64,000 bases of DNA, from contig JAGBWK010000017.1 in assembly GCA_017629835.1 (NCBI GenBank), forward strand, positions 1-64,000, in the 5' to 3' direction. The stretch's first letter is position 1. Each line of letters starts with the position of its first letter. The stretch is from Muribaculaceae bacterium. GTDB lineage: Bacteria; Bacteroidota; Bacteroidia; Bacteroidales; Muribaculaceae. This document shows, piece by piece, positions 1 through 64,000 of this stretch. Position numbers and translations under genes: made by a program. The notes beneath the pieces were generated by a model, which saw nothing but the letters and a program-made list of their open reading frames with translations, ran no database searches and had not been told where the DNA came from.

Positions 1-2
1 AA

Positions 3-293
3 TTCAATTCCAATTTCTGGTTGTCAACCATTCTAATTTCTGAGGAAGCATCTGTATCGCCAGACCAATTGCGACAAGCGTTGATGAACGAATGTATCGA
101 AACTCGCTTGCTTTGGAGGCCGATGCATATGCAGCCTGTCTTTGCCGATGCGCCCTCGTATTTGGCGGAAGGTTATGAGAATGGACTCTCTGGCGAACTC
201 TTCCGACGAGGTCTTTGCTTGCCGAGTAGCAGCACCTTGACCGACGAGCAGATAGCTCACGTAGCGCAGCGCATTATCGATATTGTAAAATAG
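3..293 (+). CDS. DegT/DnrJ/EryC1/StrS-type PLP aminotransferase, C-terminal part
   Basis: This is the 3' end of a gene that begins left of the window; the reading frame is open from base 3 to the stop at 291-293, about 96 residues. The visible tail carries features of the DegT aminotransferase C-terminus: a stretch reading RLLWRPMHMQPVF, then LFRRGLCLPSSSTLT and an I-A-x-V-x-x-I-I helix near the end. In this family these segments close the sugar-substrate pocket. Enzymes of this family transfer an amino group to a keto-sugar nucleotide during surface polysaccharide synthesis. The catalytic lysine is outside the window, so activity cannot be judged. A HAD hydrolase follows 64 bp downstream on the same strand, possibly in the same operon. 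Confidence 0.85.
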   Translation, partial: FNSNFWLSTILISEEASVSPDQLRQALMNECIETRLLWRPMHMQPVFADAPSYLAEGYENGLSGELFRRGLCLPSSSTLTDEQIAHVAQRIIDIVK

Positions 294-357
294 TAATAAT
301 TAATTCTTTGACAAAACAATTTAAAGTGATTGTTTAATCGGTAAATCGGCTGCAAAA

Positions 358-1059
358 ATGAGTGATTGTAATGGTAAATTAGTGGTGTTTGACTTGGACG
401 ATACGCTCTATAAAGAGCGCGATTTCGTTGCGTCGGCTTACAATACCATTGCGTCCTTACTCGCTGAAAAATATAATCTGAATGTTGTCGAAATGATCGA
501 GATTATGACCAATGCGCCAATTAATCCTTTTGATTCGTTGGCCGAATATTTGAAGCAATATTCAGATAATTCAGGTGTCGCTATCGCAGAGGATATTCCA
601 TGGATGATTGATGCTTATCGTTTTCACAAACCGACGTTGATGCTCGATGAGGAATTTCGCGCCACTCTCACACAGCTCGTTGCTGACGGTTTTCGCTTGG
701 GCGTTATTACCGATGGTCGTACTGTATCCCAAATGAATAAATTTTATGCCCTTGGGCTTGATGCGTATTTTGATTGCTCGTTGGTGTTGATTTCGGAAGC
801 CATTGGCGCTGACAAGTCACAGCCCGATGCTTTCCGGCGGATGATGAAGCAGAATCCCGACATTTCGCAATTTTACTACGTGGGCGATAATCCTGCCAAG
901 GATTTCTTGTGGCCAAATCGCTTGGGGTGGACTACAGTGCAGCTCAATGACGACGGGCGCAACGTGCATCCTCAGTCGATAGAATTGCCAACTGATGATT
1001 ATCGACCACAATTTTCAATCAATAACTTATCGGACTTGTTAGGAATTTTAATCCATTAA
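358..1059 (+). CDS. HAD-superfamily hydrolase
   Basis: A 233-residue protein of the haloacid dehalogenase superfamily, probably a phosphatase acting on a small phosphorylated metabolite. The four HAD motifs are present in order: DLDDT near residue 12 (nucleophile and acid/base aspartates), the Thr of VITDGR near 120, Lys in GADKSQPDAF near 150, and VGDNPAKDF near 175. The helical cap lies between the first two motifs, the arrangement seen in the YjjG-like group. The ATG at 358 is the first start that includes the N-terminal strand. It lies 64 bp after the DegT aminotransferase on the same strand, so a role in sugar-nucleotide or surface-glycan metabolism is possible but is inference. Substrate is not predictable from sequence. 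Confidence 0.85.
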   Translation: MSDCNGKLVVFDLDDTLYKERDFVASAYNTIASLLAEKYNLNVVEMIEIMTNAPINPFDSLAEYLKQYSDNSGVAIAEDIPWMIDAYRFHKPTLMLDEEFRATLTQLVADGFRLGVITDGRTVSQMNKFYALGLDAYFDCSLVLISEAIGADKSQPDAFRRMMKQNPDISQFYYVGDNPAKDFLWPNRLGWTTVQLNDDGRNVHPQSIELPTDDYRPQFSINNLSDLLGILIH

Positions 1060-1227
1060 AAGAGTTTTACTCAAAAGGAGTATTGGGGTTCAAAATAGGG
1101 GAGTAATTGGGGTGAAATTCGTCTAAATATGCCGTCAAAAATTGGCCGAATAATAGCAATTAAAAGCGCCTTGAAATTTTGGCAAAAAAATGTTGAAAAA
1201 TTTCTTTAATTTTGTTTGAAAAGTGGC

Positions 1228-1257
1228 TTGAGGTCTGCAAAAAAAATCGTAAATTTG
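1228..1257 (+). promoter_or_regulatory. Bacteroidetes-type promoter for purH
   Basis: TTG at 1228-1230, a 19-bp spacer and TAAATTTG at 1250-1257 match the -33/-7 pattern of the primary sigma factor in Bacteroidetes. Transcription should start near 1262, giving a leader of about 47 nt before purH. The 1060-1227 stretch upstream is A/T-rich and I see no gene in it. Confidence 0.75.
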
Positions 1258-1308
1258 CAAACCTAAAATAAATAATTTAACCTTACTCCAATAAATCCCT
1301 AATTCTCA

Positions 1309-2832
1309 ATGTCTGACGTCAAAAAAATCAAATCGGCTCTTATCTCCGTTTTTTACAAAGATGGTCTCGAAGAAATTCTCGCACTGCTCAACAAAGACGA
1401 TGTGAAATTCTTATCGACTGGTGGTACAAAATCATTTATCGAAAGTTTAGGTTACGAATGTCAAGCCGTTGAGGATTTGACTGGCTATCCTTCGATTCTC
1501 GGTGGACGTGTTAAAACACTTCATCCCAAAGTTTTCGGCGGTATCCTTAATCGTCGTGATAACGAAGGCGACCGCGCACAAATCGCACAGTATGAAATTC
1601 CTGAGATTGACCTCGTAATTGTTGACCTTTATCCATTTGTTGACACCGTAGCATCAGGTGCATCTGACGAAGCTATCATTGAGAAAATCGACATAGGCGG
1701 TATCTCACTCATTCGTGGTGCTGCTAAAAACTACAACGATGTTGTTATCGTTGCATCAAAAGGACAGTATGCACCTCTGCGCGACATCCTCGCAGAATCT
1801 GGCGCACAAACCACTCTCCAGCAGCGTCGCTGGTTTGCCAAAGAAGCATTTGCAGTGTCATCAGGCTATGATTCTGCTATCTACAACTATTTCGCTGGCG
1901 AAGAACCTGCCGACTTGCGCGTAGCTATCGACGGCTCACAAACAATGCGTTATGGCGAAAATCCTCATCAGAAAGGTTATTTCTATGGCGATTTCTCTAA
2001 GATGTTCGACCAGCTTCATGGTAAAGAAATTTCATACAACAACCTCCTCGACATCGATGCAGCCACAACATTGATTGAAGAGTTTGAAGAGCCTACATTT
2101 GCAGTGCTCAAACACAACAACGCTTGCGGATGTGCAACTCGTGGCACTATCCTCGAAGCATGGACCGATGCTCTTGCAGGTGACCCCGTGTCAGCATTCG
2201 GTGGCGTGCTTGTAGCTAACCGTGAAATCGACTTGGCTACTGCTGAAGATATAAACAAAATATTCTTTGAAGTTGTTATCGCACCTTCTTATACTGCTGA
2301 AGCTCTCGAAGTGCTTATGCAGAAAAAGAATCGCATCATCCTCGTGCAAAAAGCTCCTGCCGGCACTAAGATGCAATTCCGCTCAGTGCTAAATGGTGCT
2401 TTAGTTCAGGAACGCGACCTCAAAGTTGAGACAGCTGCCGACTTGACCGTGACTACCAACACAGCTCCTACTGAAGCTCAAGTAGTAGATTTGCTTTTCG
2501 CAAACAAACTCGTGAAGAACTCAAAGAGCAATGCTATCGTGTTAGCTAAAAACGGAATGCTCCTCGCGAGCGGCGTTGGTCAAACATCTCGTGTTGATGC
2601 GCTCAAGCAAGCTATTGCTAAAGCTGAATCGTTTGGCTTCGACCTCAAAGGCGCAGTTATGGCTTCTGATGCATTCTTCCCATTTGCCGACTGTGTGGAA
2701 ATTGCAGGCAACGCTGGCATTGAAGCAGTAATTCATCCTGGCGGCTCAATCCGCGACCAGGAATCGGTTGACTATTGCAACGAACACGGTATCGCAATGG
2801 TTAAAACTGGCATTCGCCACTTTAAGCATTAA
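1309..2832 (+). CDS. purH: Bifunctional AICAR formyltransferase / IMP cyclohydrolase
   Basis: A 507-residue cytosolic enzyme that carries out the last two steps of de novo purine synthesis, formylating AICAR with 10-formyl-tetrahydrofolate and closing the ring to IMP. The N-terminal MGS-like cyclohydrolase domain shows STGGT at 36-40 and GGRVKTLHPK at 65-74. The transformylase domain shows LKHNN at 267-271, which supplies the catalytic Lys-His pair, and ends with HPGGSIRD near 482. Length is normal for the family. A well-formed promoter lies at 1228-1257. The rod-shape operon follows 91 bp downstream on the same strand; purH next to mreB is a common order in Bacteroidales, and I see no terminator between them, so some readthrough is likely. 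Confidence 0.97.
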   Translation: MSDVKKIKSALISVFYKDGLEEILALLNKDDVKFLSTGGTKSFIESLGYECQAVEDLTGYPSILGGRVKTLHPKVFGGILNRRDNEGDRAQIAQYEIPEIDLVIVDLYPFVDTVASGASDEAIIEKIDIGGISLIRGAAKNYNDVVIVASKGQYAPLRDILAESGAQTTLQQRRWFAKEAFAVSSGYDSAIYNYFAGEEPADLRVAIDGSQTMRYGENPHQKGYFYGDFSKMFDQLHGKEISYNNLLDIDAATTLIEEFEEPTFAVLKHNNACGCATRGTILEAWTDALAGDPVSAFGGVLVANREIDLATAEDINKIFFEVVIAPSYTAEALEVLMQKKNRIILVQKAPAGTKMQFRSVLNGALVQERDLKVETAADLTVTTNTAPTEAQVVDLLFANKLVKNSKSNAIVLAKNGMLLASGVGQTSRVDALKQAIAKAESFGFDLKGAVMASDAFFPFADCVEIAGNAGIEAVIHPGGSIRDQESVDYCNEHGIAMVKTGIRHFKH

Positions 2833-2923
2833 TCTGCCTCTACCGAAAGCCCTAATTAGATTTTCTGTAGCAAACAATCATTTCGAATCATATCATATTT
2901 CGAATTAAATACAAAACTAAATA

Positions 2924-3943
2924 ATGCGTTTTTTTAGCTTAACAAAAGAAATCGCTATTGACCTCGGAACGGCCAATACGATTATTATTCATAACGATAA
3001 GATAATCATTGATGAGCCTTCAATTGTGGCGCTCGATCGTCGCACAGAGAAGCTAATTGCCGTTGGTAAAGAGGCTCAAATGATGGAAGGCCGCGAACCT
3101 GCTAACATCCGCACTGTGCGTCCACTTCGTCAAGGCGTAATCGCTGACTTCCAAGCTGCCGAACTGATGATTCGTGCCTTTATTAAGAAAGCAAGTCAAA
3201 AGAGCAACTGGCTTGCACCTTCGCTCCGTATGGTTGTTGGTATTCCTTCAGGCTCAACTGAAGTTGAAATCCGTGCAGTGCGCGACTCTGCCGAACATGC
3301 TAACGGCCGCGATGTGTTCATGATTTATGAACCAATGGCTGCCGCACTTGGTATCGGCATCGACGTTGAAGCTCCCGAAGGCAACATGATTGTCGACATA
3401 GGTGGTGGTACAACTGAAATTGCCGTAATTTCGCTCGGTGGTATCGTGTCAAATAAGAGTATCCAAATTGCAGGTGACGACCTCACAGCCGACATCGTAG
3501 ACCACATGCGCCGCGCTCACAATGTCAAAGTGGGTGTTCGCACAGCTGAACAAATCAAGATGAATGTAGGCTCTGCACTCACTGAGTTGGAAAACCCACC
3601 AGAGGACTACGTAGTTCATGGTCCTAACCAAATGACTGCGCTCCCAATGGAAATTCCTGTGTCATATCAGGAAGTTGCACATTGTATGGAAAAATCAATT
3701 TCAAAGATTGAAACAGCAGTGCTTAGTGCTCTCGAAGAAACTCCTCCAGAGCTTTATGCCGACATCGTTCGCAATGGTATCTGGCTCGCTGGCGGTGGCG
3801 CTAAGATTCGTGGCCTTGACAAACGCTTGACCGACAAAATCGGTATCCAATTCCACGTTGCCGACGAGCCTCTGCTCGCAGTTGCTAAGGGTACAGGCGT
3901 TGCATTGAAAAATACCACCCATTTTTCATTCCTTATCCGATAA
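2924..3943 (+). CDS. mreB: Rod shape-determining protein MreB
   Basis: A 339-residue bacterial actin that polymerises under the inner membrane and positions the elongation machinery. The phosphate-1 motif is AIDLGTANT (11-19), the phosphate-2 motif DIGGGTTEIAV (158-168), and the adenosine motif LAGGGAKIRG lies near 290. The N-terminal MRFFSLTKEI is the amphipathic membrane-binding segment expected for MreB. Length is typical. It is the first gene of mreB-mreC-mreD-mrdA-rodA; mreC starts 15 bp after its stop. No TAnnTTTG box is seen in the 91 bp before it, so it is probably read partly from the purH promoter. Confidence 0.97.
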   Translation: MRFFSLTKEIAIDLGTANTIIIHNDKIIIDEPSIVALDRRTEKLIAVGKEAQMMEGREPANIRTVRPLRQGVIADFQAAELMIRAFIKKASQKSNWLAPSLRMVVGIPSGSTEVEIRAVRDSAEHANGRDVFMIYEPMAAALGIGIDVEAPEGNMIVDIGGGTTEIAVISLGGIVSNKSIQIAGDDLTADIVDHMRRAHNVKVGVRTAEQIKMNVGSALTELENPPEDYVVHGPNQMTALPMEIPVSYQEVAHCMEKSISKIETAVLSALEETPPELYADIVRNGIWLAGGGAKIRGLDKRLTDKIGIQFHVADEPLLAVAKGTGVALKNTTHFSFLIR

Positions 3944-3958
3944 CGGGCTTTATAGATA

Positions 3959-4807
3959 GTGAGAAATCTGCTCGACTTTCTGATTAAGTACAGTTCGTGG
4001 ATGCTTTTCTTGCTCTACGTAATTGTAAGTTGCATATTCCTTTTCGACAAGAACCCCTATCAGCATCATGTTTACATGACATCTGCTGGGGCTCTTGCCG
4101 CAAATGTGTATGAACTGTCTAATAGTGTGACTTCATACTTCAATTTGCGCGACATCAACGAGGAACTACAGATTCAGAATGCCCGACTCGAAGCAGAGCT
4201 TATCGCTATGCGTGAGCAATTGAATAATTACGGCGAAATGCATTATGGCGACACGATGAGTGTGCCAAAACCACTTATGGGCTGCGATTTCATAATATCC
4301 CACGTGGTCAACAACTCGGTGCATCATCCTAAAAACTATATCACAATCGACAAAGGACGCCGCGATAGCATACGCCCAGAAATGGGGGTTGTCGACCAAA
4401 ATGGTGTAGTCGGAATCGTCAATCTCGTTAGCGATAATTATGCACGAGTGATTTCAGTGCTCAACTCCAACTTTAGCCTGTCGTGCAAAGTTAAAGGCAA
4501 CGACGCTTTCGGCTCACTTGTGTGGGACGGCAAGCGTTACGACGAAGCTTTGCTTAAAGAGTTGCCTCGCCATTCGGAATATCACGAAGGCGACACGATT
4601 GTGACAAGTGGTTTCTCCTCGGTCTTCCCAGAGGGTATTCTCGTTGGAACAGTCATTGGCAAAGAAAAGGATGTTGATGTGAATTTCTATACTTTGCGAA
4701 TCAAGTTGCTCACCGATTTCACTACGCTCTCCACCGTTCGCGTTATCTCAAACTCAAATATCGAAGAAATTAGAACGCTCGAAGCCTCTACCAAGCCGTA
4801 CGAATAA
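3959..4807 (+). CDS. mreC: Rod shape-determining protein MreC
   Basis: A 282-residue bitopic inner-membrane protein of the elongasome. One membrane helix spans about residues 12-28, followed by a predicted coiled coil (about 55-95, with heptad-like LEAELIAMREQL) and the two beta-barrel domains of the MreC fold in the periplasm, where it contacts PBP2. It starts with GTG at 3959; there is no upstream in-frame ATG and the stop of mreB lies 15 bp before it. The gene order and the N-terminal helix support this start. Length is in the family range. Confidence 0.93.
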   Translation: MRNLLDFLIKYSSWMLFLLYVIVSCIFLFDKNPYQHHVYMTSAGALAANVYELSNSVTSYFNLRDINEELQIQNARLEAELIAMREQLNNYGEMHYGDTMSVPKPLMGCDFIISHVVNNSVHHPKNYITIDKGRRDSIRPEMGVVDQNGVVGIVNLVSDNYARVISVLNSNFSLSCKVKGNDAFGSLVWDGKRYDEALLKELPRHSEYHEGDTIVTSGFSSVFPEGILVGTVIGKEKDVDVNFYTLRIKLLTDFTTLSTVRVISNSNIEEIRTLEASTKPYE

Positions 4808-4842
4808 TTCGCTTTGTAGAGTAAACACTCCGATTGCATAAT

Positions 4843-5364
4843 ATGTCAAAGACAACCTTTCATATTATATTTATGTTCATCATCCTTGCGCTGTTGCAAG
4901 TGGTGGTGTTCAATCGTATCTGTTTGTTTGGTGTAGCTGTGCCATTCGTGTTCATCTACCTGTTTGTCAAGTTGCCAGTAAATCTCAATCTTAAATGGGT
5001 GTTTACGATTGGCTTTTTAATGGGATTGATTATCGATGTATTTTCCAATACACAAGGAATGAATGCGCTGGCTTGCACTATTTTGTGCGCTTTGCGTCTT
5101 CCAACACTGCGCCTTTATTTCCCTCGTGAAGAAGAAATGGTCTATCCTGTGCCGTCGTCAAGAACTCTTGGTTCAGGAGTGTTTATGAAATATGTGCTGA
5201 CAATGACACTTTGCTATTGTGCGCTGTTTTTCGTGATTGAATCATTTACATTCTTCAACCCTCTGCGACTTGTAGTTAAAACTATTGCCAGCACTGCGTT
5301 GACTTTTCTTGTAATCATTGCGATTGATTCGCTGACATCCCGCAGCCGTGAGAAAAGATTATAG
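4843..5364 (+). CDS. mreD: Rod shape-determining protein MreD
   Basis: A small polytopic inner-membrane protein of about 173 residues with five or six hydrophobic segments, including HIIFMFIILALLQVVVF near the N-terminus and a final helix near TALTFLVIIAID. I place the start at the ATG at 4843 rather than the TTG nine bases earlier. Its identity rests on position between mreC and mrdA, size and hydrophobicity, because MreD proteins share little sequence. Its 3' end overlaps the start of mrdA by 17 bp, so the two are probably translationally coupled. Confidence 0.88.
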   Translation: MSKTTFHIIFMFIILALLQVVVFNRICLFGVAVPFVFIYLFVKLPVNLNLKWVFTIGFLMGLIIDVFSNTQGMNALACTILCALRLPTLRLYFPREEEMVYPVPSSRTLGSGVFMKYVLTMTLCYCALFFVIESFTFFNPLRLVVKTIASTALTFLVIIAIDSLTSRSREKRL

Positions 5365-7204
5365 ACTTGAAAAACGTAAATACGTAATCGGCGGTTTTAT
5401 CCTGCTAATATGTTTCATCTACATTGGCAGGCTATATTCTTTGCAGATTGACGACGACAAATACAAGAATTATGCTGATAGCAATGCTTTTCTCAAAAAG
5501 ACGGTCTATCCCTCACGAGGGCTGATGTATGATAGAAATGGCGAATTGGTTGTGTACAATCAGCCCGCCTACGACGTGATGATGATACCACGCGATGTGC
5601 AGCCTTTCGACACAATCAGCTTTTGCAATGCACTGAAAATCACACGCGAACAGTTTGATAAACGTATAGCCGATATGAAAAAGAGTGTCGGCTATTCAAC
5701 ATACACTCCCCAAACCTTCCTCACGCAACTTTCAGCTGAGGATTATGGCCGTTTAATGGAGAAACTCTACTTGTTTCCCGGGTTCTTTATCCAAAAACGA
5801 ATTCTCCGACAGTATAAGCATGTAGCGGCCGCCAACGTGCTTGGAAATATTCGTGAGGTCAACAGGCAAGATATAAAGCGTGACCCGTACTTTGAGCGTG
5901 GCGATTATTGTGGCGACCTTGGTGTGGAGAAAAGTTACGACACTTATTTGCGTGGGGTGAAAGGTAAAGAAATTTTAATTCGCGACGTTCATGGTCGCAT
6001 TCAAGGCCGTTATCTCGACGGTCAGGCCGACGTGCCCAGTGTCGCGGGACGCAACTTGACGCTCTCGCTCGACATAAATCTGCAACAATACGCCGAAAGC
6101 TTAATGGTAAACAAGATTGGTGCTGTTGTTGCTATCGAGCCTAAAACTGGCGAGATTCTTGCTATGGTTTCAAGTCCTACCTACGACCCTAATATGCTCG
6201 TTGGGCGTAAGCGTGGCGATAGCTATAAAAAGTTAACGAAGGACAAATATAAGCCTCTCTTCGACCGAGCATTGCAGGCTGCTTATCCCCCGGGCTCAAC
6301 ATTCAAACCAGGCCAAGGATTGATACTGCTTCAAGAGGGTATAATCAATACAAATACGGCATATTCTTGCTATGGTGGTTATATCAGCGGTGGTTTGCGT
6401 GTTGGTTGTCACGGTCATTCATCGCCATTAGCACTGAAGCCCGCGTTACAAACCTCGTGCAATGCATTCTTTTGCTGGGGATTGAAAAATATGCTCGACA
6501 ATAGAAAAGCAAAATATGGTTCTGTAGCTAACGCTTTTGAAACGTGGAAATTACATCTTGTGTCAATGGGCTTTGGCTATCGACTTGGAGTTGACTTGCC
6601 CAGTGAAAATCGTGGATTCTTACCCAACGCTCAATTCTATAGCAAAACTTATGGCGAAGGTCATTGGAGCGCAAATACGATTATTTCCGTAGCAATCGGT
6701 CAAGGTGAGGTACTTGCCACGCCATTGCAGATAGCAAACCTGTGCGCCACAATCGCAAATCGCGGTTGGTTTATCACGCCTCATGTTGTAAAGGAAATTC
6801 AGGATACTGTAATGCCTTCGGAGTACACTGAGCGCAAATATCCCACAATCGACACACGTCATTACGATGTTGTTGCTGAGGGTATGCGAATGGCTGTGAC
6901 TGGCGGCACGTGCCGTTTGGCTAATCTGCCCAATATCGAGGTGTGTGGTAAGACTGGTACGGCTCAGAATCCCCATGGCAAAGACCACTCGGCATTTATG
7001 GGCTTCGCGCCTTACGACGACCCACAGATAGCAGTGTGTGTTTATGTTGAAAATGCTGGTTTTGGTGCGACATACGGTGTGCCAATCGGCTCGCTAATCA
7101 TTGAAAAGTATCTTAACGGACAGATAGCTCCGGAACGCAAATATATCGAAGAACGAATGCTTCACTCCAACACCATTATTTACAGTGGTGTCAGAAAGCA
7201 TTAG
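5348..7204 (+). CDS. mrdA: Penicillin-binding protein 2, elongasome transpeptidase
   Basis: A 618-residue class B penicillin-binding protein that cross-links peptidoglycan during side-wall growth together with RodA. After a single N-terminal membrane helix (about 13-30) there is a dimerisation domain, then the transpeptidase domain with S317-T-F-K320 in PPGSTFKPGQ, the S370-C-N motif and K535-T-G in CGKTGTAQ. All three catalytic motifs are intact. The start is GTG at 5348, inside the end of mreD. rodA follows after 58 bp. Confidence 0.96.
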   Translation: MRKDYRLEKRKYVIGGFILLICFIYIGRLYSLQIDDDKYKNYADSNAFLKKTVYPSRGLMYDRNGELVVYNQPAYDVMMIPRDVQPFDTISFCNALKITREQFDKRIADMKKSVGYSTYTPQTFLTQLSAEDYGRLMEKLYLFPGFFIQKRILRQYKHVAAANVLGNIREVNRQDIKRDPYFERGDYCGDLGVEKSYDTYLRGVKGKEILIRDVHGRIQGRYLDGQADVPSVAGRNLTLSLDINLQQYAESLMVNKIGAVVAIEPKTGEILAMVSSPTYDPNMLVGRKRGDSYKKLTKDKYKPLFDRALQAAYPPGSTFKPGQGLILLQEGIINTNTAYSCYGGYISGGLRVGCHGHSSPLALKPALQTSCNAFFCWGLKNMLDNRKAKYGSVANAFETWKLHLVSMGFGYRLGVDLPSENRGFLPNAQFYSKTYGEGHWSANTIISVAIGQGEVLATPLQIANLCATIANRGWFITPHVVKEIQDTVMPSEYTERKYPTIDTRHYDVVAEGMRMAVTGGTCRLANLPNIEVCGKTGTAQNPHGKDHSAFMGFAPYDDPQIAVCVYVENAGFGATYGVPIGSLIIEKYLNGQIAPERKYIEERMLHSNTIIYSGVRKH

Positions 7205-7262
7205 CATCATAAGTTTTGTAATATAATGACGCACTCTGACGTCAACCTAAAATATTGAGAAA

Positions 7263-8726
7263 TTGAACAACAACAGAAATACATCGGTATTCAAAAACCT
7301 CGATTGGACGGTAGTAATTATCTACTTTCTATTAGTCGTGGCGGGAGCATTGAGCATTTATGCCTCCAGCTACGATTTCGATAATGCTTCAATTTTCGAT
7401 TTCTCTGAATTCTCTGGCAAGCAATTCCGTTGGGCTGGGCTATCATTCGTTTTAGGTTTTGTGTTACTACTTATCGATAGGCGAATGTATGAGACGTATG
7501 CCTATGTAATCTACTTTTTGATAGTTATCCTACTGGTAGTCACGATATTTATTGCGCCCGATATTAATGGCTCACGTTCGTGGATTGTGCTTGGGTCAAT
7601 GAGTTTGCAGCCAGCCGAATTTGGTAAGTTTGCTACGGCGCTTGCCCTTGCAAAGCTGTTTAGTACATATAACTTTAATCTGACGGCAAAGCCCTCTAAT
7701 TTTATTAAGGCGCTCCTTATCATATTTGTGCCGATAATATTGATCTTGGCACAGAAGGAGACTGGCTCAGCTCTCGTATATATGTCGCTGATATTTGTGC
7801 TCTATCGTGAGGGTATGAGCGGATTGGTGCTGTTTGCTGGATTTTTTGCCGTTGTGATATTTGTTGTGACGATTAAGTTTGCCGAAAGTATAGTATTAGG
7901 AATGCCGCAAGGAGAATTTGTTGTGATGTTGCTCATTATGGTTGTCATGGTGGCAATGATTGCAACTTATAGCAAAGGATATGCTGCTGCTCGAAATTTG
8001 GCGATTGGTTACGTCTTGTCGATAATATTGCTTTTGATACTCAATCAATTAGAGTTGTCTATCCCAGGCAGAATCTATATGCTATCTGCTATAGGCTTGG
8101 GCATATTATATTGCATATATGAGTTGATGCGCAATCATTTGCGCCGAATTGCAATCCCAATAGGATGTGCTGTTGCTTCGATAGTGATGATGTTCTCGGT
8201 CAACTATGTTTTCAACGATGTATTGCAGCCTCATCAACAGATGCGTATCAAAGTGACTCTTGGCATGGAAGATGACCTACTTGGCGTAGGTTATAATGTC
8301 AACCAGTCGAAAATAGCAATCGGTTCAGGTGGCTTTTGGGGCAAAGGTTTCTTGCAAGGAACACAAACCAAACTCGACTATGTGCCTGAGCAGCATACCG
8401 ACTTTATCTTCTGCACAATAGGCGAGGAGGAGGGTTTCATTGGTTCTGCACTCACTGTAATCGCTTTCCTTGTGCTAATATTGCGAATAATTACCATTGC
8501 CGAACGCCAGCCAACAACCTTTGGGCGCGTATATGCCTATTGCGTTGCAAGCTATCTGATTTTCCACGTCTGCATCAATATCGGCATGGTTATCGACCTT
8601 TGTCCAGTGATTGGTATTCCGTTGCCATTCTTCAGCTACGGCGGCTCGTCGTTGTGGGGATTCACTGTGTTGCTGTTTATATTGCTTCGCATCGATGCCT
8701 CCCGACGCGACTCACGCAACTATTGA
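7263..8726 (+). CDS. rodA: Peptidoglycan glycosyltransferase RodA (SEDS family)
   Basis: A 487-residue polytopic membrane protein of the FtsW/RodA/SpoVE (SEDS) family, the polymerase partner of PBP2. Family signatures are GSRSWIVLGSMSLQPAEFGK near residue 100, PEQHTDFIF near 374 and the C-terminal GIPLPFFSYGGSS. It is about 100 residues longer than enterobacterial RodA because of additional hydrophobic segments between the conserved blocks, which I believe is usual in Bacteroidales. The start appears to be TTG at 7263, as no in-frame ATG precedes the first membrane helix. It is the last gene of the rod-shape operon; no strong terminator hairpin is visible after it. Confidence 0.94.
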   Translation: MNNNRNTSVFKNLDWTVVIIYFLLVVAGALSIYASSYDFDNASIFDFSEFSGKQFRWAGLSFVLGFVLLLIDRRMYETYAYVIYFLIVILLVVTIFIAPDINGSRSWIVLGSMSLQPAEFGKFATALALAKLFSTYNFNLTAKPSNFIKALLIIFVPIILILAQKETGSALVYMSLIFVLYREGMSGLVLFAGFFAVVIFVVTIKFAESIVLGMPQGEFVVMLLIMVVMVAMIATYSKGYAAARNLAIGYVLSIILLLILNQLELSIPGRIYMLSAIGLGILYCIYELMRNHLRRIAIPIGCAVASIVMMFSVNYVFNDVLQPHQQMRIKVTLGMEDDLLGVGYNVNQSKIAIGSGGFWGKGFLQGTQTKLDYVPEQHTDFIFCTIGEEEGFIGSALTVIAFLVLILRIITIAERQPTTFGRVYAYCVASYLIFHVCINIGMVIDLCPVIGIPLPFFSYGGSSLWGFTVLLFILLRIDASRRDSRNY

Positions 8727-8816
8727 TGGTGATTACCGCTACATAGACAATTGATGCAATTGAAGCTTTATCTACGGTTGAAGCAGCCGCAGATTTGAAC
8801 TTTTTGGGGTTATTTA

Positions 8817-8847
8817 TTGCCTGATTATAAGAAAATTGCTAAATTTG
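8817..8847 (+). promoter_or_regulatory. Bacteroidetes-type promoter for the GH13 amylase
   Basis: TTG at 8817-8819, a 20-bp spacer and TAAATTTG at 8840-8847. The start of transcription is expected at about 8852, which is exactly an ATG opening a 17-codon frame (8852-8905). The amylase itself starts at 8964, so its leader is about 110 nt. Confidence 0.7.
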
Positions 8848-8851
8848 CAGT

Positions 8852-8905
8852 ATGCAAACTATTCGCCGACTTGAGCGCAAATGTGGTTACGAAATACCAT
8901 ATTAA
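8852..8905 (+). CDS. Possible 17-codon upstream open reading frame
   Basis: An ATG lies 4 nt after the TAAATTTG box and opens a 17-residue frame (MQTIRRLERKCGYEIPY) that ends with TAA at 8903-8905, 58 bp before the amylase start. If transcription starts where the promoter predicts, this frame would be read without a leader. Whether it is translated is unknown; it may be a chance frame. It is listed because of its position exactly at the predicted start site. Confidence 0.25.
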   Translation: MQTIRRLERKCGYEIPY

Positions 8906-8963
8906 TAATTCAAAAATTAATTTCATTGGTTAATATATCATTAATTACATTTTATTCACTAAT

Positions 8964-11729
8964 ATGAAAAAATCACTACTGTTACTCGTTGCATTGGTGG
9001 CTCTTTTCTGCGGCAAATCTTATGCTGCAATGTTTGAGGCTTCACCTCTGCCACTGCAAGAAGCAAGCAAGAATGTGGTAATTACATTCAATGCTGACGA
9101 ATGTAATGTCGAAGGTCTTAAAAATCTTTCTACCGACCTCTATGCTCACGTTGGTGTTTACACTACAAAATCGCCCAACGCTTGGTCGCATGTTAAGACT
9201 AAATGGGAAGAAAGCCTCCCTGTAAACTGCTTCAAGCGTGTTGCTGCTAACAAATATCAATTGACTATCGGTGATATGCGTTCTTATTTTGGTATTACTG
9301 ACGCATCTGAAATCATTACCAAAATTTGTATTATTGCACGCACTGCCGACGGTTCAGCTCAAACCAACGACAACTTTATCGAAGTTGAGCCAGCTGGTTT
9401 TGCTATGTCGTTCTTGACCGATCCCAAGAACACAGTTATTATTAAAGCAACTACAATTAACTTCACTGTTAATACTTCTGAAGCAGCTTCAATCAAGCTC
9501 TACGTTGACGGCGTAGTAAAGAAAGAAGCTAACAACGCAACATCGCTCGAATATAGTCAAACATTCAGTACTGTTGGTCAGGCAAATGAAGTAAAAGTAA
9601 CAGCAACTAAAGGCTCTGAAACTATCACCAAGGTTGCTAATGTGTTCTATGTAGGTTCTTCTGCTCAAGGCAACTATCCTGGCGGTGTACCCAAGCAGGG
9701 TGCTGTTCGCAATTCTGACGGCTCTGTAACCTTCTGTCTCGCTGCTCCACAAAAATCAAGCGTTGTGCTTGTTGGCTCTTGGGACAACTACAAGACACTC
9801 AACGAAAATCTTATGAAATACCAAGACTATCAAGGTTTCCGTTATTTCTGGACAACCGTTAAAGGTCTTGACAATGAAACTGCTTATCCTTACTATTATC
9901 TCGTTGACGGAAAATATAAAGTTGGCGACCCATACGCTAAACTTGTGCTCGACTGCCACGCTGACAAATGGTTGGGTAACGAAGGCGAAGACCCATGGCC
10001 AGGTCGTCCTGTATATCCCTACGACATTATGGACGACGTAATGCTCGCTGTTTATCAAGGAAATATCAACGATTACAACTGGAAAGTTAAGGACTTTGCA
10101 GCAAAGAATCCTATTGCTGTAACAAACCGCGATGCTTTGGTTATCTACGAACTTTTGTTCCGCGACTTCACTGGTACAGACAACAAGCCTGACGGTACTG
10201 TTCGCAAAGCTATCGAACAATTCGATTATATCAAAAATCTCGGTGTCACTGCAGTAGAGCTTATGCCTATCATGCAATTCGACGGCAATAACTCTTGGGG
10301 TTACAATACCAACTTCTTTATGGCTCCCGACAAATCGTATGGTTCACCCGACGATTACAAAGAGTTTATCGACCTTTGCCACCAGAACGGCATCGCAGTT
10401 ATTCTCGACATCGTATTCAATCACACTCCTGGCTTGCATCCTTGGTGGCAGATGTACGAAGAAGGAACAAGCCCCTTCTATAACGCAACTGCTCCTCACG
10501 GATTCGGCGTTTACAACGACATCAAACAGGATTATGGTCTTGTTGAAAAGCACTGGATTGACGTTCTTACCTACTGGTTGACTGAATACAAAGTCGACGG
10601 TTTCCGCTTCGACCTCGTTAAAGGTCTTGGTGATACAAATAGCTACGGTGGTGGCGACATGGCTTATAATGATTCACGTCTTAACCGTATGAATCGCCTC
10701 TATCAGGCAATGAAGAAGGTTAATCCCCATGTTATTCACATCAACGAAGCATTCGTAGGCTACGAAGAAGAGGTTGCTATGGGCAACTATGGTATGATTC
10801 AATGGAACAATCAGAATGGTCAAGGTGGTACTTATGCTAAAGCACTTGGCGCTGACCTCCAGTATTTCAATGCTCAAAAATGCAGCCGTCCCGCTGGCTC
10901 TACAGTCGACTATGCTGAAAGTCACGACGAACAGCGCCTCGGTTGGTATGCTAAAAATGAAGGTGACCATAACTCAGTTAAGTCATCAAAATCAGGTCGT
11001 TGCAAACGCGTAGGATCTGTTTATGCTCAGATGCTTATGCAGCCCGGTCCTAAGATGATTTGGCAATATGGTGAACTCGCTAACGAAGAAAATACCAAGA
11101 AGCCTGAAGGCGACAACAATACAGACCCTAAAGAAGTAGGTTATCAATATCGCACCGAGCCTGACCGCAATGCTCTTTACAACTCTATCGCTCAAATCAA
11201 CTGGCTTCGCCGTTTGAATCCCGAACTGTTCGGTGCTAATTCAACTATAGTTTACAACAACTTTGGTAATAGCAACAGTGTACGCTCTATCCGTGTCACT
11301 AACGGCAATAAAGAGGTTGTTGCATTTATCAACCCCGGTACATCTGGCGATGAAACTATTACAGCAAGCACTACTGTGCTGAATGCATCTAATTGCCAAC
11401 TCGTGTCAGAAGCTCGCAACGCAAAATCAAAACTCACTGGCTCTGGCAAATCGGTAAGTGTTAAACTTCCTTCTAACTCTTACGCAGTTTATGCAACAAC
11501 TCAGGTAGCAGATGTAGAAGATGTTGTAGCCGATGTTACTGAAAACTCTTTCCGAGTTTACACTGTAGCTGGTTCTATCGTCATCGAAGGCGAATACGAC
11601 TATGCAACAGTTTACGATATGACAGGTCGCCTCGTTGAAGCTGGCTCTAATATCGGTAATGTAAATGTAGCTGCTGGTCTCTATGTAGTCGATGTTGACG
11701 GCAACGCTACTAAGCTTCTTGTACGATAA
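8964..11729 (+). CDS. Secreted GH13 alpha-amylase family protein with C-terminal sorting domain
   Basis: A 921-residue secreted glycoside hydrolase of family 13, expected to act on starch-like alpha-glucans. A signal peptide covers residues 1-21. Residues 24-230 form N-terminal beta domains, 245-330 resemble a CBM48-type domain, and the catalytic barrel runs about 390-760. Catalytic residues are visible: DIVFNH at 482-487 (region I), nucleophile D550 in GFRFD, acid/base E595 in HINEAF, and D655 in SHDE. The last 65 residues (VYDMTGRLV, then AGLYVVDV) look like a type 9 secretion type-A sorting domain. No susC/susD genes are adjacent. It has its own promoter and a strong downstream terminator. 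Confidence 0.9.
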   Translation: MKKSLLLLVALVALFCGKSYAAMFEASPLPLQEASKNVVITFNADECNVEGLKNLSTDLYAHVGVYTTKSPNAWSHVKTKWEESLPVNCFKRVAANKYQLTIGDMRSYFGITDASEIITKICIIARTADGSAQTNDNFIEVEPAGFAMSFLTDPKNTVIIKATTINFTVNTSEAASIKLYVDGVVKKEANNATSLEYSQTFSTVGQANEVKVTATKGSETITKVANVFYVGSSAQGNYPGGVPKQGAVRNSDGSVTFCLAAPQKSSVVLVGSWDNYKTLNENLMKYQDYQGFRYFWTTVKGLDNETAYPYYYLVDGKYKVGDPYAKLVLDCHADKWLGNEGEDPWPGRPVYPYDIMDDVMLAVYQGNINDYNWKVKDFAAKNPIAVTNRDALVIYELLFRDFTGTDNKPDGTVRKAIEQFDYIKNLGVTAVELMPIMQFDGNNSWGYNTNFFMAPDKSYGSPDDYKEFIDLCHQNGIAVILDIVFNHTPGLHPWWQMYEEGTSPFYNATAPHGFGVYNDIKQDYGLVEKHWIDVLTYWLTEYKVDGFRFDLVKGLGDTNSYGGGDMAYNDSRLNRMNRLYQAMKKVNPHVIHINEAFVGYEEEVAMGNYGMIQWNNQNGQGGTYAKALGADLQYFNAQKCSRPAGSTVDYAESHDEQRLGWYAKNEGDHNSVKSSKSGRCKRVGSVYAQMLMQPGPKMIWQYGELANEENTKKPEGDNNTDPKEVGYQYRTEPDRNALYNSIAQINWLRRLNPELFGANSTIVYNNFGNSNSVRSIRVTNGNKEVVAFINPGTSGDETITASTTVLNASNCQLVSEARNAKSKLTGSGKSVSVKLPSNSYAVYATTQVADVEDVVADVTENSFRVYTVAGSIVIEGEYDYATVYDMTGRLVEAGSNIGNVNVAAGLYVVDVDGNATKLLVR

Positions 11730-11787
11730 TCACGACTGAATTTGGGAGAATATTCTGATATTCTCGCTGAAAATCAATAAAAATATG

Positions 11788-11835
11788 CGAGTGTCGCTTA
11801 ATTGAATAGCGGCACTCGTATTTTTTATTTTTACA
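11788..11835 (+). terminator. Rho-independent terminator after the amylase gene
   Basis: An 11-bp stem (CGAGTGTCGCT at 11788-11798 with AGCGGCACTCG at 11808-11818, one G-T pair) is followed by a T-rich run to about 11835. A separate 8-bp inverted repeat, GAGAATAT/ATATTCTC, lies just upstream at 11746-11765. Confidence 0.85.
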
Positions 11836-11851
11836 GTTTGGATTTTTGTAG

Positions 11852-11859
11852 TATATTTG
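11852..11859 (+). promoter_or_regulatory. -7 box TATATTTG of the LysE-family gene
   Basis: TATATTTG lies 6 nt before the ATG at 11866, so the mRNA would have almost no leader. No TTTG at the proper distance upstream is visible; the upstream position is occupied by the T-run of the preceding terminator. Confidence 0.5.
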
Positions 11860-11865
11860 CAAGAT

Positions 11866-12519
11866 ATGGAGACTTTAGGTCAAGTGATATTCAGCGGTAT
11901 CATTATAGGCATACTGATTTCGGCTCCTATGGGGCCTGTCGGGATGCTTGTAATTCAACGCACTCTTAACAAAGGTCGTTGGCCTGCGTTTTTCACTGGC
12001 ATTGGTGCAGGAGTTTCCGATTTGCTCTACAGTTTCTTATGTGGATTCGGCCTGTCGTTCGTTACCGATTTCATCGAGGGCAACAAAATGATTTTGCAAA
12101 TCGTTGGCTCAATCGTCATCATCGGCTTTGCTATCTACCTGTTCCAAAAAAATCCGTCGCGTACACTGCAGAAAAGGGCTGAGACAAAATCAAACCTCTT
12201 TTCCGATATTGCAACTGGATTTATTTTTACTTTCTCCAACCCATTGATATTGTTCTTCATAATGGGTCTTTTTGGTCGTTTCAACTTCTTATCTCCCGAC
12301 TATCTTTACTACCACTATATCGTAGGCTTCGCATCAATTTTTGGCGGCGCATTGCTATGGTGGTATTTCATCACTTTCTTGGTCAACAAACTTCGCTCCC
12401 ATTTCAATGTGCGCTCAATGTGGTTCCTCAACCGCATTATCGGTACAATATTGTTCATTATGGCAGTCGTTGGCATTTGGCAAGGTGTAGAAGGACTTAT
12501 TGCACAACCTAATATGTAA
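11866..12519 (+). CDS. LysE-family amino acid exporter
   Basis: A membrane protein of about 217 residues with six hydrophobic segments, of the LysE/RhtB translocator family, which exports amino acids or related metabolites. The N-terminal signature APMGPVGMLVIQRTLNKGR and the following AGVSDLLYS segment are typical. I choose the ATG at 11866 over an in-frame TTG nine bases earlier, because that TTG forms part of the TATATTTG -7 box. A glutamine synthetase gene follows 36 bp downstream on the same strand without a visible promoter or terminator, so the two may be cotranscribed. The exported substrate is unknown. Confidence 0.88.
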   Translation: METLGQVIFSGIIIGILISAPMGPVGMLVIQRTLNKGRWPAFFTGIGAGVSDLLYSFLCGFGLSFVTDFIEGNKMILQIVGSIVIIGFAIYLFQKNPSRTLQKRAETKSNLFSDIATGFIFTFSNPLILFFIMGLFGRFNFLSPDYLYYHYIVGFASIFGGALLWWYFITFLVNKLRSHFNVRSMWFLNRIIGTILFIMAVVGIWQGVEGLIAQPNM

Positions 12520-12555
12520 TTCATTCGCAAACAAATCGACTAAATATATTTATAT

Positions 12556-14067
12556 ATGAACAAAACAGTTCTGCTCAACAAAAATCTTATCGTTCAATAT
12601 CTCGAAAAGCCTGCCGCTGAGTTCACTCGCGACGACATCGTTCGTTTTATCATCGATAATGAAATCGAGATGGTCAACTTCATGTATCCTGCTGAAGACG
12701 GCCGTTTGAAAACCCTTAATTTCATAATCAACGACCTTGATTATCTCGAAACAATTCTCACTACCGGCGAGCGTGTTGACGGCTCAAGCCTATTCTCTTT
12801 CATCGAAGCTGGCTCAAGCGACCTCTATGTTATGCCTCGCTTTTCTACTGCGTTTGTTGACCCCTTTGCCGAAATTCCCACAGTGGCAATGCTCTGCTCA
12901 TTCTTCGATAAGGATGGCAATCCGCTCGCAAGCTCTCCTGAGATGACGTTGAAAAAAGCGTGCGATGAATTCCGCAGTGCTACTGGCCTCGAATTCTGTG
13001 CAATGGGTGAACTCGAATATTACGTTATCACTCCCGAAGAAACTGATTTCCCCGCTCGCGACCAGAAAGGATATCACGAGTCAGCTCCTTTTGCAAAACT
13101 CAATGATTTCCGTGCTACATGTATGCGCTACGTAGCCCAAACTGGTGGTCAAATCAAGTATGGTCACTCAGAGGTAGGTAACTTTGTGCTCGACGGTTTC
13201 AATTGGGAGCAAAACGAAATAGAATTCCTTCCCGTAGCTGCTGAATTGGCTGCCGACCAATTGATTCTTGCTAAGTGGGTGATTCGCAATTTGGCGTACA
13301 ACATGGGCTTGAATGTTACTTTTGCACCCAAAATCACTCCCGGTAAAGCTGGCTCTGGTCTTCACATCCACATGAAACTGACTCGCAATGGCTCAAATGT
13401 GATGCTTGATGAGGACCTCAAACTCAGCAAGGATGCTCGTCGTTTAATCGCTGGACTTATGACTATGGCGCCTTCGTTGACTGCTTTCGGCAACACTAAT
13501 CCAACATCATATTTCCGCCTCGTGCCTCATCAGGAAGCACCTACCAATATCTGTTGGGGCGACCGCAACCGCTCAGTTCTCGTCAGAGTACCTCTCGGCT
13601 GGACTACATCAAATGATATGTGCCATGTAGCTAATCCGTTGACTCCTCCATCGAAGTTTGATGCAGCTCAGAAGCAGACTATCGAAATCCGCTCTGGCGA
13701 CTGCTCTGCCGATGTTCATTACTATCTTGCTGGGCTGGCAGTTGCAGCTCGCTTAGGCTTTGAAATGACTGAAGCTGACGCACTGCAAGTGGCTGAGAAA
13801 AACTATGTTGATGTCAATATTCATCGCGCAGAAAATGCTGCTCGCCTTGCTACACTCAATTCGCTCCCAACAAGTTGTGTAACAAGTGCCGACGCATTGC
13901 TCCAGCAACGCGACCTTTACGAAAAGCTTGGCGTATTCTCTCCCGGTGTAATTGACCGCACAATCGAAAAGCTCCGTAACTACAACGACGTAGGCCTATG
14001 TCAAGAAGCTACTGCCAATCCCGAATTAATGGCAGAGCTGATTAAGGCATACTTCCATTGCGGATAA
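12556..14067 (+). CDS. Glutamine synthetase, type I-like
   Basis: A 503-residue glutamine synthetase that makes glutamine from glutamate, ammonia and ATP. Family motifs are visible: VDGSSLFSF near residue 76, GELEYY near 154, GSGLHIHMK near 270, FRLVPHQEAP near 320, and NRSVLVRVP near 340, followed by EIRSGD. The metal and substrate residues in these motifs appear intact. The NLYxLP adenylylation motif of enterobacterial GSI is not evident, so control by adenylylation is unlikely. It lies 36 bp after the LysE-type exporter. It converges with uvrD, only 40 bp away, and I see no hairpin terminator between them. Confidence 0.9.
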   Translation: MNKTVLLNKNLIVQYLEKPAAEFTRDDIVRFIIDNEIEMVNFMYPAEDGRLKTLNFIINDLDYLETILTTGERVDGSSLFSFIEAGSSDLYVMPRFSTAFVDPFAEIPTVAMLCSFFDKDGNPLASSPEMTLKKACDEFRSATGLEFCAMGELEYYVITPEETDFPARDQKGYHESAPFAKLNDFRATCMRYVAQTGGQIKYGHSEVGNFVLDGFNWEQNEIEFLPVAAELAADQLILAKWVIRNLAYNMGLNVTFAPKITPGKAGSGLHIHMKLTRNGSNVMLDEDLKLSKDARRLIAGLMTMAPSLTAFGNTNPTSYFRLVPHQEAPTNICWGDRNRSVLVRVPLGWTTSNDMCHVANPLTPPSKFDAAQKQTIEIRSGDCSADVHYYLAGLAVAARLGFEMTEADALQVAEKNYVDVNIHRAENAARLATLNSLPTSCVTSADALLQQRDLYEKLGVFSPGVIDRTIEKLRNYNDVGLCQEATANPELMAELIKAYFHCG

Positions 14068-14107
14068 TTCTCGCGTCGGTCGGGTGTTAGTTGCTTCTCT
14101 TTGGGCA

Positions 14108-16429
14108 TCAAAGAATATTGAATTTCGCAAATTTCAGAAGCAGAGTCTTAGTGTCAAGACTTGAGAACTGTACTACAATTCTTGGATTTGCCGATGATGT
14201 GTCAATCTCTTTGATTGTTCCGCGCCCGAATCTTTCATGTTCGATTTTCATGCCAGTCGATAATTCGCTGGCTTCATGAATAAGATACTTTGATGAGCCT
14301 CCAGAACGTAGCACGTTTTGGGGGCTTCTGCTTTGAATAGTTGGCTTGCTGAAGCTGCTTGTTGTCGACGGGCTGCTTGTCGCAGGCTTGCGATTAGGCG
14401 TGGAGTGATACGATTGTTGGTAGCTTTCAATAGGATTGAACATTGGACTCGATTCGTAGCCTGTGCCAGCCGACATACGTAGGTATGCAGGATTTATGTC
14501 GCGAATAAATCGCGAGGGTTGGCAAGTGACCGTTTGTCCGTTGCGGAAACGGCTTGCAGCATACGACATCATGCAAAATTTCTTTGCGCGCGTAATCGCA
14601 ACATATAGCAGTCGGCGTTCCTCTTCAATTTCGGCTGCGGAGCTGCACGACATAGCCGAGGGGAATAGATCCTCTTCGAGCCCTACGATGAAAACGTTGC
14701 TGAATTCCAGTCCTTTTGCTGCGTGAACAGTCATTAGCGTCACTCGTGGCTCATCACCTTGCTCCTCATCTTGGTCGGTCAAAAGTGAGATTTGAGCCAA
14801 ATAGTCGGAGATTCCAATTTCCTCTAATCCATGTTCCATTTGCATCGACACAAATTCCTTCACACCATTCATCAATTCCTGCAAGTTCTCCTGCTTGGAA
14901 ATGCTTTCGGGAGTGTGGTCGGTCATCAATATTGATAGCAACTGTGTCTGTTTAATTATCCTTACAGCAAGAGTTTCGGCGTTGACCCCTTCGGCATTGG
15001 CTTGAATGAAGCCCTCAATCATTTCGACAAAGGCGGCAAGGCGTTTGCGGGTGCCAGAGTTGAACACTGGGTTGTCGTTGAGGCTATGCAACACTTCCCA
15101 AATGCTTCGTTGATTGTCGATAGCCAAGCGAACAAGTTTGTTGATAGTTGTCTCGCCGATTCCGCGAGCAGGGGTGTTGATTATGCGACGCAATGCCTCG
15201 TCGTCGTTGGGATTTACCGACAGACGGAAATATGCAATTGCATCCTTAATCTCTTTGCGTTGATAGAACGAAAGGCCTCCATAAATACGATATGGGACGT
15301 TGCGCTTTCTGAGCGACTCTTCAAGAATACGCGATTGGGCATTCGTGCGGTAGAGTATCGCAAATTCATCATAGCTTAAGCCGCATTCAATCTTGCGTTG
15401 CGATAGTCGGTTGGCTACATTGAAGCTCTCCTCATAGTCGCTATAGCATTTCACAACCTCAATGCGGTTGCCTAATTCATTCTCCGAGAATACCTTTTTG
15501 GGGATTTGGTATTTATTCTTTTCAATCAATGAGTTAGCTGCATTGATGATGTTTTGCGTCGAGCGATAGTTTTGCTCAAGTTTGAATATGGCAAGATTAG
15601 GGTAGGCGTTCTTTAGGTTGATTATGTTTTTGATATTTGCCCCTCGGAATGAGTAGATGCTCTGTGCGTCATCGCCCACGACGCATAGATTGTTTGCGTT
15701 GCTGCATAGTTGCGACACTATCAAATGTTGCGCAAAGTTGGTGTCTTGATACTCATCGACAAGTATATAGCGGAAAAATTCGCGGTAATGAGCCAATACG
15801 TCGGCATTGTCGCGCAATAACACGTTTGTATAGTAGAGTAAGTCGTCGAAATCCATCGCTCCAGCCAAGAAGCAGCGACTCTTGTAGGCCTTATAGATTT
15901 GAGCCAACTCTGGGCGACGGGCACGTCGGTCAGCGTCCATTAGCTCTTGGTTGCACATATAGGCTTCGGGCGACATCAATGCGTTCTTAGCCATTGAAAT
16001 GGTTGACTGTACGACGTTTGGCTTATATATCTTGTCGTCGAGCCCCATATCCTTTATAATAGTCTTTATCAGTGATTTAGAGTCGGCTGTATCGTAGATT
16101 GTGAAGTCGCGCTTAAACCCAATTCTGTCGGCATTCTGTCGCAATATGAGTGAAAAGATTGAATGGAATGTGCCCATCCAAAGTTTCGATGCCGTAGGCG
16201 CACCCACCAACGATTCGATTCGCTGGCGCATTTCGCGTGCCGCTTTGTTGGTAAATGTCAGCGCAAGTATGCGGAATGGCTCATAGCCATTATTCAGTAA
16301 GTGAACTATCTTATAGGTAAGCACACGAGTTTTGCCCGAACCAGCTCCTGCTATGACGAGCGAGGGGCCGTCGAGATACTCAACAGCTGTGCGTTGTGGT
16401 TTGTTAAGTTGGTCGAGATATGTGCTCAT
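14108..16429 (-). CDS. uvrD: UvrD/PcrA/Rep-type ATP-dependent DNA helicase
   Basis: A 773-residue superfamily 1A helicase that unwinds DNA 3' to 5' in repair and in clearing proteins from DNA. Motif I is AGAGSGKT (27-34), motif II VDEYQD (224-229), motif III DDAQSIYSFRGA near 255, motif IV QNYRST near 285, and motif V/VI TVHAAKGLEF and VAITRAKK near 570-620. The C-terminal 60 residues resemble the small Tudor-like domain of PcrA/UvrD. Its ATG (16429-16427) shares its A with the TGA stop of the small DUF4250 gene just upstream, so translation is probably coupled. Confidence 0.95.
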   Translation of the reverse strand: MSTYLDQLNKPQRTAVEYLDGPSLVIAGAGSGKTRVLTYKIVHLLNNGYEPFRILALTFTNKAAREMRQRIESLVGAPTASKLWMGTFHSIFSLILRQNADRIGFKRDFTIYDTADSKSLIKTIIKDMGLDDKIYKPNVVQSTISMAKNALMSPEAYMCNQELMDADRRARRPELAQIYKAYKSRCFLAGAMDFDDLLYYTNVLLRDNADVLAHYREFFRYILVDEYQDTNFAQHLIVSQLCSNANNLCVVGDDAQSIYSFRGANIKNIINLKNAYPNLAIFKLEQNYRSTQNIINAANSLIEKNKYQIPKKVFSENELGNRIEVVKCYSDYEESFNVANRLSQRKIECGLSYDEFAILYRTNAQSRILEESLRKRNVPYRIYGGLSFYQRKEIKDAIAYFRLSVNPNDDEALRRIINTPARGIGETTINKLVRLAIDNQRSIWEVLHSLNDNPVFNSGTRKRLAAFVEMIEGFIQANAEGVNAETLAVRIIKQTQLLSILMTDHTPESISKQENLQELMNGVKEFVSMQMEHGLEEIGISDYLAQISLLTDQDEEQGDEPRVTLMTVHAAKGLEFSNVFIVGLEEDLFPSAMSCSSAAEIEEERRLLYVAITRAKKFCMMSYAASRFRNGQTVTCQPSRFIRDINPAYLRMSAGTGYESSPMFNPIESYQQSYHSTPNRKPATSSPSTTSSFSKPTIQSRSPQNVLRSGGSSKYLIHEASELSTGMKIEHERFGRGTIKEIDTSSANPRIVVQFSSLDTKTLLLKFAKFNIL

Positions 16430-16605
16430 CAGATGAATTTGTTCAATTGTGGACTATATACGTAACCTATTGTCGCCAATTTTGCTTTTATTTCATCTTG
16501 GTCGACATCCTCCGATTCGCATAAATCATCGAGAGTGGGGTAGTAGTCTCTTAGCTTGGTGTTAACCATGCAGAGAAGTATCATTGGGTCGTTTGGTATA
16601 ATCAT
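16429..16605 (-). CDS. DUF4250 domain protein
   Basis: A 58-residue protein, beginning MIIPNDPMILLCMVNTKLRD and containing a YPTLDDLCESEDVD stretch and an IKAKLATIGY helix. This matches the DUF4250 family as I remember it: a small helical protein of unknown function found in Firmicutes and Bacteroidetes. The stop TGA (16431-16429) overlaps the uvrD start by one base (TGATG), so it heads a two-gene operon with the helicase. A TAACTTTG box ends 5 nt before its ATG, suggesting a leaderless transcript. A function linked to DNA repair is inference from this arrangement only. Confidence 0.88.
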   Translation of the reverse strand: MIIPNDPMILLCMVNTKLRDYYPTLDDLCESEDVDQDEIKAKLATIGYVYSPQLNKFI

Positions 16606-16610
16606 AACAA

Positions 16611-16618
16611 CAAAGTTA
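16611..16618 (-). promoter_or_regulatory. -7 box TAACTTTG of the DUF4250-uvrD operon
   Basis: On the minus strand TAACTTTG (16618 to 16611) ends 5 nt before the ATG of the DUF4250 gene. No clear -33 TTTG at 19-21 bp. The predicted mRNA has a leader of a few bases at most. Confidence 0.5.
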
Positions 16619-16695
16619 ACTAATTTTCTTCAATCTTTTTCTTCATTCGTCATTATTTATGTTCAGTTTGCTGAGTGTTTATCGTCGAAATTTAG

Positions 16696-16703
16696 TAACT
16701 TTG
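16696..16703 (+). promoter_or_regulatory. -7 box TAACTTTG before the aminotransferase
   Basis: TAACTTTG at 16696-16703 gives an expected start near 16708 and a leader of about 90 nt before the gene at 16798. The -33 region is not convincing. Confidence 0.5.
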
Positions 16704-16797
16704 CATTATCAATTAATTTCGACATAGGATTTTAGTGTAGATTTTCGCTATAACTAATGAATATGTCGCTAAGAAAGTTTTAATAGAAGCTTCTTAT

Positions 16798-17991
16798 ATG
16801 CCAAAAATTTCACAGCGCGGACAAATTATGCCCGCTTCTCCAATTCGTAAACTCGTTCCGTTGGCCAACAAGGCTAAGGAGCGTGGACTTACGGTTTATC
16901 ATTTGAATATCGGACAGCCCGACCTGCCAAGTCCACCTGAAGGCTTGGAGGCTCTCAAACATATCGACCGCACGACTCTCGAGTATAGCCCCTCTGAAGG
17001 CTTGTTATCATTGCGTGAAAAGTTGTGCGATTACTATCATCGCTTCAATATCGATGTCGATGTTGATGATATTATTGTCACTACCGGTGGCTCCGAAGCT
17101 GTGTTGTTCGCGTTTATGGCTTGCCTTGACCCGGGCGATGAGATTATCGTCCCAGAGCCTGCCTACGCCAACTATATGGCATTCGCTATATCAGCTGGTG
17201 CAAAGATTGTGACTGTGCCTTCATCTATCGAAGAGGGCTTCGCTTTGCCCCCAGTTGAAAAATTCGAGGAGCTGATTACCGAGCGTACAAAAGGTATCCT
17301 CATATGTAACCCCAATAACCCAACTGGTTATCTCTACACTCAGAAAGAGATGAATCAGATTCGCGACCTTGTCAAGAAGCACGACCTGTTCCTTTTCTCT
17401 GATGAGGTTTACCGCGAATTCTGCTATACTGGTGCTCCATATATCTCGGCATTTCATCTTGAAGGTATTCAGAATCAAGTTGTTCTTATCGACTCTGTAT
17501 CGAAACGCTACAGCGAGTGTGGAATCAGAATTGGTGCATTGATTACCAAACACAAGGAGCTGAAAAAGAATGTGATGAAGTTCTGTCAAGCTCGTCTAAG
17601 CCCACCATTACTCGGACAGTTTGTGGCTGAAGCATCAATTGACACATCGAAGGAATATATGCTGATGACTTACAACGAGTATGTTGAGCGCCGTAAGTTC
17701 CTCATCGATGGGCTTAATCGCATTCCAGGGTGCTATTCGCCTATACCTATGGGTGCATTTTACACTGTCGTTTCTTTGCCAGTCGACGATGCTGAAAAAT
17801 TCTGCGAGTGGTGTCTCGAAGAGTTTGAATACCAAGGCGCTACAGTCTTTATGGCTCCTGCATCAGGCTTCTACGCAAACCCTGGCCATGGCAAAAACGA
17901 GGTGCGAATGGCATACGTGCTCAATAAAGAGGACCTCACGAAAGCATTAAATGTGCTCCGTGAAGCACTCAAGGCCTACAATAGCCGATAA
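16798..17991 (+). CDS. Class I/II PLP-dependent aminotransferase
   Basis: A 397-residue fold-type I aminotransferase of the aspartate aminotransferase superfamily. Visible are GQPD near 39-42, NPNNPTG at 171-177, D202 and Y205 of the cofactor pocket, the Schiff-base lysine K236 in SVSKRYS, and R244. Length is usual for the group. Such enzymes transfer amino groups between amino acids and 2-oxoacids; this sequence does not let me name the substrate with confidence (aspartate, an aromatic residue or a branched-chain residue are all possible). A LolC/E-type permease gene follows after 21 bp and may be cotranscribed. Confidence 0.9.
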   Translation: MPKISQRGQIMPASPIRKLVPLANKAKERGLTVYHLNIGQPDLPSPPEGLEALKHIDRTTLEYSPSEGLLSLREKLCDYYHRFNIDVDVDDIIVTTGGSEAVLFAFMACLDPGDEIIVPEPAYANYMAFAISAGAKIVTVPSSIEEGFALPPVEKFEELITERTKGILICNPNNPTGYLYTQKEMNQIRDLVKKHDLFLFSDEVYREFCYTGAPYISAFHLEGIQNQVVLIDSVSKRYSECGIRIGALITKHKELKKNVMKFCQARLSPPLLGQFVAEASIDTSKEYMLMTYNEYVERRKFLIDGLNRIPGCYSPIPMGAFYTVVSLPVDDAEKFCEWCLEEFEYQGATVFMAPASGFYANPGHGKNEVRMAYVLNKEDLTKALNVLREALKAYNSR

Positions 17992-18012
17992 TAATTACCC
18001 AATATCATCTGA

Positions 18013-19290
18013 TTGAATTACGAACTTTACATAGCCCGCAGGCTTCGTCTTCAAGAACCTGGCTCAAAGCGTTCGGCAGCCTCGATTCGTGTGTCAGTTG
18101 CTGGAGTTGCTTTGTCGGTAGTCATTATGCTGTTGACGCTCGCTATTGTTCGTGGATTCAAACAGCAAATCACTGAGAAGATTGTAGGGTTTGATGCTCA
18201 GATTTCTATCGTTGCTCACGATAGCTCCTATGAGAATGAATTGCCGATAACCCTTACTCCGACGCTGCACGATATGTTGCGTCAGGCTGTTCCAGCCGCT
18301 CGAATTGATGCTTCTATCGCACAGCCAGCGATGCTTAAAACCAACGACCATTTTGCTGCTGTAGTGTTCCGTTGCTATGGCGACTCTAAGGATTGGAGTT
18401 TCATTTCCGATAACATCGTTGAAGGCAACTTGCCCGATTATACATCTTCGGCAGCCACGTCCGATGCGTCGGGTAACGATTCTATTAAAAATGCTATCGT
18501 CATTTCGAAAACCATTGCCGACGAACTCCAATTAAGTGTTGGTGAGAAAATACCCACTATTTTCATTGTCGACAATCGTATGCGAATGCGCAATTTCGTG
18601 GTTGCAGCAATATATGAATCGCATATTAGTGATTATGATAAAACAGTAGCTTTTGCGCCTATTTCTACATTGCGTTCGTTGTTGGGATTAGCCCCTAATC
18701 AATCAACCCGACTTGAAATATCCGGGCTCAGTCTCGATGATGTTCCCGAAGCACAAATGGAGGTGCATTATGCCTTGAGTAATGCCTATTATATTGGCGA
18801 AACAGAAACAATACTTCACGCGCAGAGTGTGCTTCAAACTGGTGCAATCTATTTTAATTGGCTTGAATTGTTGGATGCAAACGTCGTCGTAATCATCCTA
18901 TTGATGTCGGCGATTTCGATTTTTACTCTCGTTGCATCACTCTTCATATTAATATTAGAGCGAGTGAATCTTATTGGCACACTCAAAACACTCGGCTCGG
19001 CAAATGTTTCCGTGCGCAAGATTTTCATTTATGTTGCTGCAAGAATATTGCTTCGTGGACTATTGATAGGTAATGCGATCGGATTAGCAATCATTGCTAT
19101 TCAATACTATACCCACATCCTTCCTTTGGATCCCGAGTCCTATTACATCTCATTTGTGCCAGTCAGCATCACCATTTGGCAAGTTCTGACGCTCAATATA
19201 GTAGCGGTAGTGTCGGCAATGGCTGTGATGATAATCCCCTCAATGGTTATCACACGCATGCAGCCAGCTCGCATCCTCCGCTTCGAATAA
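18013..19290 (+). CDS. LolC/LolE-type ABC transporter permease (FtsX fold)
   Basis: A 425-residue inner-membrane permease with one N-terminal membrane helix (about 30-50), a large periplasmic MacB-like domain (about 55-275) and three C-terminal helices (about 290-310, 340-365, 395-415). This is the layout of LolC/LolE, which extract lipoproteins from the inner membrane. The N-terminus YELYIARRL is typical of the family in Bacteroidetes. The start is TTG at 18013, the only start near the conserved N-terminus. No lolD ATPase gene is adjacent, so the energising partner must be encoded elsewhere. A hairpin at 19411-19441 follows. Confidence 0.85.
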   Translation: MNYELYIARRLRLQEPGSKRSAASIRVSVAGVALSVVIMLLTLAIVRGFKQQITEKIVGFDAQISIVAHDSSYENELPITLTPTLHDMLRQAVPAARIDASIAQPAMLKTNDHFAAVVFRCYGDSKDWSFISDNIVEGNLPDYTSSAATSDASGNDSIKNAIVISKTIADELQLSVGEKIPTIFIVDNRMRMRNFVVAAIYESHISDYDKTVAFAPISTLRSLLGLAPNQSTRLEISGLSLDDVPEAQMEVHYALSNAYYIGETETILHAQSVLQTGAIYFNWLELLDANVVVIILLMSAISIFTLVASLFILILERVNLIGTLKTLGSANVSVRKIFIYVAARILLRGLLIGNAIGLAIIAIQYYTHILPLDPESYYISFVPVSITIWQVLTLNIVAVVSAMAVMIIPSMVITRMQPARILRFE

Positions 19291-19410
19291 TCCACATACC
19301 AACCCCTTTATAATTCAAAGTCGCGATTTTATTTCCCTAAATATTGGGCTTAAATCGCCTAAGTGTCCTACGTTTCCTTTACAGAGTACTGCAATAACTT
19401 AAATACAAAC

Positions 19411-19441
19411 AACGAGCCGACAGGTCCACTGCCGACTCGTT
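19411..19441. terminator. Hairpin between convergent genes
   Basis: AACGAGCCGACAG (19411-19423) pairs with CTGCCGACTCGTT (19429-19441), with two mismatches and a 5-nt loop. It separates the permease (plus) from the DUF805 gene (minus) and may serve both. Confidence 0.65.
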
Positions 19442-19477
19442 TGCTTTATTTAAGCAGGTTGTTATTTTGCTTTGGTA

Positions 19478-19834
19478 TTATTCGCCAACTACATTAGGAA
19501 CTTCACCGAAGCGGTTTGCTGCTGGTTCGCTCTCTTTGCAGCACCAGATAAGGAAGATAATCGGACCTACAAGGGGGATGAGGTTGATAAAATACCAACC
19601 GCCACCTTTACCGATGTCGTGCATGCGACGCCATACGATTGCTAACTGAGGAATGAATAGGGCAAGAGATGCAACCACACTTAGCCATACGCTGATACAT
19701 CCTGCAACTAATCCTACGATATAGTAGAAAAGGACGAAAAACCAGTATTCTGAACGGCTTGAACGTCCTTGAAACTGTGCATACTTCTCAAATGCCATTT
19801 TAATAGCATCTCCAAATGAAACTTGTACTTGCAT
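19478..19834 (-). CDS. DUF805 membrane protein
   Basis: A 118-residue inner-membrane protein with three or four hydrophobic segments. The DUF805 hallmarks are FQGRSSRSEYWFFVLF near residues 21-36 and RRMHDIGKGGGWYFINLIPLVG near 70-90. The function of the family is unknown; related proteins are often small stress-associated membrane proteins. It lies 60 bp downstream of nspC on the same strand. I see no TAnnTTTG box before it, so it may be read from the nspC promoter. Confidence 0.9.
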   Translation of the reverse strand: MQVQVSFGDAIKMAFEKYAQFQGRSSRSEYWFFVLFYYIVGLVAGCISVWLSVVASLALFIPQLAIVWRRMHDIGKGGGWYFINLIPLVGPIIFLIWCCKESEPAANRFGEVPNVVGE

Positions 19835-19894
19835 AATGTTTTAATTTATAATTAGTTAATAATAAGTGTTGATGTTTGTTGTCGATTCGGAACG

Positions 19895-21058
19895 TTAGTC
19901 CATGCGGTTGCGGTAATCCTCGTAAGTGAAACGCCGCAGATGTCGGAGTGAGCCGTCGGAATGTACGAGCACGATATCAGGGTGCTGAATGCCATTAAAC
20001 ATCGTCGTCTTCACCGTCGTATAGTGATTCATATCTTCCAACGTCAGTCGGTCGCCAGGTTTTAGTGGTTCTTTAAACGACCAGTCACCAACATAGTCAC
20101 CGCTCAAACAGGAGTTTCCTCCCAATCGGTACGTTGGAAGTGTGCCGTCGGGATTGTCAACGCTTTCGCTGATTATCGGCTTATATGGCATCTCCAATGT
20201 GTCGGGCATATGGCAAGCAAACGATGCGTCGATAATGGCAGTTTTGATACCTTGATTTTCGACAACGTCGACTACTGTAGTCATCAAATCGCCGGTACGC
20301 CAAGTGAAAGCACTTCCGGGCTCGAGGATAACCTCAAGATTCGGGTGACGTTTGCGGAATTCAATTAACAGATTGATTAGATGCTCAACGTCGTATCCCT
20401 CGCGAGTCATAAGATGACCACCACCGAAATTCACCCACTTGAGTTTGTCTAAGTGCTGTCCAAATTGCTCTTCAAAAGCTGTCAACACTTTCTCAAGGTC
20501 GTAGGATGTTGATTCGCAAAGTTGGTGGAAATGCATACCCTCAATTCCTTCTGGAAGCTCATCGCCAAGCATTTCGGCTGTCATTCCAAAGCGTGAGCCA
20601 GGTAGGGCAGGGTTGTAGATATCTGTTTCGATAACCGAACATTGTGGATTTACACGCAATCCGGGCGATACGCGACACTCGTTTTCGCTGTTGTAGCGTT
20701 CAACATTTTCGCGAAATCTGAGCCATTGATTGACGGAGTTAAACGTGATATGCGAACTCCCTTTTAAGTATTCACCAATTGTACGGTTAGTGTAAGCAGG
20801 GCAGTAGGAATGTACTTTCTGGCCGAGCTCATCGTTACCCAAACGCATTTCGTTTAGTGAGCTTGCGGTGCTCTTAAATCCGTATTCGCGAAATATGTAG
20901 AAAGTTTTCCAGAGTGCATTGGCTTTGAATGCCATAATTATCTCAACTCCAGCGCGACGTCTTACCGAGTCGATAAGGTCGAGATTACGGCGGATTCTAT
21001 CCTCGTAAACTAAATATACTGGAGTTGTCATAATTGAAAAGAAGTCCGATTTCTTCAT
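19895..21058 (-). CDS. nspC: Carboxynorspermidine decarboxylase
   Basis: A 387-residue fold-type III PLP decarboxylase, the last enzyme of the alternative spermidine/norspermidine route. The PLP lysine is K45 in MAFKANALWK; HFHQLCES near residue 180, NFGGGH near 222 and EPGSAF near 255 form the phosphate and substrate pockets. GGNSCLSGDYVGDW near 330 carries the C-terminal cysteine. This set distinguishes NspC from diaminopimelate decarboxylase. The partner carboxynorspermidine dehydrogenase gene is not in the window. Transcription starts from a promoter shared back to back with the glycosyltransferase gene, giving a leader of about 85 nt. Confidence 0.93.
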   Translation of the reverse strand: MKKSDFFSIMTTPVYLVYEDRIRRNLDLIDSVRRRAGVEIIMAFKANALWKTFYIFREYGFKSTASSLNEMRLGNDELGQKVHSYCPAYTNRTIGEYLKGSSHITFNSVNQWLRFRENVERYNSENECRVSPGLRVNPQCSVIETDIYNPALPGSRFGMTAEMLGDELPEGIEGMHFHQLCESTSYDLEKVLTAFEEQFGQHLDKLKWVNFGGGHLMTREGYDVEHLINLLIEFRKRHPNLEVILEPGSAFTWRTGDLMTTVVDVVENQGIKTAIIDASFACHMPDTLEMPYKPIISESVDNPDGTLPTYRLGGNSCLSGDYVGDWSFKEPLKPGDRLTLEDMNHYTTVKTTMFNGIQHPDIVLVHSDGSLRHLRRFTYEDYRNRMD

Positions 21059-21149
21059 AATGATGTGAATGTAGTGCTACCTATTTGTGTTCGACAGCAA
21101 TCAATACTGCACTGATTCGCTATCATACCGTAGTAGCATCTATCTAATG

Positions 21150-21180
21150 CAAATTTAGAGGTTTTTATCATATTTGCAAA
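21150..21180 (-). promoter_or_regulatory. nspC promoter (minus half of a bidirectional promoter)
   Basis: On the minus strand TTTG (21180 to 21177), a 19-bp spacer and TAAATTTG (21157 to 21150). The -33 box directly abuts the -33 box of the plus-strand promoter, forming the palindrome TTTGCAAA at 21173-21180. Confidence 0.8.
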
Positions 21181-21204
21181 ATTCTAAGGTAATTATTACT
21201 TTTG
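21173..21204 (+). promoter_or_regulatory. Glycosyltransferase promoter (plus half of a bidirectional promoter)
   Basis: TTTG at 21173-21176, a 20-bp spacer and TACTTTTG at 21197-21204. The -7 box ends 6 nt before the ATG at 21211, so the transcript is probably leaderless or nearly so. Confidence 0.8.
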
Positions 21205-21210
21205 CATAAT

Positions 21211-22212
21211 ATGAAACCGCGCTTCTCTATAATCATACCAGTATATAATCGCCCTGATGAGATTGACGATTTATTGAAGAGTCTTCAGCAGCAGACTTTG
21301 AAGAATTTCGAAGTTGTAATCACTGAGGACGGCTCTACAATCCCATGTGCCGACGTGATAGGTCGTTATGAAAATTCTTTGCCAATCAAATATTTCACAA
21401 AGCCGAACGAAGGGCGTTCAATAGCACGTAACCACTCAATGGAGCGAGCCGACGGCGATTGGTTTGTGTTTTTCGACTCCGACTGTGTGATTCCCGAAAA
21501 TTATTTTGAGAATCTTACAGCAGCTCTAACTGATACATCGATTGATTGTTTTGGCGGCCCGGATGCTGCCCACGATTCATTCTCTACCACTCAGAAGGCT
21601 ATCAACTTTGCAATGACTTCGTTCTTAACTACAGGTGGCATTCGTGGCGGAAAGGTCAGTATGGAAAAATTCACACCTCGCACATTTAATATGGGCTTTT
21701 CGCGCGAGGTTTATGAACGTGTCGGTGGATTTCGAGAGATGTTCTCTGAGGATATCGATATGAGCAAACGCATTGAAGCAGCAGGCTTTAAGATTGTGCT
21801 TATTCGCGAAGCTGCCGTTTACCACAAGCGGCGAGTCGATTTCCGCAAGTTCTTCCGTCAGGTTTATGTGTTCGGTATGTCGAGAATTACTCTGAAATTG
21901 CTTTATCCTGGCTCAATGAAGCTTGTTCATGCCTTGCCTGCATGCTTCGTGCTCGGACTTTTAGCATTGATATTGCTCGGTATGTTTATGTCGCCATGGT
22001 GGTTAACGCCGATTGCGGTGTATGCCTTAGCATTATTCCTTTCTGCATGGAGTTCGACACGCTCCTTGATAGTTGCAGCAAAAGCTCTCCCAGCATCATT
22101 TATCCAGTTGGTAGGCTATGGACTTGGCTTTATAAATGCTTATGTAAGAAAGATTTTGTTGCGACGTGGGCGTGATGTTCAAGAGGAAATCAATCTCCGT
22201 CGGGGCAAGTAA
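21211..22212 (+). CDS. Family 2 glycosyltransferase
   Basis: A membrane-associated glycosyltransferase of about 333 residues, GT-A fold. The N-terminal Rossmann start is MKPRFSIIIPVYNRP, the metal-binding DSD lies at 89-91, and a SEDIDMSKR motif near 185 corresponds to the ED of the acceptor site. Hydrophobic segments at about 235-300 anchor it in the inner membrane. It probably builds a surface glycan or glycolipid; donor and acceptor are unknown. I take the ATG at 21211 rather than a TTG nine bases earlier, which belongs to the -7 box. radC follows after 24 bp in the same direction. Confidence 0.9.
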   Translation: MKPRFSIIIPVYNRPDEIDDLLKSLQQQTLKNFEVVITEDGSTIPCADVIGRYENSLPIKYFTKPNEGRSIARNHSMERADGDWFVFFDSDCVIPENYFENLTAALTDTSIDCFGGPDAAHDSFSTTQKAINFAMTSFLTTGGIRGGKVSMEKFTPRTFNMGFSREVYERVGGFREMFSEDIDMSKRIEAAGFKIVLIREAAVYHKRRVDFRKFFRQVYVFGMSRITLKLLYPGSMKLVHALPACFVLGLLALILLGMFMSPWWLTPIAVYALALFLSAWSSTRSLIVAAKALPASFIQLVGYGLGFINAYVRKILLRRGRDVQEEINLRRGK

Positions 22213-22236
22213 ACAATCAAGTTAATACAATAGATA

Positions 22237-22959
22237 ATGAAATATCCTTGCAACGAAATCGATAATATTAAGTCGCCAACTCGAGTTTGCGACCTCGATG
22301 ACTCTGATAAGCCTCGCGAAAAAGCTATCCGTTATGGGATTTCCTCGCTGTCGAATGCAGAACTGTTGGCTATTATCATTGGCAGTGGGATGCAGGGCAA
22401 GTCGGTGCTCGATTTAAGCCGCGAAATCCTCCGTGCAAGTCAAAATAATCTTGCACGTCTTGAGCGTATGAGCATTCACGAGATGAAAAGCGGCTTCAAA
22501 GGGCTTGGAGATGCAAAAGCTGTGTCAATAGCTGCTGCATTTGAGTTGGGTAAGCGCTATCAGAAGGATTTATTATTCAAAGATGAGCCAATCCGCGATG
22601 CTGAAAGTATCTACAATTTATTGAAAGGAGAGGTGGAAAACCTACCAAACGAGGTGTTTTATGTTGTTCACTTAAGTCGCTCAAATCGAATATTATACGT
22701 CGATAGAATATTTAGTGGTGGCACTGCAGCAACTGTCGTAGACATCAAAATGGTTCTCAAAAAAGCCGTAAACATTCTGTCGTCAGCACTTATATTTGTT
22801 CACAATCACCCCTCGGGCTCGCTTAATCCGAGTGCACAGGACGACAAACTGACTCAACGATTGAAAAATGCAGCTGAGATGCTCGATATTAAGGTGTTCG
22901 ACCATATTATAGTATCCTCAATGGGCTACTATTCTTATGCCGATAATTCACGTCTGTAG
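22237..22959 (+). CDS. radC: RadC family JAB-domain protein
   Basis: A 240-residue RadC-like protein. The N-terminal part has a helix-hairpin-helix region (GFKGLGDAKAVSIAAAFELGKR near 86-107). The JAB1/MPN metalloprotease-like domain has H189-x-H191 within VHNHPSGS and D202, the expected zinc ligands. Despite the historical name, a direct DNA repair role has not been established for the family. It probably shares the glycosyltransferase transcript, because the gap is only 24 bp and no promoter is visible. Confidence 0.93.
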   Translation: MKYPCNEIDNIKSPTRVCDLDDSDKPREKAIRYGISSLSNAELLAIIIGSGMQGKSVLDLSREILRASQNNLARLERMSIHEMKSGFKGLGDAKAVSIAAAFELGKRYQKDLLFKDEPIRDAESIYNLLKGEVENLPNEVFYVVHLSRSNRILYVDRIFSGGTAATVVDIKMVLKKAVNILSSALIFVHNHPSGSLNPSAQDDKLTQRLKNAAEMLDIKVFDHIIVSSMGYYSYADNSRL

Positions 22960-23057
22960 TTACTATACGGCCGTCAACAATCTGCCCCAAGTTTAATTAA
23001 GGTTTGAATTTATTCTTTTTTGAATAGGATTTACCGATTAAAATACTGATAATGATA

Positions 23058-23065
23058 TAACTTTG
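23058..23065 (+). promoter_or_regulatory. -7 box TAACTTTG before the GH76 gene
   Basis: TAACTTTG at 23058-23065, 44 bp before the start codon. No good -33 match at 19-21 bp, which might indicate an activator-dependent promoter. Confidence 0.5.
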
Positions 23066-23109
23066 TATCATACAAATTATGCGGTTTTAAGACAATACTC
23101 TTTATTTCC

Positions 23110-25347
23110 ATGAAAAAATCAATCATAACTTTCTCGCTATTAGCAATAAGCACATTGGCAAATGCTCAGCGCATTTACGACTATTCTGCAACATCAGATT
23201 TCGATATATCTGTTACTCCTAATCTGAATGTTTCCAACTTATTCGACGGAAACCCCGAGTCGATGTTTAGTTCGTCGGAGAACGTCACTATATTGTTCAG
23301 TGCCGACAATCCATTTGTTGTCACTGGTATAGGAGTTGCTTGTTCAGCTGATGCAAGTGCCGACCCTGCTATGTTCAAAATCTCAGGCAGCGCTGACAAT
23401 TCTACATGGAAAACTTTGCGACGTAGCAGTACTCTGACAATCACTAACCGTAATGCGCTAAACATTATTAAGAGTACTACAACAATGGAATCAAGCTGGA
23501 TTAAGCTTGAAATTCAGCCTTCCGCTGCTGGTAGCTTCGCTCTTGGCGAGATACAGATTTTTGGTTATTTCGTTCAGCCATACGCAGGAAATTTCTTGAA
23601 GGCTGATGACACCATTTTCAAGTCTTCAAATGGTGTTGTTCCCGAAAAGATTGCCAACGATGATTTGACTGACCCATTTAGGGCTTCAATGCGCGATGTC
23701 ACTATTGATATCGAATTACCCTCAGCTCAAGCAATCGACTCTTACGCTATTACAGGCACAGCCATTGCTAACTCATCGCCCACAGCTTGGGAACTATATG
23801 GGAGCACCAATGGCTCTGATTGGGAAATGCTCGATATGCGCGCCAATCGTTTCCGTTCTAATGCAATCTTCAACACGCAGAAATTCAACCTGTCCGACAA
23901 ATCTTTCTACCCCGACTTTGGCGAATGTGCCGATATGGCGCTTGCTTCGCTCGACGAAATGTTCTGGGCCGATTACGGACAAGGAAAGTATTTCATCAAC
24001 ACTTATCATCCCAACGAAGCCAACGTAAGCCGTAATTACAATTATTGGTGGATGGCGCACGCTATAGATACAATGATTGATGCTTATCTACGTACAGGCG
24101 ATAACCGTTATCGCGAAAAAGCAACAGCTTTGCGTGCAGCTCAGTATCAGTATGGCATTTGGACCTACGGACGCAATGATTTGTGGAATAGCTTCTACGA
24201 TGATATGGAGTGGATGTGCTTGGCTTGCATCCGTGCTTATCAAGCATTTGGCGATCAGCAATGGCTCGATGAAGCAAAGAAACTCTGGGAGTGGATTAAA
24301 GGAGGTTGGAACGACAACTTAGGTGGCGGCATTATGTGGAATACTGGCACGCCAAATGGTAAAAACTCATGCTCTAATGCGCCTGCTATGATTATTGCAG
24401 GACGTTTGCATCACATACTTGGCGGACGTGTTAACTACTCGTGGGCTGATAAGATTTGGGATTGGATGTCGGAGAATTCACTCTTCGACAATGGAATGGT
24501 GAAAGATGCCCCCGACAATAACGACTTCGGCTGGACCTTTACCTACAATCAAGGCACATGGGCTGGTGGCTCACTCGAACTTTATAAAATAACTGGCGAC
24601 CAACAATATTACGACGCAGCAGTGCGCACGCTCGATTATATTGTCGATGATCGTATCTACTCGCCTGCAGGTGTTGTAGAGCATGGCGAAAATGGCGGCG
24701 GCGACGGCGGCCTGTTCAAAGGCATCCTCATTCGCTATATGACCGAATGGGTGCTCTCAGGGTTACTTGATAGCGAACGTCAGTATAAATATTCACATTT
24801 CATTTTGGAATGTGCAATGTCGCTATGGAATTGCGCTACTGACCCCTCTACAGGACGATTTAATGGCAATTGGCATACCTACCCAGATGCTCTTGACCCC
24901 AATAATGCTTCGCAGCACGGCTACGATTCATCACTGCATTTATCTGCTATTATGCTCTTTGAAATGTGCGATTTGATGCAGCGTAACAATGTATTTGCTC
25001 CCAAAGAAACCTACAACGCTGTACCTTACAAGCATTATCGACTTAAGGTCAAAGACTCACAGGGTGCAACCCTAAATCTGCCACGTTTGCAACTCATAAA
25101 AACAGGCGATTCGGGCGTAATCGACATTGAGCTTGACCAAAACATTTCAGTCAGTGTCGATGGTAGAGACATTTGTGTTGAAGGAGATGGAAGCAAAACC
25201 GTCACAATCTACGATTACGCCGGCGCAGTAATCCAATCAGGCGAATGTGTAGGTGCACGCCGCTTTACCGTCACCCCCGGCATTTACATCGTAAAAGTAA
25301 CCGACGGCACCCTCAACATATCCCACAAACTCGCCCTCACCCCCTAA
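23110..25347 (+). CDS. Secreted GH76 family protein (alpha-mannanase type) with discoidin-like domains and sorting tail
   Basis: A 745-residue secreted protein. Signal peptide 1-19; two discoidin-like (F5/8 type C) beta domains at about 25-153 and 160-262; a GH76 catalytic domain at about 270-640 with the tandem aspartates D364-D365 in YDDMEW. GH76 enzymes cleave alpha-1,6-mannan backbones such as those of yeast cell wall. The C-terminus (VTIYDYAGAVI, then PGIYIVKV) resembles a type 9 secretion type-A sorting domain, like that of the amylase at 8964. No SusC/SusD pair, mannosidase or regulator of a mannan utilisation locus lies next to it. Confidence 0.88.
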   Translation: MKKSIITFSLLAISTLANAQRIYDYSATSDFDISVTPNLNVSNLFDGNPESMFSSSENVTILFSADNPFVVTGIGVACSADASADPAMFKISGSADNSTWKTLRRSSTLTITNRNALNIIKSTTTMESSWIKLEIQPSAAGSFALGEIQIFGYFVQPYAGNFLKADDTIFKSSNGVVPEKIANDDLTDPFRASMRDVTIDIELPSAQAIDSYAITGTAIANSSPTAWELYGSTNGSDWEMLDMRANRFRSNAIFNTQKFNLSDKSFYPDFGECADMALASLDEMFWADYGQGKYFINTYHPNEANVSRNYNYWWMAHAIDTMIDAYLRTGDNRYREKATALRAAQYQYGIWTYGRNDLWNSFYDDMEWMCLACIRAYQAFGDQQWLDEAKKLWEWIKGGWNDNLGGGIMWNTGTPNGKNSCSNAPAMIIAGRLHHILGGRVNYSWADKIWDWMSENSLFDNGMVKDAPDNNDFGWTFTYNQGTWAGGSLELYKITGDQQYYDAAVRTLDYIVDDRIYSPAGVVEHGENGGGDGGLFKGILIRYMTEWVLSGLLDSERQYKYSHFILECAMSLWNCATDPSTGRFNGNWHTYPDALDPNNASQHGYDSSLHLSAIMLFEMCDLMQRNNVFAPKETYNAVPYKHYRLKVKDSQGATLNLPRLQLIKTGDSGVIDIELDQNISVSVDGRDICVEGDGSKTVTIYDYAGAVIQSGECVGARRFTVTPGIYIVKVTDGTLNISHKLALTP

Positions 25348-25425
25348 TCTCCCGTTCACATACCGTTCAAAGCATAGTTATCGTAGACGGCCTATAGCAT
25401 CTAAGGGTCCTATGCTGTGATGATA

Positions 25426-25464
25426 TAAGCCCTACTGACAACGCGAAAGTGGCAGTAGGGCTTA
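25426..25464. terminator. Strong hairpin between convergent genes
   Basis: A perfect 12-bp stem, TAAGCCCTACTG at 25426-25437 with CAGTAGGGCTTA at 25453-25464, loop of 15 nt, followed on the plus strand by a T-containing tract. It lies between GH76 (plus) and the PCMD lipoprotein (minus). Confidence 0.8.
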
Positions 25465-25505
25465 AAGTTTTATCGTATTGTGTTAATAGAAAATCGGTGG
25501 GTGGG

Positions 25506-27074
25506 TTAGTAGTCGTAGACAAGTTCGAGGTTGTCGAGATACATTATGCTGCCATGGCCGCCAGTGAAGAAGTCGCCATATTTACTTGCAGTGCCAACAA
25601 GGATTAAATACCTTGGTTTGCGGTCTGTACTCTTGTATTCAAACTCGAATTCAAATTGCTGATATTCCGATACTTCGTGGTTACATTCCATTTTGCCATA
25701 AGCGACGATATATGAGCCGTTGACGTCAAGAAATTGCTGATTTTTGGGGTTCGTTCGGATTTCGAATGGCTCGGGTGTGTCAATTAGTGCGGCGTAGACA
25801 GAGCATACGTCGGGTGTGCCAAAGAGGTTTTCATAACCTGCGGTTGCGTGAGAGATTGGTACACAATGATATTTGAAATATCCACGTACTTTTGTTGGGC
25901 GTTCGGTGAATTCATGTCCGAATGAAAGGATTCCATTAGTTCCGTCGGTGCGCAAATATTTACCAACAAATATGTTGCCGGCAGCCAATTTGCCGATACT
26001 TCCGATGCCTATAAATCGTGTTTCGAGCTTCGCTGCAAGACCGGAGCCAGTGGCAGTGTCGTCGGTTGGCATTGAGTTGCTATCGCCGAGCGTTGTAGCA
26101 CCTTTGTTTCCTGTGTCCCAGTATTGTAATCCGTCTTTTGCCCATGGATTCCAGATTTTGCCGTCTTGCCACCAATTGTCGAAACTTGCGTTTTCGGGTT
26201 GCAGATTGATACCTGTGGTAAACTCAATTTCATTGCCCTTGTCGTCGTTGGAGATAGCACGAGCCACATATTTGGTCTGCGCACCAAGGTGGATAAGTCG
26301 AGCGTAGAATGAGCCTCCGTTGTGTGTCAGCCAGCTGTCGGGCACTTTAATCCATTCCTCTGAATCGGCTTTGCGATATTCAATCGAGTTTGTGCGACCC
26401 TCTAAAGCATCGCCGTAAACCCACGCCACGTTTGTCCATGCATCGGCTCGTGTGGTAGTCACTACCGATTCGGTTTGTGAGGCATAGATAGTCCATATAG
26501 CTTTGCGCCCGTAATCGGTTACGGTTAGTTGCAAAGGCTTTGAGAGGTCAATGTTTTCGGCGAAAATGTTGGGGTGGATAGTTGAATTGACAGAGCCGAG
26601 TTTGGCTGTCAGCACTTTTACATCCTTAAGCGACGCATGCTCTGGCAGTGTGAGGACTACTCGACGACCAGGTACGTCAATCATCGATGAACCAATTTGA
26701 CCGTCAACTGAGAAATAGCGCTCAATGTTTTGTACAACTTTTACTGTCCAAATATATTCTTGATATAGTTTTAGCTTATAATATTGAGGTGACGAAAGGT
26801 CGATTGTGCCCTCAATTGCGTCGCCAACGAAGACGGCATCTTTAGTGACTGTACATTCTGTTATATTGACGTTGTAGATGTCAGCCTCTTCAGTTAAATA
26901 TAATGTAGCCAAACGCTTACTCGGGTCAATCTCAGTTTCCTTCAACTGATGTTCGGCTGTTAATGTCAAAATGTCGGGCTGAATGCGAGGGTAGGGGATG
27001 TCGTTTTTAATACATCCAGTCACCGCTATTAATGCAACTGCGATAAATGATATTATGTTGAGTTTACGAATCAT
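25506..27074 (-). CDS. PCMD domain lipoprotein
   Basis: A 522-residue predicted outer-membrane lipoprotein. The signal peptide ends in the lipobox VTGC with C21. Residues 25-210 form Ig-like or immunoglobulin-fold repeats, including a segment (IWTIYASQTE) typical of DUF5018-type domains; 290-522 resemble the putative carbohydrate metabolism domain (PCMD), with NASFDNWW near its start and IMYLDNLELVYDY at the end. Such proteins are common surface lipoproteins in Bacteroidetes glycan loci, but no enzymatic activity is known. It lies 41 bp downstream of two paralogous barrel-like proteins in the same direction, suggesting one operon and a joint surface complex. Confidence 0.85.
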   Translation of the reverse strand: MIRKLNIISFIAVALIAVTGCIKNDIPYPRIQPDILTLTAEHQLKETEIDPSKRLATLYLTEEADIYNVNITECTVTKDAVFVGDAIEGTIDLSSPQYYKLKLYQEYIWTVKVVQNIERYFSVDGQIGSSMIDVPGRRVVLTLPEHASLKDVKVLTAKLGSVNSTIHPNIFAENIDLSKPLQLTVTDYGRKAIWTIYASQTESVVTTTRADAWTNVAWVYGDALEGRTNSIEYRKADSEEWIKVPDSWLTHNGGSFYARLIHLGAQTKYVARAISNDDKGNEIEFTTGINLQPENASFDNWWQDGKIWNPWAKDGLQYWDTGNKGATTLGDSNSMPTDDTATGSGLAAKLETRFIGIGSIGKLAAGNIFVGKYLRTDGTNGILSFGHEFTERPTKVRGYFKYHCVPISHATAGYENLFGTPDVCSVYAALIDTPEPFEIRTNPKNQQFLDVNGSYIVAYGKMECNHEVSEYQQFEFEFEYKSTDRKPRYLILVGTASKYGDFFTGGHGSIMYLDNLELVYDY

Positions 27075-27115
27075 TTTCTATTCCTTAGTTGACAGTTCAG
27101 TTGATAAACTATCTG

Positions 27116-28009
27116 TTAGATGCTTACGGCTATGCCGAAGTTGATGTTAAACAAGTTGAATTTGAAGTTGGCGCCAGAAGTGATTCGAGAGCCCTCTTCA
27201 ATTCCATTAGTTTTCTGCGTTTCGTGCTTCAGATTAAGCCCGAAAACACCGAACGATACTTGAAAACTTACGTAGTCCATAATGAAAATACATACACCAG
27301 GACTAAAGTTCAGGCTACCTTGTTTTATTGAGGTGTTAGTTTCGCGTGGCTCGCCATTGTATAAGCGTTTGAAACGCGATGTGCCAGTGCCATACAATAG
27401 GTCAACTTCATTGAACACAGCAAAGCGTTTGCTCGGTCCAAGACCAATGTAATTGCGATAATTGATTGCTGCCGAGAAACTGTTGGCTTCGTAGCTTATA
27501 TCTTTAAGAGTAAAACTCATGTCGGCATCAATGTCGAGCGATAGATTGTTTAGGTCAATCGTGCTATGGCTGTAACCGAATTTCACACCGACCGACTGGT
27601 TGTTGCGGAAGAAGTAAGAAATGCTCGGATTTATCGAGTATGACTTTACTCCCATGTCGAAATTCTGGAGTATTGAAAGTATTTCGATGTCTTCAGTTGA
27701 TAATTCGCCGTATGATGCAGTCAAGCCAAACATCCATTGACCCTTTGGAATAACTAAGAAGTTGTATAGACCGCGGTCATAGCGTCCGTAGTTCTTTTGG
27801 GGAAGGATAATGCTTACAGTGTCGTTGCCGATAATTACCTTTTTGTCGTATTCGGGATGACTTGTCGTGTCGAGTCGGATTTTATTCGAGCTAAGAATGT
27901 CTTCACTGATGAAATTCGAGCGTAAGGTTGGCAGAGTGTGTATCTCTTGAGCTGAGGCGGTCAGGATAGCTGCCATAAATAATATGATTGTGTATATCAG
28001 ATGTTTCAT
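27116..28009 (-). CDS. Predicted outer-membrane beta-barrel protein, copy 2
   Basis: A 297-residue protein with a signal peptide cleaved after about residue 20 (TASAQ). The rest alternates polar and hydrophobic residues in short strands, and the last strand, FNLFNINFGIAVSI, has the form of an outer-membrane barrel end. It is paralogous to the adjacent gene at 28015: both share F-x-x-x-PKGQW-x-x-G, a RNYI-x-LG block followed by RRF/KRF-x-x-FNE, and similar ends. It also carries an N-terminal extension of about 60 residues that the paralogue lacks. I do not recognise a named family. It is 5 bp downstream of the paralogue. Confidence 0.75.
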   Translation of the reverse strand: MKHLIYTIILFMAAILTASAQEIHTLPTLRSNFISEDILSSNKIRLDTTSHPEYDKKVIIGNDTVSIILPQKNYGRYDRGLYNFLVIPKGQWMFGLTASYGELSTEDIEILSILQNFDMGVKSYSINPSISYFFRNNQSVGVKFGYSHSTIDLNNLSLDIDADMSFTLKDISYEANSFSAAINYRNYIGLGPSKRFAVFNEVDLLYGTGTSRFKRLYNGEPRETNTSIKQGSLNFSPGVCIFIMDYVSFQVSFGVFGLNLKHETQKTNGIEEGSRITSGANFKFNLFNINFGIAVSI

Positions 28010-28014
28010 GGCTG

Positions 28015-28755
28015 TTATAGATAGAATACCACCCCGAAGGATACTGAGAATAAGTTAATTTTGAAATTGGCCGACTTTGAATTCATGTTTGCGATGTATA
28101 TCTGGTCGGTCGTTGCTTTGGTTTTGTTGTAGGAAAAACCTAAAACGCCAATGTTGACTTCGATTGCCGAGTAGTTGTTAAGGAACATAATTAGGCCCGG
28201 CGCTAACCCAATGTTGAGCCCGAAATCGCGAGAGAATGTACCTGTGAGTTGCTCTCCGCTACCACTGCAAAGCTTTGATTCGCCATGCGACACCTCAAGT
28301 TGTATTTCATTGAATAAACCAAATCGGCGATTGCGTCCAAGACTTATATAGTTGCGGAATGCACCAATGTAATGCCAGTTTTGCCCAAGACTATAGAGAT
28401 TATCTAAATTGTAGCCAGTGTCAGCACCAAGTACAATGTCGGCGTTCTTGAGGTTGGTTTTTGAGCGAGAGTATGCGAAGCGTCCACCTGCAGCGAGGTT
28501 GTCCTTGAAACAGTACATCGCCATTGGACTGACTTTGAACGAATATGTGTCGCCATTCAGATTCTCAATTACGAGAAATTGGTAGTTGTTTTGGTTTGAT
28601 TGCGAATAGCTGACGCTTACGCCCGCAATCCATTGCCCTTTGGGTACGAAAGATATTTGTTCGAGCCCACGCTTGAATTCTTCTTGTGCCGATGCGCTAA
28701 ATGCACCAACAACCCAAGTAATCAATATGGCAATTATGATGTGTATCCTTTTCAT
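28015..28755 (-). CDS. Predicted outer-membrane beta-barrel protein, copy 1
   Basis: A 246-residue protein with a signal peptide (cleavage near ASAQ, residues 21-24) followed by strand-rich sequence and a final strand, INLFSVSFGVVFYL. It is the paralogue of the next gene (27116-28009), with the shared PKGQW, RNYISLGRNRRFGLFNE and terminal strand blocks. It is the first gene of a three-gene set ending with the PCMD lipoprotein. Function unknown; a pore or a scaffold for the lipoprotein are both possible. Confidence 0.75.
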   Translation of the reverse strand: MKRIHIIIAILITWVVGAFSASAQEEFKRGLEQISFVPKGQWIAGVSVSYSQSNQNNYQFLVIENLNGDTYSFKVSPMAMYCFKDNLAAGGRFAYSRSKTNLKNADIVLGADTGYNLDNLYSLGQNWHYIGAFRNYISLGRNRRFGLFNEIQLEVSHGESKLCSGSGEQLTGTFSRDFGLNIGLAPGLIMFLNNYSAIEVNIGVLGFSYNKTKATTDQIYIANMNSKSANFKINLFSVSFGVVFYL

Positions 28756-28818
28756 CTATAATCTATGATGTCGAAAATTTTCGTAAAATTACGATTTTTT
28801 TCCCTAACCATGAAATTT

Positions 28819-28834
28819 GTTCTTTAAAAAGAAC
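28819..28834. promoter_or_regulatory. 16-bp palindrome in a divergent intergenic region
   Basis: GTTCTTTAAAAAGAAC is a perfect dyad with 7-bp arms. It lies between the barrel/PCMD operon (minus) and the DUF4923 lipoprotein (plus). It is a candidate operator; the short A/T loop makes an RNA terminator less likely. Confidence 0.4.
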
Positions 28835-28884
28835 ATAATTGCGTATTTTAAACAAATTTGTGAGATTATATTTGACGAAAGCAT

Positions 28885-28892
28885 TATATTTG
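28885..28892 (+). promoter_or_regulatory. -7 box TATATTTG before the DUF4923 gene
   Basis: TATATTTG at 28885-28892; a second identical box lies 18 bp upstream at 28867-28874. Neither has a TTTG at 19-21 bp. Expected leader about 70 nt. Confidence 0.45.
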
Positions 28893-28966
28893 CATTTATA
28901 TTTTAATTAAGTCCTTATTTGATATATCTGTTGAGATATCGACTATATTTTATTCCACACATTATT

Positions 28967-29695
28967 ATGAAAAAATCTGTTTTATCACTTGTAGTAACTG
29001 CTTTTATTTTCTCAACTTCGTGTATGACCGCTATGCAATCCGCGTCGCCCTCGCAGGAGGCAAGCGCCGATGAAAAAGGCTCTGGATTTCAATTGCCATT
29101 CCCAATAGGTGGACAATCAAGCTCTCAAGGTAGCAATTCGGGCTCGCAGCAGTCGAGCGGCTCAAGCACTCTTGGCGACATCCTTGGAGCTGTAGGCTCA
29201 CTGATTGGTGGTCAGGAAGTTGATATGGCATCGCTGCATGGCACATGGGTATACGCTGACCCTGCGATTTCATTCAATAGCGAAAACTTTTTGGAGAAGG
29301 CTGGTGGTGTAGCCGCTTCGCAAGCTATCGTTAAGAAATTGCGCCCTTACTATCAGAAAGCAGGTATCGACAAACTCACAGTCACTTTTGCCGAAGATAA
29401 TACTTTCTCAGTGGCATGTGGCGTCCTCAAAGCAAGCGGCAAGGTTGTTGACCTTGATGGTGGCGTTTATGAATTCCAATTCAATGCTTTCGGCAAAGTG
29501 CCCAGCGGCAAGATTAAAGCAAATATCCAGCGCTCAATAACTGACACCAGCATTACATTTGACGCAACCCGTTTGCTCGAATTGGTAAAGAAAATTGCAG
29601 CGTCGTCAAGCAATTCAACACTCCAATCAGCCTCTAAACTCGTTGAGTCATACGACGGCTTAAATATCGGTGTGAAGTTAAATAAGGCAAATTAA
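28967..29695 (+). CDS. DUF4923 family lipoprotein
   Basis: A lipoprotein of about 242 residues from the ATG at 28967; an upstream in-frame start at 28919 would spoil the signal sequence. The signal peptide MKKSVLSLVVTAFIFSTSC ends in a lipobox with Cys19. A Ser/Gly/Gln-rich linker follows (about 25-70), then the DUF4923 domain with LGDILGAVGSLIGG, LHGTWVY and a lipocalin-like strand region. Function unknown; the family is common in Bacteroidales and is thought to be periplasmic or outer-membrane attached. A hairpin overlaps its stop codon. Confidence 0.85.
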   Translation: MKKSVLSLVVTAFIFSTSCMTAMQSASPSQEASADEKGSGFQLPFPIGGQSSSQGSNSGSQQSSGSSTLGDILGAVGSLIGGQEVDMASLHGTWVYADPAISFNSENFLEKAGGVAASQAIVKKLRPYYQKAGIDKLTVTFAEDNTFSVACGVLKASGKVVDLDGGVYEFQFNAFGKVPSGKIKANIQRSITDTSITFDATRLLELVKKIAASSSNSTLQSASKLVESYDGLNIGVKLNKAN

Positions 29696-29717
29696 GCGAA
29701 TTGAGTCATCGCTTAAT
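29691..29717 (+). terminator. Hairpin overlapping the DUF4923 stop codon
   Basis: ATTAAGCG (29691-29698) pairs perfectly with CGCTTAAT (29710-29717), loop of 11 nt; the TAA stop lies within the left arm. Only a weak T-tract follows. Confidence 0.5.
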
Positions 29718-29771
29718 TGTTCCTATTGCAGAGTTGCCAAATGGGAGTTAACTTGATTAGAACTAACGAAA

Positions 29772-31628
29772 TTGCTGAGCTTTAAGAATAGAATATTACG
29801 CATTTGGCGCGATTTAAGGTATCGAAATCTTCGATTCCATGCGCGCTTTATGCATAGGTTCCAAACTTGTTCCAACATATTGGGAGTTATTGCATTTATA
29901 GCCGCTATTCTATGTATTGTCAGCCAAATATTGTTTGTTGGACTTGAACACGAACCGTCCGATTTGCTATTCTTGCGTAGGGTGATTCGCATATCGCAGA
30001 TAATCTTCATTTCGAAAGTGCTTTTCGACTTGGTTTTCCGTTTCCGCCAAACCATTAAGCATACGAAGTTTATCAAATGGATAGCCGATATTTCAATATT
30101 ATTGACCCTCCCTTCGTTGGTGTATTCATGCCCCGAAAAGCCATGGATTCCGTGGCTCTGTCAGATACTATATGACCAGCGCATAATTTTAGCCATTGTA
30201 GGCTTATATGCTGTCATTGATTTCTGTTATGGGATTATACGCACGTTGAGCCGTCGCGTAAATCCTACGTTTATGCTCGCAACAAGTTTCTTATTTTTTA
30301 TTATTGTTGGCTCTTTCATTTTGATGATGCCGCGTTGCACCGTCAACGGCATCTCTTATATCGACTCACTATTTGTTTCGACAAGCGCAGTATGCATAAC
30401 TGGGCTCTCGAGCGTTGACGTTGCTGCTACATTTACTCCATTCGGGTTGCTTGTATTGTCGTTGTTAATGCAAGTTGGTGGACTCGGGGTAATGACGTTC
30501 ACGAGTTTCTTTGCGCTGTTTTTCAGTGGTAATACCTCCGTTTATAGCCAATTGGTAGTGAAGGATATGATTTATTCGAAGACTATCAACTCTTTGCTGC
30601 CTACGCTATTATACATTCTGTTGTTTACGTTAACAGTCGAGGCTATAGGTGCTGTGGCGATATTTATGTGTATCCATGGCACACTCGATATGTCGTTTAA
30701 GGATGAGATTATCTTCTCGGCATTCCATGCTATGTCGGCATTCTGTAATGCTGGCTTTTCTAATATTGAAGGTGGGCTGTCGAATCCGGCATTACTCAAT
30801 TCTAATCAAATATTTTATTTGGTAGCTTCAGGGCTGATTTTCCTTGGCAGTATAGGCTTCCCATTGCTTGTCAATTTTAAGACAATTCTATTCAATTACG
30901 TACGTAGATTTTGGCATTGGCTTATCCACCGCCGACGTATAGGCGAGCCAATCCATGTGTACGATATGAACACAAAGGTGGTGTTGCTCACTACCCTTAC
31001 AATCTTTGGCGTCAGCTCGCTGCTATTCTTTATATTCGAGTATCAGAATACACTTGCCGACTTGAGCTTATATGAAAAGATTGTGCAGTCGATATTCAAC
31101 TCATTTGTGCCTCGAAGCTCTGGATTCGCATCGTTGAATCCCAACAACTTCCTGAATATCACTATTATAATGATGATAGCGTTGATGTGGGTTGGTGGTG
31201 CTTCGCAGTCAACCGCAGGTGGTGTTAAAGTCAATACTATCGCCATTATGTTCCTTCAACTGAAGTCGGTGATTCGAGGTCAAAGCCAAGTTGTGGCTTA
31301 CAATCGCATCGTGTCGAATGAGTCGGTTCGTCGAGCCAATGCGGTTATAGCTCTGTCAATCATAGGCTACATATTTTTCTCTCTAATTTTGATAGCTTTA
31401 GAGCCGGGAGTGTCGGTCAAGGCTTTGCTCTTTGAGTCGGCTTCGGCACTATTCACTGTTGGCTCGTCGTTGGGGGTAACAGCTTCGCTTACTGTGCCGT
31501 CGAAAGTTCTACTCAGCGTTGCGATGTTCCTTGGTCGCGTTGGATTGCTTTCGTTGCTCATCGGATTCTTCGAACATCAAGGCGAGTCTCCGCTGCGTCA
31601 TCCAGTCGACAACGTGATTATCAACTAA
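29772..31628 (+). CDS. trkH: TrkH-family potassium uptake channel subunit
   Basis: A 618-residue polytopic inner-membrane protein of the TrkH/KtrB family, which imports potassium together with a TrkA/KtrA regulator. Four pore-loop repeats are visible as TSAVCITGLSSVD near residue 200, the FCNAGFSN block near 325, PRSSGFASLNPN near 450, and TVGSSLGVT near 570. The N-terminal 130 residues hold additional membrane helices not found in KtrB. The start is uncertain: TTG at 29772 is the only one that gives the full N-terminus. trkA follows after 46 bp. Confidence 0.92.
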   Translation: MLSFKNRILRIWRDLRYRNLRFHARFMHRFQTCSNILGVIAFIAAILCIVSQILFVGLEHEPSDLLFLRRVIRISQIIFISKVLFDLVFRFRQTIKHTKFIKWIADISILLTLPSLVYSCPEKPWIPWLCQILYDQRIILAIVGLYAVIDFCYGIIRTLSRRVNPTFMLATSFLFFIIVGSFILMMPRCTVNGISYIDSLFVSTSAVCITGLSSVDVAATFTPFGLLVLSLLMQVGGLGVMTFTSFFALFFSGNTSVYSQLVVKDMIYSKTINSLLPTLLYILLFTLTVEAIGAVAIFMCIHGTLDMSFKDEIIFSAFHAMSAFCNAGFSNIEGGLSNPALLNSNQIFYLVASGLIFLGSIGFPLLVNFKTILFNYVRRFWHWLIHRRRIGEPIHVYDMNTKVVLLTTLTIFGVSSLLFFIFEYQNTLADLSLYEKIVQSIFNSFVPRSSGFASLNPNNFLNITIIMMIALMWVGGASQSTAGGVKVNTIAIMFLQLKSVIRGQSQVVAYNRIVSNESVRRANAVIALSIIGYIFFSLILIALEPGVSVKALLFESASALFTVGSSLGVTASLTVPSKVLLSVAMFLGRVGLLSLLIGFFEHQGESPLRHPVDNVIIN

Positions 31629-31674
31629 TTGTCATAATAACGAATAAATTCTCTAAACAAAAATATTTTCAACT

Positions 31675-32364
31675 ATGCGTTACCTTATCATCGGACTCGG
31701 AATTTATGGAACAAACCTTGCCCACAATCTTACAAGTATGGGGCATGAAGTGATTGGTGTCGATATAGCACCTCAGAAAGTAGAGGCCATAAAGGATTAT
31801 ATCTCTACCGCATACATTATCGATTCGACCGATGAGCCCTCGTTGGCTGCACTGCCGTTGAAAAATGTCGACTTGACAATCGTGGCTATAGGCGAGAATT
31901 TTGGCGCGAGCATTAAAACGGTAGCTTTGTTGAAAAAAATGGGAGTAACTCACATATACGCCAGAGCTATTGACGACCTCCACGAGTCTATTTTGCAAGG
32001 TTTGAATGTAGAGCGCATACTTACTCCCGAACAGCGCGCTGCTCGCGACCTTACTTTTGAAATGGAAATCGGAAGTTATGCAAAAGTACTATGTGTTGAT
32101 CAAGATTACTATGTAATCAATTTCAAGGTGCCCAACTATTTCCTCGGAATGAAATATGCTGAGATTACCCCCGAAAAAGCATTCGGAATGAAGCTAATCA
32201 CAGCTACACGTAGCTATCGACATACCAACATTTTGGGCGTAGTCAGCGACACCCAAAAGTTACTCGACCTCGAAACACCCGGACTCATTGTTGAGGAAAA
32301 CGACACCTTTACTTGCTTCGGTACCTCAAAAATGTATCGCCAAATGTTCCGCTACATCAATTAA
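31675..32364 (+). CDS. trkA: TrkA/KtrA-type potassium uptake regulator
   Basis: A 229-residue cytosolic ring-forming regulator that gates the TrkH channel in response to nucleotides. The N-terminal RCK domain begins LIIGLGIYGTNLAHNL with the G-x-G-x-x-G dinucleotide motif and the acidic end of the second strand (GVD, residue 34). The C-terminal RCK_C domain spans about 140-229. It is cotranscribed with trkH, 46 bp apart. Confidence 0.93.
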   Translation: MRYLIIGLGIYGTNLAHNLTSMGHEVIGVDIAPQKVEAIKDYISTAYIIDSTDEPSLAALPLKNVDLTIVAIGENFGASIKTVALLKKMGVTHIYARAIDDLHESILQGLNVERILTPEQRAARDLTFEMEIGSYAKVLCVDQDYYVINFKVPNYFLGMKYAEITPEKAFGMKLITATRSYRHTNILGVVSDTQKLLDLETPGLIVEENDTFTCFGTSKMYRQMFRYIN

Positions 32365-32440
32365 TCAATATTCATCGCAATCCTTACGTATTTATACCTC
32401 GCGGATTTGCGATAGGAAAATCGTAGGGCTATAAAAACGG

Positions 32441-32475
32441 GAGGTGTCAGCTGCTTGATTGACAGTTGACACCTC
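32441..32475. terminator. Bidirectional hairpin between trkA and ftsE
   Basis: GAGGTGTCAGCTG (32441-32453) pairs with CAGTTGACACCTC (32463-32475), 13 bp with one G-T pair and a 9-nt loop. On the minus strand it is followed by CCCGTTTTTA, so it is best as a terminator of the clpP-clpX-recQ-ftsE transcript, and it can also serve trkA. Confidence 0.75.
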
Positions 32476-32525
32476 TTGTGCGTTGTATCTAATTGGTTGT
32501 CGCTGGCTTATTGTGCTTTGATGAG

Positions 32526-33206
32526 CTATGCCGGTAGGTGGCTTTCGTCGGATATAATCTGTTTGTTTTCGCAGCGCAATACCTTAGCTGGGAATTGCTC
32601 GAGGAAGTTGAGATTGTGCGTTGCCATAATCACTGTAGTACCCGATTCTGCAATCTCTCGAAGCATATTCACAATTTGTGCGGCAGTTTCGGGGTCGAGG
32701 TTGCCAGTCGGCTCGTCGGCGAGAATCAATTTAGGCTTGTTCAGAAGCGCACGAGCAATGACGATGCGCTGTTGTTCTCCACCCGAGAGTTCGTGAGGCA
32801 TTTTATATGATTTGTTAAGCATGCCAACCTCTTTCAACACCTCTTCGATTCGACGATCGATGTCTTCCTTTACTTTCCATCCCGTAGCTTCAAGCACAAA
32901 GCGCAGATTGTCGTACACATTGCGGTCGGTCAATAGTTGAAAGTCTTGAAACACGATACCAATCTGTCGACGTAGGTAAGGGATTTGTTTGCGTCGAATT
33001 TCGCGAAGATTATAATCGAATATTTGAGCTTCGCCTGATTCAACCGGTATTTCGGCATAGAACGTTTTCATCAAACTACTCTTGCCGCTGCCCACTTTCC
33101 CAATAAGAAATACGAATTCCCCTTCGTGGAGTTCAATGTTGACATGTTTAAGCACTACAAGCTCCTTGCGAAGCACTTCTACATCGGAGTATTTAATCAG
33201 TTCCAT
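32526..33206 (-). CDS. ftsE: Cell-division ABC ATPase FtsE
   Basis: A 226-residue ABC ATPase. Walker A is GKVGSGKSS (36-44), the signature is LSGGEQQR near 140, Walker [13 protein letters not shown] near 160, and the H-loop is ATHN near 195. FtsE with the membrane protein FtsX activates peptidoglycan hydrolases at the division septum. No ftsX gene is adjacent here, so the partner lies elsewhere. It is the last gene after recQ, 45 bp apart, and ends at a bidirectional hairpin. Confidence 0.9.
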
Positions 33207-33251
33207 AGCAAAGCGGTCGGTTGCCGCAGTATTTTTGTGATTATAATTTTA

Positions 33252-35432
33252 TTAGTTGCCGTTGTCGGATATGAATTTTATTCGAGCCAAGCGAATCTCT
33301 TCGTCGGTATAGTCGCATCCGAGTTCTTTAATTGCGTCCTCAAGGTCGTCGCTTTCGCTCTCTTTGAAGTAGTCCAAAATATCTTCCATTCGATCATCTT
33401 CCATAATTTCGTTCATGAAATATGTGATGTCGATTTTGGTGCCAGCGTAAACAATAGCTTCCACCTCGTCGAGCAGTTCGTCGAATTCAAACCCTTTGGA
33501 GTTGGCCAATTCGTCGAGTGCAATCTTGCGGTCGATAGCTTGAATTATCGACACCTTCACCATACTCTTCTTAGCGACGCTTCTAACTCGCAAGTCCTCT
33601 GGGCGTTCAATCTCGTTGTCCTCAACGTGGCGCTTGATTACCGATACAAATTCGTCGCCATAGCGTCGAGCCTTGCTTTGTCCTACACCTGTGATATTGC
33701 CCAATTCTTCGATTGAGATTGGATAGGTTGTCGCCATAGCTTCGAGCGACGGGTCTTGGAATATGACGTAAGGCGGAAGATTATGCCTTTTGGCTATTTT
33801 CTTTCGAAGGTCTTTCAGTATGGAGTATAGCTCAGGGTCGACTGCGCATGTTGCGCCACTCTTTATTCCTGCATCCTCTTCGTCGTCGTTGAACACCTCG
33901 TCCTCTACGATTTTGAACGATGTTGGTTTTGCCAAAAATTTCTTTCCTTTCGGGGTGATTTTCAGCAAGCCGTAGTTCTCAATTTCGCGGTCGATATATC
34001 CAGCGATAATGCCTTGACGTATAATAGTGTTGAGCATCTTGGCGTCGGAGCCTTGCATAGTGCCGAACGATTCGAGCTCATCGTGGTGGTACGACTTGAC
34101 ATCGTTGGTGGCGCGTCCAGTCAATACATCGACAATGTGTTCAGCCTTGAATTTCTCTTTGAGTGTGCTTATCACTTCGAGAGCTGCACACAGTTCCTCT
34201 TTTGCTTCAACTTGCTTCTTGGGATTTCGGCAGTTGTCGCAATTTCCGCAATTCTCTTCTTCGTATTTCTCGCCAAAGTAATGGAGCAAAGTGCGGCGGC
34301 GACATAGCGACGATTCAGCGTAGCAAGCTGTTTCAACGAGTAGTTGCTTGCCGATTTCCTGTTCAGCTACAGGCTTACCTTGCATAAATTTTTCCATTTT
34401 CTGCAAGTCCTTTGCTGCATAGAATGTGATGCACTTGCCTTCGCCACCGTCGCGCCCGGCACGCCCAGTTTCTTGATAGTAGCCTTCGAGCGACTTAGGC
34501 ATATCATAGTGTATCACAAATCTTACGTCGGGCTTGTCGATTCCCATTCCGAATGCAATTGTAGCCACAATTATGTCGACATTCTCCAAAAGGAAAGCGT
34601 CTTGATTGTCGGAGCGGGTAACGGAGTCCATTCCGGCGTGGTAGGGTAGTGCTTTGATGTCGTTAAGCACGAGCAGTTCAGCCAATTCCTCCACTTTCTT
34701 GCGGCTTAGGCAATATATAATGCCGGAACTGCCAGGGTGATTTTTAATGTATTTAATGATGTCGCGGTCGATGTTTGCAGTCTTTTGGCGCACCTCGTAG
34801 TAGAGGTTTTTGCGGTTGAACGACGACTTAAATACCGTTGCATCCTGCATGCCAAGATTCTTTTGAATGTCGTGCTGCACCTTCGGTGTGGCCGTTGCAG
34901 TAAGTGCAATTACGGGGCGAACAGAGATTTCATTTATTATCGGGCGAATGCGTCGATACTCTGGGCGGAAATCGTGTCCCCACTCCGAAATACAGTGAGC
35001 TTCGTCCACAGCGTAGAACGAGATTTTCACCGTTTTCAGAAATTCAATATTCTCTTCCTTAGTCAGCGATTCGGGTGCCACGTATAGCAGCTTGGTGCAT
35101 CCGCTTCGCACATCGGCCTTTACCTTTTCGATTGCGGCTCGGTTGAGCGATGAATTGAGGAAATGCGCAATGCCGTCGTCCTCGCTATAGTTGCGCATCG
35201 CATCAACTTGATTTTTCATCAAGGCAATAAGCGGCGAAATTACTATCGCCGTGCCCTCCATTAATAGCGAGGGCAATTGGTAGCAAAGCGATTTGCCGCC
35301 GCCAGTAGGCATTAGCACAAAGGTATCGCGCCCTGACATTAGGGAGTGCATAATTTCTTCCTGTTCGCCTTTGAATTTATCAAAGCCGAAGTGGAGTTTG
35401 AGCGCTTGAGTTAGTTGTTCTTTGCTGACCAT
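33252..35432 (-). CDS. recQ: ATP-dependent DNA helicase RecQ
   Basis: A 726-residue 3' to 5' helicase of recombination and replication-fork repair. Motif I is MPTGGGKS (41-48), motif II DEAH (143-146) followed by the RecQ aromatic loop HCISEWGHDFR, motif VI near QETGRAGRDG (about 330). The zinc module has the cysteines of CRRRTLLHYFGE and CGNCDNC near 375-400, then winged-helix (RQC) and HRDC (about 540-615) domains. About 110 further acidic residues follow the HRDC domain. It lies between clpX and ftsE in the same direction. Confidence 0.96.
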   Translation of the reverse strand: MVSKEQLTQALKLHFGFDKFKGEQEEIMHSLMSGRDTFVLMPTGGGKSLCYQLPSLLMEGTAIVISPLIALMKNQVDAMRNYSEDDGIAHFLNSSLNRAAIEKVKADVRSGCTKLLYVAPESLTKEENIEFLKTVKISFYAVDEAHCISEWGHDFRPEYRRIRPIINEISVRPVIALTATATPKVQHDIQKNLGMQDATVFKSSFNRKNLYYEVRQKTANIDRDIIKYIKNHPGSSGIIYCLSRKKVEELAELLVLNDIKALPYHAGMDSVTRSDNQDAFLLENVDIIVATIAFGMGIDKPDVRFVIHYDMPKSLEGYYQETGRAGRDGGEGKCITFYAAKDLQKMEKFMQGKPVAEQEIGKQLLVETACYAESSLCRRRTLLHYFGEKYEEENCGNCDNCRNPKKQVEAKEELCAALEVISTLKEKFKAEHIVDVLTGRATNDVKSYHHDELESFGTMQGSDAKMLNTIIRQGIIAGYIDREIENYGLLKITPKGKKFLAKPTSFKIVEDEVFNDDEEDAGIKSGATCAVDPELYSILKDLRKKIAKRHNLPPYVIFQDPSLEAMATTYPISIEELGNITGVGQSKARRYGDEFVSVIKRHVEDNEIERPEDLRVRSVAKKSMVKVSIIQAIDRKIALDELANSKGFEFDELLDEVEAIVYAGTKIDITYFMNEIMEDDRMEDILDYFKESESDDLEDAIKELGCDYTDEEIRLARIKFISDNGN

Positions 35433-35471
35433 ATTTTGCCAAATGAGGGTTGTTTGTAATGCGCAATTGGT

Positions 35472-36740
35472 TTAATTGCTTATCAGGTCGAGGTTGGTTT
35501 TTGCGAGTTTCTCGCGAGCATATTCTTTGGTTACGCGGAAACTCTTTTTGTTGGTTGAGGGTATTTCATACATTGCATCAATCATCACAGTCTCAACGAT
35601 TGAGCGCAATCCACGAGCACCGAGTTTGTATTCGATAGCTTTGTCTACGATGAAGTCGAGCATATCGTCGTCGAACGTGAGCGTGACTTTGTCCATAGCA
35701 AACAGCTTGACGTATTGGCGAGTAATTGCGTTTTTTGGCTCAGTGAGCACTCGGCGCAGAGCCTCGCGGTCGAGCGGATTCAAGTGGGTCACGATAGGTA
35801 GACGGCCGATAATTTCGGGTATCAATCCGAATGATCTCAAGTCCTGAGGTGCAACGTATTGCATAAAGTTGTCGCGGTCGACGTTGCGCTTTACGATGTC
35901 GGTTGCAAAACCTACGGTGTGGGTGTTCAATCGCTGAGCTATCTTTTGCTCGATTCCGTCGAACGCACCTCCGCAAATGAACAGGATGTTCTTTGTGTCG
36001 ACAGGTATCATTCGCTGCTCGGGGTGTTTGCGTCCGCCTTGTGGTGGGACGTTGACGATTGAGCCTTCGAGTAGCTTGAGCAATCCTTGCTGCACGCCTT
36101 CGCCACTTACGTCGCGAGTGATTGAAGGATTGTCCCCCTTGCGAGCTATCTTGTCGATTTCATCGATGAATACAATGCCTTTTTGTGCTTTTTCTACGTC
36201 GTAGTCGGCTGCCTGAAGCAGGCGTGTCAATAGGCTTTCAATGTCCTCACCAACGTAACCGGCTTGTGTCAATACCGTAGCGTCGACTATAGTGAATGGC
36301 ACGTCAAGGAGTCGGGCAATGGTTTTAGCCAACAGTGTTTTGCCTGTGCCGGTAGGACCTACCAATATGATGTTGCTCTTTTCGATGTCGACATCGTCGT
36401 CGGTGCTTTGAGCTAAACGCTTGTAATGGTTGTAAACGGCAACCGACAGATATTTCTTTGCATCCTCCTGCCCGATTACGTAGTTGTCGAGAAATACTTT
36501 GATGTCGGCTGGCTTGGGTAGCTTTTTGAGCGAGTTCTCAGCATCCTTTTTCTTTTTGTCCTCTTTGTTACCACCCATTGTTAATTCGAGAATCTCTTCG
36601 AAATGTTGGTGATAGCTTTTGAGGCAGTCGGTGCAGATGTAAACATCCTGATACACGCCCGAGGGAAGGAGATATCGAGCCTCCTTCTCAGTACGCCCAC
36701 AGAATGCGCATATATTATTGCTTTCTTGCTTTTTTGCCAT
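35472..36740 (-). CDS. clpX: ATP-dependent protease ATPase subunit ClpX
   Basis: A 422-residue AAA+ unfoldase that feeds substrates to ClpP. The zinc-binding domain has C11, C14, C36 and C39. The AAA+ module has Walker A GPTGTGKT (128-135), Walker [11 protein letters not shown] near 195, and the IGF-like ClpP-contact loop region near 270. Length normal. clpP lies 48 bp upstream in the same direction; recQ follows after 39 bp. Confidence 0.97.
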
Positions 36741-36788
36741 ACTAATGTTTAGAGTGAATGATTGCGCTTGATGTAGTGCGGTCTTGAT

Positions 36789-37508
36789 TTAGTTTTGTTT
36801 AGTGCGAATGAGCACGTCGTCAATCATACCATATTCTTTGGCTTCTTCGGCAATCATCCAGTAGTCGCGGTCGGAGTCATGCTCTACCTTTTCGTATGGC
36901 TGACCTGAATGGTCGGCGATGATGTTGTAGAGTTCTTTCTTGAGTTTCTGAATTTCACGAGCAGTAATTTCGATATCGGACGCTTGACCCTGAGCGCCAC
37001 CCATTGGCTGATGAATCATCACGCGTGAATGTTTTAGCGCAAAGCGTTTGCCTTTGGCGCCTGCAACGAGCAGCACTGCCGCCATTGAAGCAGCCATACC
37101 GGTGCATATTGTTGATACGTCGCTTGAGATGTATTGCATTGTGTCGTATATGCCAAGGCCAGCATAAACCGAGCCACCGGGTGAGTTGATGTAGATTGAT
37201 ACATCTTTACCGGGGTCAGAGTTGGCAAGGTAGAGCAACTGCGCTTGAATCACGTTGGCTGTGTAGTCGTTAACATCAGTGCCGAGGAAGATGATGCGGT
37301 CCATCATCAAGCGTGAGAACACGTCCATTTGAGCTACGTTGAGTTGGCGCTCTTCGATGATAGTCGGAGAGATGTAGCTTGACGTGATGTTAGGGGTTGA
37401 AACGAGAGTTGACGAAGCTGTTGAATTGGTTGCCGACATGTATTGGTCGAGTGCAAGGCCATTCATTCCAAGGTGCTTCACTGCGTAATTTCTGAAATCT
37501 TTGCTCAT
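36789..37508 (-). CDS. clpP: ATP-dependent Clp protease proteolytic subunit
   Basis: A 239-residue serine protease that assembles into a double heptameric barrel. Catalytic S141 in GMAASM, H166 in MIHQPMGG and the Asp in the HDSDRD stretch (about 211-215) are present. The N-terminal 40 residues, rich in Ser and Thr, are longer than in enterobacteria and may be a propeptide. It is transcribed from a well-formed promoter (37582-37612) and is followed by clpX. Upstream lies an unusual 762-bp gap before tig. Confidence 0.97.
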
Positions 37509-37581
37509 ATTTTGTCTTTAAGTCTTAAATTCTTACTAATGTTTAATATCCCTCTTGTCAATTGATTAGGACATACTTATT

Positions 37582-37612
37582 CAAAATTAAGTATTTTTTT
37601 TGAAACTACAAA
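37582..37612 (-). promoter_or_regulatory. Bacteroidetes-type promoter for clpP
   Basis: On the minus strand TTTG (37612 to 37609), a 19-bp spacer and TAATTTTG (37589 to 37582). Expected start near 37577, leader of about 69 nt before clpP. Confidence 0.8.
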
Positions 37613-37740
37613 ATTTATTTTCTTCTTTCGCTACAAAAAATTTATTTTTCGTTTTTTTTTCGATGCAGGCAACAATGTCTGGCTGTAGGGGATGATAGGT
37701 AGCTAAAGCTGACAATAACTTGTCTTATGAATAGGCGTTG

Positions 37741-38086
37741 TTGAGAATTCTCACGGTTTCTCAGTTAATTCTCAATTGCTATTACGTTGGTTAACTGTGC
37801 ATTAAGTGGATTTTCTCATTTTCTCACTGGTGTTAGGATAATAGATGGTTAATATAGGTATAATTATGTTCTTAATACGCTATATATCAATAATATATAT
37901 AATAAATAATATATTATACAATATAAATATATATATCCTATATATTAGATTATTTACAAAGATTGATATTTGCTTTAGATGTTTACTGTTAAGAGGTGCG
38001 TGAGAATTTGAGAAAAACGAGTTAAAGTACTGTTGTATAGTGATATAGGCGATGAGAATAAACTGAGAAAGTGTGAGAATTCTCAC
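37741..38086. repeat. Dyad-symmetric array of twelve TTCTCA/TGAGAA motifs around an A/T-rich core
   Basis: The left arm (37741-37827) and right arm (38000-38086) are inverted copies of one motif layout: a palindrome GAGAATTCTCAC at each outer end, then TTTCTCAGTT, ATTCTCA, a 36-bp spacer, and TTTTCTCAnnTTCTCAC. Hexamers begin at 37742 (reverse), 37748, 37758, 37769, 37813, 37821 and, mirrored, at 38080, 38074, 38064, 38053, 38009 and 38001. Steps of 10, 11, 44 and 8 bp are identical in the two arms. The 36-bp spacers have the same length but unrelated sequence. The 172-bp centre is very A/T-rich, especially 37880-37950. It contains no credible gene. Likely a site for a multimeric DNA-binding protein; identity unknown. 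Confidence 0.8.
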
Positions 38087-38176
38087 GTAATAGATTTGTG
38101 TGGATTATCAGAATGAATAAGGGCGCTGCTCTGCAACGCAGGCTATCAGGGTAGACTAAATTTTTATGGAGGCATA

Positions 38177-38218
38177 AATAGCGAAGCCTCCGAACCGATG
38201 TTCAGAGGCCTCGTTATT
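38177..38218 (-). terminator. Second hairpin after tig
   Basis: AATAGCGAAGCCTC (38177-38190) pairs with GAGGCCTCGTTATT (38205-38218), a 14-bp stem allowing wobble pairs, with a 14-nt loop. Probably the main terminator of tig. Confidence 0.65.
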
Positions 38219-38224
38219 GAGTTG

Positions 38225-38258
38225 CTTAGGGTTTATGCTCTTGCAGAGCAGCCCTAAG
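38225..38258 (-). terminator. First hairpin after tig
   Basis: CTTAGGG (38225-38231) pairs with CCCTAAG (38252-38258), with an inner GCTC/GAGC stem. It starts 12 bp after the tig stop codon. Confidence 0.55.
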
Positions 38259-38270
38259 GTTGGAATGTTA

Positions 38271-39635
38271 TTATTTCTGAGCTTCTTCAGCTACTTTTTT
38301 GAAATCTTCGAGCGACACGGGCTTGATTTCGATGTTAGCCATATTTTTGATAGCGTTGAAGAGTTTGCGGTCGCCAACTTCTTCGATGATGCGTGAGCGA
38401 GAGTTGCGGTCAGAGAGTATGCGGTCAGCATAGCCACCTACAGTTTCATCGTCGAGGTTGTACATGCCAAATTGAGCGAGCTGTTGAGCAGCGATGCTCT
38501 TAGCGTAATTCTTAACATCTTCTTCTTCAATCTTGAAGCCAGCTTGTTCTGCGATGCGTTCTTTGATGAGTTGCCATTTGATTGAAGGAATCATCTTTTC
38601 GAATTCTGCATCGATGTTTTCAGCAGTCAATTCTTCGTTGCGAGCAACGAGCCATTTTTTGAGGAATGTTGCAGGGAGTTCGAAATTGCCGAATTTTTCG
38701 ATGAGTTCTTTTTCAGTAGTGATTTGGAAGAGGTTTTCGCTGTTGGGTGCGAGTTGTGAAGCAACCATACTTTTCACGTTGTTGTGATATTCCTCTTCGG
38801 TAGTTACTTTGTCCTTGCCGAACACTTCATCGTAGAATTCCTGACCATATTCAGCGAGGCGGTTAACGATGATTTCAGCGATAGAGAGTTCGAAATCGCT
38901 CTTAACTTCAGCTGCAACCTCTTTGTCGATGTTGAGCATAGAAGCGAGTTCTGAAGCGTTGCCTTCGCATGAGTTCCATGGGTTGAATACCACTTTGTCG
39001 CCTACTTTTTTGCCTGCAAACTTAGCTTCTTCATCTTTAGCTTTGAAGAGGAATGGAGCTACGATGCCTGAAGCAACTTGGATTGCATCTTCAGCAGTGT
39101 TGACAGTGCCGTCTTCGTTGAGTTGCATCAAAGAGCCTTTCACGAGTGCACGTTCTTCGTATTCTTCGCCTGCTTGCTGTGAGCCGAAGCGTTCGCGGAG
39201 CATTTTGTCCTGCTGGTCGTGCATTTCTTGGCTAACTTCAATGGGGTAGTAGGGGAGAGTAGTAGTCTTGTCGAGAGTGATGTTGAGCTCAGGTGCTACA
39301 CCGATTTCATATTCGAAAGTGTAGTCCTTCATTTCGAGCGAAATTTCCTTAACTTCAACTGGAAGTGGCTCGCCAAGAACGTTGAGTTTGTTTTCTTGAA
39401 TGTAGTTAACTACTGCGTTGTAAACTTCGTTGTTGAGCACATCGCTTTTAACTTGTTTGCCAAAAAGGCGAGTGAGCTGGCCGAGGCTAACGTGTCCTTT
39501 ACGGAAGCCGGGGATGTTGTGTGTGCGGCCGATTTCGCGTAGTTGTTTTTCGATTTTTCCTTGATAGTCGTTTTCTACAACATTAACGATGATTTTGGCG
39601 CTGCCATCATCGAATTTTTCGAGCGTTACGTTCAT
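38271..39635 (-). CDS. tig: Trigger factor
   Basis: A 454-residue ribosome-associated folding chaperone. The N-terminal ribosome-binding domain includes the signature IPGFRKGHVSLGQL near 38-52 (the loop contacting protein L23). Residues 150-240 correspond to the PPIase region, which here lacks clear FKBP active-site features, as in other Bacteroidetes homologues, and the C-terminal substrate-cradle domain follows. It lies upstream of clpP and clpX as in many bacteria, but separated by 762 bp. Its own promoter and a structured leader of about 135 nt lie upstream. Confidence 0.93.
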   Translation of the reverse strand: MNVTLEKFDDGSAKIIVNVVENDYQGKIEKQLREIGRTHNIPGFRKGHVSLGQLTRLFGKQVKSDVLNNEVYNAVVNYIQENKLNVLGEPLPVEVKEISLEMKDYTFEYEIGVAPELNITLDKTTTLPYYPIEVSQEMHDQQDKMLRERFGSQQAGEEYEERALVKGSLMQLNEDGTVNTAEDAIQVASGIVAPFLFKAKDEEAKFAGKKVGDKVVFNPWNSCEGNASELASMLNIDKEVAAEVKSDFELSIAEIIVNRLAEYGQEFYDEVFGKDKVTTEEEYHNNVKSMVASQLAPNSENLFQITTEKELIEKFGNFELPATFLKKWLVARNEELTAENIDAEFEKMIPSIKWQLIKERIAEQAGFKIEEEDVKNYAKSIAAQQLAQFGMYNLDDETVGGYADRILSDRNSRSRIIEEVGDRKLFNAIKNMANIEIKPVSLEDFKKVAEEAQK

Positions 39636-39770
39636 TATTTAATTACGTTTTAGTGTTTCCAATTTTATTCGTGCGTCGGCTAAAACTCAGCTTTGTTATT
39701 AGTGAGGATTCGAGCCCAACGCATCTTTGCATAAATAAAAATGCACCCATAAAGACGCATTTTCAAATTA
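39636..39770 (-). other. Leader of tig with a predicted stem-loop
   Basis: Transcription from the promoter at 39777-39808 gives a leader of about 135 nt. In it, GCATCTT (39721-39727) can pair with AAGACGC (39752-39758, one wobble) and TGCAT (39728-39732) with ATGCA (39741-39745), forming a bulged hairpin near the 5' end. The sequence between 39646 and 39720 shows nothing else I recognise. Confidence 0.45.
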
Positions 39771-39776
39771 AGCATA

Positions 39777-39808
39777 CAAAGTTAACATAAATTCTGCTAT
39801 TTAACAAA
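39777..39808 (-). promoter_or_regulatory. Bacteroidetes-type promoter for tig
   Basis: On the minus strand TTTG (39808 to 39805), a 20-bp spacer and TAACTTTG (39784 to 39777). The stretch from 39809 to 39919, between this and the next promoter, is A/T-rich with no feature I can name. Confidence 0.8.
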
Positions 39809-39919
39809 TTTCAATCCTACGACTTTCGATTTTCTTGTAGCTTAATCCTCAATAAAATAGCGTTTTGCATAAATTTAACTGCAAAATCATAATTTTTTAA
39901 AAAAAATATTGCGAAAAAA

Positions 39920-39951
39920 TTTGGAGATCTCAAGAATGTAATTTACTTTTG
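39920..39951 (+). promoter_or_regulatory. Bacteroidetes-type promoter of the ABC-GntR operon
   Basis: TTTG at 39920-39923, a 20-bp spacer and TACTTTTG at 39944-39951. Expected start near 39957, inside the inverted repeat that follows. Leader about 95 nt. Confidence 0.8.
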
Positions 39952-39952
39952 C

Positions 39953-39976
39953 AGTGTACTAATAAGCTAATACACA
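39953..39976. promoter_or_regulatory. Probable operator of the GntR/YtrA-type regulator
   Basis: AGTGTA, 12 nt, TACACA: an inverted repeat of GTGTA/TACAC lying directly after the -7 box and over the expected start site. As I recall, YtrA-type GntR regulators bind AGTGTA-n13-TACACT, very close to this. The operon it precedes encodes such a regulator, so autorepression is likely. Confidence 0.65.
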
Positions 39977-40051
39977 AAAATTCTTAATCGTTTATTTGCT
40001 ACATACTCTATTTAATATATAAAATTCATAATCAAATTCACATAATATTAT

Positions 40052-40894
40052 ATGTTGACTATTAACAATCTAACATTTCGTTATCCCTATCGCAGCAAGC
40101 CTGCGGTAAATAACGTGTCGCTTGAAATCCTGCCGGGTGGCATTTATGGCTTGCTTGGCGAAAATGGTGTTGGCAAGTCCACGCTATTGTATCTTATTTC
40201 GGGATTGCTCACCCCTAATGAGGGCAATTCTATGCTTTTTGGAGTTGATACTCGTAAGCGTGAGCCTCAAACGCTTAGCGACATTATCCTCGTTCCCGAA
40301 GAATTCAATTTACCCAATATCAGCCTCAGTGAGTATGTCAAAGTAAATGCTCCGTTCTATCCTAATTTCTCGCAAGAGATTCTCGAATTGTGTCTTGATG
40401 AATTTCATCTCGAACGTAATCTTCATTTAGGTCGATTGTCAATGGGGCAGAAGAAGAAAGTTTTCATCGCCTTTGCAATAGCTGCTAATACGAAATTGCT
40501 GCTTATGGACGAGCCAACCAACGGCTTCGATATCCCCGGAAAAGCCGCTTTTCGTGCAATTATGGCACGCACAATGTCGGAAGAGCGAGCTGTAGTTATC
40601 TCTACTCATCAAGTTCAAGATATCAACCTTCTGCTCGACCATGTAATTATAATGGCCAACGACGGCATAGTGCTCAATGCAAGCGTCGGTCAAATCCTTC
40701 AAAAACTTGCATTTAAGGTTACTATTAATCAAGAAGAAATCGAGCAGGCGCTATTTGCTCAACCTTCACTTGCTGGAGCTGTGATTGTGAAGGAGAATAC
40801 CGACGGCATTGAAACAGATATCAATCTCGAATCCCTCTTCCAGCTCGCAGTGTTTAACCGTCCTATTGTTGAACGAATTTTCCAAAATAAGTAG
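40052..40894 (+). CDS. ABC transporter ATP-binding protein (YtrB-like)
   Basis: A 280-residue ABC ATPase. Walker A is GENGVGKST (about 36-44), the signature LSMGQKKKV near 130, Walker B LLLMDEPTNGFD near 150, and the H-loop STHQ near 190. The Q-loop position reads PEE rather than the usual glutamine. About 80 residues follow the nucleotide-binding domain. It is the first gene of an operon with a permease, a GntR regulator and a tiny membrane peptide, an arrangement seen for YtrA-controlled transporters that respond to cell-wall stress. Substrate unknown. Confidence 0.9.
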   Translation: MLTINNLTFRYPYRSKPAVNNVSLEILPGGIYGLLGENGVGKSTLLYLISGLLTPNEGNSMLFGVDTRKREPQTLSDIILVPEEFNLPNISLSEYVKVNAPFYPNFSQEILELCLDEFHLERNLHLGRLSMGQKKKVFIAFAIAANTKLLLMDEPTNGFDIPGKAAFRAIMARTMSEERAVVISTHQVQDINLLLDHVIIMANDGIVLNASVGQILQKLAFKVTINQEEIEQALFAQPSLAGAVIVKENTDGIETDINLESLFQLAVFNRPIVERIFQNK

Positions 40895-40896
40895 TT

Positions 40897-41712
40897 ATGA
40901 ACCAGATATTTTCATTCGATAGATTCAAATTGATGTTCGTCCATGAGTTGCGCTCCAACTGGCGCCTCTATCTTTCGCTTTTTGGACTTTCGCTCGGCAT
41001 ATATTTTGCTATCATACTGTTTTCATCAGTCGCAGCCTACAATGGCGTGAATCGAGCCTTCTCACTCGGATTGATAAGCTATCAAGAAACCTTCGTAGAA
41101 ACGACTTACGAAGAAATGATATTTTACTATATCATACTATTTATAGCTGGATGTGTAGTCGGCTCAAAACTGTTTTCTGGAATGAAAAACAAGCCGTCGG
41201 CTATCAGTACCCTTATGCTTCCGGCAAGCCAATTTGAGAAATTTTTCGTCAACTGGCTTATATGTGTTCCAATTTTCCTTCTTGTTTTTACGGGTGGCTG
41301 CCTGATTGCTGATTACCTAATTTGGGCGATTCTATCGGTAATGTTCCCACATTGTATGGTTCAACCAGTTGGTTTCGATTTAATAATGAATGACAGCAGT
41401 TTCTTCGTGAAGACTATGTACTTCTATTTATGCGTTCAGTCGCTATATGTGCTTGGCGCATCGATTTGGTATCGACGACCTATTGTTACAACAACTCTCG
41501 TTTGTTTGGCTCTTATATTTGCAGCTGTAATTCTTGATGCAATCTTAGCGGTGTATTTAATGACAGATGAAGCTGTACATCGCATGAATAGTTTTGATTT
41601 TTATAGTGAAGACATTCCTCTTATTGCTATATGCTCATTGCTGTTTTGCTTTATTAACTACGCTGTGGCATACTATCGCTTCCGCGAAAATGAAATAATT
41701 CAACGTTGGTAA
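40897..41712 (+). CDS. ABC transporter membrane protein
   Basis: A 271-residue inner-membrane protein with about six hydrophobic segments (near 22-45, 80-100, 125-160, 180-200, 205-225 and 245-260). I recognise no named family from sequence; the role as permease of the upstream ATPase follows from position (2-bp gap), size and topology. The gene ends 4 bp before the GntR regulator. Confidence 0.8.
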   Translation: MNQIFSFDRFKLMFVHELRSNWRLYLSLFGLSLGIYFAIILFSSVAAYNGVNRAFSLGLISYQETFVETTYEEMIFYYIILFIAGCVVGSKLFSGMKNKPSAISTLMLPASQFEKFFVNWLICVPIFLLVFTGGCLIADYLIWAILSVMFPHCMVQPVGFDLIMNDSSFFVKTMYFYLCVQSLYVLGASIWYRRPIVTTTLVCLALIFAAVILDAILAVYLMTDEAVHRMNSFDFYSEDIPLIAICSLLFCFINYAVAYYRFRENEIIQRW

Positions 41713-41716
41713 TACT

Positions 41717-42091
41717 ATGGATTTCAGTAATATAGCTAAGCCTATCTACCTTCAGATAGCCGACCGAATTTGCGACGCAATTTCCGACGGAACATATCCT
41801 CCCGATAGTCGAATACCGTCGGTGCGTGATTATGCAAGTAAGTTTCAAGTGAATCCCAATACGGTTATGCGTTCTTACGAGTATCTCGCCGACGAGGGTG
41901 TTATTTATAATAAACGAGGTTTAGGATTTTTTGCTGCAGCAGATGCTGAGGAGCAAATAGTTCGACTCCACTCTGAAACTTTCTTCAAAAACGAGGTGAA
42001 TTATTTCTACGAGCGACTGAGGAATCTCGGCGTCAGTGCAGGACAGCTCGCTCAATTGTATGATAATTACCTAAAAGAGAATCCAAAATGA
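41717..42091 (+). CDS. GntR-family transcriptional regulator, YtrA subfamily
   Basis: A 124-residue regulator with an N-terminal winged helix (IYLQIADRICDAI, then RIPSVRDYASKFQVNPNTVMRSYEYL split over residues 9-60) and only a short C-terminal tail. This short form without a large effector domain is the YtrA subfamily. It probably represses its own operon through the inverted repeat at 39953-39976. Its stop codon overlaps the next start (ATGA). Confidence 0.92.
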   Translation: MDFSNIAKPIYLQIADRICDAISDGTYPPDSRIPSVRDYASKFQVNPNTVMRSYEYLADEGVIYNKRGLGFFAAADAEEQIVRLHSETFFKNEVNYFYERLRNLGVSAGQLAQLYDNYLKENPK

Positions 42092-42174
42092 AAAAGACAA
42101 CATATATACTCATGGCAATGGTTGCTGCCTTCTTTCTCTATAATATTTTGGCAGTATTATTCTTGTTCGACTGA
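42088..42174 (+). CDS. 28-residue single-pass membrane peptide
   Basis: An ATG at 42088 overlaps the stop of the GntR gene (ATGA, 42088-42091) and opens a 28-codon frame ending with TGA at 42172-42174. The product is MKKTT, then a hydrophobic stretch of about 20 residues with AAFFLYNILAVLFLF, ending in Asp. It has the form of a small membrane protein, and the four-base overlap suggests translational coupling. It may modulate the ABC transporter of the same operon. No family is known to me. Confidence 0.7.
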   Translation: MKKTTYILMAMVAAFFLYNILAVLFLFD

Positions 42175-42225
42175 TAACGTGAAGCTAAACACAAGGTGGT
42201 ATCCAATCGGCTAATCTGTAGGTGG

Positions 42226-43719
42226 TTAACCGACTTTGATGCGGCGAATTTTAATATTAGCCCATGCCATTATCAATGTCATTATTGGGCTTAAATAGTT
42301 GAATACGCAGTAGGGTAGGTAGGCCAATGTTGGCACGCCCAACACGGTTGCTTGTGTAAGTCCGCAGGAATTCCACGGTATCAGTACCGATGTGACTGAA
42401 GTTGAATCCTCAATCGTACGGCTCAATAATAGCTTGTTGAGGTTGTTGCGCTCATACATCGACTTATAGATGTTGGCTGAAATGATAATTGAAAGGAACT
42501 GGTCGCCAGTCGATGCGTTCAATGTGATGCCCGAAGCAACTGTTGCAGCCACAGATGAAGTTGCCGATTTCAGTCGTCGATGCAGCGAATGGGTGATGCG
42601 CGCTATCATTCCACCGCCAATCATTACGCCCCCAAATATTGCAGCGCAGCTCACTAAAAACACCGTCGGCATCATACCCTCGATGCCTCCTGTTACGACC
42701 AACTCATTCAGCATTTCAGAGCCTGTGTCGATTTGTGTGGTGAACAGCATACTGTTGGCTCCTGCAACGATGCTGTCCCACATTGCATCGCTGCCTGCCA
42801 ACGTTGCTACTATCTGTGGTTGAAATATGTACATAGCGGCAAGTCCTGCAAGTGTGCTTGCGCTCAGCGTAACGTAAGAGTTTGAGCGAAAAGCAATCAT
42901 TACAATAGTGACGCAGGGTACAATCAGCAGCCATGGGGTCAAGTTGAATGTCTCGCTTAGACTTTTAGTTAATTCCGATTCGGCTATTATCTCGCTATGA
43001 TTGCCAAAATATCCTGCTAATGTGAATACTATAAGTGTGATAACCATTGTAGGCACGGTTGTCAACATCATATATCGTATGTGGGCAAATAGATTCACTC
43101 CACACGACGACGATGCCAATACGGTTGTGTCGCTCAACGGTGATATTTTGTCGCCAAAGTATGCTCCAGATATTACCGCGCCAGCTACCCAACCCGCTGA
43201 GTAGCCGAGCACCTCGCCGATGCCCATAAATGCTACGCCAATCGTTGCAATAGTAGTCCACGAGCTGCCACCCAATACTGATATAATTGCACAAACAACG
43301 CAAGCGGCTAAAAGAAACGTGTTGGCGTTCAAAACGCTTAGCCCATAGTCGATTAGCAACGGAACTACACCGCTGAGCATCCATGTGGCTGATACTGTAC
43401 CTATCAGTAGTAAAATCGGAATTGAAGGCAATATCTGCTTGGCTGCAGTGTATAAGCCTTTCGCTATTTGAGATGCGCTACAGTGGCTATAGCCGAAAGC
43501 GATTGTTGCGGCAATAAGTGCTGTCGCAATCAATAGCCATGGACCTATTGTCTGCACCGCAAATGCCCCCATTGCAACGACGATGCAAATCATCGAACTG
43601 ATTAACAATCCTATCGGAATGAGCGACATCGCAAGCGTCGGCTCGCGGTAGCTGTTGCGTTTGGAATCCTTGTTGTTGTTGCCCGAATCGGCATTGTGCC
43701 TATTGTTGGTGTTGTTCAA
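42226..43719 (-). CDS. nhaC: NhaC-family sodium/proton antiporter
   Basis: A 497-residue polytopic membrane protein with about 12 hydrophobic segments of the NhaC family. Conserved stretches include GSSWTTIATIGVAFMGIG near 160-177 and GAYFGDKISPLSDTTVLAS near 195-213. The N-terminal 25 residues are Asn/Ser-rich and polar, with unknown role. Such antiporters exchange sodium for protons or, in some members, organic acids. Transcribed alone from its own promoter, divergent to lysC. Confidence 0.9.
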   Translation of the reverse strand: MNNTNNRHNADSGNNNKDSKRNSYREPTLAMSLIPIGLLISSMICIVVAMGAFAVQTIGPWLLIATALIAATIAFGYSHCSASQIAKGLYTAAKQILPSIPILLLIGTVSATWMLSGVVPLLIDYGLSVLNANTFLLAACVVCAIISVLGGSSWTTIATIGVAFMGIGEVLGYSAGWVAGAVISGAYFGDKISPLSDTTVLASSSCGVNLFAHIRYMMLTTVPTMVITLIVFTLAGYFGNHSEIIAESELTKSLSETFNLTPWLLIVPCVTIVMIAFRSNSYVTLSASTLAGLAAMYIFQPQIVATLAGSDAMWDSIVAGANSMLFTTQIDTGSEMLNELVVTGGIEGMMPTVFLVSCAAIFGGVMIGGGMIARITHSLHRRLKSATSSVAATVASGITLNASTGDQFLSIIISANIYKSMYERNNLNKLLLSRTIEDSTSVTSVLIPWNSCGLTQATVLGVPTLAYLPYCVFNYLSPIMTLIMAWANIKIRRIKVG

Positions 43720-43748
43720 TTGCTTACCTGTTTAATGAAAATTGGCTG

Positions 43749-43779
43749 CAAATTTACGGATTTTGAATATGATTTACAA
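43749..43779 (-). promoter_or_regulatory. Bacteroidetes-type promoter for nhaC
   Basis: On the minus strand TTG (43779 to 43777), a 20-bp spacer and TAAATTTG (43756 to 43749); expected leader about 23 nt. Confidence 0.7.
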
Positions 43780-43913
43780 TACGATTTTGTGAATTTTCCT
43801 ATCGTAAAGTTAAGTTTTTGCCCCTCAATCAGTGAGTTATAAGATTTTTTAGCACCCTTTTACTTCATTTTGCCAAAATCAAAAAAACGCTTTAATATTT
43901 CGGCGAAAATTCG

Positions 43914-43921
43914 TAACTTTG
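43914..43921 (+). promoter_or_regulatory. -7 box TAACTTTG of the lysC operon
   Basis: TAACTTTG at 43914-43921; a TTTA rather than TTTG lies 20 bp upstream. Expected start near 43927. Confidence 0.55.
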
Positions 43922-43927
43922 TACAAA

Positions 43928-44048
43928 ATTTTTCCCATAGGTCAATAGCGTGAATCGGCGCATCCAAAACCATTGCAAACAATGCCAATTCACGAAGCCA
44001 CGGGAGTTATTGTTTCATCCGAGCTTGATAGCTCTTAATAGTTTATTA
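43928..44048 (+). other. Structured leader of lysC
   Basis: About 120 nt between the expected start of transcription and the lysC ATG. GTGAATCGGC (43950-43959) pairs with GCCAATTCAC (43984-43993) with one mismatch, enclosing CATTG/CAATG (43971-43984). A second hairpin, GAGCT-TGAT-AGCTC, lies at 44021-44034. The leader is also an open frame in phase with lysC from a GTG at 43950. I do not recognise a known riboswitch class. Confidence 0.45.
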
Positions 44049-45362
44049 ATGAAAGTAATGAAGTTTGGCGGCACATCCGTAGGATCTGCCCAGCGAATGA
44101 AGGATGTTGCCAAGTTAATTACAAGCCGTGGACGTAATCTTATTGTGCTCTCGGCTATGTCAGGTACAACCAACTCTCTTGTTGAAATCTCTGATTATCT
44201 TTATAAAAAGAACGTCGACGGAGCTAAGGAAACTATTAATCTGCTTGAATCAAAATATCGTCGAGTTATTTCCGAACTCTATTCAACTGATGAATACCGC
44301 GATAAAGCAACTGAAGCAATCGGTAATTGCTTAAAGTATATTCGTTCGTTTTCAAAGGATATTTTCACTATGTTTGAGGAGCGCGAAATCCTCGCTCAAG
44401 GTGAATTGATGTCGACAGCTCTGTTGAATCTCTATTTGCAAGAGATTGGTACTAATTGCGTGCTGCTCCCAGCGCTCGATTTTATGCGCACCGACAAAAA
44501 TGCTGAAGCCGATACTCACTACATTGGTGAGCATCTCACAGCAATGATGAAAGAATATCCCGATGCCGACCTTTTCCTTACTCAAGGTTACATCTGCCGC
44601 AATGCTTATGGCGAAATCGACAACCTCAAGCGTGGTGGCTCTGACTTGACTGCATCAATCATCGGCTCTGTGATTTCTGCCGACGAAATTGAAATTTGGA
44701 CCGATATCGACGGTATGCACAACAACGACCCACGATTTGTTGAGGGTACCAAGCCAGTTGCCGAACTCAACTTCGAAGAGGCTGCCGAATTAGCTTATTT
44801 TGGAGCAAAAATTTTGCACCCCACTTGCATCCTTCCTGCTAAATTGAATAATATTCCAGTGCGTTTGCTCAACACTATGCAGCCCGACGCCCCTGGCACA
44901 CTTATTCATAACTCGTCGGAAGCACACCGCATCAAAGCTGTTGCTGCAAAAGACAATATCACTGCAATCAAAATCAAGTCGGGACGTATGCTTTTGGCTT
45001 ACGGTTTCTTGCGTAAAGTGTTCGAAATCTTCGAAACTTACAAGACTCCAATCGATATGATTGCTACATCCGAAGTAGGTGTATCGGTAACTATCGACAA
45101 CGAGCACAATATTGAACATATCCTCAACGACCTCAAGAAGTTTGGTACAGTCACCGTCGACCGCGATATGGTAATTATCTGTGTCGTAGGCGACCTCGAA
45201 TGGAATAACCGCGGCTTCGAAGCTCGTGCAACTGATGCTTTGCGCGACATCCCCGTGCGTATGATTTCCTATGGCGGTAGCAATTTCAACATCTCGTTCC
45301 TCGTTCGCAAAGAAGATAAGGTTGAAGCATTGAATGCCTTGTCGCGGAATCTTTTTGATTGA
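44049..45362 (+). CDS. lysC: Aspartate kinase, lysine-branch
   Basis: A 437-residue monofunctional aspartate kinase that phosphorylates aspartate as the first step towards lysine and threonine. Signatures are MKVMKFGGTSVG at the N-terminus, RGGSDLTAS near 195, and EIWTDIDG near 215; two ACT domains follow (about 295-437). I take the ATG at 44049 because it gives the family N-terminus; an in-frame GTG at 43950 would add 33 residues without similarity and lies within a hairpin. The lysA gene follows 72 bp downstream, so this copy probably serves lysine and peptidoglycan precursor synthesis. Confidence 0.92.
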   Translation: MKVMKFGGTSVGSAQRMKDVAKLITSRGRNLIVLSAMSGTTNSLVEISDYLYKKNVDGAKETINLLESKYRRVISELYSTDEYRDKATEAIGNCLKYIRSFSKDIFTMFEEREILAQGELMSTALLNLYLQEIGTNCVLLPALDFMRTDKNAEADTHYIGEHLTAMMKEYPDADLFLTQGYICRNAYGEIDNLKRGGSDLTASIIGSVISADEIEIWTDIDGMHNNDPRFVEGTKPVAELNFEEAAELAYFGAKILHPTCILPAKLNNIPVRLLNTMQPDAPGTLIHNSSEAHRIKAVAAKDNITAIKIKSGRMLLAYGFLRKVFEIFETYKTPIDMIATSEVGVSVTIDNEHNIEHILNDLKKFGTVTVDRDMVIICVVGDLEWNNRGFEARATDALRDIPVRMISYGGSNFNISFLVRKEDKVEALNALSRNLFD

Positions 45363-45434
45363 TATTGTTAGGCCCATTATCGACGGACCTTTCGCTATTA
45401 TAACGATATTTCAAGCCTTCATATATTAAAGACT

Positions 45435-46571
45435 TTGAACTCAAATAGTAAAACACCAGTCTATCTCTACGACCTTGAGTTGCTTCGCAATACGCTCAAT
45501 GCGTTGACCGATGCGTCAGCAAATCCGTCGTATCGTGTGCATTATGCAATGAAAGCTAATGCCAATCCGATGATTTTGGCTCAAATTAAAGAGGCTGGAC
45601 TCGGTGTTGATACTGTTAGCGGCGGCGAAATTCGCAGAGCTATTGAAGCAGGCTTCGCACCTAAAAGCATTGTGTTCGCAGGAGTTGGCAAAACCGACGA
45701 AGAGATTCAGTATGCGTTAAGCATCGGCATCGGTTGCTTTAATGTTGAGTCGCTTCCCGAGCTGATTAACATTTCTGAAATAGCCTCTCAACTTGGAGTT
45801 GTTGCTCCGATAGCACTACGAGTTAATCCTAATATCGACGCTCATACTCATCACTACATCACAACAGGTCTGAGCGAAAATAAATTCGGCATCGACCTCC
45901 GACAGCTTGATGCAGTAGTGGATAAAGCTCGCGAACTACCCGGTATAGACCTGCAAGGATTGCATTTCCACATCGGCTCGCAAGTGACTATCGCTGAGCC
46001 ATTCCGCATTCTTTCGCAGCGAATCAATGAGTTGCAGACGAGTTTCGAGAAGCGCGGCGTTACTTTCCGTAGCATTAATGTAGGGGGTGGACTTGGCATC
46101 GATTACGATAATCCGCAAGTTAATCCTATTCCCGATTTCAAATCATATTTTGATGCGTTCTCTGAACTTCAGCTTCGCGAAGGTCAGGAGTTGCATTTTG
46201 AGCTTGGACGAGCTATAGTAGGTCAGTGCGGTACACTTTTGACGAAGGTGCTCTACGTCAAAGAGGGCGTTGATAAAACTTTCGCTATAGTTGATGCTGG
46301 TATGACTGAACTCATTCGCCCAGCATTATATGGCGCGCTGCATCATATAGTCAATCTCTCGAATCCGCAAGGCGCAGAACGATTGTACGATGTAGTTGGT
46401 CCTATCTGCGAGTCAAGCGACACCTTTGCTACCGACCTAACTCTTCCGGAGGTGCGCCGTGGCGATTTACTACGTATATTCTCAGCAGGAGCCTATGGCG
46501 AAACTATGGCTTCGCAATATAATTCCCGACAACTCCCTTCAAGCATCCGTTTGTCGGAATTTGAAGGTTAG
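45435..46571 (+). CDS. lysA: Diaminopimelate decarboxylase
   Basis: A 378-residue fold-type III PLP enzyme that converts meso-diaminopimelate to lysine. The PLP lysine is in YAMKANANP near residue 40; HFHIGSQ near 177, NVGGGLGI near 215, and the C-terminal CESSDTF near 321 (catalytic Cys from the other subunit) are intact. The start is TTG at 45435. Located after lysC in the same direction. Confidence 0.94.
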   Translation: MNSNSKTPVYLYDLELLRNTLNALTDASANPSYRVHYAMKANANPMILAQIKEAGLGVDTVSGGEIRRAIEAGFAPKSIVFAGVGKTDEEIQYALSIGIGCFNVESLPELINISEIASQLGVVAPIALRVNPNIDAHTHHYITTGLSENKFGIDLRQLDAVVDKARELPGIDLQGLHFHIGSQVTIAEPFRILSQRINELQTSFEKRGVTFRSINVGGGLGIDYDNPQVNPIPDFKSYFDAFSELQLREGQELHFELGRAIVGQCGTLLTKVLYVKEGVDKTFAIVDAGMTELIRPALYGALHHIVNLSNPQGAERLYDVVGPICESSDTFATDLTLPEVRRGDLLRIFSAGAYGETMASQYNSRQLPSSIRLSEFEG

Positions 46572-46623
46572 TTCTTAAACATTTGATAATAATAAATAAT
46601 AATCATATATCCTGTTTTCAGAC

Positions 46624-49600
46624 ATGGTTTCTTACTTCAAGAAGGGCGCTGACATAATTTATGCCGTAGAAAGCGACCACCGTTTCAATGATTCGGAGAA
46701 TGAACGCCTATCATGGCTTCTCTCAGGTGCTAAACCGCTAAAGTCGACATCTGTCAAAGGACGATTCATCGGTCCTCGTCGCGAAATGATTACTCCATGG
46801 AGTACTAATGCTGTCGAAATTACCCAAAATATGGGGCTGACTGGCATTACTCGTATCGAGGAATTTCATCGCGCCAATGCCGACACTACTTACGACCGTA
46901 TGCTCTCTCGTGCATACGACGGTCTTAACTCACGCGTTTTCACTATCAACAAGCGCCCCGATCCTATCGTTTATATCGACGATATCCATGCTTACAACCT
47001 TCAGGAAGGTCTTGCACTTAGCGCCGACGAGGAAGAATACCTCACAAATCTTGCTAAGAAGCTCGGCCGCAAGTTGACTGATAGCGAAGTGTTCGGTTTC
47101 TCTCAGGTAAACTCTGAACACTGCCGCCATAAAATCTTCAATGGCACTTTCGTTATCGACGGCGAAGAACGCGAAATGTCGCTCTTCAAGCTCATCAAGA
47201 AAACCTCACAAGAAAACCCCAACGGGCTTGTGTCGGCTTACAAGGACAACGTAGCATTCGTCAAAGGTCCTAAAGTTGAACAATTCTATCCTGTCAATCC
47301 CGATAAACCCGACTATTTTGCAGTTAAACCTCTCGATACTGTTATCTCGCTCAAGGCTGAAACTCACAACTTCCCAACAACTGTAGAGCCTTTCAATGGC
47401 GCTGCAACTGGCTCAGGTGGTGAAATTCGCGACCGTCTTGGTGGAGGTAAAGCGAGTCTTCCCCTCGCTGGTACTGCAGTTTATATGACCTCATATCCTC
47501 GTCTCACTGGCGAGCGCAACTATGAGTTGATGATGAACCCACGCGTTTGGCTCTACCAAACTCCTGCCGAAATCCTTATTAAGGCCTCAAATGGTGCTTC
47601 CGACTTCGGCAACAAGTTCGGTCAGCCACTTATCTGCGGTTCACTGCTCACTTTCGAACATGAAGAAGAGGGCCGTTTCTACGCTTACGACAAGGTGATT
47701 ATGCTCGCTGGTGGTGTAGGTTTCGCTGCTAAGAAAGATGCTATCAAGGGCGAGCCCGACCCAGGTCAGAAAGTTGTGATTATGGGTGGCGACAACTATC
47801 GCATCGGTATGGGTGGTGGCGCAGTTTCTTCAGTTGAAACTGGTCAGTACGACAACTCTATCGAGCTTAACGCCGTTCAGCGCGCTAACCCCGAAATGCA
47901 AAAACGCGTTTCAAACGTGATTCGTGCGCTTGCCGAAGATGACAACAACCCAATCATCTCAATCCATGACCATGGCGCAGGTGGTCACCTCAATGCTCTC
48001 TCTGAACTTGTTGAAGCTACTGGCGGACATATCGAACTCGATGCACTCCCCATTGGCGACAAAACTCTTTCTGCTAAAGAAATCGTTGGTAACGAAAGTC
48101 AGGAACGTATGGGTCTCGTTATCAATGCCAAGGATATTCCTTACGTTGAACGCATCGCTCAACGCGAACGCGCTCCGCTTTATGTAGTTGGTGAAACTAC
48201 CGACGACAACCGCTTCGTATTCGAAGACTCTAAGGGCGTTAAGCCAATCGACCTCGAAATGGCTGATATGTTTGGCAACTCGCCCAAAACTATTATGCAC
48301 GACACTACCGTTGAGCGCAAATACTCCGATGTTGCAACTGACGATAGCCGTATCGAAGAATATCTTCGCACCGTTCTCAGTCTCGAAGCTGTGGCTTGTA
48401 AGGACTGGTTGACAAATAAGGTTGACCGCTCGGTGACTGGTCGCATTGCTCGTCAGCAGTGCCAGGGCGAAATTCAGCTTCCACTTAGCGACTGCGGTGT
48501 TGTTGCTCTCGACTACAATGGCAAGGCAGGTATCGCAACATCAATCGGTCACGCTCCTCAAGTTGCACTCGCCGACTCAGCTAAGGGTTCGGTAATGGCT
48601 GTAGCTGAAGCATTGACCAATATTGCTGGTGCTAACTTGGCTCAAGGCTTGAAATCTGTTTCATTGAGTGCCAACTGGATGTGGCCTTGCAAGAATGCCG
48701 GCGAAGATGCTGCGCTCTATCGTGCTGTTGAGGCTTGCTCTGATTTCGTTTGCAAGCTCGGCATCAACATCCCCACAGGTAAGGACTCTTTGTCGATGAC
48801 TCAGAAATATGGCGACCAAAAAGTTTACTCTCCCGGCACTGTAATTATCTCTGCTGCTGGTGAGGTTCGCAACGTGCGTCGCACCGTATCGCCTGTGCTT
48901 TCTCCCAAAGTTTCTACATTATATTATATCGACTTCTCTTCCGACGCTCTCCGTCTTGGTGGCTCAGCTCTCTATCAGAGCCTCAACCGCGTTGGCTCAG
49001 ATGTTCCAACTGTAGCTGATGCCGATAAGTTCAAGGCAGCCTTTGGTGCTATGCAACGCTTGGTTCGTGACCGCAAACTCCTTGCTGCTCACGACGTATC
49101 TGCCGGTGGTTTGGTTACTACTCTCTTAGAAATGACCTTCGCTAACACTAAGGGTGGCGTTTATTTCCATACAACTGGCTTCGACTGCTGCGGCGAAAAA
49201 GACCTTGTTAAGATTTTATTCGCTGAAAATCCTGCAATGGTTATCCAAGTTGACGATAAGAAGAAAGCCGACGTTGAAAAGATTCTCGACGAAGCTGGTG
49301 TAAAATATTTCCCCATTGGTTATCCTTCAGAAAACCGCACTCTTACTATCGAACACGACCAGCGCACAATGCTCGTCAACATCGACACTATGCGCGATTG
49401 CTGGTTTGAAACATCTTATCTGCTCGACCGTATGCAGAGTGGTGAAGAGTGTGCCCGTATGCGCTTCGACAACTATAAGAAGCAACCTATCCGCTATCGC
49501 ATTCCTGCATCGTGGAAAGGCTCGCTTGCAAGTCGCGGCTTGACTCGCGTGCATGAGCCTTCAGGCATCCGTGCTGCTATCATCCGCGAAAAGGGTGTAA

Positions 49601-50319
49601 ATAGCGATCGCGAAATGGCTTACTCACTCTATCTCGCTGGCTTCGATGTTAAGGACGTTCACATGACCGACCTTATGAGCGGACGTGAAACACTCGACGA
49701 CATCAACCTCATCGTATTCTGCGGTGGTTTCTCTAATAGCGACGTTCTCGGCTCTGCTAAGGGTTGGGCGAGTGGTTTCAAGTGGAACGATACTGCTCGT
49801 GAAACTCTCCGTCGTTTCGTCGAACGCGACGATACTCTCTCACTCGGTATTTGCAACGGTTGCCAGTTGATGATTGAGCTCAACCTCATCAATCCCGAAC
49901 ACAGCAAGCCTACTCGCATGGATCACAATATTTCTCACAAGTTTGAATCACAATTCCTCGGTGTTAAGATACCTCAGAACAACTCTGTGATGCTTGGCTC
50001 ACTCTCAGGAATGAAACTTGGTGTTTGGGCTGCTCACGGCGAAGGTCGCTTCATGTTGCCTGAATCAAAAGAGAAATACAACGTTGTTGCTCAATACAAC
50101 TACGCTGCATATCCAGCCAACCCCAACGGCTCTAAGTGGGCTGTCGCTGGTATCGCTTCTGCCGATGGCCGTCACCTCGCAATGATGCCTCACCCCGAGC
50201 GCGCAATGTTCCCATGGCAGTGTGGCTACTATCCAGCTAATCGTCGCAACGAAGACGTGACCCCATGGCTCGATATGATGGTCAACGCTCGCAATTGGAT
50301 TGCACAGCACAAACATTAA
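46624..50319 (+). CDS. purL: Phosphoribosylformylglycinamidine synthase, single-chain
   Basis: A 1231-residue large-type FGAM synthase of purine synthesis, converting FGAR, glutamine and ATP to FGAM. The FGAM synthase part contains FSQVNSEHCRHKIFNG near 160 and AETHNFPTTVEPFNGAATG near 247-265 (split here only for naming). The C-terminal glutamine amidotransferase has catalytic C1077 in LGICNGCQ and H1190 with E1192 in HPER. The length matches the single-chain form rather than PurS/PurL/PurQ. It lies 52 bp after lysA with no promoter visible and is followed by a perfect terminator stem. Confidence 0.97.
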   Translation: MVSYFKKGADIIYAVESDHRFNDSENERLSWLLSGAKPLKSTSVKGRFIGPRREMITPWSTNAVEITQNMGLTGITRIEEFHRANADTTYDRMLSRAYDGLNSRVFTINKRPDPIVYIDDIHAYNLQEGLALSADEEEYLTNLAKKLGRKLTDSEVFGFSQVNSEHCRHKIFNGTFVIDGEEREMSLFKLIKKTSQENPNGLVSAYKDNVAFVKGPKVEQFYPVNPDKPDYFAVKPLDTVISLKAETHNFPTTVEPFNGAATGSGGEIRDRLGGGKASLPLAGTAVYMTSYPRLTGERNYELMMNPRVWLYQTPAEILIKASNGASDFGNKFGQPLICGSLLTFEHEEEGRFYAYDKVIMLAGGVGFAAKKDAIKGEPDPGQKVVIMGGDNYRIGMGGGAVSSVETGQYDNSIELNAVQRANPEMQKRVSNVIRALAEDDNNPIISIHDHGAGGHLNALSELVEATGGHIELDALPIGDKTLSAKEIVGNESQERMGLVINAKDIPYVERIAQRERAPLYVVGETTDDNRFVFEDSKGVKPIDLEMADMFGNSPKTIMHDTTVERKYSDVATDDSRIEEYLRTVLSLEAVACKDWLTNKVDRSVTGRIARQQCQGEIQLPLSDCGVVALDYNGKAGIATSIGHAPQVALADSAKGSVMAVAEALTNIAGANLAQGLKSVSLSANWMWPCKNAGEDAALYRAVEACSDFVCKLGINIPTGKDSLSMTQKYGDQKVYSPGTVIISAAGEVRNVRRTVSPVLSPKVSTLYYIDFSSDALRLGGSALYQSLNRVGSDVPTVADADKFKAAFGAMQRLVRDRKLLAAHDVSAGGLVTTLLEMTFANTKGGVYFHTTGFDCCGEKDLVKILFAENPAMVIQVDDKKKADVEKILDEAGVKYFPIGYPSENRTLTIEHDQRTMLVNIDTMRDCWFETSYLLDRMQSGEECARMRFDNYKKQPIRYRIPASWKGSLASRGLTRVHEPSGIRAAIIREKGVNSDREMAYSLYLAGFDVKDVHMTDLMSGRETLDDINLIVFCGGFSNSDVLGSAKGWASGFKWNDTARETLRRFVERDDTLSLGICNGCQLMIELNLINPEHSKPTRMDHNISHKFESQFLGVKIPQNNSVMLGSLSGMKLGVWAAHGEGRFMLPESKEKYNVVAQYNYAAYPANPNGSKWAVAGIASADGRHLAMMPHPERAMFPWQCGYYPANRRNEDVTPWLDMMVNARNWIAQHKH

Positions 50320-50377
50320 TTCAGCATGTTACGTTAAGCTCCCATTGAATTAACGCAACACATATCTCATTAATATA

Positions 50378-50417
50378 TTAGCCGGATTTGAATCTCAAAA
50401 AGTTCAAATCCGGCTAA
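50378..50417. terminator. Perfect terminator stem after purL
   Basis: TTAGCCGGATTTGAA (50378-50392) and TTCAAATCCGGCTAA (50403-50417) form a perfect 15-bp stem with a 10-nt loop, followed by TTGTTTT. Lies between convergent purL and the lipoprotein gene and can act in both directions. Confidence 0.85.
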
Positions 50418-50479
50418 TTGTTTTAGTCTATAATGTCAGCTTGTTTGTCGTTTGTTTCCAACTGATGCACGGAAGCCGA

Positions 50480-51334
50480 TTAGTCAATCTGAATGACTAC
50501 GTAATTGGTTGTTGCCCAGAACGATTCGGGGTTAGTAATGTTCAAGACTTTCATACCGTTGGCCTCAGTCTCGATTGTGTATGACGATTCGGGCTGATTG
50601 GTTAGGACTTTAGCCTTTTTTGAGCCGAGGGGTAGCGTTGACAATGTGCGTTTGTCGTCGCGTGTGAAATATTCCTGTTCAAATCCTTCGGGCAATATCT
50701 TAGTTTTGCGAAGAAATCCGCTTGAAATTATTTTGTGCTCATTAAGCTCCGACTTGCTGCCGATAACGTAGTAGCAATAGTTCAATTCGTTTATTAGATT
50801 TTCATTTGCAGCCTCAACCTCTTCACGAATTTGGTTTGATTCCTCCACTGCTTGATTTAGCGTATCGACTTGTGATGTTAGCAAATCGATATGGATGTTG
50901 GCTTCAATGAGTTGGTTGCGAAGGTCGTTGATTGTCTCTTCCTGTTGAGCTATCTGTTCGCGTAGTGTTGCTAACGCTTTCTGCAGATGAGCATTGTTGG
51001 AGTTAGCTTTGTTAATACGATTCTCGAGTTCGACAAGGCGGTCGCGTCGCTCTTTCAGTGTTTTCTGAATTAGAATCATATCGTTGCGTATCTCTTCGCG
51101 CTTGTTCGATGTCTCAGAAAGGTAGTCGCTTGTATTCATTATATTTTCAAGCGTTTTTATATCGTTAAGACCTTGCTGAATCTCAGTCATAAGCACTATA
51201 AGGCTATCTTGATTGGCTAAAGCAATGTTCAGCGAATCGCGAGCAGCTGCCATTTGTTGCTCAGTTTCCGACATTTTTGAGCCGCATGCTGTCATTATTA
51301 GCATACCAACAGCAAAATATAGAATCTTTTTCAT
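50480..51334 (-). CDS. Coiled-coil lipoprotein of unknown function
   Basis: A 284-residue protein with a lipoprotein signal (MKKILYFAVGMLIMTAC, lipid Cys17), a long coiled coil from about 20 to 185 with heptad-like repeats (for example LVELENRINKANSNNAHLQ), and a C-terminal globular domain of about 90 residues. It is expected to be anchored in a periplasmic leaflet. I recognise only the general type, common in Bacteroidales. It is separated from rsmI by 46 bp in the same direction. Confidence 0.8.
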   Translation of the reverse strand: MKKILYFAVGMLIMTACGSKMSETEQQMAAARDSLNIALANQDSLIVLMTEIQQGLNDIKTLENIMNTSDYLSETSNKREEIRNDMILIQKTLKERRDRLVELENRINKANSNNAHLQKALATLREQIAQQEETINDLRNQLIEANIHIDLLTSQVDTLNQAVEESNQIREEVEAANENLINELNYCYYVIGSKSELNEHKIISSGFLRKTKILPEGFEQEYFTRDDKRTLSTLPLGSKKAKVLTNQPESSYTIETEANGMKVLNITNPESFWATTNYVVIQID

Positions 51335-51353
51335 CTGTTATCTGATTAACCTG

Positions 51354-51405
51354 TTATTTCTTATATTTATTTACGTGCTATTATTTCTTGTATTTATTTA
51401 CATGC
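51354..51405. repeat. 27-bp tandem duplication spanning the rsmI stop codon
   Basis: A 25-nt unit starting TTATTTCTTATATTTATTTA occurs at 51354-51378 and again at 51381-51405, two differences apart. The second copy encodes the last residues of RsmI (HVNKYKK and stop); the first copy repeats the same end just downstream on the minus strand. Confidence 0.8.
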
Positions 51406-52097
51406 ACTTTTGGCGCTGCATCCTCTTGATTTCCTGCCACTACGATAACAATCTCACCTCGGGGTTGGTTTGCTTTGAAAAATTCGATGAGGTAGGCAAG
51501 TGTGCCATTGACAGTTGTGTTGTGTAGCTTTGAGATTTCTCGCGATACTGATGCAGGGCGTTCCGCACCACAATGTTCCGCGAGTTGTTCAAGGGTTTTG
51601 ACCAATCGCAATGGCGACTCATATAATATAAATGTGCGGTCGTCAGCGGCAAGTCGCTCAAGTCGTGTTGCGCGTCCTTTCTTGGGAGGCAAGAATCCCT
51701 CAAAGCAGAATCGGTCGCATGGAAGCCCCGAATTTACCAACGCAGGCACAAAGGCTGTTGCTCCGGGTAGCGTTTCAACCTCAACATTTTCGCGGCGACA
51801 TTCCCTCGACAGTAAGAATCCCGGGTCAGATATGCCAGGCGTGCCAGCATCGCTTATGAGCGCTATGTTTTCGCCCGATTTAATGCGGTTGACAAGCGGC
51901 GCTACTGTAGCGTGTTCGTTAAACTTATGATGACTGACGGTCGGAGTTGTTATGCCAAAATGGGAGAGTAGGGGCGCACTTGTGCGAGTGTCCTCAGCAA
52001 GTATCAGCGAGGCTTGCTTGAGCACCTCAATCGCACGAGGTGTCATATCGCCAAGATTACCCACCGGTGTAGGCACTATGTAAAGTTTTCCGCTCAT
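51381..52097 (-). CDS. rsmI: 16S rRNA 2'-O-ribose methyltransferase (C1402), RsmI
   Basis: A 238-residue SAM-dependent methyltransferase of the tetrapyrrole methylase fold that modifies C1402 of 16S rRNA. Signatures: LYIVPTPVGNLGDMTPRA near 4-21, ILAEDTRTS near 33-41, and ALISDAGTPGISDPG near 79-93. Length is slightly short, without the C-terminal extra domain of some homologues. Its ATG overlaps the stop of the upstream acidic protein by four bases (ATGA). Its last codons are duplicated just downstream. Confidence 0.94.
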   Translation of the reverse strand: MSGKLYIVPTPVGNLGDMTPRAIEVLKQASLILAEDTRTSAPLLSHFGITTPTVSHHKFNEHATVAPLVNRIKSGENIALISDAGTPGISDPGFLLSRECRRENVEVETLPGATAFVPALVNSGLPCDRFCFEGFLPPKKGRATRLERLAADDRTFILYESPLRLVKTLEQLAEHCGAERPASVSREISKLHNTTVNGTLAYLIEFFKANQPRGEIVIVVAGNQEDAAPKVHVNKYKK

Positions 52098-52885
52098 CGG
52101 TTGATAAGATACGCGTTAACAATGTGCATAAATGCTTTTACTTCCTCATTCTCAGGGTCCCAGCCCAATTGGTCGTAGAAATATTCTTCTGCTTCAGTGG
52201 GCGATTGCATAGCTCCTACGAGATTTACAGCATCGTTGAATTCATATTCTGAGTTGCCAAACAACTCTCTACGGAATCTGAATTTGTCGTTGAGAGTGAA
52301 TACTTTAGAGAATTCAGAGCCAACTATTTTCATATATGTCGACTCGTTCAGATCGGTAGTAATCGCCGACGCTTGAATATTGTTCTCCTCTATATCGTCA
52401 TCTTCAAAAACAACAACATCATCAGCCGCAACATCATCAGATTCTTCGATCTCCTCTACAACCTCAGATTCTGGCGCACTGATATTTGTAGGTGTGTCAA
52501 CTGTCGAAGTTTCTGCTATCGTTTCCTCTGTAGCTGGCTCTTCTGTAGTTTCAGCAGCTTCCGCAACTTCAGATTCCTGCTCAGCCTCGCATTGCTCAGG
52601 CTCTGTCGGGGTTTCTTCGCTATCGAGTTCATCAACAAATTCAACGACGGTAGCAGCCGCAGCAACAACAGGAGCAGCCGCAGCAGCTACAATCTCAGCT
52701 TCTGGTGCAGTTACTTGCTCAATCTCCTCACAATTAGGAGCGTATGCGTCAGCTAATACGTTGAACTTTTCGTGCAACATCCCTTCGATGTTGCGACGTT
52801 TCTCTTCACTGATTTCATCGTTGGAAAGCAGTTGAAGTAAGCCTTCGATTTCGTAGACCAATTCGAGTGATTTGCGTAGTTCCAT
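52094..52885 (-). CDS. Acidic protein of unknown function upstream of rsmI
   Basis: A 263-residue protein. Residues 1-45 form a helical domain, 50-175 are a low-complexity Ala/Glu/Val/Thr stretch that is strongly acidic and probably disordered, and 180-263 form a compact conserved-looking domain with MQSPTEAEEYFYDQLGWD near 225. No signal peptide. I do not recognise a named family. Its stop overlaps the rsmI start (ATGA), implying coupled translation. A TAAATTTG box lies upstream (52905-52912). Confidence 0.75.
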   Translation of the reverse strand: MELRKSLELVYEIEGLLQLLSNDEISEEKRRNIEGMLHEKFNVLADAYAPNCEEIEQVTAPEAEIVAAAAAPVVAAAATVVEFVDELDSEETPTEPEQCEAEQESEVAEAAETTEEPATEETIAETSTVDTPTNISAPESEVVEEIEESDDVAADDVVVFEDDDIEENNIQASAITTDLNESTYMKIVGSEFSKVFTLNDKFRFRRELFGNSEYEFNDAVNLVGAMQSPTEAEEYFYDQLGWDPENEEVKAFMHIVNAYLINR

Positions 52886-52904
52886 AACAGATATATTAAT
52901 GATG

Positions 52905-52912
52905 CAAATTTA
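52905..52912 (-). promoter_or_regulatory. -7 box TAAATTTG before the acidic protein and rsmI
   Basis: On the minus strand TAAATTTG runs 52912 to 52905, about 20 bp before the start codon. No good TTTG at the -33 position. Confidence 0.5.
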
Positions 52913-52989
52913 CTAAAAATATGATGATGTTGAAATTATTTCTCTTAGTAGCGCTTGTGGTGTATATGACTTTGCAGTTTTAAACAATT

Positions 52990-54318
52990 TTAAAATATCG
53001 TTAGCAAATAATTCTCTATTGCCTTGCGCAAGTTGGCTCTCTTACAGAAGAAATCGTTTACCATAATGACAACGGCATGCGTTGCAACCCCCTTGCTATT
53101 AAGTTTATAGCCGGCATAGCATTGTACGCCATTGACTGAGCCACTTTTTAGCGCGAGCCTATTCTCGAGGCGCGTTCCTCTCAAGAAATATTTTATAGTG
53201 CCCTCTCTGCCTGCATGTGGAAAGAGCGACAGGTACTCGTCGCACATAGGCGAGTGAGCCATATCGTAGAGTAATCGTGCCATAAAGGCTGGGGTCACGC
53301 GATTGCCTCTCGCAAGGCCTGAGCCGTCGAGTATATGAGTGTATTTCATATCGAAGCCTCTGCTTTCCCACAATTCACCTTGTGCGGTCAATGCATCCTG
53401 TCGGGATTTGTGCGGGAAATTCGACCTCAGCGTAGCTTCTGCCATCATATTGTCGCTGCGAAACATCAGCGACTTGACTATTTCGATATTGGGCGGCGAT
53501 ACGTGCGTGAGTAGGGGTGTGATCGAGTTGCTTGGGGCTATGAAATTGCCTTCAACGGTAATCCCAATTGAGTCGAGCGCAGTTGTAAGCTGGTCAACGA
53601 ACACCTCCGAAGGACGATTCATCGTAGTCTCGACACTGAAGTTGGGCTTTTCGACATTGCGACCTCTTACCACGTAATAGTCGGAATTCATACCATGGAT
53701 TATCTCTGTGTCGGAGTTGGAATAGTCTACCACTATTTCAACGAAAGGCATATCGGGCACAGTCGTATAATCATTTGTATTGATTTTGAACGTGTTGTCG
53801 CTATAGTTAAAGCCAAAGAAACCCGCTCCATAGGAGTGGCCTACGTCGTTGACTGTCCAACCGGGATTAGCTCCAGTGTCGCTAAATTCCGATTCATCGA
53901 CAATAATATCCCCTGTGATTTGTTTTATCCCTATCTCTTGCAGCTTCGCCACAATCTCGTCGATAAAATTTGGCGACTCTGGAAAATGAGCGCTGCATAT
54001 TGTTGGGTCTCCGCTCGAGCGGATTACGAGATTTCCATTTAATGTTTCATTGCTGACTGTGCCATCCATTTCAGTGAGTGTCTCGTACTGAAAGTCAGTT
54101 CCCGAAGTCAGCAACGATGTTGCCGATGTCAAGCATTTAAGAATGCTCGCTGGCATCATTGCCTTCGACAAATTTTCTTTTGCAACAATTGTGCTGTCCG
54201 ACAGATTGAGAATTGCGATACCAACAGTTGAAGCCTCTCTGCCCTCAAAATTCAATTTTGCAGCAGTAGCCTTTAGCGCAATGCTAATTAATAATATGAC
54301 TATGATTCGAAGCTTCAC
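52990..54318 (-). CDS. dacB: D-alanyl-D-alanine carboxypeptidase/endopeptidase, PBP4 (S13) family
   Basis: A 442-residue periplasmic class C penicillin-binding protein with a signal peptide (1-20). Motifs: S58-I-L-K61 within MPASILK, SDN in RSDNMMAEA near 292, and K-S-G in LKSGSVNG near 390. It trims or cleaves peptidoglycan cross-links. The insertion domain between the first two motifs is shortened relative to E. coli PBP4 but the catalytic set is complete. It follows the nitrilase gene by 19 bp. Confidence 0.92.
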   Translation of the reverse strand: MKLRIIVILLISIALKATAAKLNFEGREASTVGIAILNLSDSTIVAKENLSKAMMPASILKCLTSATSLLTSGTDFQYETLTEMDGTVSNETLNGNLVIRSSGDPTICSAHFPESPNFIDEIVAKLQEIGIKQITGDIIVDESEFSDTGANPGWTVNDVGHSYGAGFFGFNYSDNTFKINTNDYTTVPDMPFVEIVVDYSNSDTEIIHGMNSDYYVVRGRNVEKPNFSVETTMNRPSEVFVDQLTTALDSIGITVEGNFIAPSNSITPLLTHVSPPNIEIVKSLMFRSDNMMAEATLRSNFPHKSRQDALTAQGELWESRGFDMKYTHILDGSGLARGNRVTPAFMARLLYDMAHSPMCDEYLSLFPHAGREGTIKYFLRGTRLENRLALKSGSVNGVQCYAGYKLNSKGVATHAVVIMVNDFFCKRANLRKAIENYLLTIF

Positions 54319-54337
54319 GTTGTCGTGTCGTTATTCA

Positions 54338-55120
54338 TCAATCGATGTTGATTGTGTAGTCGTCGGCATCATTGCCGAATGGTAGACGAGTGCGCACCTT
54401 GTCGAGTTGCGCTTTGTCAATTGTAGCGTAAACCACACTGGTGGCAGCATCTACATTCGATATGTTAGTGCCCATAGCGTCGAAGATGAACGTCAGGTAG
54501 TCGTAATCGCCGTAATCGTCGTGACCACCACGATTAGCACCTACGTAAATCGCTTGATTTTCAATCGCTCTGGCACACAAAAGTCGTTCCCATGCGTAGC
54601 TGCGTACAGTAGGCCAATTGGCAGGCACGAGCATGATGTCGTATGCTTGATTTTTGTTGCGGCACCAAACTGGGAAACGCAGGTCGTAACAGATAGTCAA
54701 TGCTATGTTCCAACCTCTAAAACGTACAATCGGTGGCATTTGTTTGCCTGCTGCATATCTTTCACATTCGGTGCTGAGTGAGAACAAGTGCCGTTTGTCG
54801 TAGTAGGTTTCTTCGCCCGACGGCTCAATGAAAAATCCGCGGTTGAAAATGCCCGAAACACCATTGAATAGAAATGACCCAGCAATTGCCATGTTATATG
54901 CTTTAGCCAATTCTGCCAATCTGCCGATTGTTTCTCCACCTATAGGCTCAGCCATTGCAGCCATAACCTCTTCGTCGTGGATAAATCCGGTGGAAAATAG
55001 CTCAGGGAGAACTACGATGTCGGTATCGGAGTGGAGATTTCGCATATACTCCTCAACTTTCGCAAGATTTTCATCGCGGTCTGACCATGCAATTTTAAGT
55101 GGAATGGCGGCAATCTTCAT
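54338..55120 (-). CDS. Nitrilase-superfamily amidohydrolase (omega-amidase type)
   Basis: A 260-residue carbon-nitrogen hydrolase. The catalytic triad is E40 in LPELFSTGF, K109 in YDKRHLFS, and C144 in TICYDLRFP. These contexts resemble YafV/omega-amidase, which hydrolyses 2-oxoglutaramate or 2-oxosuccinamate, deaminated forms of glutamine and asparagine, in metabolite repair. That substrate is inferred from family resemblance only. It sits between plsC-like and dacB genes in one direction. Confidence 0.9.
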   Translation of the reverse strand: MKIAAIPLKIAWSDRDENLAKVEEYMRNLHSDTDIVVLPELFSTGFIHDEEVMAAMAEPIGGETIGRLAELAKAYNMAIAGSFLFNGVSGIFNRGFFIEPSGEETYYDKRHLFSLSTECERYAAGKQMPPIVRFRGWNIALTICYDLRFPVWCRNKNQAYDIMLVPANWPTVRSYAWERLLCARAIENQAIYVGANRGGHDDYGDYDYLTFIFDAMGTNISNVDAATSVVYATIDKAQLDKVRTRLPFGNDADDYTINID

Positions 55121-55186
55121 TGATGTTGGCTATTGTTTTAGTAGTTAGAAATTTGGTCCTTCAAATCTTACAAATCCAAATTTGAT

Positions 55187-55732
55187 TTATTCGGTTGTGC
55201 AGTTTTCAGGATTAATGCCCTTGAATTGGCTATAGTAGTCTTTGATTTTGCGCAAATCAGTTTCATTATCACCTGTAGGAGTGAATGTTTCCTCGATGAT
55301 AATAGTTTTTGACTCAGCGTCGATAGCACCGAGCACTATTGGCACTTCTGCCAATCGGGCTATGTTGAGGAATCCTGTGCGCCATTTGGTTGTGCGGCTA
55401 CGTGTCCCCTCTGGGGTAATCGCAAGCGTCAAGCGGTCGTGGGTCTTGAATGTGTTGATGATGTTATCGACTGAAGACTCATTGTATCCACCTTTGCGAT
55501 TGACCGGTATGCCTCCCATTGCGCGAAATATAGCACCCATTGGGAAGAAAAACCAATCGCTTTTCATTAGGAATCCAGCTTTGCGACCAACCGCCGCGTA
55601 GGCCAATTTGCCAAGAATGAAATCCCAATTGGATGTGTGCGGTGCCACACATATTATAACCTTGGGATAGTCGGGGACGGTTATTCTCACCTTCCAGCCG
55701 AATAACCCAAGGATATGACGTGATAAGCTCAT
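55187..55732 (-). CDS. PlsC-type acyltransferase
   Basis: A 181-residue membrane-associated acyltransferase of the lysophosphatidic acid acyltransferase family. The catalytic H-x4-D motif is H32-TSNW-D37 in APHTSNWDF and the acceptor motif is PEGTRS near 108. It is shorter than typical PlsC (about 240 residues) and lacks a clear N-terminal membrane anchor, so it could act on another lysophospholipid or lipid intermediate. It follows the unknown 110-residue protein by 35 bp. Confidence 0.87.
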   Translation of the reverse strand: MSLSRHILGLFGWKVRITVPDYPKVIICVAPHTSNWDFILGKLAYAAVGRKAGFLMKSDWFFFPMGAIFRAMGGIPVNRKGGYNESSVDNIINTFKTHDRLTLAITPEGTRSRTTKWRTGFLNIARLAEVPIVLGAIDAESKTIIIEETFTPTGDNETDLRKIKDYYSQFKGINPENCTTE

Positions 55733-55767
55733 GCTTTAATCGTTTATGTTATGAGCAAATGATCGAT

Positions 55768-56100
55768 TTATTTCTTTGCGGGCATTGCCTCGTTCATCTC
55801 TTTAACGATAGCATTGAGCTGCTCTTCGAAGCCAACTTTTAGTGCGCTGAAAGCTTTTGCAAAGTATTGTTTGCGAGCTTTGCGATAGGCTGCGCCTGAT
55901 TCGAAATCGCGGGGAGCTTTGTCGAATGCCACGTTAGTGCGAGCGAGCGCAGTAGTCTGCAACTCAGCTATTTTAATTACGATGTCGTCAAATTTTTCTT
56001 GGTTAACTCCGGGAATGAAAATTTTCGACATAATACATTCAGCTGCAACATCACCGCAGATGTAGCGAATCTGTTTTTTCAAAATTCTTTTGTTTGCCAT
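55768..56100 (-). CDS. Protein of unknown function, 110 residues
   Basis: A basic, helical, cytosolic protein beginning MANKRILKKQIRYICGD and ending in MPAKK. It has no signal peptide or membrane segment. Codon use and a position within a tight run of genes support a real gene: thrC-like 47 bp upstream, the acyltransferase 35 bp downstream. I do not recognise the family. The Lys/Arg-rich ends might suggest nucleic acid or ribosome contact, which is only a guess. Confidence 0.75.
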   Translation of the reverse strand: MANKRILKKQIRYICGDVAAECIMSKIFIPGVNQEKFDDIVIKIAELQTTALARTNVAFDKAPRDFESGAAYRKARKQYFAKAFSALKVGFEEQLNAIVKEMNEAMPAKK

Positions 56101-56147
56101 AATTCTATTAGTTTAGAGTTATACGGATTTTTAAGTTATTCTATTGT

Positions 56148-57434
56148 TTATTTTCCAGTCATCAAATATCGCTTGAGGGCGGAGTAGGTGGCCGGAATCT
56201 GTTTGCTATTGTTTGCGCCAATCATCACTTGCGATATTTGTGCCGGAATCTCTACGGCATGACCCACCGCCTTTTCCACCAAGTCGAGGAATTTTACTGG
56301 ATGAGTGGGCGCAATGAATACTCCTATTTCGTTCCCTTTCAACGTCTCTTTTAGCCCAAGATATGCCTTCGCACTTTTTGGCGACATTGTGTAGCCATTT
56401 CGTTTGTCGATGTCGGCAATAGTTTCAGCTATTTTCTTGTCGTCGAATGTGTACGAACTGAGTATTTCCGTCATTTGTTGCTTGTTGTTTTCCGACAAAT
56501 TGAGCAATCGAGCCTGATTCGACTGCATGTTAGGGTCTGACGTCAGCTTGCGTACACCTGAATAGTTTATGAATGAGTCACCTTCAATGGCAGCAGCTAC
56601 CAAGCGTTTGATTGGCAGCCCCATACGCTTTGCTATGATTGCCGAACATATATTGCCAAGGTTGCCGCGTGGCACCGAATAAACCAAATGGTTGTTGACT
56701 TTTTCAGCCCCGAGCATATCCAACATTCTTGCATAGGCAAAGAAGCAGTAAAACATTTGAGGTATGAATCGAGCTATATTGATTGAATTTCCCGATGTCA
56801 CAATGCTGTGTGATGCAAGTTCTTTGTCGTTTAATGCCTGATTGACCAACTGCTGGCAATCGGTATAGCTTCCTGCTACTTCTATCGGGCGAACATTGCC
56901 GCGTAACGATGTGAATTGGGCTGTGCGAAGTCGGTTGATTGCATCCTTAGGATATAGAATATAGGTTGTTACACCTTTCACATCATAGAAAGCATTTGCA
57001 ATGGCGCTCCCAGTGTCGCCTGTTGTGGCAACAAGTATTTTTATCTCTTTGTTAGCTGCTTGCTTTTTGCTCAGATATTGCACCAATCGCGACATAAATC
57101 GGGCTGAGACGTCGTTTATTGCAAGTGTCGGCCCATGAAACAGCTCCATTACATAGATGTTCTCTTCCAATTGGATTATTGGAATGTCGAACGAGAATGT
57201 ATAGTCGATGATTTCTTTTAGACTACGCGAATCAATATCCTCGCCAAACAGCGTATTAGCTACGACGTAACCGATTTCAGGCATCGTCATAGCTGAAAGA
57301 TTGTTGAAAAATGCTTTAGGTATCTTAGGCAGATTGTCTGGCATGTACAATCCACCGTCGTTTGCCAACGGAGCAAATACTGCTTGTTGCAACGTGGCTT
57401 CTATCAATGGATTGTTTGTGCTATGGTATTTCAT
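56148..57434 (-). CDS. Threonine synthase-like protein lacking the PLP lysine (probable pseudoenzyme)
   Basis: A 428-residue full-length protein with the threonine synthase fold: N-terminal YHSTN and GLYMP, ELFHGPTLA at 97-105, ATTGDTGSA at 136-144, SGNSINIARF at 214-223 and APTHPVKF near 375. However, the PLP-binding lysine of LAFKD is Asn107 (LAIND; codon at 57114-57116), the phosphate loop PSGNFG reads PRGNLG (255-260), and the (D/E)PH motif near the C-terminus reads SPKSAKAY (351-358). A classical Schiff-base reaction is therefore unlikely. There is no frameshift or stop, so the gene is probably maintained for another role. It follows an aspartate kinase by 54 bp. Confidence 0.85.
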   Translation of the reverse strand: MKYHSTNNPLIEATLQQAVFAPLANDGGLYMPDNLPKIPKAFFNNLSAMTMPEIGYVVANTLFGEDIDSRSLKEIIDYTFSFDIPIIQLEENIYVMELFHGPTLAINDVSARFMSRLVQYLSKKQAANKEIKILVATTGDTGSAIANAFYDVKGVTTYILYPKDAINRLRTAQFTSLRGNVRPIEVAGSYTDCQQLVNQALNDKELASHSIVTSGNSINIARFIPQMFYCFFAYARMLDMLGAEKVNNHLVYSVPRGNLGNICSAIIAKRMGLPIKRLVAAAIEGDSFINYSGVRKLTSDPNMQSNQARLLNLSENNKQQMTEILSSYTFDDKKIAETIADIDKRNGYTMSPKSAKAYLGLKETLKGNEIGVFIAPTHPVKFLDLVEKAVGHAVEIPAQISQVMIGANNSKQIPATYSALKRYLMTGK

Positions 57435-57488
57435 CTGTCTAAGGTATTCTCTAAGGTAGTTTCAGTGGCTATTTTTGTCGCGTTTCAT

Positions 57489-58844
57489 TCACTCAAAGAG
57501 CCGTGAGTGGATTGATATCAAGGCTGACTCCATTTCTTCTTTGGCTACGACAACTGAAATATTTGTGTCGGCTGAGCCGGAATTATGGGCATATACGTGA
57601 CATCCTTCCTTATCAAGCGCTTCGCTTATATTTCGGAATATTGAGCTGTTTTGTGAAATGTGATTTCCTACTACAGCTACAAGCGACAATCCTTCCTGTA
57701 ATGCAATCTCTTTGAGAAGTCCATTGCGAAGCTCAGAACTGAATTCGCGTATGAGGACTTCGCTCGCAAGTTTGGCGTCGGCCGATTTGAGAGCAATGCG
57801 CAATGCTTTGTCTACGAGTAATATGCCGATACCACTCTTGGCTAAGGCGTTGAAGATTCGTTCGCTTAATCCCTGAATGTCGTCCGACGAATCGCAAATG
57901 AATTTCACCAATGATATTTCACGAATGTAGCTCAAACCACGAAGCTCCGATTGTCCACTTGTGCTCACTGATGTCGCCGAAATAAGTGTGCCGGGTGCTT
58001 CGTAGTTGAATGTATTTTTTACCTTTATAGAGATATTTTTGTGATAAACCGGGTAGAGTGTCGGCGGATATATCACCTTTGCTCCAAAGTTGCATAGCTC
58101 CATAGCTTCGGCAAATGTCATATGGTCCATGACGTATGCGTTTTTGACTATGCGAGGGTCAGCAGTCATAAATCCATCCACGTCGGTCCATATTTCGAGG
58201 ATGTCGGCGTTGAGCACAGCGGCAAGAATTGACGCGGTATAGTCGCTGCCCCCTCGACCGAGGTTTGTGATGTCGCCATTGCGGTCGGTCGAAATAAAGC
58301 CGGGGACAATTGCCGACTTAAATTCAGCACCGTCGAATGTTTCGTGGATGCGAATTGTGGTCTCTTCGTTGTCGAGAATATGCTTGCCAAATTGGTTTTG
58401 AGTGACAATGAATTCTGGAGAATAGAAATATCGGCAGTCGGCAATCATTTTGCTGATGATGACGCTCGACAATCGTTCCCCAAAGCTTACCACCATATCC
58501 ATTGTGCGGTCCGACAAATCACGGAGCAGGCATATAGCCCAAAATATATTGCCAAGCTCTTCGAATAGCGAATTTACTTTGGCTTTGACTTGTGCTTTGC
58601 TTTCGGCTACGACAACCTCTTCGATTACGTTGATATGACGCTCTACTATGGCTGCATAAGTTTGAAGATATGTCATGTCGCCTTGCGAAGCTAAGCGAGC
58701 TGTATTTATGAGTTGGTCGGTGATTCCGCCTAATGCTGAGACTACTACGATTACTTGCTCATCGCATCCTTCAACGATTTTTTTTACGTTGCGCAAGCTG
58801 GCAGGAGTGCCGACTGATGTGCCACCAAATTTGAGTACTTTCAT
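57489..58844 (-). CDS. Aspartate kinase, monofunctional (ThrA-like kinase half)
   Basis: A 451-residue aspartate kinase. Signatures: MKVLKFGGTSVG, VVVSALGGITD near 36, SFGERLSS near 115, LGRGGSDYTAS near 200, LEIWTDVDGFMTADPR near 222, then two ACT domains. The sequence resembles the kinase half of the bifunctional ThrA of Bacteroidales (for example the FGAKVIYPPTLYPVY stretch), but the gene stops where the homoserine dehydrogenase domain would begin. I take the ATG at 58844; 14 codons upstream lack similarity. A thrC-like gene lacking its PLP lysine follows, so a role in threonine synthesis is doubtful. Confidence 0.9.
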   Translation of the reverse strand: MKVLKFGGTSVGTPASLRNVKKIVEGCDEQVIVVVSALGGITDQLINTARLASQGDMTYLQTYAAIVERHINVIEEVVVAESKAQVKAKVNSLFEELGNIFWAICLLRDLSDRTMDMVVSFGERLSSVIISKMIADCRYFYSPEFIVTQNQFGKHILDNEETTIRIHETFDGAEFKSAIVPGFISTDRNGDITNLGRGGSDYTASILAAVLNADILEIWTDVDGFMTADPRIVKNAYVMDHMTFAEAMELCNFGAKVIYPPTLYPVYHKNISIKVKNTFNYEAPGTLISATSVSTSGQSELRGLSYIREISLVKFICDSSDDIQGLSERIFNALAKSGIGILLVDKALRIALKSADAKLASEVLIREFSSELRNGLLKEIALQEGLSLVAVVGNHISQNSSIFRNISEALDKEGCHVYAHNSGSADTNISVVVAKEEMESALISIHSRLFE

Positions 58845-58873
58845 TGGCTTGTAAACGATATTTTTCTTTTTTG

Positions 58874-58881
58874 CAAATATA
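58874..58881 (-). promoter_or_regulatory. -7 box TATATTTG of the second aspartate kinase
   Basis: On the minus strand TATATTTG runs 58881 to 58874, leader about 24 nt. The best TTG upstream is at 58906-58904 (22-bp spacer), inside the palindrome at 58901-58928. Confidence 0.55.
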
Positions 58882-58900
58882 CACAAAAATAGAAAATTAA

Positions 58901-58928
58901 ATGCAACAAATCAAGTGATTTGTTGCAT
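58901..58928. terminator. Perfect 13-bp palindrome: prfC terminator or operator
   Basis: ATGCAACAAATCA (58901-58913) is followed after two bases by its exact reverse complement (58916-58928). On the minus strand a T-rich tract follows, as in a terminator for the rfbD-prfC transcript, but it also covers the -33 region of the aspartate kinase promoter and so could be an operator. Confidence 0.6.
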
Positions 58929-59032
58929 TATTTTGGAAATTTTTTTTGAAAAATATTTGTTAAAGTTGTCCGTTGTCGGAAACAATAGTTCGTTGGCGCT
59001 GTTTCACGTATTCCTAATCCTATTACTGGGGC

Positions 59033-60613
59033 TTAAAATTCGCTTGTGAAATGGAATTTGATTTTTGGGAAGTCCTGTTGAGCCATTGTCAGCACGTAGC
59101 CCGAATCAGCAAGGAACACGTCGCGACCTTCGCGGTCTACTGCCATGTATTGTTGCTTGCGTTTCTTGAATGCTGCAAGTGCCTCATTGTCGTCGCTCTC
59201 AATCCAGCATGCTTTATATAGCGATATGGGTTCCCAGCGTACTTGTGCTCCATATTCGTGAAGGAGTCGATATTGGATAACCTCAAACTGAAGCTGTCCT
59301 ACCGTTCCAATCAGTTTGCGGCCATTGAATTGGTTGATAAACAACTGTGCAACACCTTCGTCCATAAGTTGCTGGATGCCCTTTTCGAGCTGCTTCGATT
59401 TCATAGGATCGGTGTTTTCGATATATTTGAACATCTCTGGCGAGAAGCTGGGCAAGCCTTTGTAGTGCAGTTCTTCCCCTTCGGTCAGTGTGTCGCCAAT
59501 TTTGAAGTTGCCTGTGTCGGGAATACCTACGATGTCGCCAGGATAAGCTTCGTCGACGATGCTCTTTTTCTGCGCCATAAATGCAGTTGGAGCGGCGAAG
59601 CGCATCATTTTGCCTGAACGGATATGCTTGTAGTTGGCATTTCGTTCAAATCGCCCGGAGCATACTTTTACGAATGCGATGCAACTGCGGTGGTTGGGGT
59701 CCATGTTGGCATGGATCTTAAATACAAATCCCGAGAATGTTTCATCTTCGGGGTTGACTTGACGCTCCTCTGCTTGAGTCGGGCGAGGACAAGGCGCAAT
59801 CTCAACGAAGCAGTCGAGCAATTCTTTGACACCAAAAGTGTTGAGTGCTGATCCAAAGAATACTGGTGCGAGTTTCCCTTTTCGGTATTCTTCTACGTCG
59901 AAGTCGGGATAAACACCACTGATTAATTCGATGTCGTCGCGGAGTTTTGCTGCATCGCTTTCGCCTACTGTCTCATCAATTCGAGCATCATCAATGTCGG
60001 TGATTTCCACACGCTCAGTGACGGTCTGTTTGCTCGGTGTGAACAGGTCGAGTGTCTTTTCGTAGATGTTGTAAACGCCCTTGAATTTAGCACCTATATT
60101 TATTGGCCATGAAAGGGGACGCACCGCAATCTTGAGCTCTGATTCAAGCTCATCGAGGATGTCGAATGGGTCGCGACCTTCGCGGTCAAGTTTGTTGACG
60201 AATATGATTACAGGAGTGTTGCGCATACGGCACACCTCCATAAGTTTGCGTGTCTGCATTTCCACACCTTTTGCCACGTCGACCACGATAATTACGCTGT
60301 CGACTGCGGTCAGTGTGCGATATGTATCTTCGGCAAAATCTTGGTGACCGGGAGTGTCAAGAATGTTGATTTTATAGTCGCCATAATTGAAACCCATTAC
60401 AGATGTAGCTACTGAGATGCCGCGTTGCTTCTCAATTTCCATCCAGTCGCTTGTAGCGGTTTTCTTGATTTTGTTCGATTTAACGGCTCCGGCAATGTGG
60501 ATAGCGCCACCAAATAGCAATAATTTTTCTGTCAATGTGGTTTTGCCGGCGTCAGGGTGTGAAATGATAGCGAATGTGCGTCGGCGTTGAATTTCGTCGG
60601 TAAGTATGCTCAT
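59033..60613 (-). CDS. prfC: Peptide chain release factor 3
   Basis: A 526-residue translational GTPase that recycles release factors RF1/RF2. G1 motif [13 protein letters not shown] (18-30), G2 region [10 protein letters not shown] near 64, G3 DTPGHQDF near 91, G4 NKLD near 141. The domain II/III sequence and length match RF3 rather than EF-G. It lies 14 bp after rfbD and is probably cotranscribed. Confidence 0.96.
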
Positions 60614-60627
60614 ATTTTATTATGGCG

Positions 60628-61494
60628 TTATTCTTTATTGTCGTTAATTCGTTGTATGCAGTGGTTGAGTGATTCTTCCCAATGAGGTATCTCTATTCCG
60701 TAGGTAGATTTTATTCTTGTACGGTCAAGCACACTGTAGAATGGGCGTGCCGCAGCAGTGGGATAGTCCTCCGAAGGTATCGGTTTCACTACGCAATCTG
60801 TGATTCCGGCAATGCGGTGAATAGCTTTAGTAAAGTCATACCACGAGCATGCTCCTTCATCGGAGAAATGGTAGATGCCGGGCACCCATTGATGAGCGGT
60901 GAGTATCGTGTAAATAGCATTTGCGAGGTCATGCGCATAGGTTGGGGTGCCTATCTGATCGCACACCACGCCTATTTCATTCTGTTCGCTACCAAGTCGA
61001 AGCATCGTCTTTACGAAATTTTTGCCATAAGGCGAGTAAAGCCACGCTGTGCGGATAATCACGCTCTCGGGCGATAGTGCGAGCAATGCAGTTTCGCCCA
61101 AGCGTTTGGTTGTGCCATATTGTGAAATAGGATTCACTTTGTCGGATTCCTTATAGGGGCGGTTTGATTTGCCGTCAAAAACGTAGTCGGTTGAAATATG
61201 GATTACTTTTGCTCCATTCTGATTAGCTGCCATAGCAATGTTTTTGACAGCATTCACGTTGATTGATGAGCACAATAGCTTATCCTCTTCGGCGCGGTCT
61301 ACGTTGGTGTAGGCAGCGCAGTTAACGATATGTGTTACGTCGTTGTCCAACACATATTTTTCAACAGCTTTCGGGTCGGTCAAATCGAGTTGCTCAATGT
61401 CTGTGTAGAGGGTCTCTCCGGGAATATGCGATTCCAAAACATTGCGCATTTCGTTGCCCAATTGACCGTTGCATCCAGTTATAAGGATTTTCAT
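60628..61494 (-). CDS. rfbD: dTDP-4-dehydrorhamnose reductase
   Basis: A protein of about 288 residues of the short-chain/extended dehydrogenase fold, making dTDP-L-rhamnose for surface glycans. Start taken at the ATG 61494, which gives MKILITGCNGQLGNEM with the G-x-x-G-x-x-G cofactor motif; an upstream frame to 61563 overlaps the promoter. STDYVFDG near 105 and the catalytic Y-x3-K in QYGTTKRLGE near 130 are present. The other rml genes are not nearby. Confidence 0.93.
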   Translation of the reverse strand: MKILITGCNGQLGNEMRNVLESHIPGETLYTDIEQLDLTDPKAVEKYVLDNDVTHIVNCAAYTNVDRAEEDKLLCSSINVNAVKNIAMAANQNGAKVIHISTDYVFDGKSNRPYKESDKVNPISQYGTTKRLGETALLALSPESVIIRTAWLYSPYGKNFVKTMLRLGSEQNEIGVVCDQIGTPTYAHDLANAIYTILTAHQWVPGIYHFSDEGACSWYDFTKAIHRIAGITDCVVKPIPSEDYPTAAARPFYSVLDRTRIKSTYGIEIPHWEESLNHCIQRINDNKE

Positions 61495-61517
61495 AATTGC
61501 TTGTTTATTTTGGACTA

Positions 61518-61549
61518 CAAATTTACGCAAAATCCCCCGTATTAGCAAA
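61518..61549 (-). promoter_or_regulatory. Bacteroidetes-type promoter for rfbD-prfC
   Basis: On the minus strand TTTG (61549 to 61546), a 20-bp spacer and TAAATTTG (61525 to 61518); leader about 18 nt. Confidence 0.8.
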
Positions 61550-61657
61550 CCCTTATCCCTCATATAACCTATAATTATCGCCCAATTTTGCCCAATTATT
61601 GCCCCTTAATGTAGATTTATTTGATTTGCCGATTTTCGCTATCGGTGTCGACAGTCG

Positions 61658-61961
61658 CTAAAAATAAAAAGCGGAACGCTGCGATGAGCATTCCGCTTAT
61701 AGGACCCACACCAAAGGATGCGATGAAACTCCGAATAGACAGGATTTGAGTGCCCGCAGCCCTTTGTAATCCGCCTGGCATGAAAGCTTCTCCCTAAGGA
61801 GAATGGGGCCCGCCATTGGACCGCTAAGCTTGTCTCGGTATTTCAATAAGATTTGAAGAGTTTCCCAATCTACTTTGATGTGGAAAATATCTTGTACACT
61901 GATTGTTTTGCCGTTTTACGACTTTTGTCAGTCGCTTTTCAATGTTCGTCCTTTAATTTTA
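61658..61961 (-). ncRNA. Structured non-coding RNA candidate, possibly 6S-like
   Basis: A transcription unit without a protein gene: a full promoter (61967-61998), about 300 nt, and a rho-independent terminator with stem AGCGGAACGCT/AGCATTCCGCT (61669-61698) followed on the minus strand by TTTTTATTTTT. Between them, GAAACT can pair with AGTTTC (61859-61864 with 61725-61730) and CCGAGACA with TGTC-TAT-TCGG (61831-61838 with 61731-61741), with a large 5' bulge, enclosing further hairpins such as TTCTCC/GGAGAA near 61790-61805. The long bulged rod is the general form of 6S RNA, but I cannot confirm that identity. The 61564-61657 stretch downstream is plain A/T-rich sequence. Confidence 0.6.
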
Positions 61962-61966
61962 CAACA

Positions 61967-61998
61967 CAAAATTAGTAATTTGTGTTCAATCTGCCAAA
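61967..61998 (-). promoter_or_regulatory. Bacteroidetes-type promoter of the non-coding RNA
   Basis: On the minus strand TTTG (61998 to 61995), a 20-bp spacer and TAATTTTG (61974 to 61967). No open frame of note follows, only the structured region and terminator. Confidence 0.75.
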
Positions 61999-62017
61999 TT
62001 CTTAATTTGTCTATTTC

Positions 62018-62395
62018 TTATGGCGTTTTTATCATCTTGAATTTACAGCCTTCCTCTACGATACATTCTGTGATTTCTCTGAAGCAATCGCGAACATCAG
62101 AGGGCTCTGGGCAATTTATTTTTTCATAGTGCGACATTGCATTACTGATTTCTCGTGGTAAATCATTTATCGACACATTCAGCTTTCTTGAAAGTTTGTA
62201 TGCTTCTTCTTTTTCCACGATAGCACATAACGCACAGATGCTATCAGGCCTTTCATAGTTGGTTTGTTCACAGAGGATTACAAGGTTGAAATCATTGTCG
62301 TATCCAACATATAAATCTAATATTATTGAGAAATCATCATGAGAACCGAAAATGAAATTCGGACAAATTAAATCATTATGTTTTGGGTACTTCAT
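62018..62395 (-). CDS. Protein of unknown function, 125 residues
   Basis: A cytosolic protein beginning MKYPKHNDLICPNFIFG and ending KFKMIKTP. It has no signal peptide or membrane helix. It contains several cysteines (positions 11, 41, 54, 57 and others), with a C-ALC arrangement at 54-57, but no complete zinc motif. A well-formed promoter and a short leader support a real gene. I do not recognise the family. It lies between the non-coding RNA promoter and a divergent Crp/Fnr regulator. Confidence 0.7.
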   Translation of the reverse strand: MKYPKHNDLICPNFIFGSHDDFSIILDLYVGYDNDFNLVILCEQTNYERPDSICALCAIVEKEEAYKLSRKLNVSINDLPREISNAMSHYEKINCPEPSDVRDCFREITECIVEEGCKFKMIKTP

Positions 62396-62416
62396 ATTCT
62401 ATTAATTCTAATATCA

Positions 62417-62448
62417 CAAAATTATGTATTATTGTTCAAATTTACAAA
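62417..62448 (-). promoter_or_regulatory. Bacteroidetes-type promoter for the unknown gene
   Basis: On the minus strand TTTG (62448 to 62445), a 20-bp spacer and TAATTTTG (62424 to 62417). A second TAAATTTG box lies at 62444-62437. Confidence 0.75.
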
Positions 62449-62506
62449 TTTTGCCGTTTTCCTTCAATTTTTGCACAATTTTATAGATTGTTTGAAAATA
62501 AATCCT

Positions 62507-62514
62507 TAAATTTG
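62507..62514 (+). promoter_or_regulatory. -7 box TAAATTTG of the Crp/Fnr gene
   Basis: TAAATTTG at 62507-62514; -33 unclear. The leader of about 128 nt contains a GC-rich 6-bp stem, GCCGTC (62566-62571) with GACGGC (62602-62607). Confidence 0.5.
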
Positions 62515-62647
62515 TGTTATTAAACATATTTATATTCTTCTCCAATAGTTGTTTGCTTACGAGTCGCCGTCATTTTCAATTGTTTAATTCTGTTATTCAT
62601 CGACGGCACAAATTTCCAATCGACATTAATCAATCACAGATAAAGTA

Positions 62648-63346
62648 ATGATTAAGAGCGCGCTCGAAAAAGTTATTAGTGAAGACCTTTCAGAAATTTG
62701 GTCGATACTTGATTCTGAAGAAAAACGTCGCATTACCGACGCTTTCGTCATTCATAATTTCAAGAAAAACCAAATTATTTATGCTGAAGGTGAGGAGCCT
62801 GAATACCTTTGGTGTCTGCTAAAGGGTAAGGTTAAACTTTTTAAGGACGGTATCGGTGGCCGCTCTCAGATTCTTCGATTGATTCGTCCTGTGCAATATT
62901 TTGGTTATCGAGCTTATTTTGCTGAAGAGCCTTACGTATCAAGTGCTGGCGCTTTTGAAGCCTCAGTTCTTGGCTCGCTCCCTATGTCGTTGGTTATGGA
63001 TATGATTAAGAACAACAATCGCATTGCTCTGTTCTTCATCAAGGAGCTTTCTCGCAACCTCGGTGGCTCTGACACTCGTATCGTAAACCTTACACAAAAG
63101 CATATTCGTGGGCGTTTGGCGGAATCACTCATCGCTTTGCTCGAAAACTATGGCTACGAAGACGATAACTCTACCTTGAAGATTTATATGGCACGTGAGG
63201 ACTTGGCAAACCTATCAAATATGACTACCTCCAATGCCATTCGTACACTATCTGGCTTTGTATCGGAGCATCTGATTACAGTTGATGGTCGCCGCATCCG
63301 CATCCTTAACGAAGCGATGTTGCGCAAAATCTCCAAATTCGGCTAA
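62648..63346 (+). CDS. Crp/Fnr-family transcriptional regulator
   Basis: A 232-residue regulator with an N-terminal cyclic nucleotide-binding-like domain (about 20-140) and a C-terminal winged helix (about 150-225, with REDLANLSNMTTSNAIRTL as the recognition region). No Fnr-type cysteine cluster and no complete cAMP-binding signature is visible, so the signal is unknown. Transcribed divergently from the unknown gene and convergently with menE. Confidence 0.9.
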   Translation: MIKSALEKVISEDLSEIWSILDSEEKRRITDAFVIHNFKKNQIIYAEGEEPEYLWCLLKGKVKLFKDGIGGRSQILRLIRPVQYFGYRAYFAEEPYVSSAGAFEASVLGSLPMSLVMDMIKNNNRIALFFIKELSRNLGGSDTRIVNLTQKHIRGRLAESLIALLENYGYEDDNSTLKIYMAREDLANLSNMTTSNAIRTLSGFVSEHLITVDGRRIRILNEAMLRKISKFG

Positions 63347-63379
63347 TTCTATTTGTTTTTCTGCAGTCTTTATGGATAG

Positions 63380-64000
63380 CTATCGGCGCAGTTTGCCGTT
63401 GGCTGTTCTGTTGAATTTTGCTACAATCTTGACCTCATTGGGTCGCTCTGCGCCCTCTAACGCTACTCTACATTTAGCCAGTATTTCATCTGCTATAGTC
63501 GCCTCTACGTTTTCAAGATATAGCACTGGCACTTCTCCCCAGCGTGCATTTGTTCCTTTCCCAATGTAATAGCTGACGCCTTGGGGGATTATTCTTGCAA
63601 TTTTTTGCTCAATCAGTTCGGGGAACACCTTTATGCCACCACTATTTATGACATTGTCATAGCGTCCCAACCATCGGAATTCACGCTCATTGATTAGTTC
63701 TACGATATCATTCGTTATTACACCCTCAAACCCTTCTCGACTGATTTCAAGGCAACCTCTTTCATCTTGCTGAAATTCTATTCCGGGTAATGCCGTGTAT
63801 TTATCGTCGAGAATTTTGCGTAATGCTACATGGCTGCAAGTTTCGGTCATTCCGTAGCTTATCCACGTATTGATTCCTTGCGACATAAGTGCAATTTCGT
63901 CCGACAGTTTTGGCGCTGCACCTCCAATCAATAGGTTACGCACTTTGCTTAATCTTTGAGGGTTATTCAATAGCCACTCAATTTGTGAAGGGACTACTGG
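63380..64000 (-). CDS. menE: O-succinylbenzoate-CoA ligase-like AMP-binding enzyme, C-terminal part
   Basis: The frame is open to the right edge of the window, so the N-terminal part is missing. About 206 residues are visible. They include VPSQIEWLL, LIGGAAPK, the adenylation motif YGMTETCSH, the hinge motif RWLGRYDNVINSGG-K, and the catalytic Lys-containing end TANGKLRR. This is the acyl-CoA synthetase superfamily; the short C-terminal domain and the VPSQ stretch favour MenE, the menaquinone-pathway ligase, but another acyl-CoA ligase is possible. It ends 33 bp from the convergent Crp/Fnr gene. Confidence 0.8.
   Translation of the reverse strand, partial: PVVPSQIEWLLNNPQRLSKVRNLLIGGAAPKLSDEIALMSQGINTWISYGMTETCSHVALRKILDDKYTALPGIEFQQDERGCLEISREGFEGVITNDIVELINEREFRWLGRYDNVINSGGIKVFPELIEQKIARIIPQGVSYYIGKGTNARWGEVPVLYLENVEATIADEILAKCRVALEGAERPNEVKIVAKFNRTANGKLRR

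Follow-up and report, generated by a model that had tools for sequence, protein, structure and literature searches.

A dispersed hexamer dyad in a Muribaculaceae genome as a probable gene-less copy of a DUF3987-type replication origin

Introduction

The origins of SaPI/PICI elements consist of short iteron sets around an A/T-rich stretch, and they are bound by a phage-like initiator helicase. Another known arrangement is that of REP/RAYT, in which many dispersed short elements go together with one solitary gene that is flanked by a copy.

Initiator-helicase activity has been confirmed for Rep of the SaPI/PICI type (PMC7145576; PMC5862659). In PLE, a satellite of Vibrio cholerae, changes in the DNA-binding domain of RepA go along with changes in the iterons of the origin, and the module has been swapped, possibly under nuclease pressure; PLE origins are restructured under the phage nuclease Odn (PMC8263062). 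Infecting lambda is blocked when a plasmid carries its origin iterons with oop transcription (PMC3349717). A role as replicative helicase in mobile elements has been predicted for DUF3987 (PMC5862659), which is the replication gene of PICMI satellites and also occurs in phages (PMC10803314). Both papers treat it as a predicted helicase or primase marker, and its binding site is not named there.

The locus described here lies in a window of 64,000 nucleotides (the whole stretch of DNA that was analysed) from a Muribaculaceae bacterium, whose genome comprises 83 contigs (74% complete, about 1.79 Mb). It resembles the SaPI/PICI origins in having iterons that flank an A/T-rich stretch, but the ATPase family is another one (DUF3987 instead of the DUF927-type Rep), the hexamer differs, and most copies are gene-less. 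Among published cases in which iterons covary with the DNA-binding domain of their initiator, PLE comes nearest, although its RepA is a RepA_N protein without helicase and its iterons are semi-palindromes of about 30 bp. PICMI satellites have the DUF3987 replication gene in common with our case; iterons are not mentioned in PMC10803314, and neither integrase nor alpA is found beside the DUF3987 gene or the arrays of the window genome. REP/RAYT may be likened to the family for its dispersed copies and solitary gene, but here the element is a long dyad array and the gene encodes a helicase, not a Y1 transposase. We consider the window element to be, with good probability, an orphan copy of the iteron-type origin of a DUF3987-type mobile replicon. 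The mechanism would be of a known kind, while the origin class and its gene-less dispersal on a chromosome look new in the literature searched.

The hexamer dyad between tig and clpP

The genes clpP (36789-37508, minus strand) and tig (38271-39635, minus strand) bound a 762-bp gap, in which the putative initiator-binding array occupies positions 37742-38085. The gap holds 12 TTCTCA/TGAGAA hexamers, against at most three in any of 2000 dinucleotide-preserving shuffles, and elsewhere in the window TTCTCA occurs at chance level. The hexamers start at 37742, 37748, 37758, 37769, 37813 and 37821 in the left arm (37742-37827, minus strand, with the 37742 hexamer reversed; arm profile match E=3e-20), and at 38001, 38009, 38053, 38064, 38074 and 38080 in the right arm (38000-38085, plus strand, with the 38080 hexamer reversed; E=3e-18). 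The first-pass annotation had described twelve hexamers in two inverted arms 172 nt apart with the same steps in both, and this was confirmed: the arms, measured as 86 nt each, are 73% complementary, the steps are 10, 11, 44 and 8 bp, and 6/6 mirrored hexamer pairs share exactly one axis. Each outer end forms the palindrome TGAGAATTCTCA (37742-37753 and 38074-38085), and each inner end a doublet with the 8-bp step (TTCTCATTTTCTCA, 37813-37826, minus strand; TGAGAATTTGAGAA, 38001-38014, plus strand).

The centre (37827-38000) is indeed very A/T-rich, at 79% against 66-67% in the arms, and is, by analogy, a candidate unwinding element. Comparison of the full copies of the element described below revealed an asymmetric conserved block, TTGCTTTAGATGTTTACTG (37970-37988, plus strand), inside the right half; it is kept in three of the four full copies and is weaker in the fourth. 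The earlier statement that the segments inside the arms have no shared sequence did not hold, since the spacers of the two window arms are 53% identical, whereas random 30-mers from the tig-clpP gap average 29%, and TAA/TA positions in the spacers are invariant or nearly so in 13/13 arms of the family.

Comparison of the window element with Rfam gave no match to a known RNA family. A chromosomal oriC acted on by DnaA was considered and rejected: the near-DnaA box reported earlier is present at 38099, but it stands alone and has changed in the nearest paralogue (TGTGGATTA vs TGCAGATTA), and the GC-skew check suggested for an origin found no oriC-like minimum at the dyad. The centromere-type site that the first-pass annotation had also offered gains no support, and the array motif differs from parS, a ParB-type 16-bp palindrome near oriC. 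Downstream of tig, a 12-bp perfect inverted repeat, GCTGCTCTGCAA, is located at 38125-38136 and 38241-38252, and a strong terminator-like stem (38182-38213) lies between its two halves.

Copies of the array in the genome

The whole-genome search for the layout, as proposed in the first-pass annotation, was carried out with an arm profile over the contigs of the genome itself and of 40 relatives. It detected exactly 13 arms in the own genome, each at E<=2e-15, at nine intergenic loci. Four of these are full dyads (C57, which is the window copy, C8, C58 and C30:52563-52910), two are arms cut by contig ends (C80 and C45), and three are single arms (C7, C19 and C30:49472). The other copies are 70-77% identical to the window copy. 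No gap is needed to align the 13 arms over about 85 bp. The hexamers stand at columns 7, 15, 59, 70 and 80 of this alignment, and mean pairwise identity is 90% in hexamer columns and 50% in spacer columns. Between C57 and C8, 3/60 hexamer positions differ against 35/98 spacer positions (p=5e-6). Indels among the copies are found in the A/T centre and none in the arms. The proposal of selection on a protein-DNA architecture is thus supported, since the spacers have diverged among 13 dispersed arms that all retain the layout and the hexamers.

All copies are placed between housekeeping genes: clpP/tig, valS/recJ, sprA, an antiporter gene, glnA, glyA with a SIMPL-type gene, groES/rubrerythrin, and rpe/DedA. 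With the same element beside at least eight unrelated gene sets, the idea of an operator for clpP or tig finds no support. The stretches of about 25-30 bp on each side of the window dyad (37715-37741 and 38087-38110) share homology with the sequence that flanks the C8 copy, which makes the duplicated unit larger than the array.

In the 40 relatives, the arm profile gave only one weak partial match (E=9e-4), and DNA similarity to the element was found neither in 60 relatives nor in phages or plasmids. Genomes of the same genus had no DNA match to the array; no tig gene turned up there within 1.5 kb of clpP, and neither tig-clpP nor valS-recJ are neighbours, these gene orders not being conserved. 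Matches of the pattern TTTTCTCANNTTCTCA in relatives are mostly within genes or microsatellite-like tracts. One genome of the same family (G012; L026, L035, L038, L040) has intergenic low-complexity TTCTCA tracts with TTTGTCAATTTG repeats, which are microsatellite-like and unlike the dyad in layout.

The DUF3987 gene of the genome

A single DUF3987 (PF13148) gene was detected in the 74% complete genome, at C30:53043-54425. Between valS and a recJ-like gene it has a full dyad as its only company, and the outer hexamer of this dyad ends 134 bp before its start codon. A rough estimate, with nine windows of some 600 bp each placed in 1.79 Mb, puts the probability of such proximity to any of the nine loci by chance at about 0.3%. 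The window copy is gene-less, with tig and clpP as its flanks; the probable reader of the array is a protein encoded next to one copy only. The inverted hexamer arms around an A/T-rich centre that mark the DUF3987-type layout are present in the window element. The suggestion of an initiator-type nucleoprotein site gains support from the helicase gene adjoining the C30 copy and from phage DUF3987 genes with similar arrays.

The protein encoded at C30 is predicted to be a mobile-element replicative helicase and has a helix-turn-helix at its C-terminal end. Its predicted recognition helix, SQATVYRR, resembles SKATAYRH, SQATAYRH and SQATLYRH of three helicases that belong to another ATPase family and are encoded by phages with TGAGAA arrays. 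We infer that this protein binds the window copy, and it may also be able to open or fire it. Its best identity to any relative found is 37%; no relative was detected in viral contigs, the best phage record reaching 33% and the best plasmid 32%, and no virus or plasmid with both this protein and TGAGAA arrays was found.

Arrays and DUF3987 genes in phages

A 24-letter pattern of one arm, with the long step allowed to vary from 42 to 71 bp, was searched in viral contigs. Nine records matched, and in seven of them the array adjoins a gene of the replicative-helicase type. This gene encodes DUF3987 in L051, L052 and L053 (the gene end of the last was identified as L242), DnaB-N with AAA_25 in L050 and L055, and AAA_25 in L054. 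In L056 the array adjoins the gene of an uncharacterised P-loop ATPase, and in L057 no helicase gene was seen nearby. An excisionase-like HTH frame follows two of the phage arrays.

Relatives of the L051 protein provided 24 phage loci, in which the origin-like region 3' of the DUF3987 gene was compared. Layout and scaffold are constant among them, and the hexamer switches as a set between TGAGAA, TGCAAA and GAACTT. The left-arm steps are 9, 11, 44 and 8 in TGAGAA and TGCAAA phages, as compared with 10, 11, 44 and 8 in the window, with the agreement at 44 bp partly built in by the search pattern; the word at the 8-bp step is frequently one mismatch off in the phages. The spacers of the window family are no more similar to those of the phage origins than expected by chance. 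A common mid-arm motif (CACTAT...ATCA) of window and phage arms was tried and dropped after failing the shuffle test (p 0.03-0.40 over seven origins).

In the phage proteins, residues 433 and 436 hold all information on the hexamer class (1.49/1.49 bits): K/[HF] goes with TGAGAA, R/V with TGCAAA, and [VA]/K with GAACTT. The AlphaFold model of the full-length DUF3987 protein is poor (pLDDT 43), and the C-terminal domain model was used alone; it is a predicted winged-helix domain (mean pLDDT 83) with both residues on its putative recognition helix. When it was compared with the PDB, winged-helix domains including that of MCM8 came near the top, none significantly. A tree of the first 395 codons, the helicase part, requires seven class changes without clustering by class, which argues that array and C-terminal domain are exchanged together. 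Since the two are neighbours, linkage could account for part of the covariation. Against this, the scaffold on which the hexamers switch is homologous, and the same residues recur in diverged domains. Near-identical phages (L219-L242) exchange all origin hexamers at once along with the C-terminal domain. Three loci (L227, L229 and L230) have a helix of the TGCAAA type but a different array.

Possible origin and roles of the gene-less copies

In the mechanism that we propose, the DUF3987 protein, which is predicted to be a replicative helicase that forms hexamers and ends in a winged-helix domain, would bind the TGAGAA/TTCTCA words, and the steps of 8-11 bp would set adjacent words on roughly one face of the helix. 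The inverted arms would then orient two initiator/helicase assemblies toward the A/T-rich centre, where melting could allow helicase loading and bidirectional replication. This reading draws on architecture, copy family, constraint, gene adjacency and helix-hexamer covariation in phage relatives, all of them established by comparison of sequences. Most likely, though with low certainty, the gene-less copies are non-autonomous derivatives: with the replicon they either spread or stayed behind, and the protein would bind them in trans.

Readings as transposon, operator, attP or oriC are ranked below that of an orphan DUF3987-type origin. The first-pass annotation had named a non-autonomous transposon (MITE) as an alternative, in which the arms would be long terminal repeats with transposase subsites for an unseen autonomous mover. 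The expected dispersal is real (13 arms at nine loci, all intergenic), homology drops sharply outside the outer hexamers, and two copies lie at contig ends. We nevertheless find this unlikely, since target-site duplications are seen by eye at no full copy, no link to a transposase was found, and the gene adjoining the C30 copy is for a replicative helicase. In addition, the nearest pair, C57 and C8, has common flank for about 30 bp past the palindromes at 63% identity, unlike fixed transposon ends, arms are solitary at three loci, and the spacers differ by 50% without indel while the hexamers persist. Constrained hexamers with helical spacing at purely intergenic sites would equally suit a dispersed operator, on which a transcription factor binds the arrays and the neighbours form a regulon. 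This appears more doubtful still: the neighbour genes have no common theme, copies are found both downstream and upstream of genes, promoter signal in the window element does not exceed that of shuffles, and in phages the array type is tied to replication genes. Tandem 10-bp sites around an A/T-rich core presumably resemble the P' arms of lambda, and together with the excisionase-like frame after two phage arrays they might suggest attP-like arm-type sites of a tyrosine recombinase. However, the conserved neighbour is a helicase and no integrase, and the hexamer class tracks the recognition helix of the helicase, so that we hold this to be very improbable.

Chromosomal origin copies could also serve the host as decoys: by titration they would draw off the initiator of an incoming phage or satellite, whose replication would then be blocked. 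Such a role would explain the preserved hexamers between diverged spacers in C57 and C8. It has a precedent in the plasmid-borne lambda origin iterons that, with oop transcription, block infecting lambda (PMC3349717), and repeated hexamer switching in the phage family is as expected for attacked origins, as with PLE origins and the Odn nuclease (PMC8263062). The constraint could, however, predate insertion and date from the time as live origins, a phage with the same protein was not found for this host, and four dyads are few for titration; we therefore give this role a small chance. That a trait of these origins drives decoy action or nuclease evasion is speculation.

DUF3987 is widespread in phages, satellites and mobile elements of Bacteroidales. 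With a candidate DNA-binding domain, the hexamers and two specificity residues named, the initiator, the origin and the recognition code become directly testable. We report here that near-identical phages switch the hexamers of a whole array, and that a host chromosome carries probable orphan origins; this raises the question of whether chromosomes have latent or decoy origins for mobile elements.

Related arrays in other elements

A second DUF3987 subfamily occurs in Muribaculaceae islands, a Bacteroides plasmid and a faecal phage, with its array located between DUF3987 and a DUF6371-type gene. Its recognition helices and hexamers are paired as SER[TS]VM with CTGCAA, TDRTVM with CTGAAA, SRR[TA]VYY with GTGCAA, and CESAVKK with GTGTAA. 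DUF3987, array and DUF6371-type gene are likely to form a replication module in general use among the mobile elements of Bacteroidales. In the Muribaculaceae islands L114-L122, iteron arrays of differing hexamers lie between the two genes.

At least 15 TGAGAA arms of another sequence type, dispersed and well conserved, are present in SZAS-10, a proteobacterial MAG. DUF3987 was not found in this MAG; a degenerate arm lies about 100 bp upstream of one of its AAA_25 RepA-like genes, whose product has a helix-turn-helix at the C-terminal end. Thus, a solitary helicase with dispersed arms occurs twice. It is possible, though we lean against it, that orphan origins are a new dispersed chromosomal class, in which one lone helicase gene sits with its origin and numerous further copies consist of the origin alone, and that this class arose at least twice, with DUF3987 in Muribaculaceae and with the AAA_25 RepA-like helicase in the proteobacterium. 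Such elements would act either as self-spreading non-autonomous origins or as host decoys that drive the hexamer switching of the phages. The SZAS-10 arms (L058-L072, L202-L218) have an inner GATGCCATCGGCATC block, and several are preceded by GGTATCCTATTACC, which is also present 3' of the arm beside the AAA_25 gene in L180.
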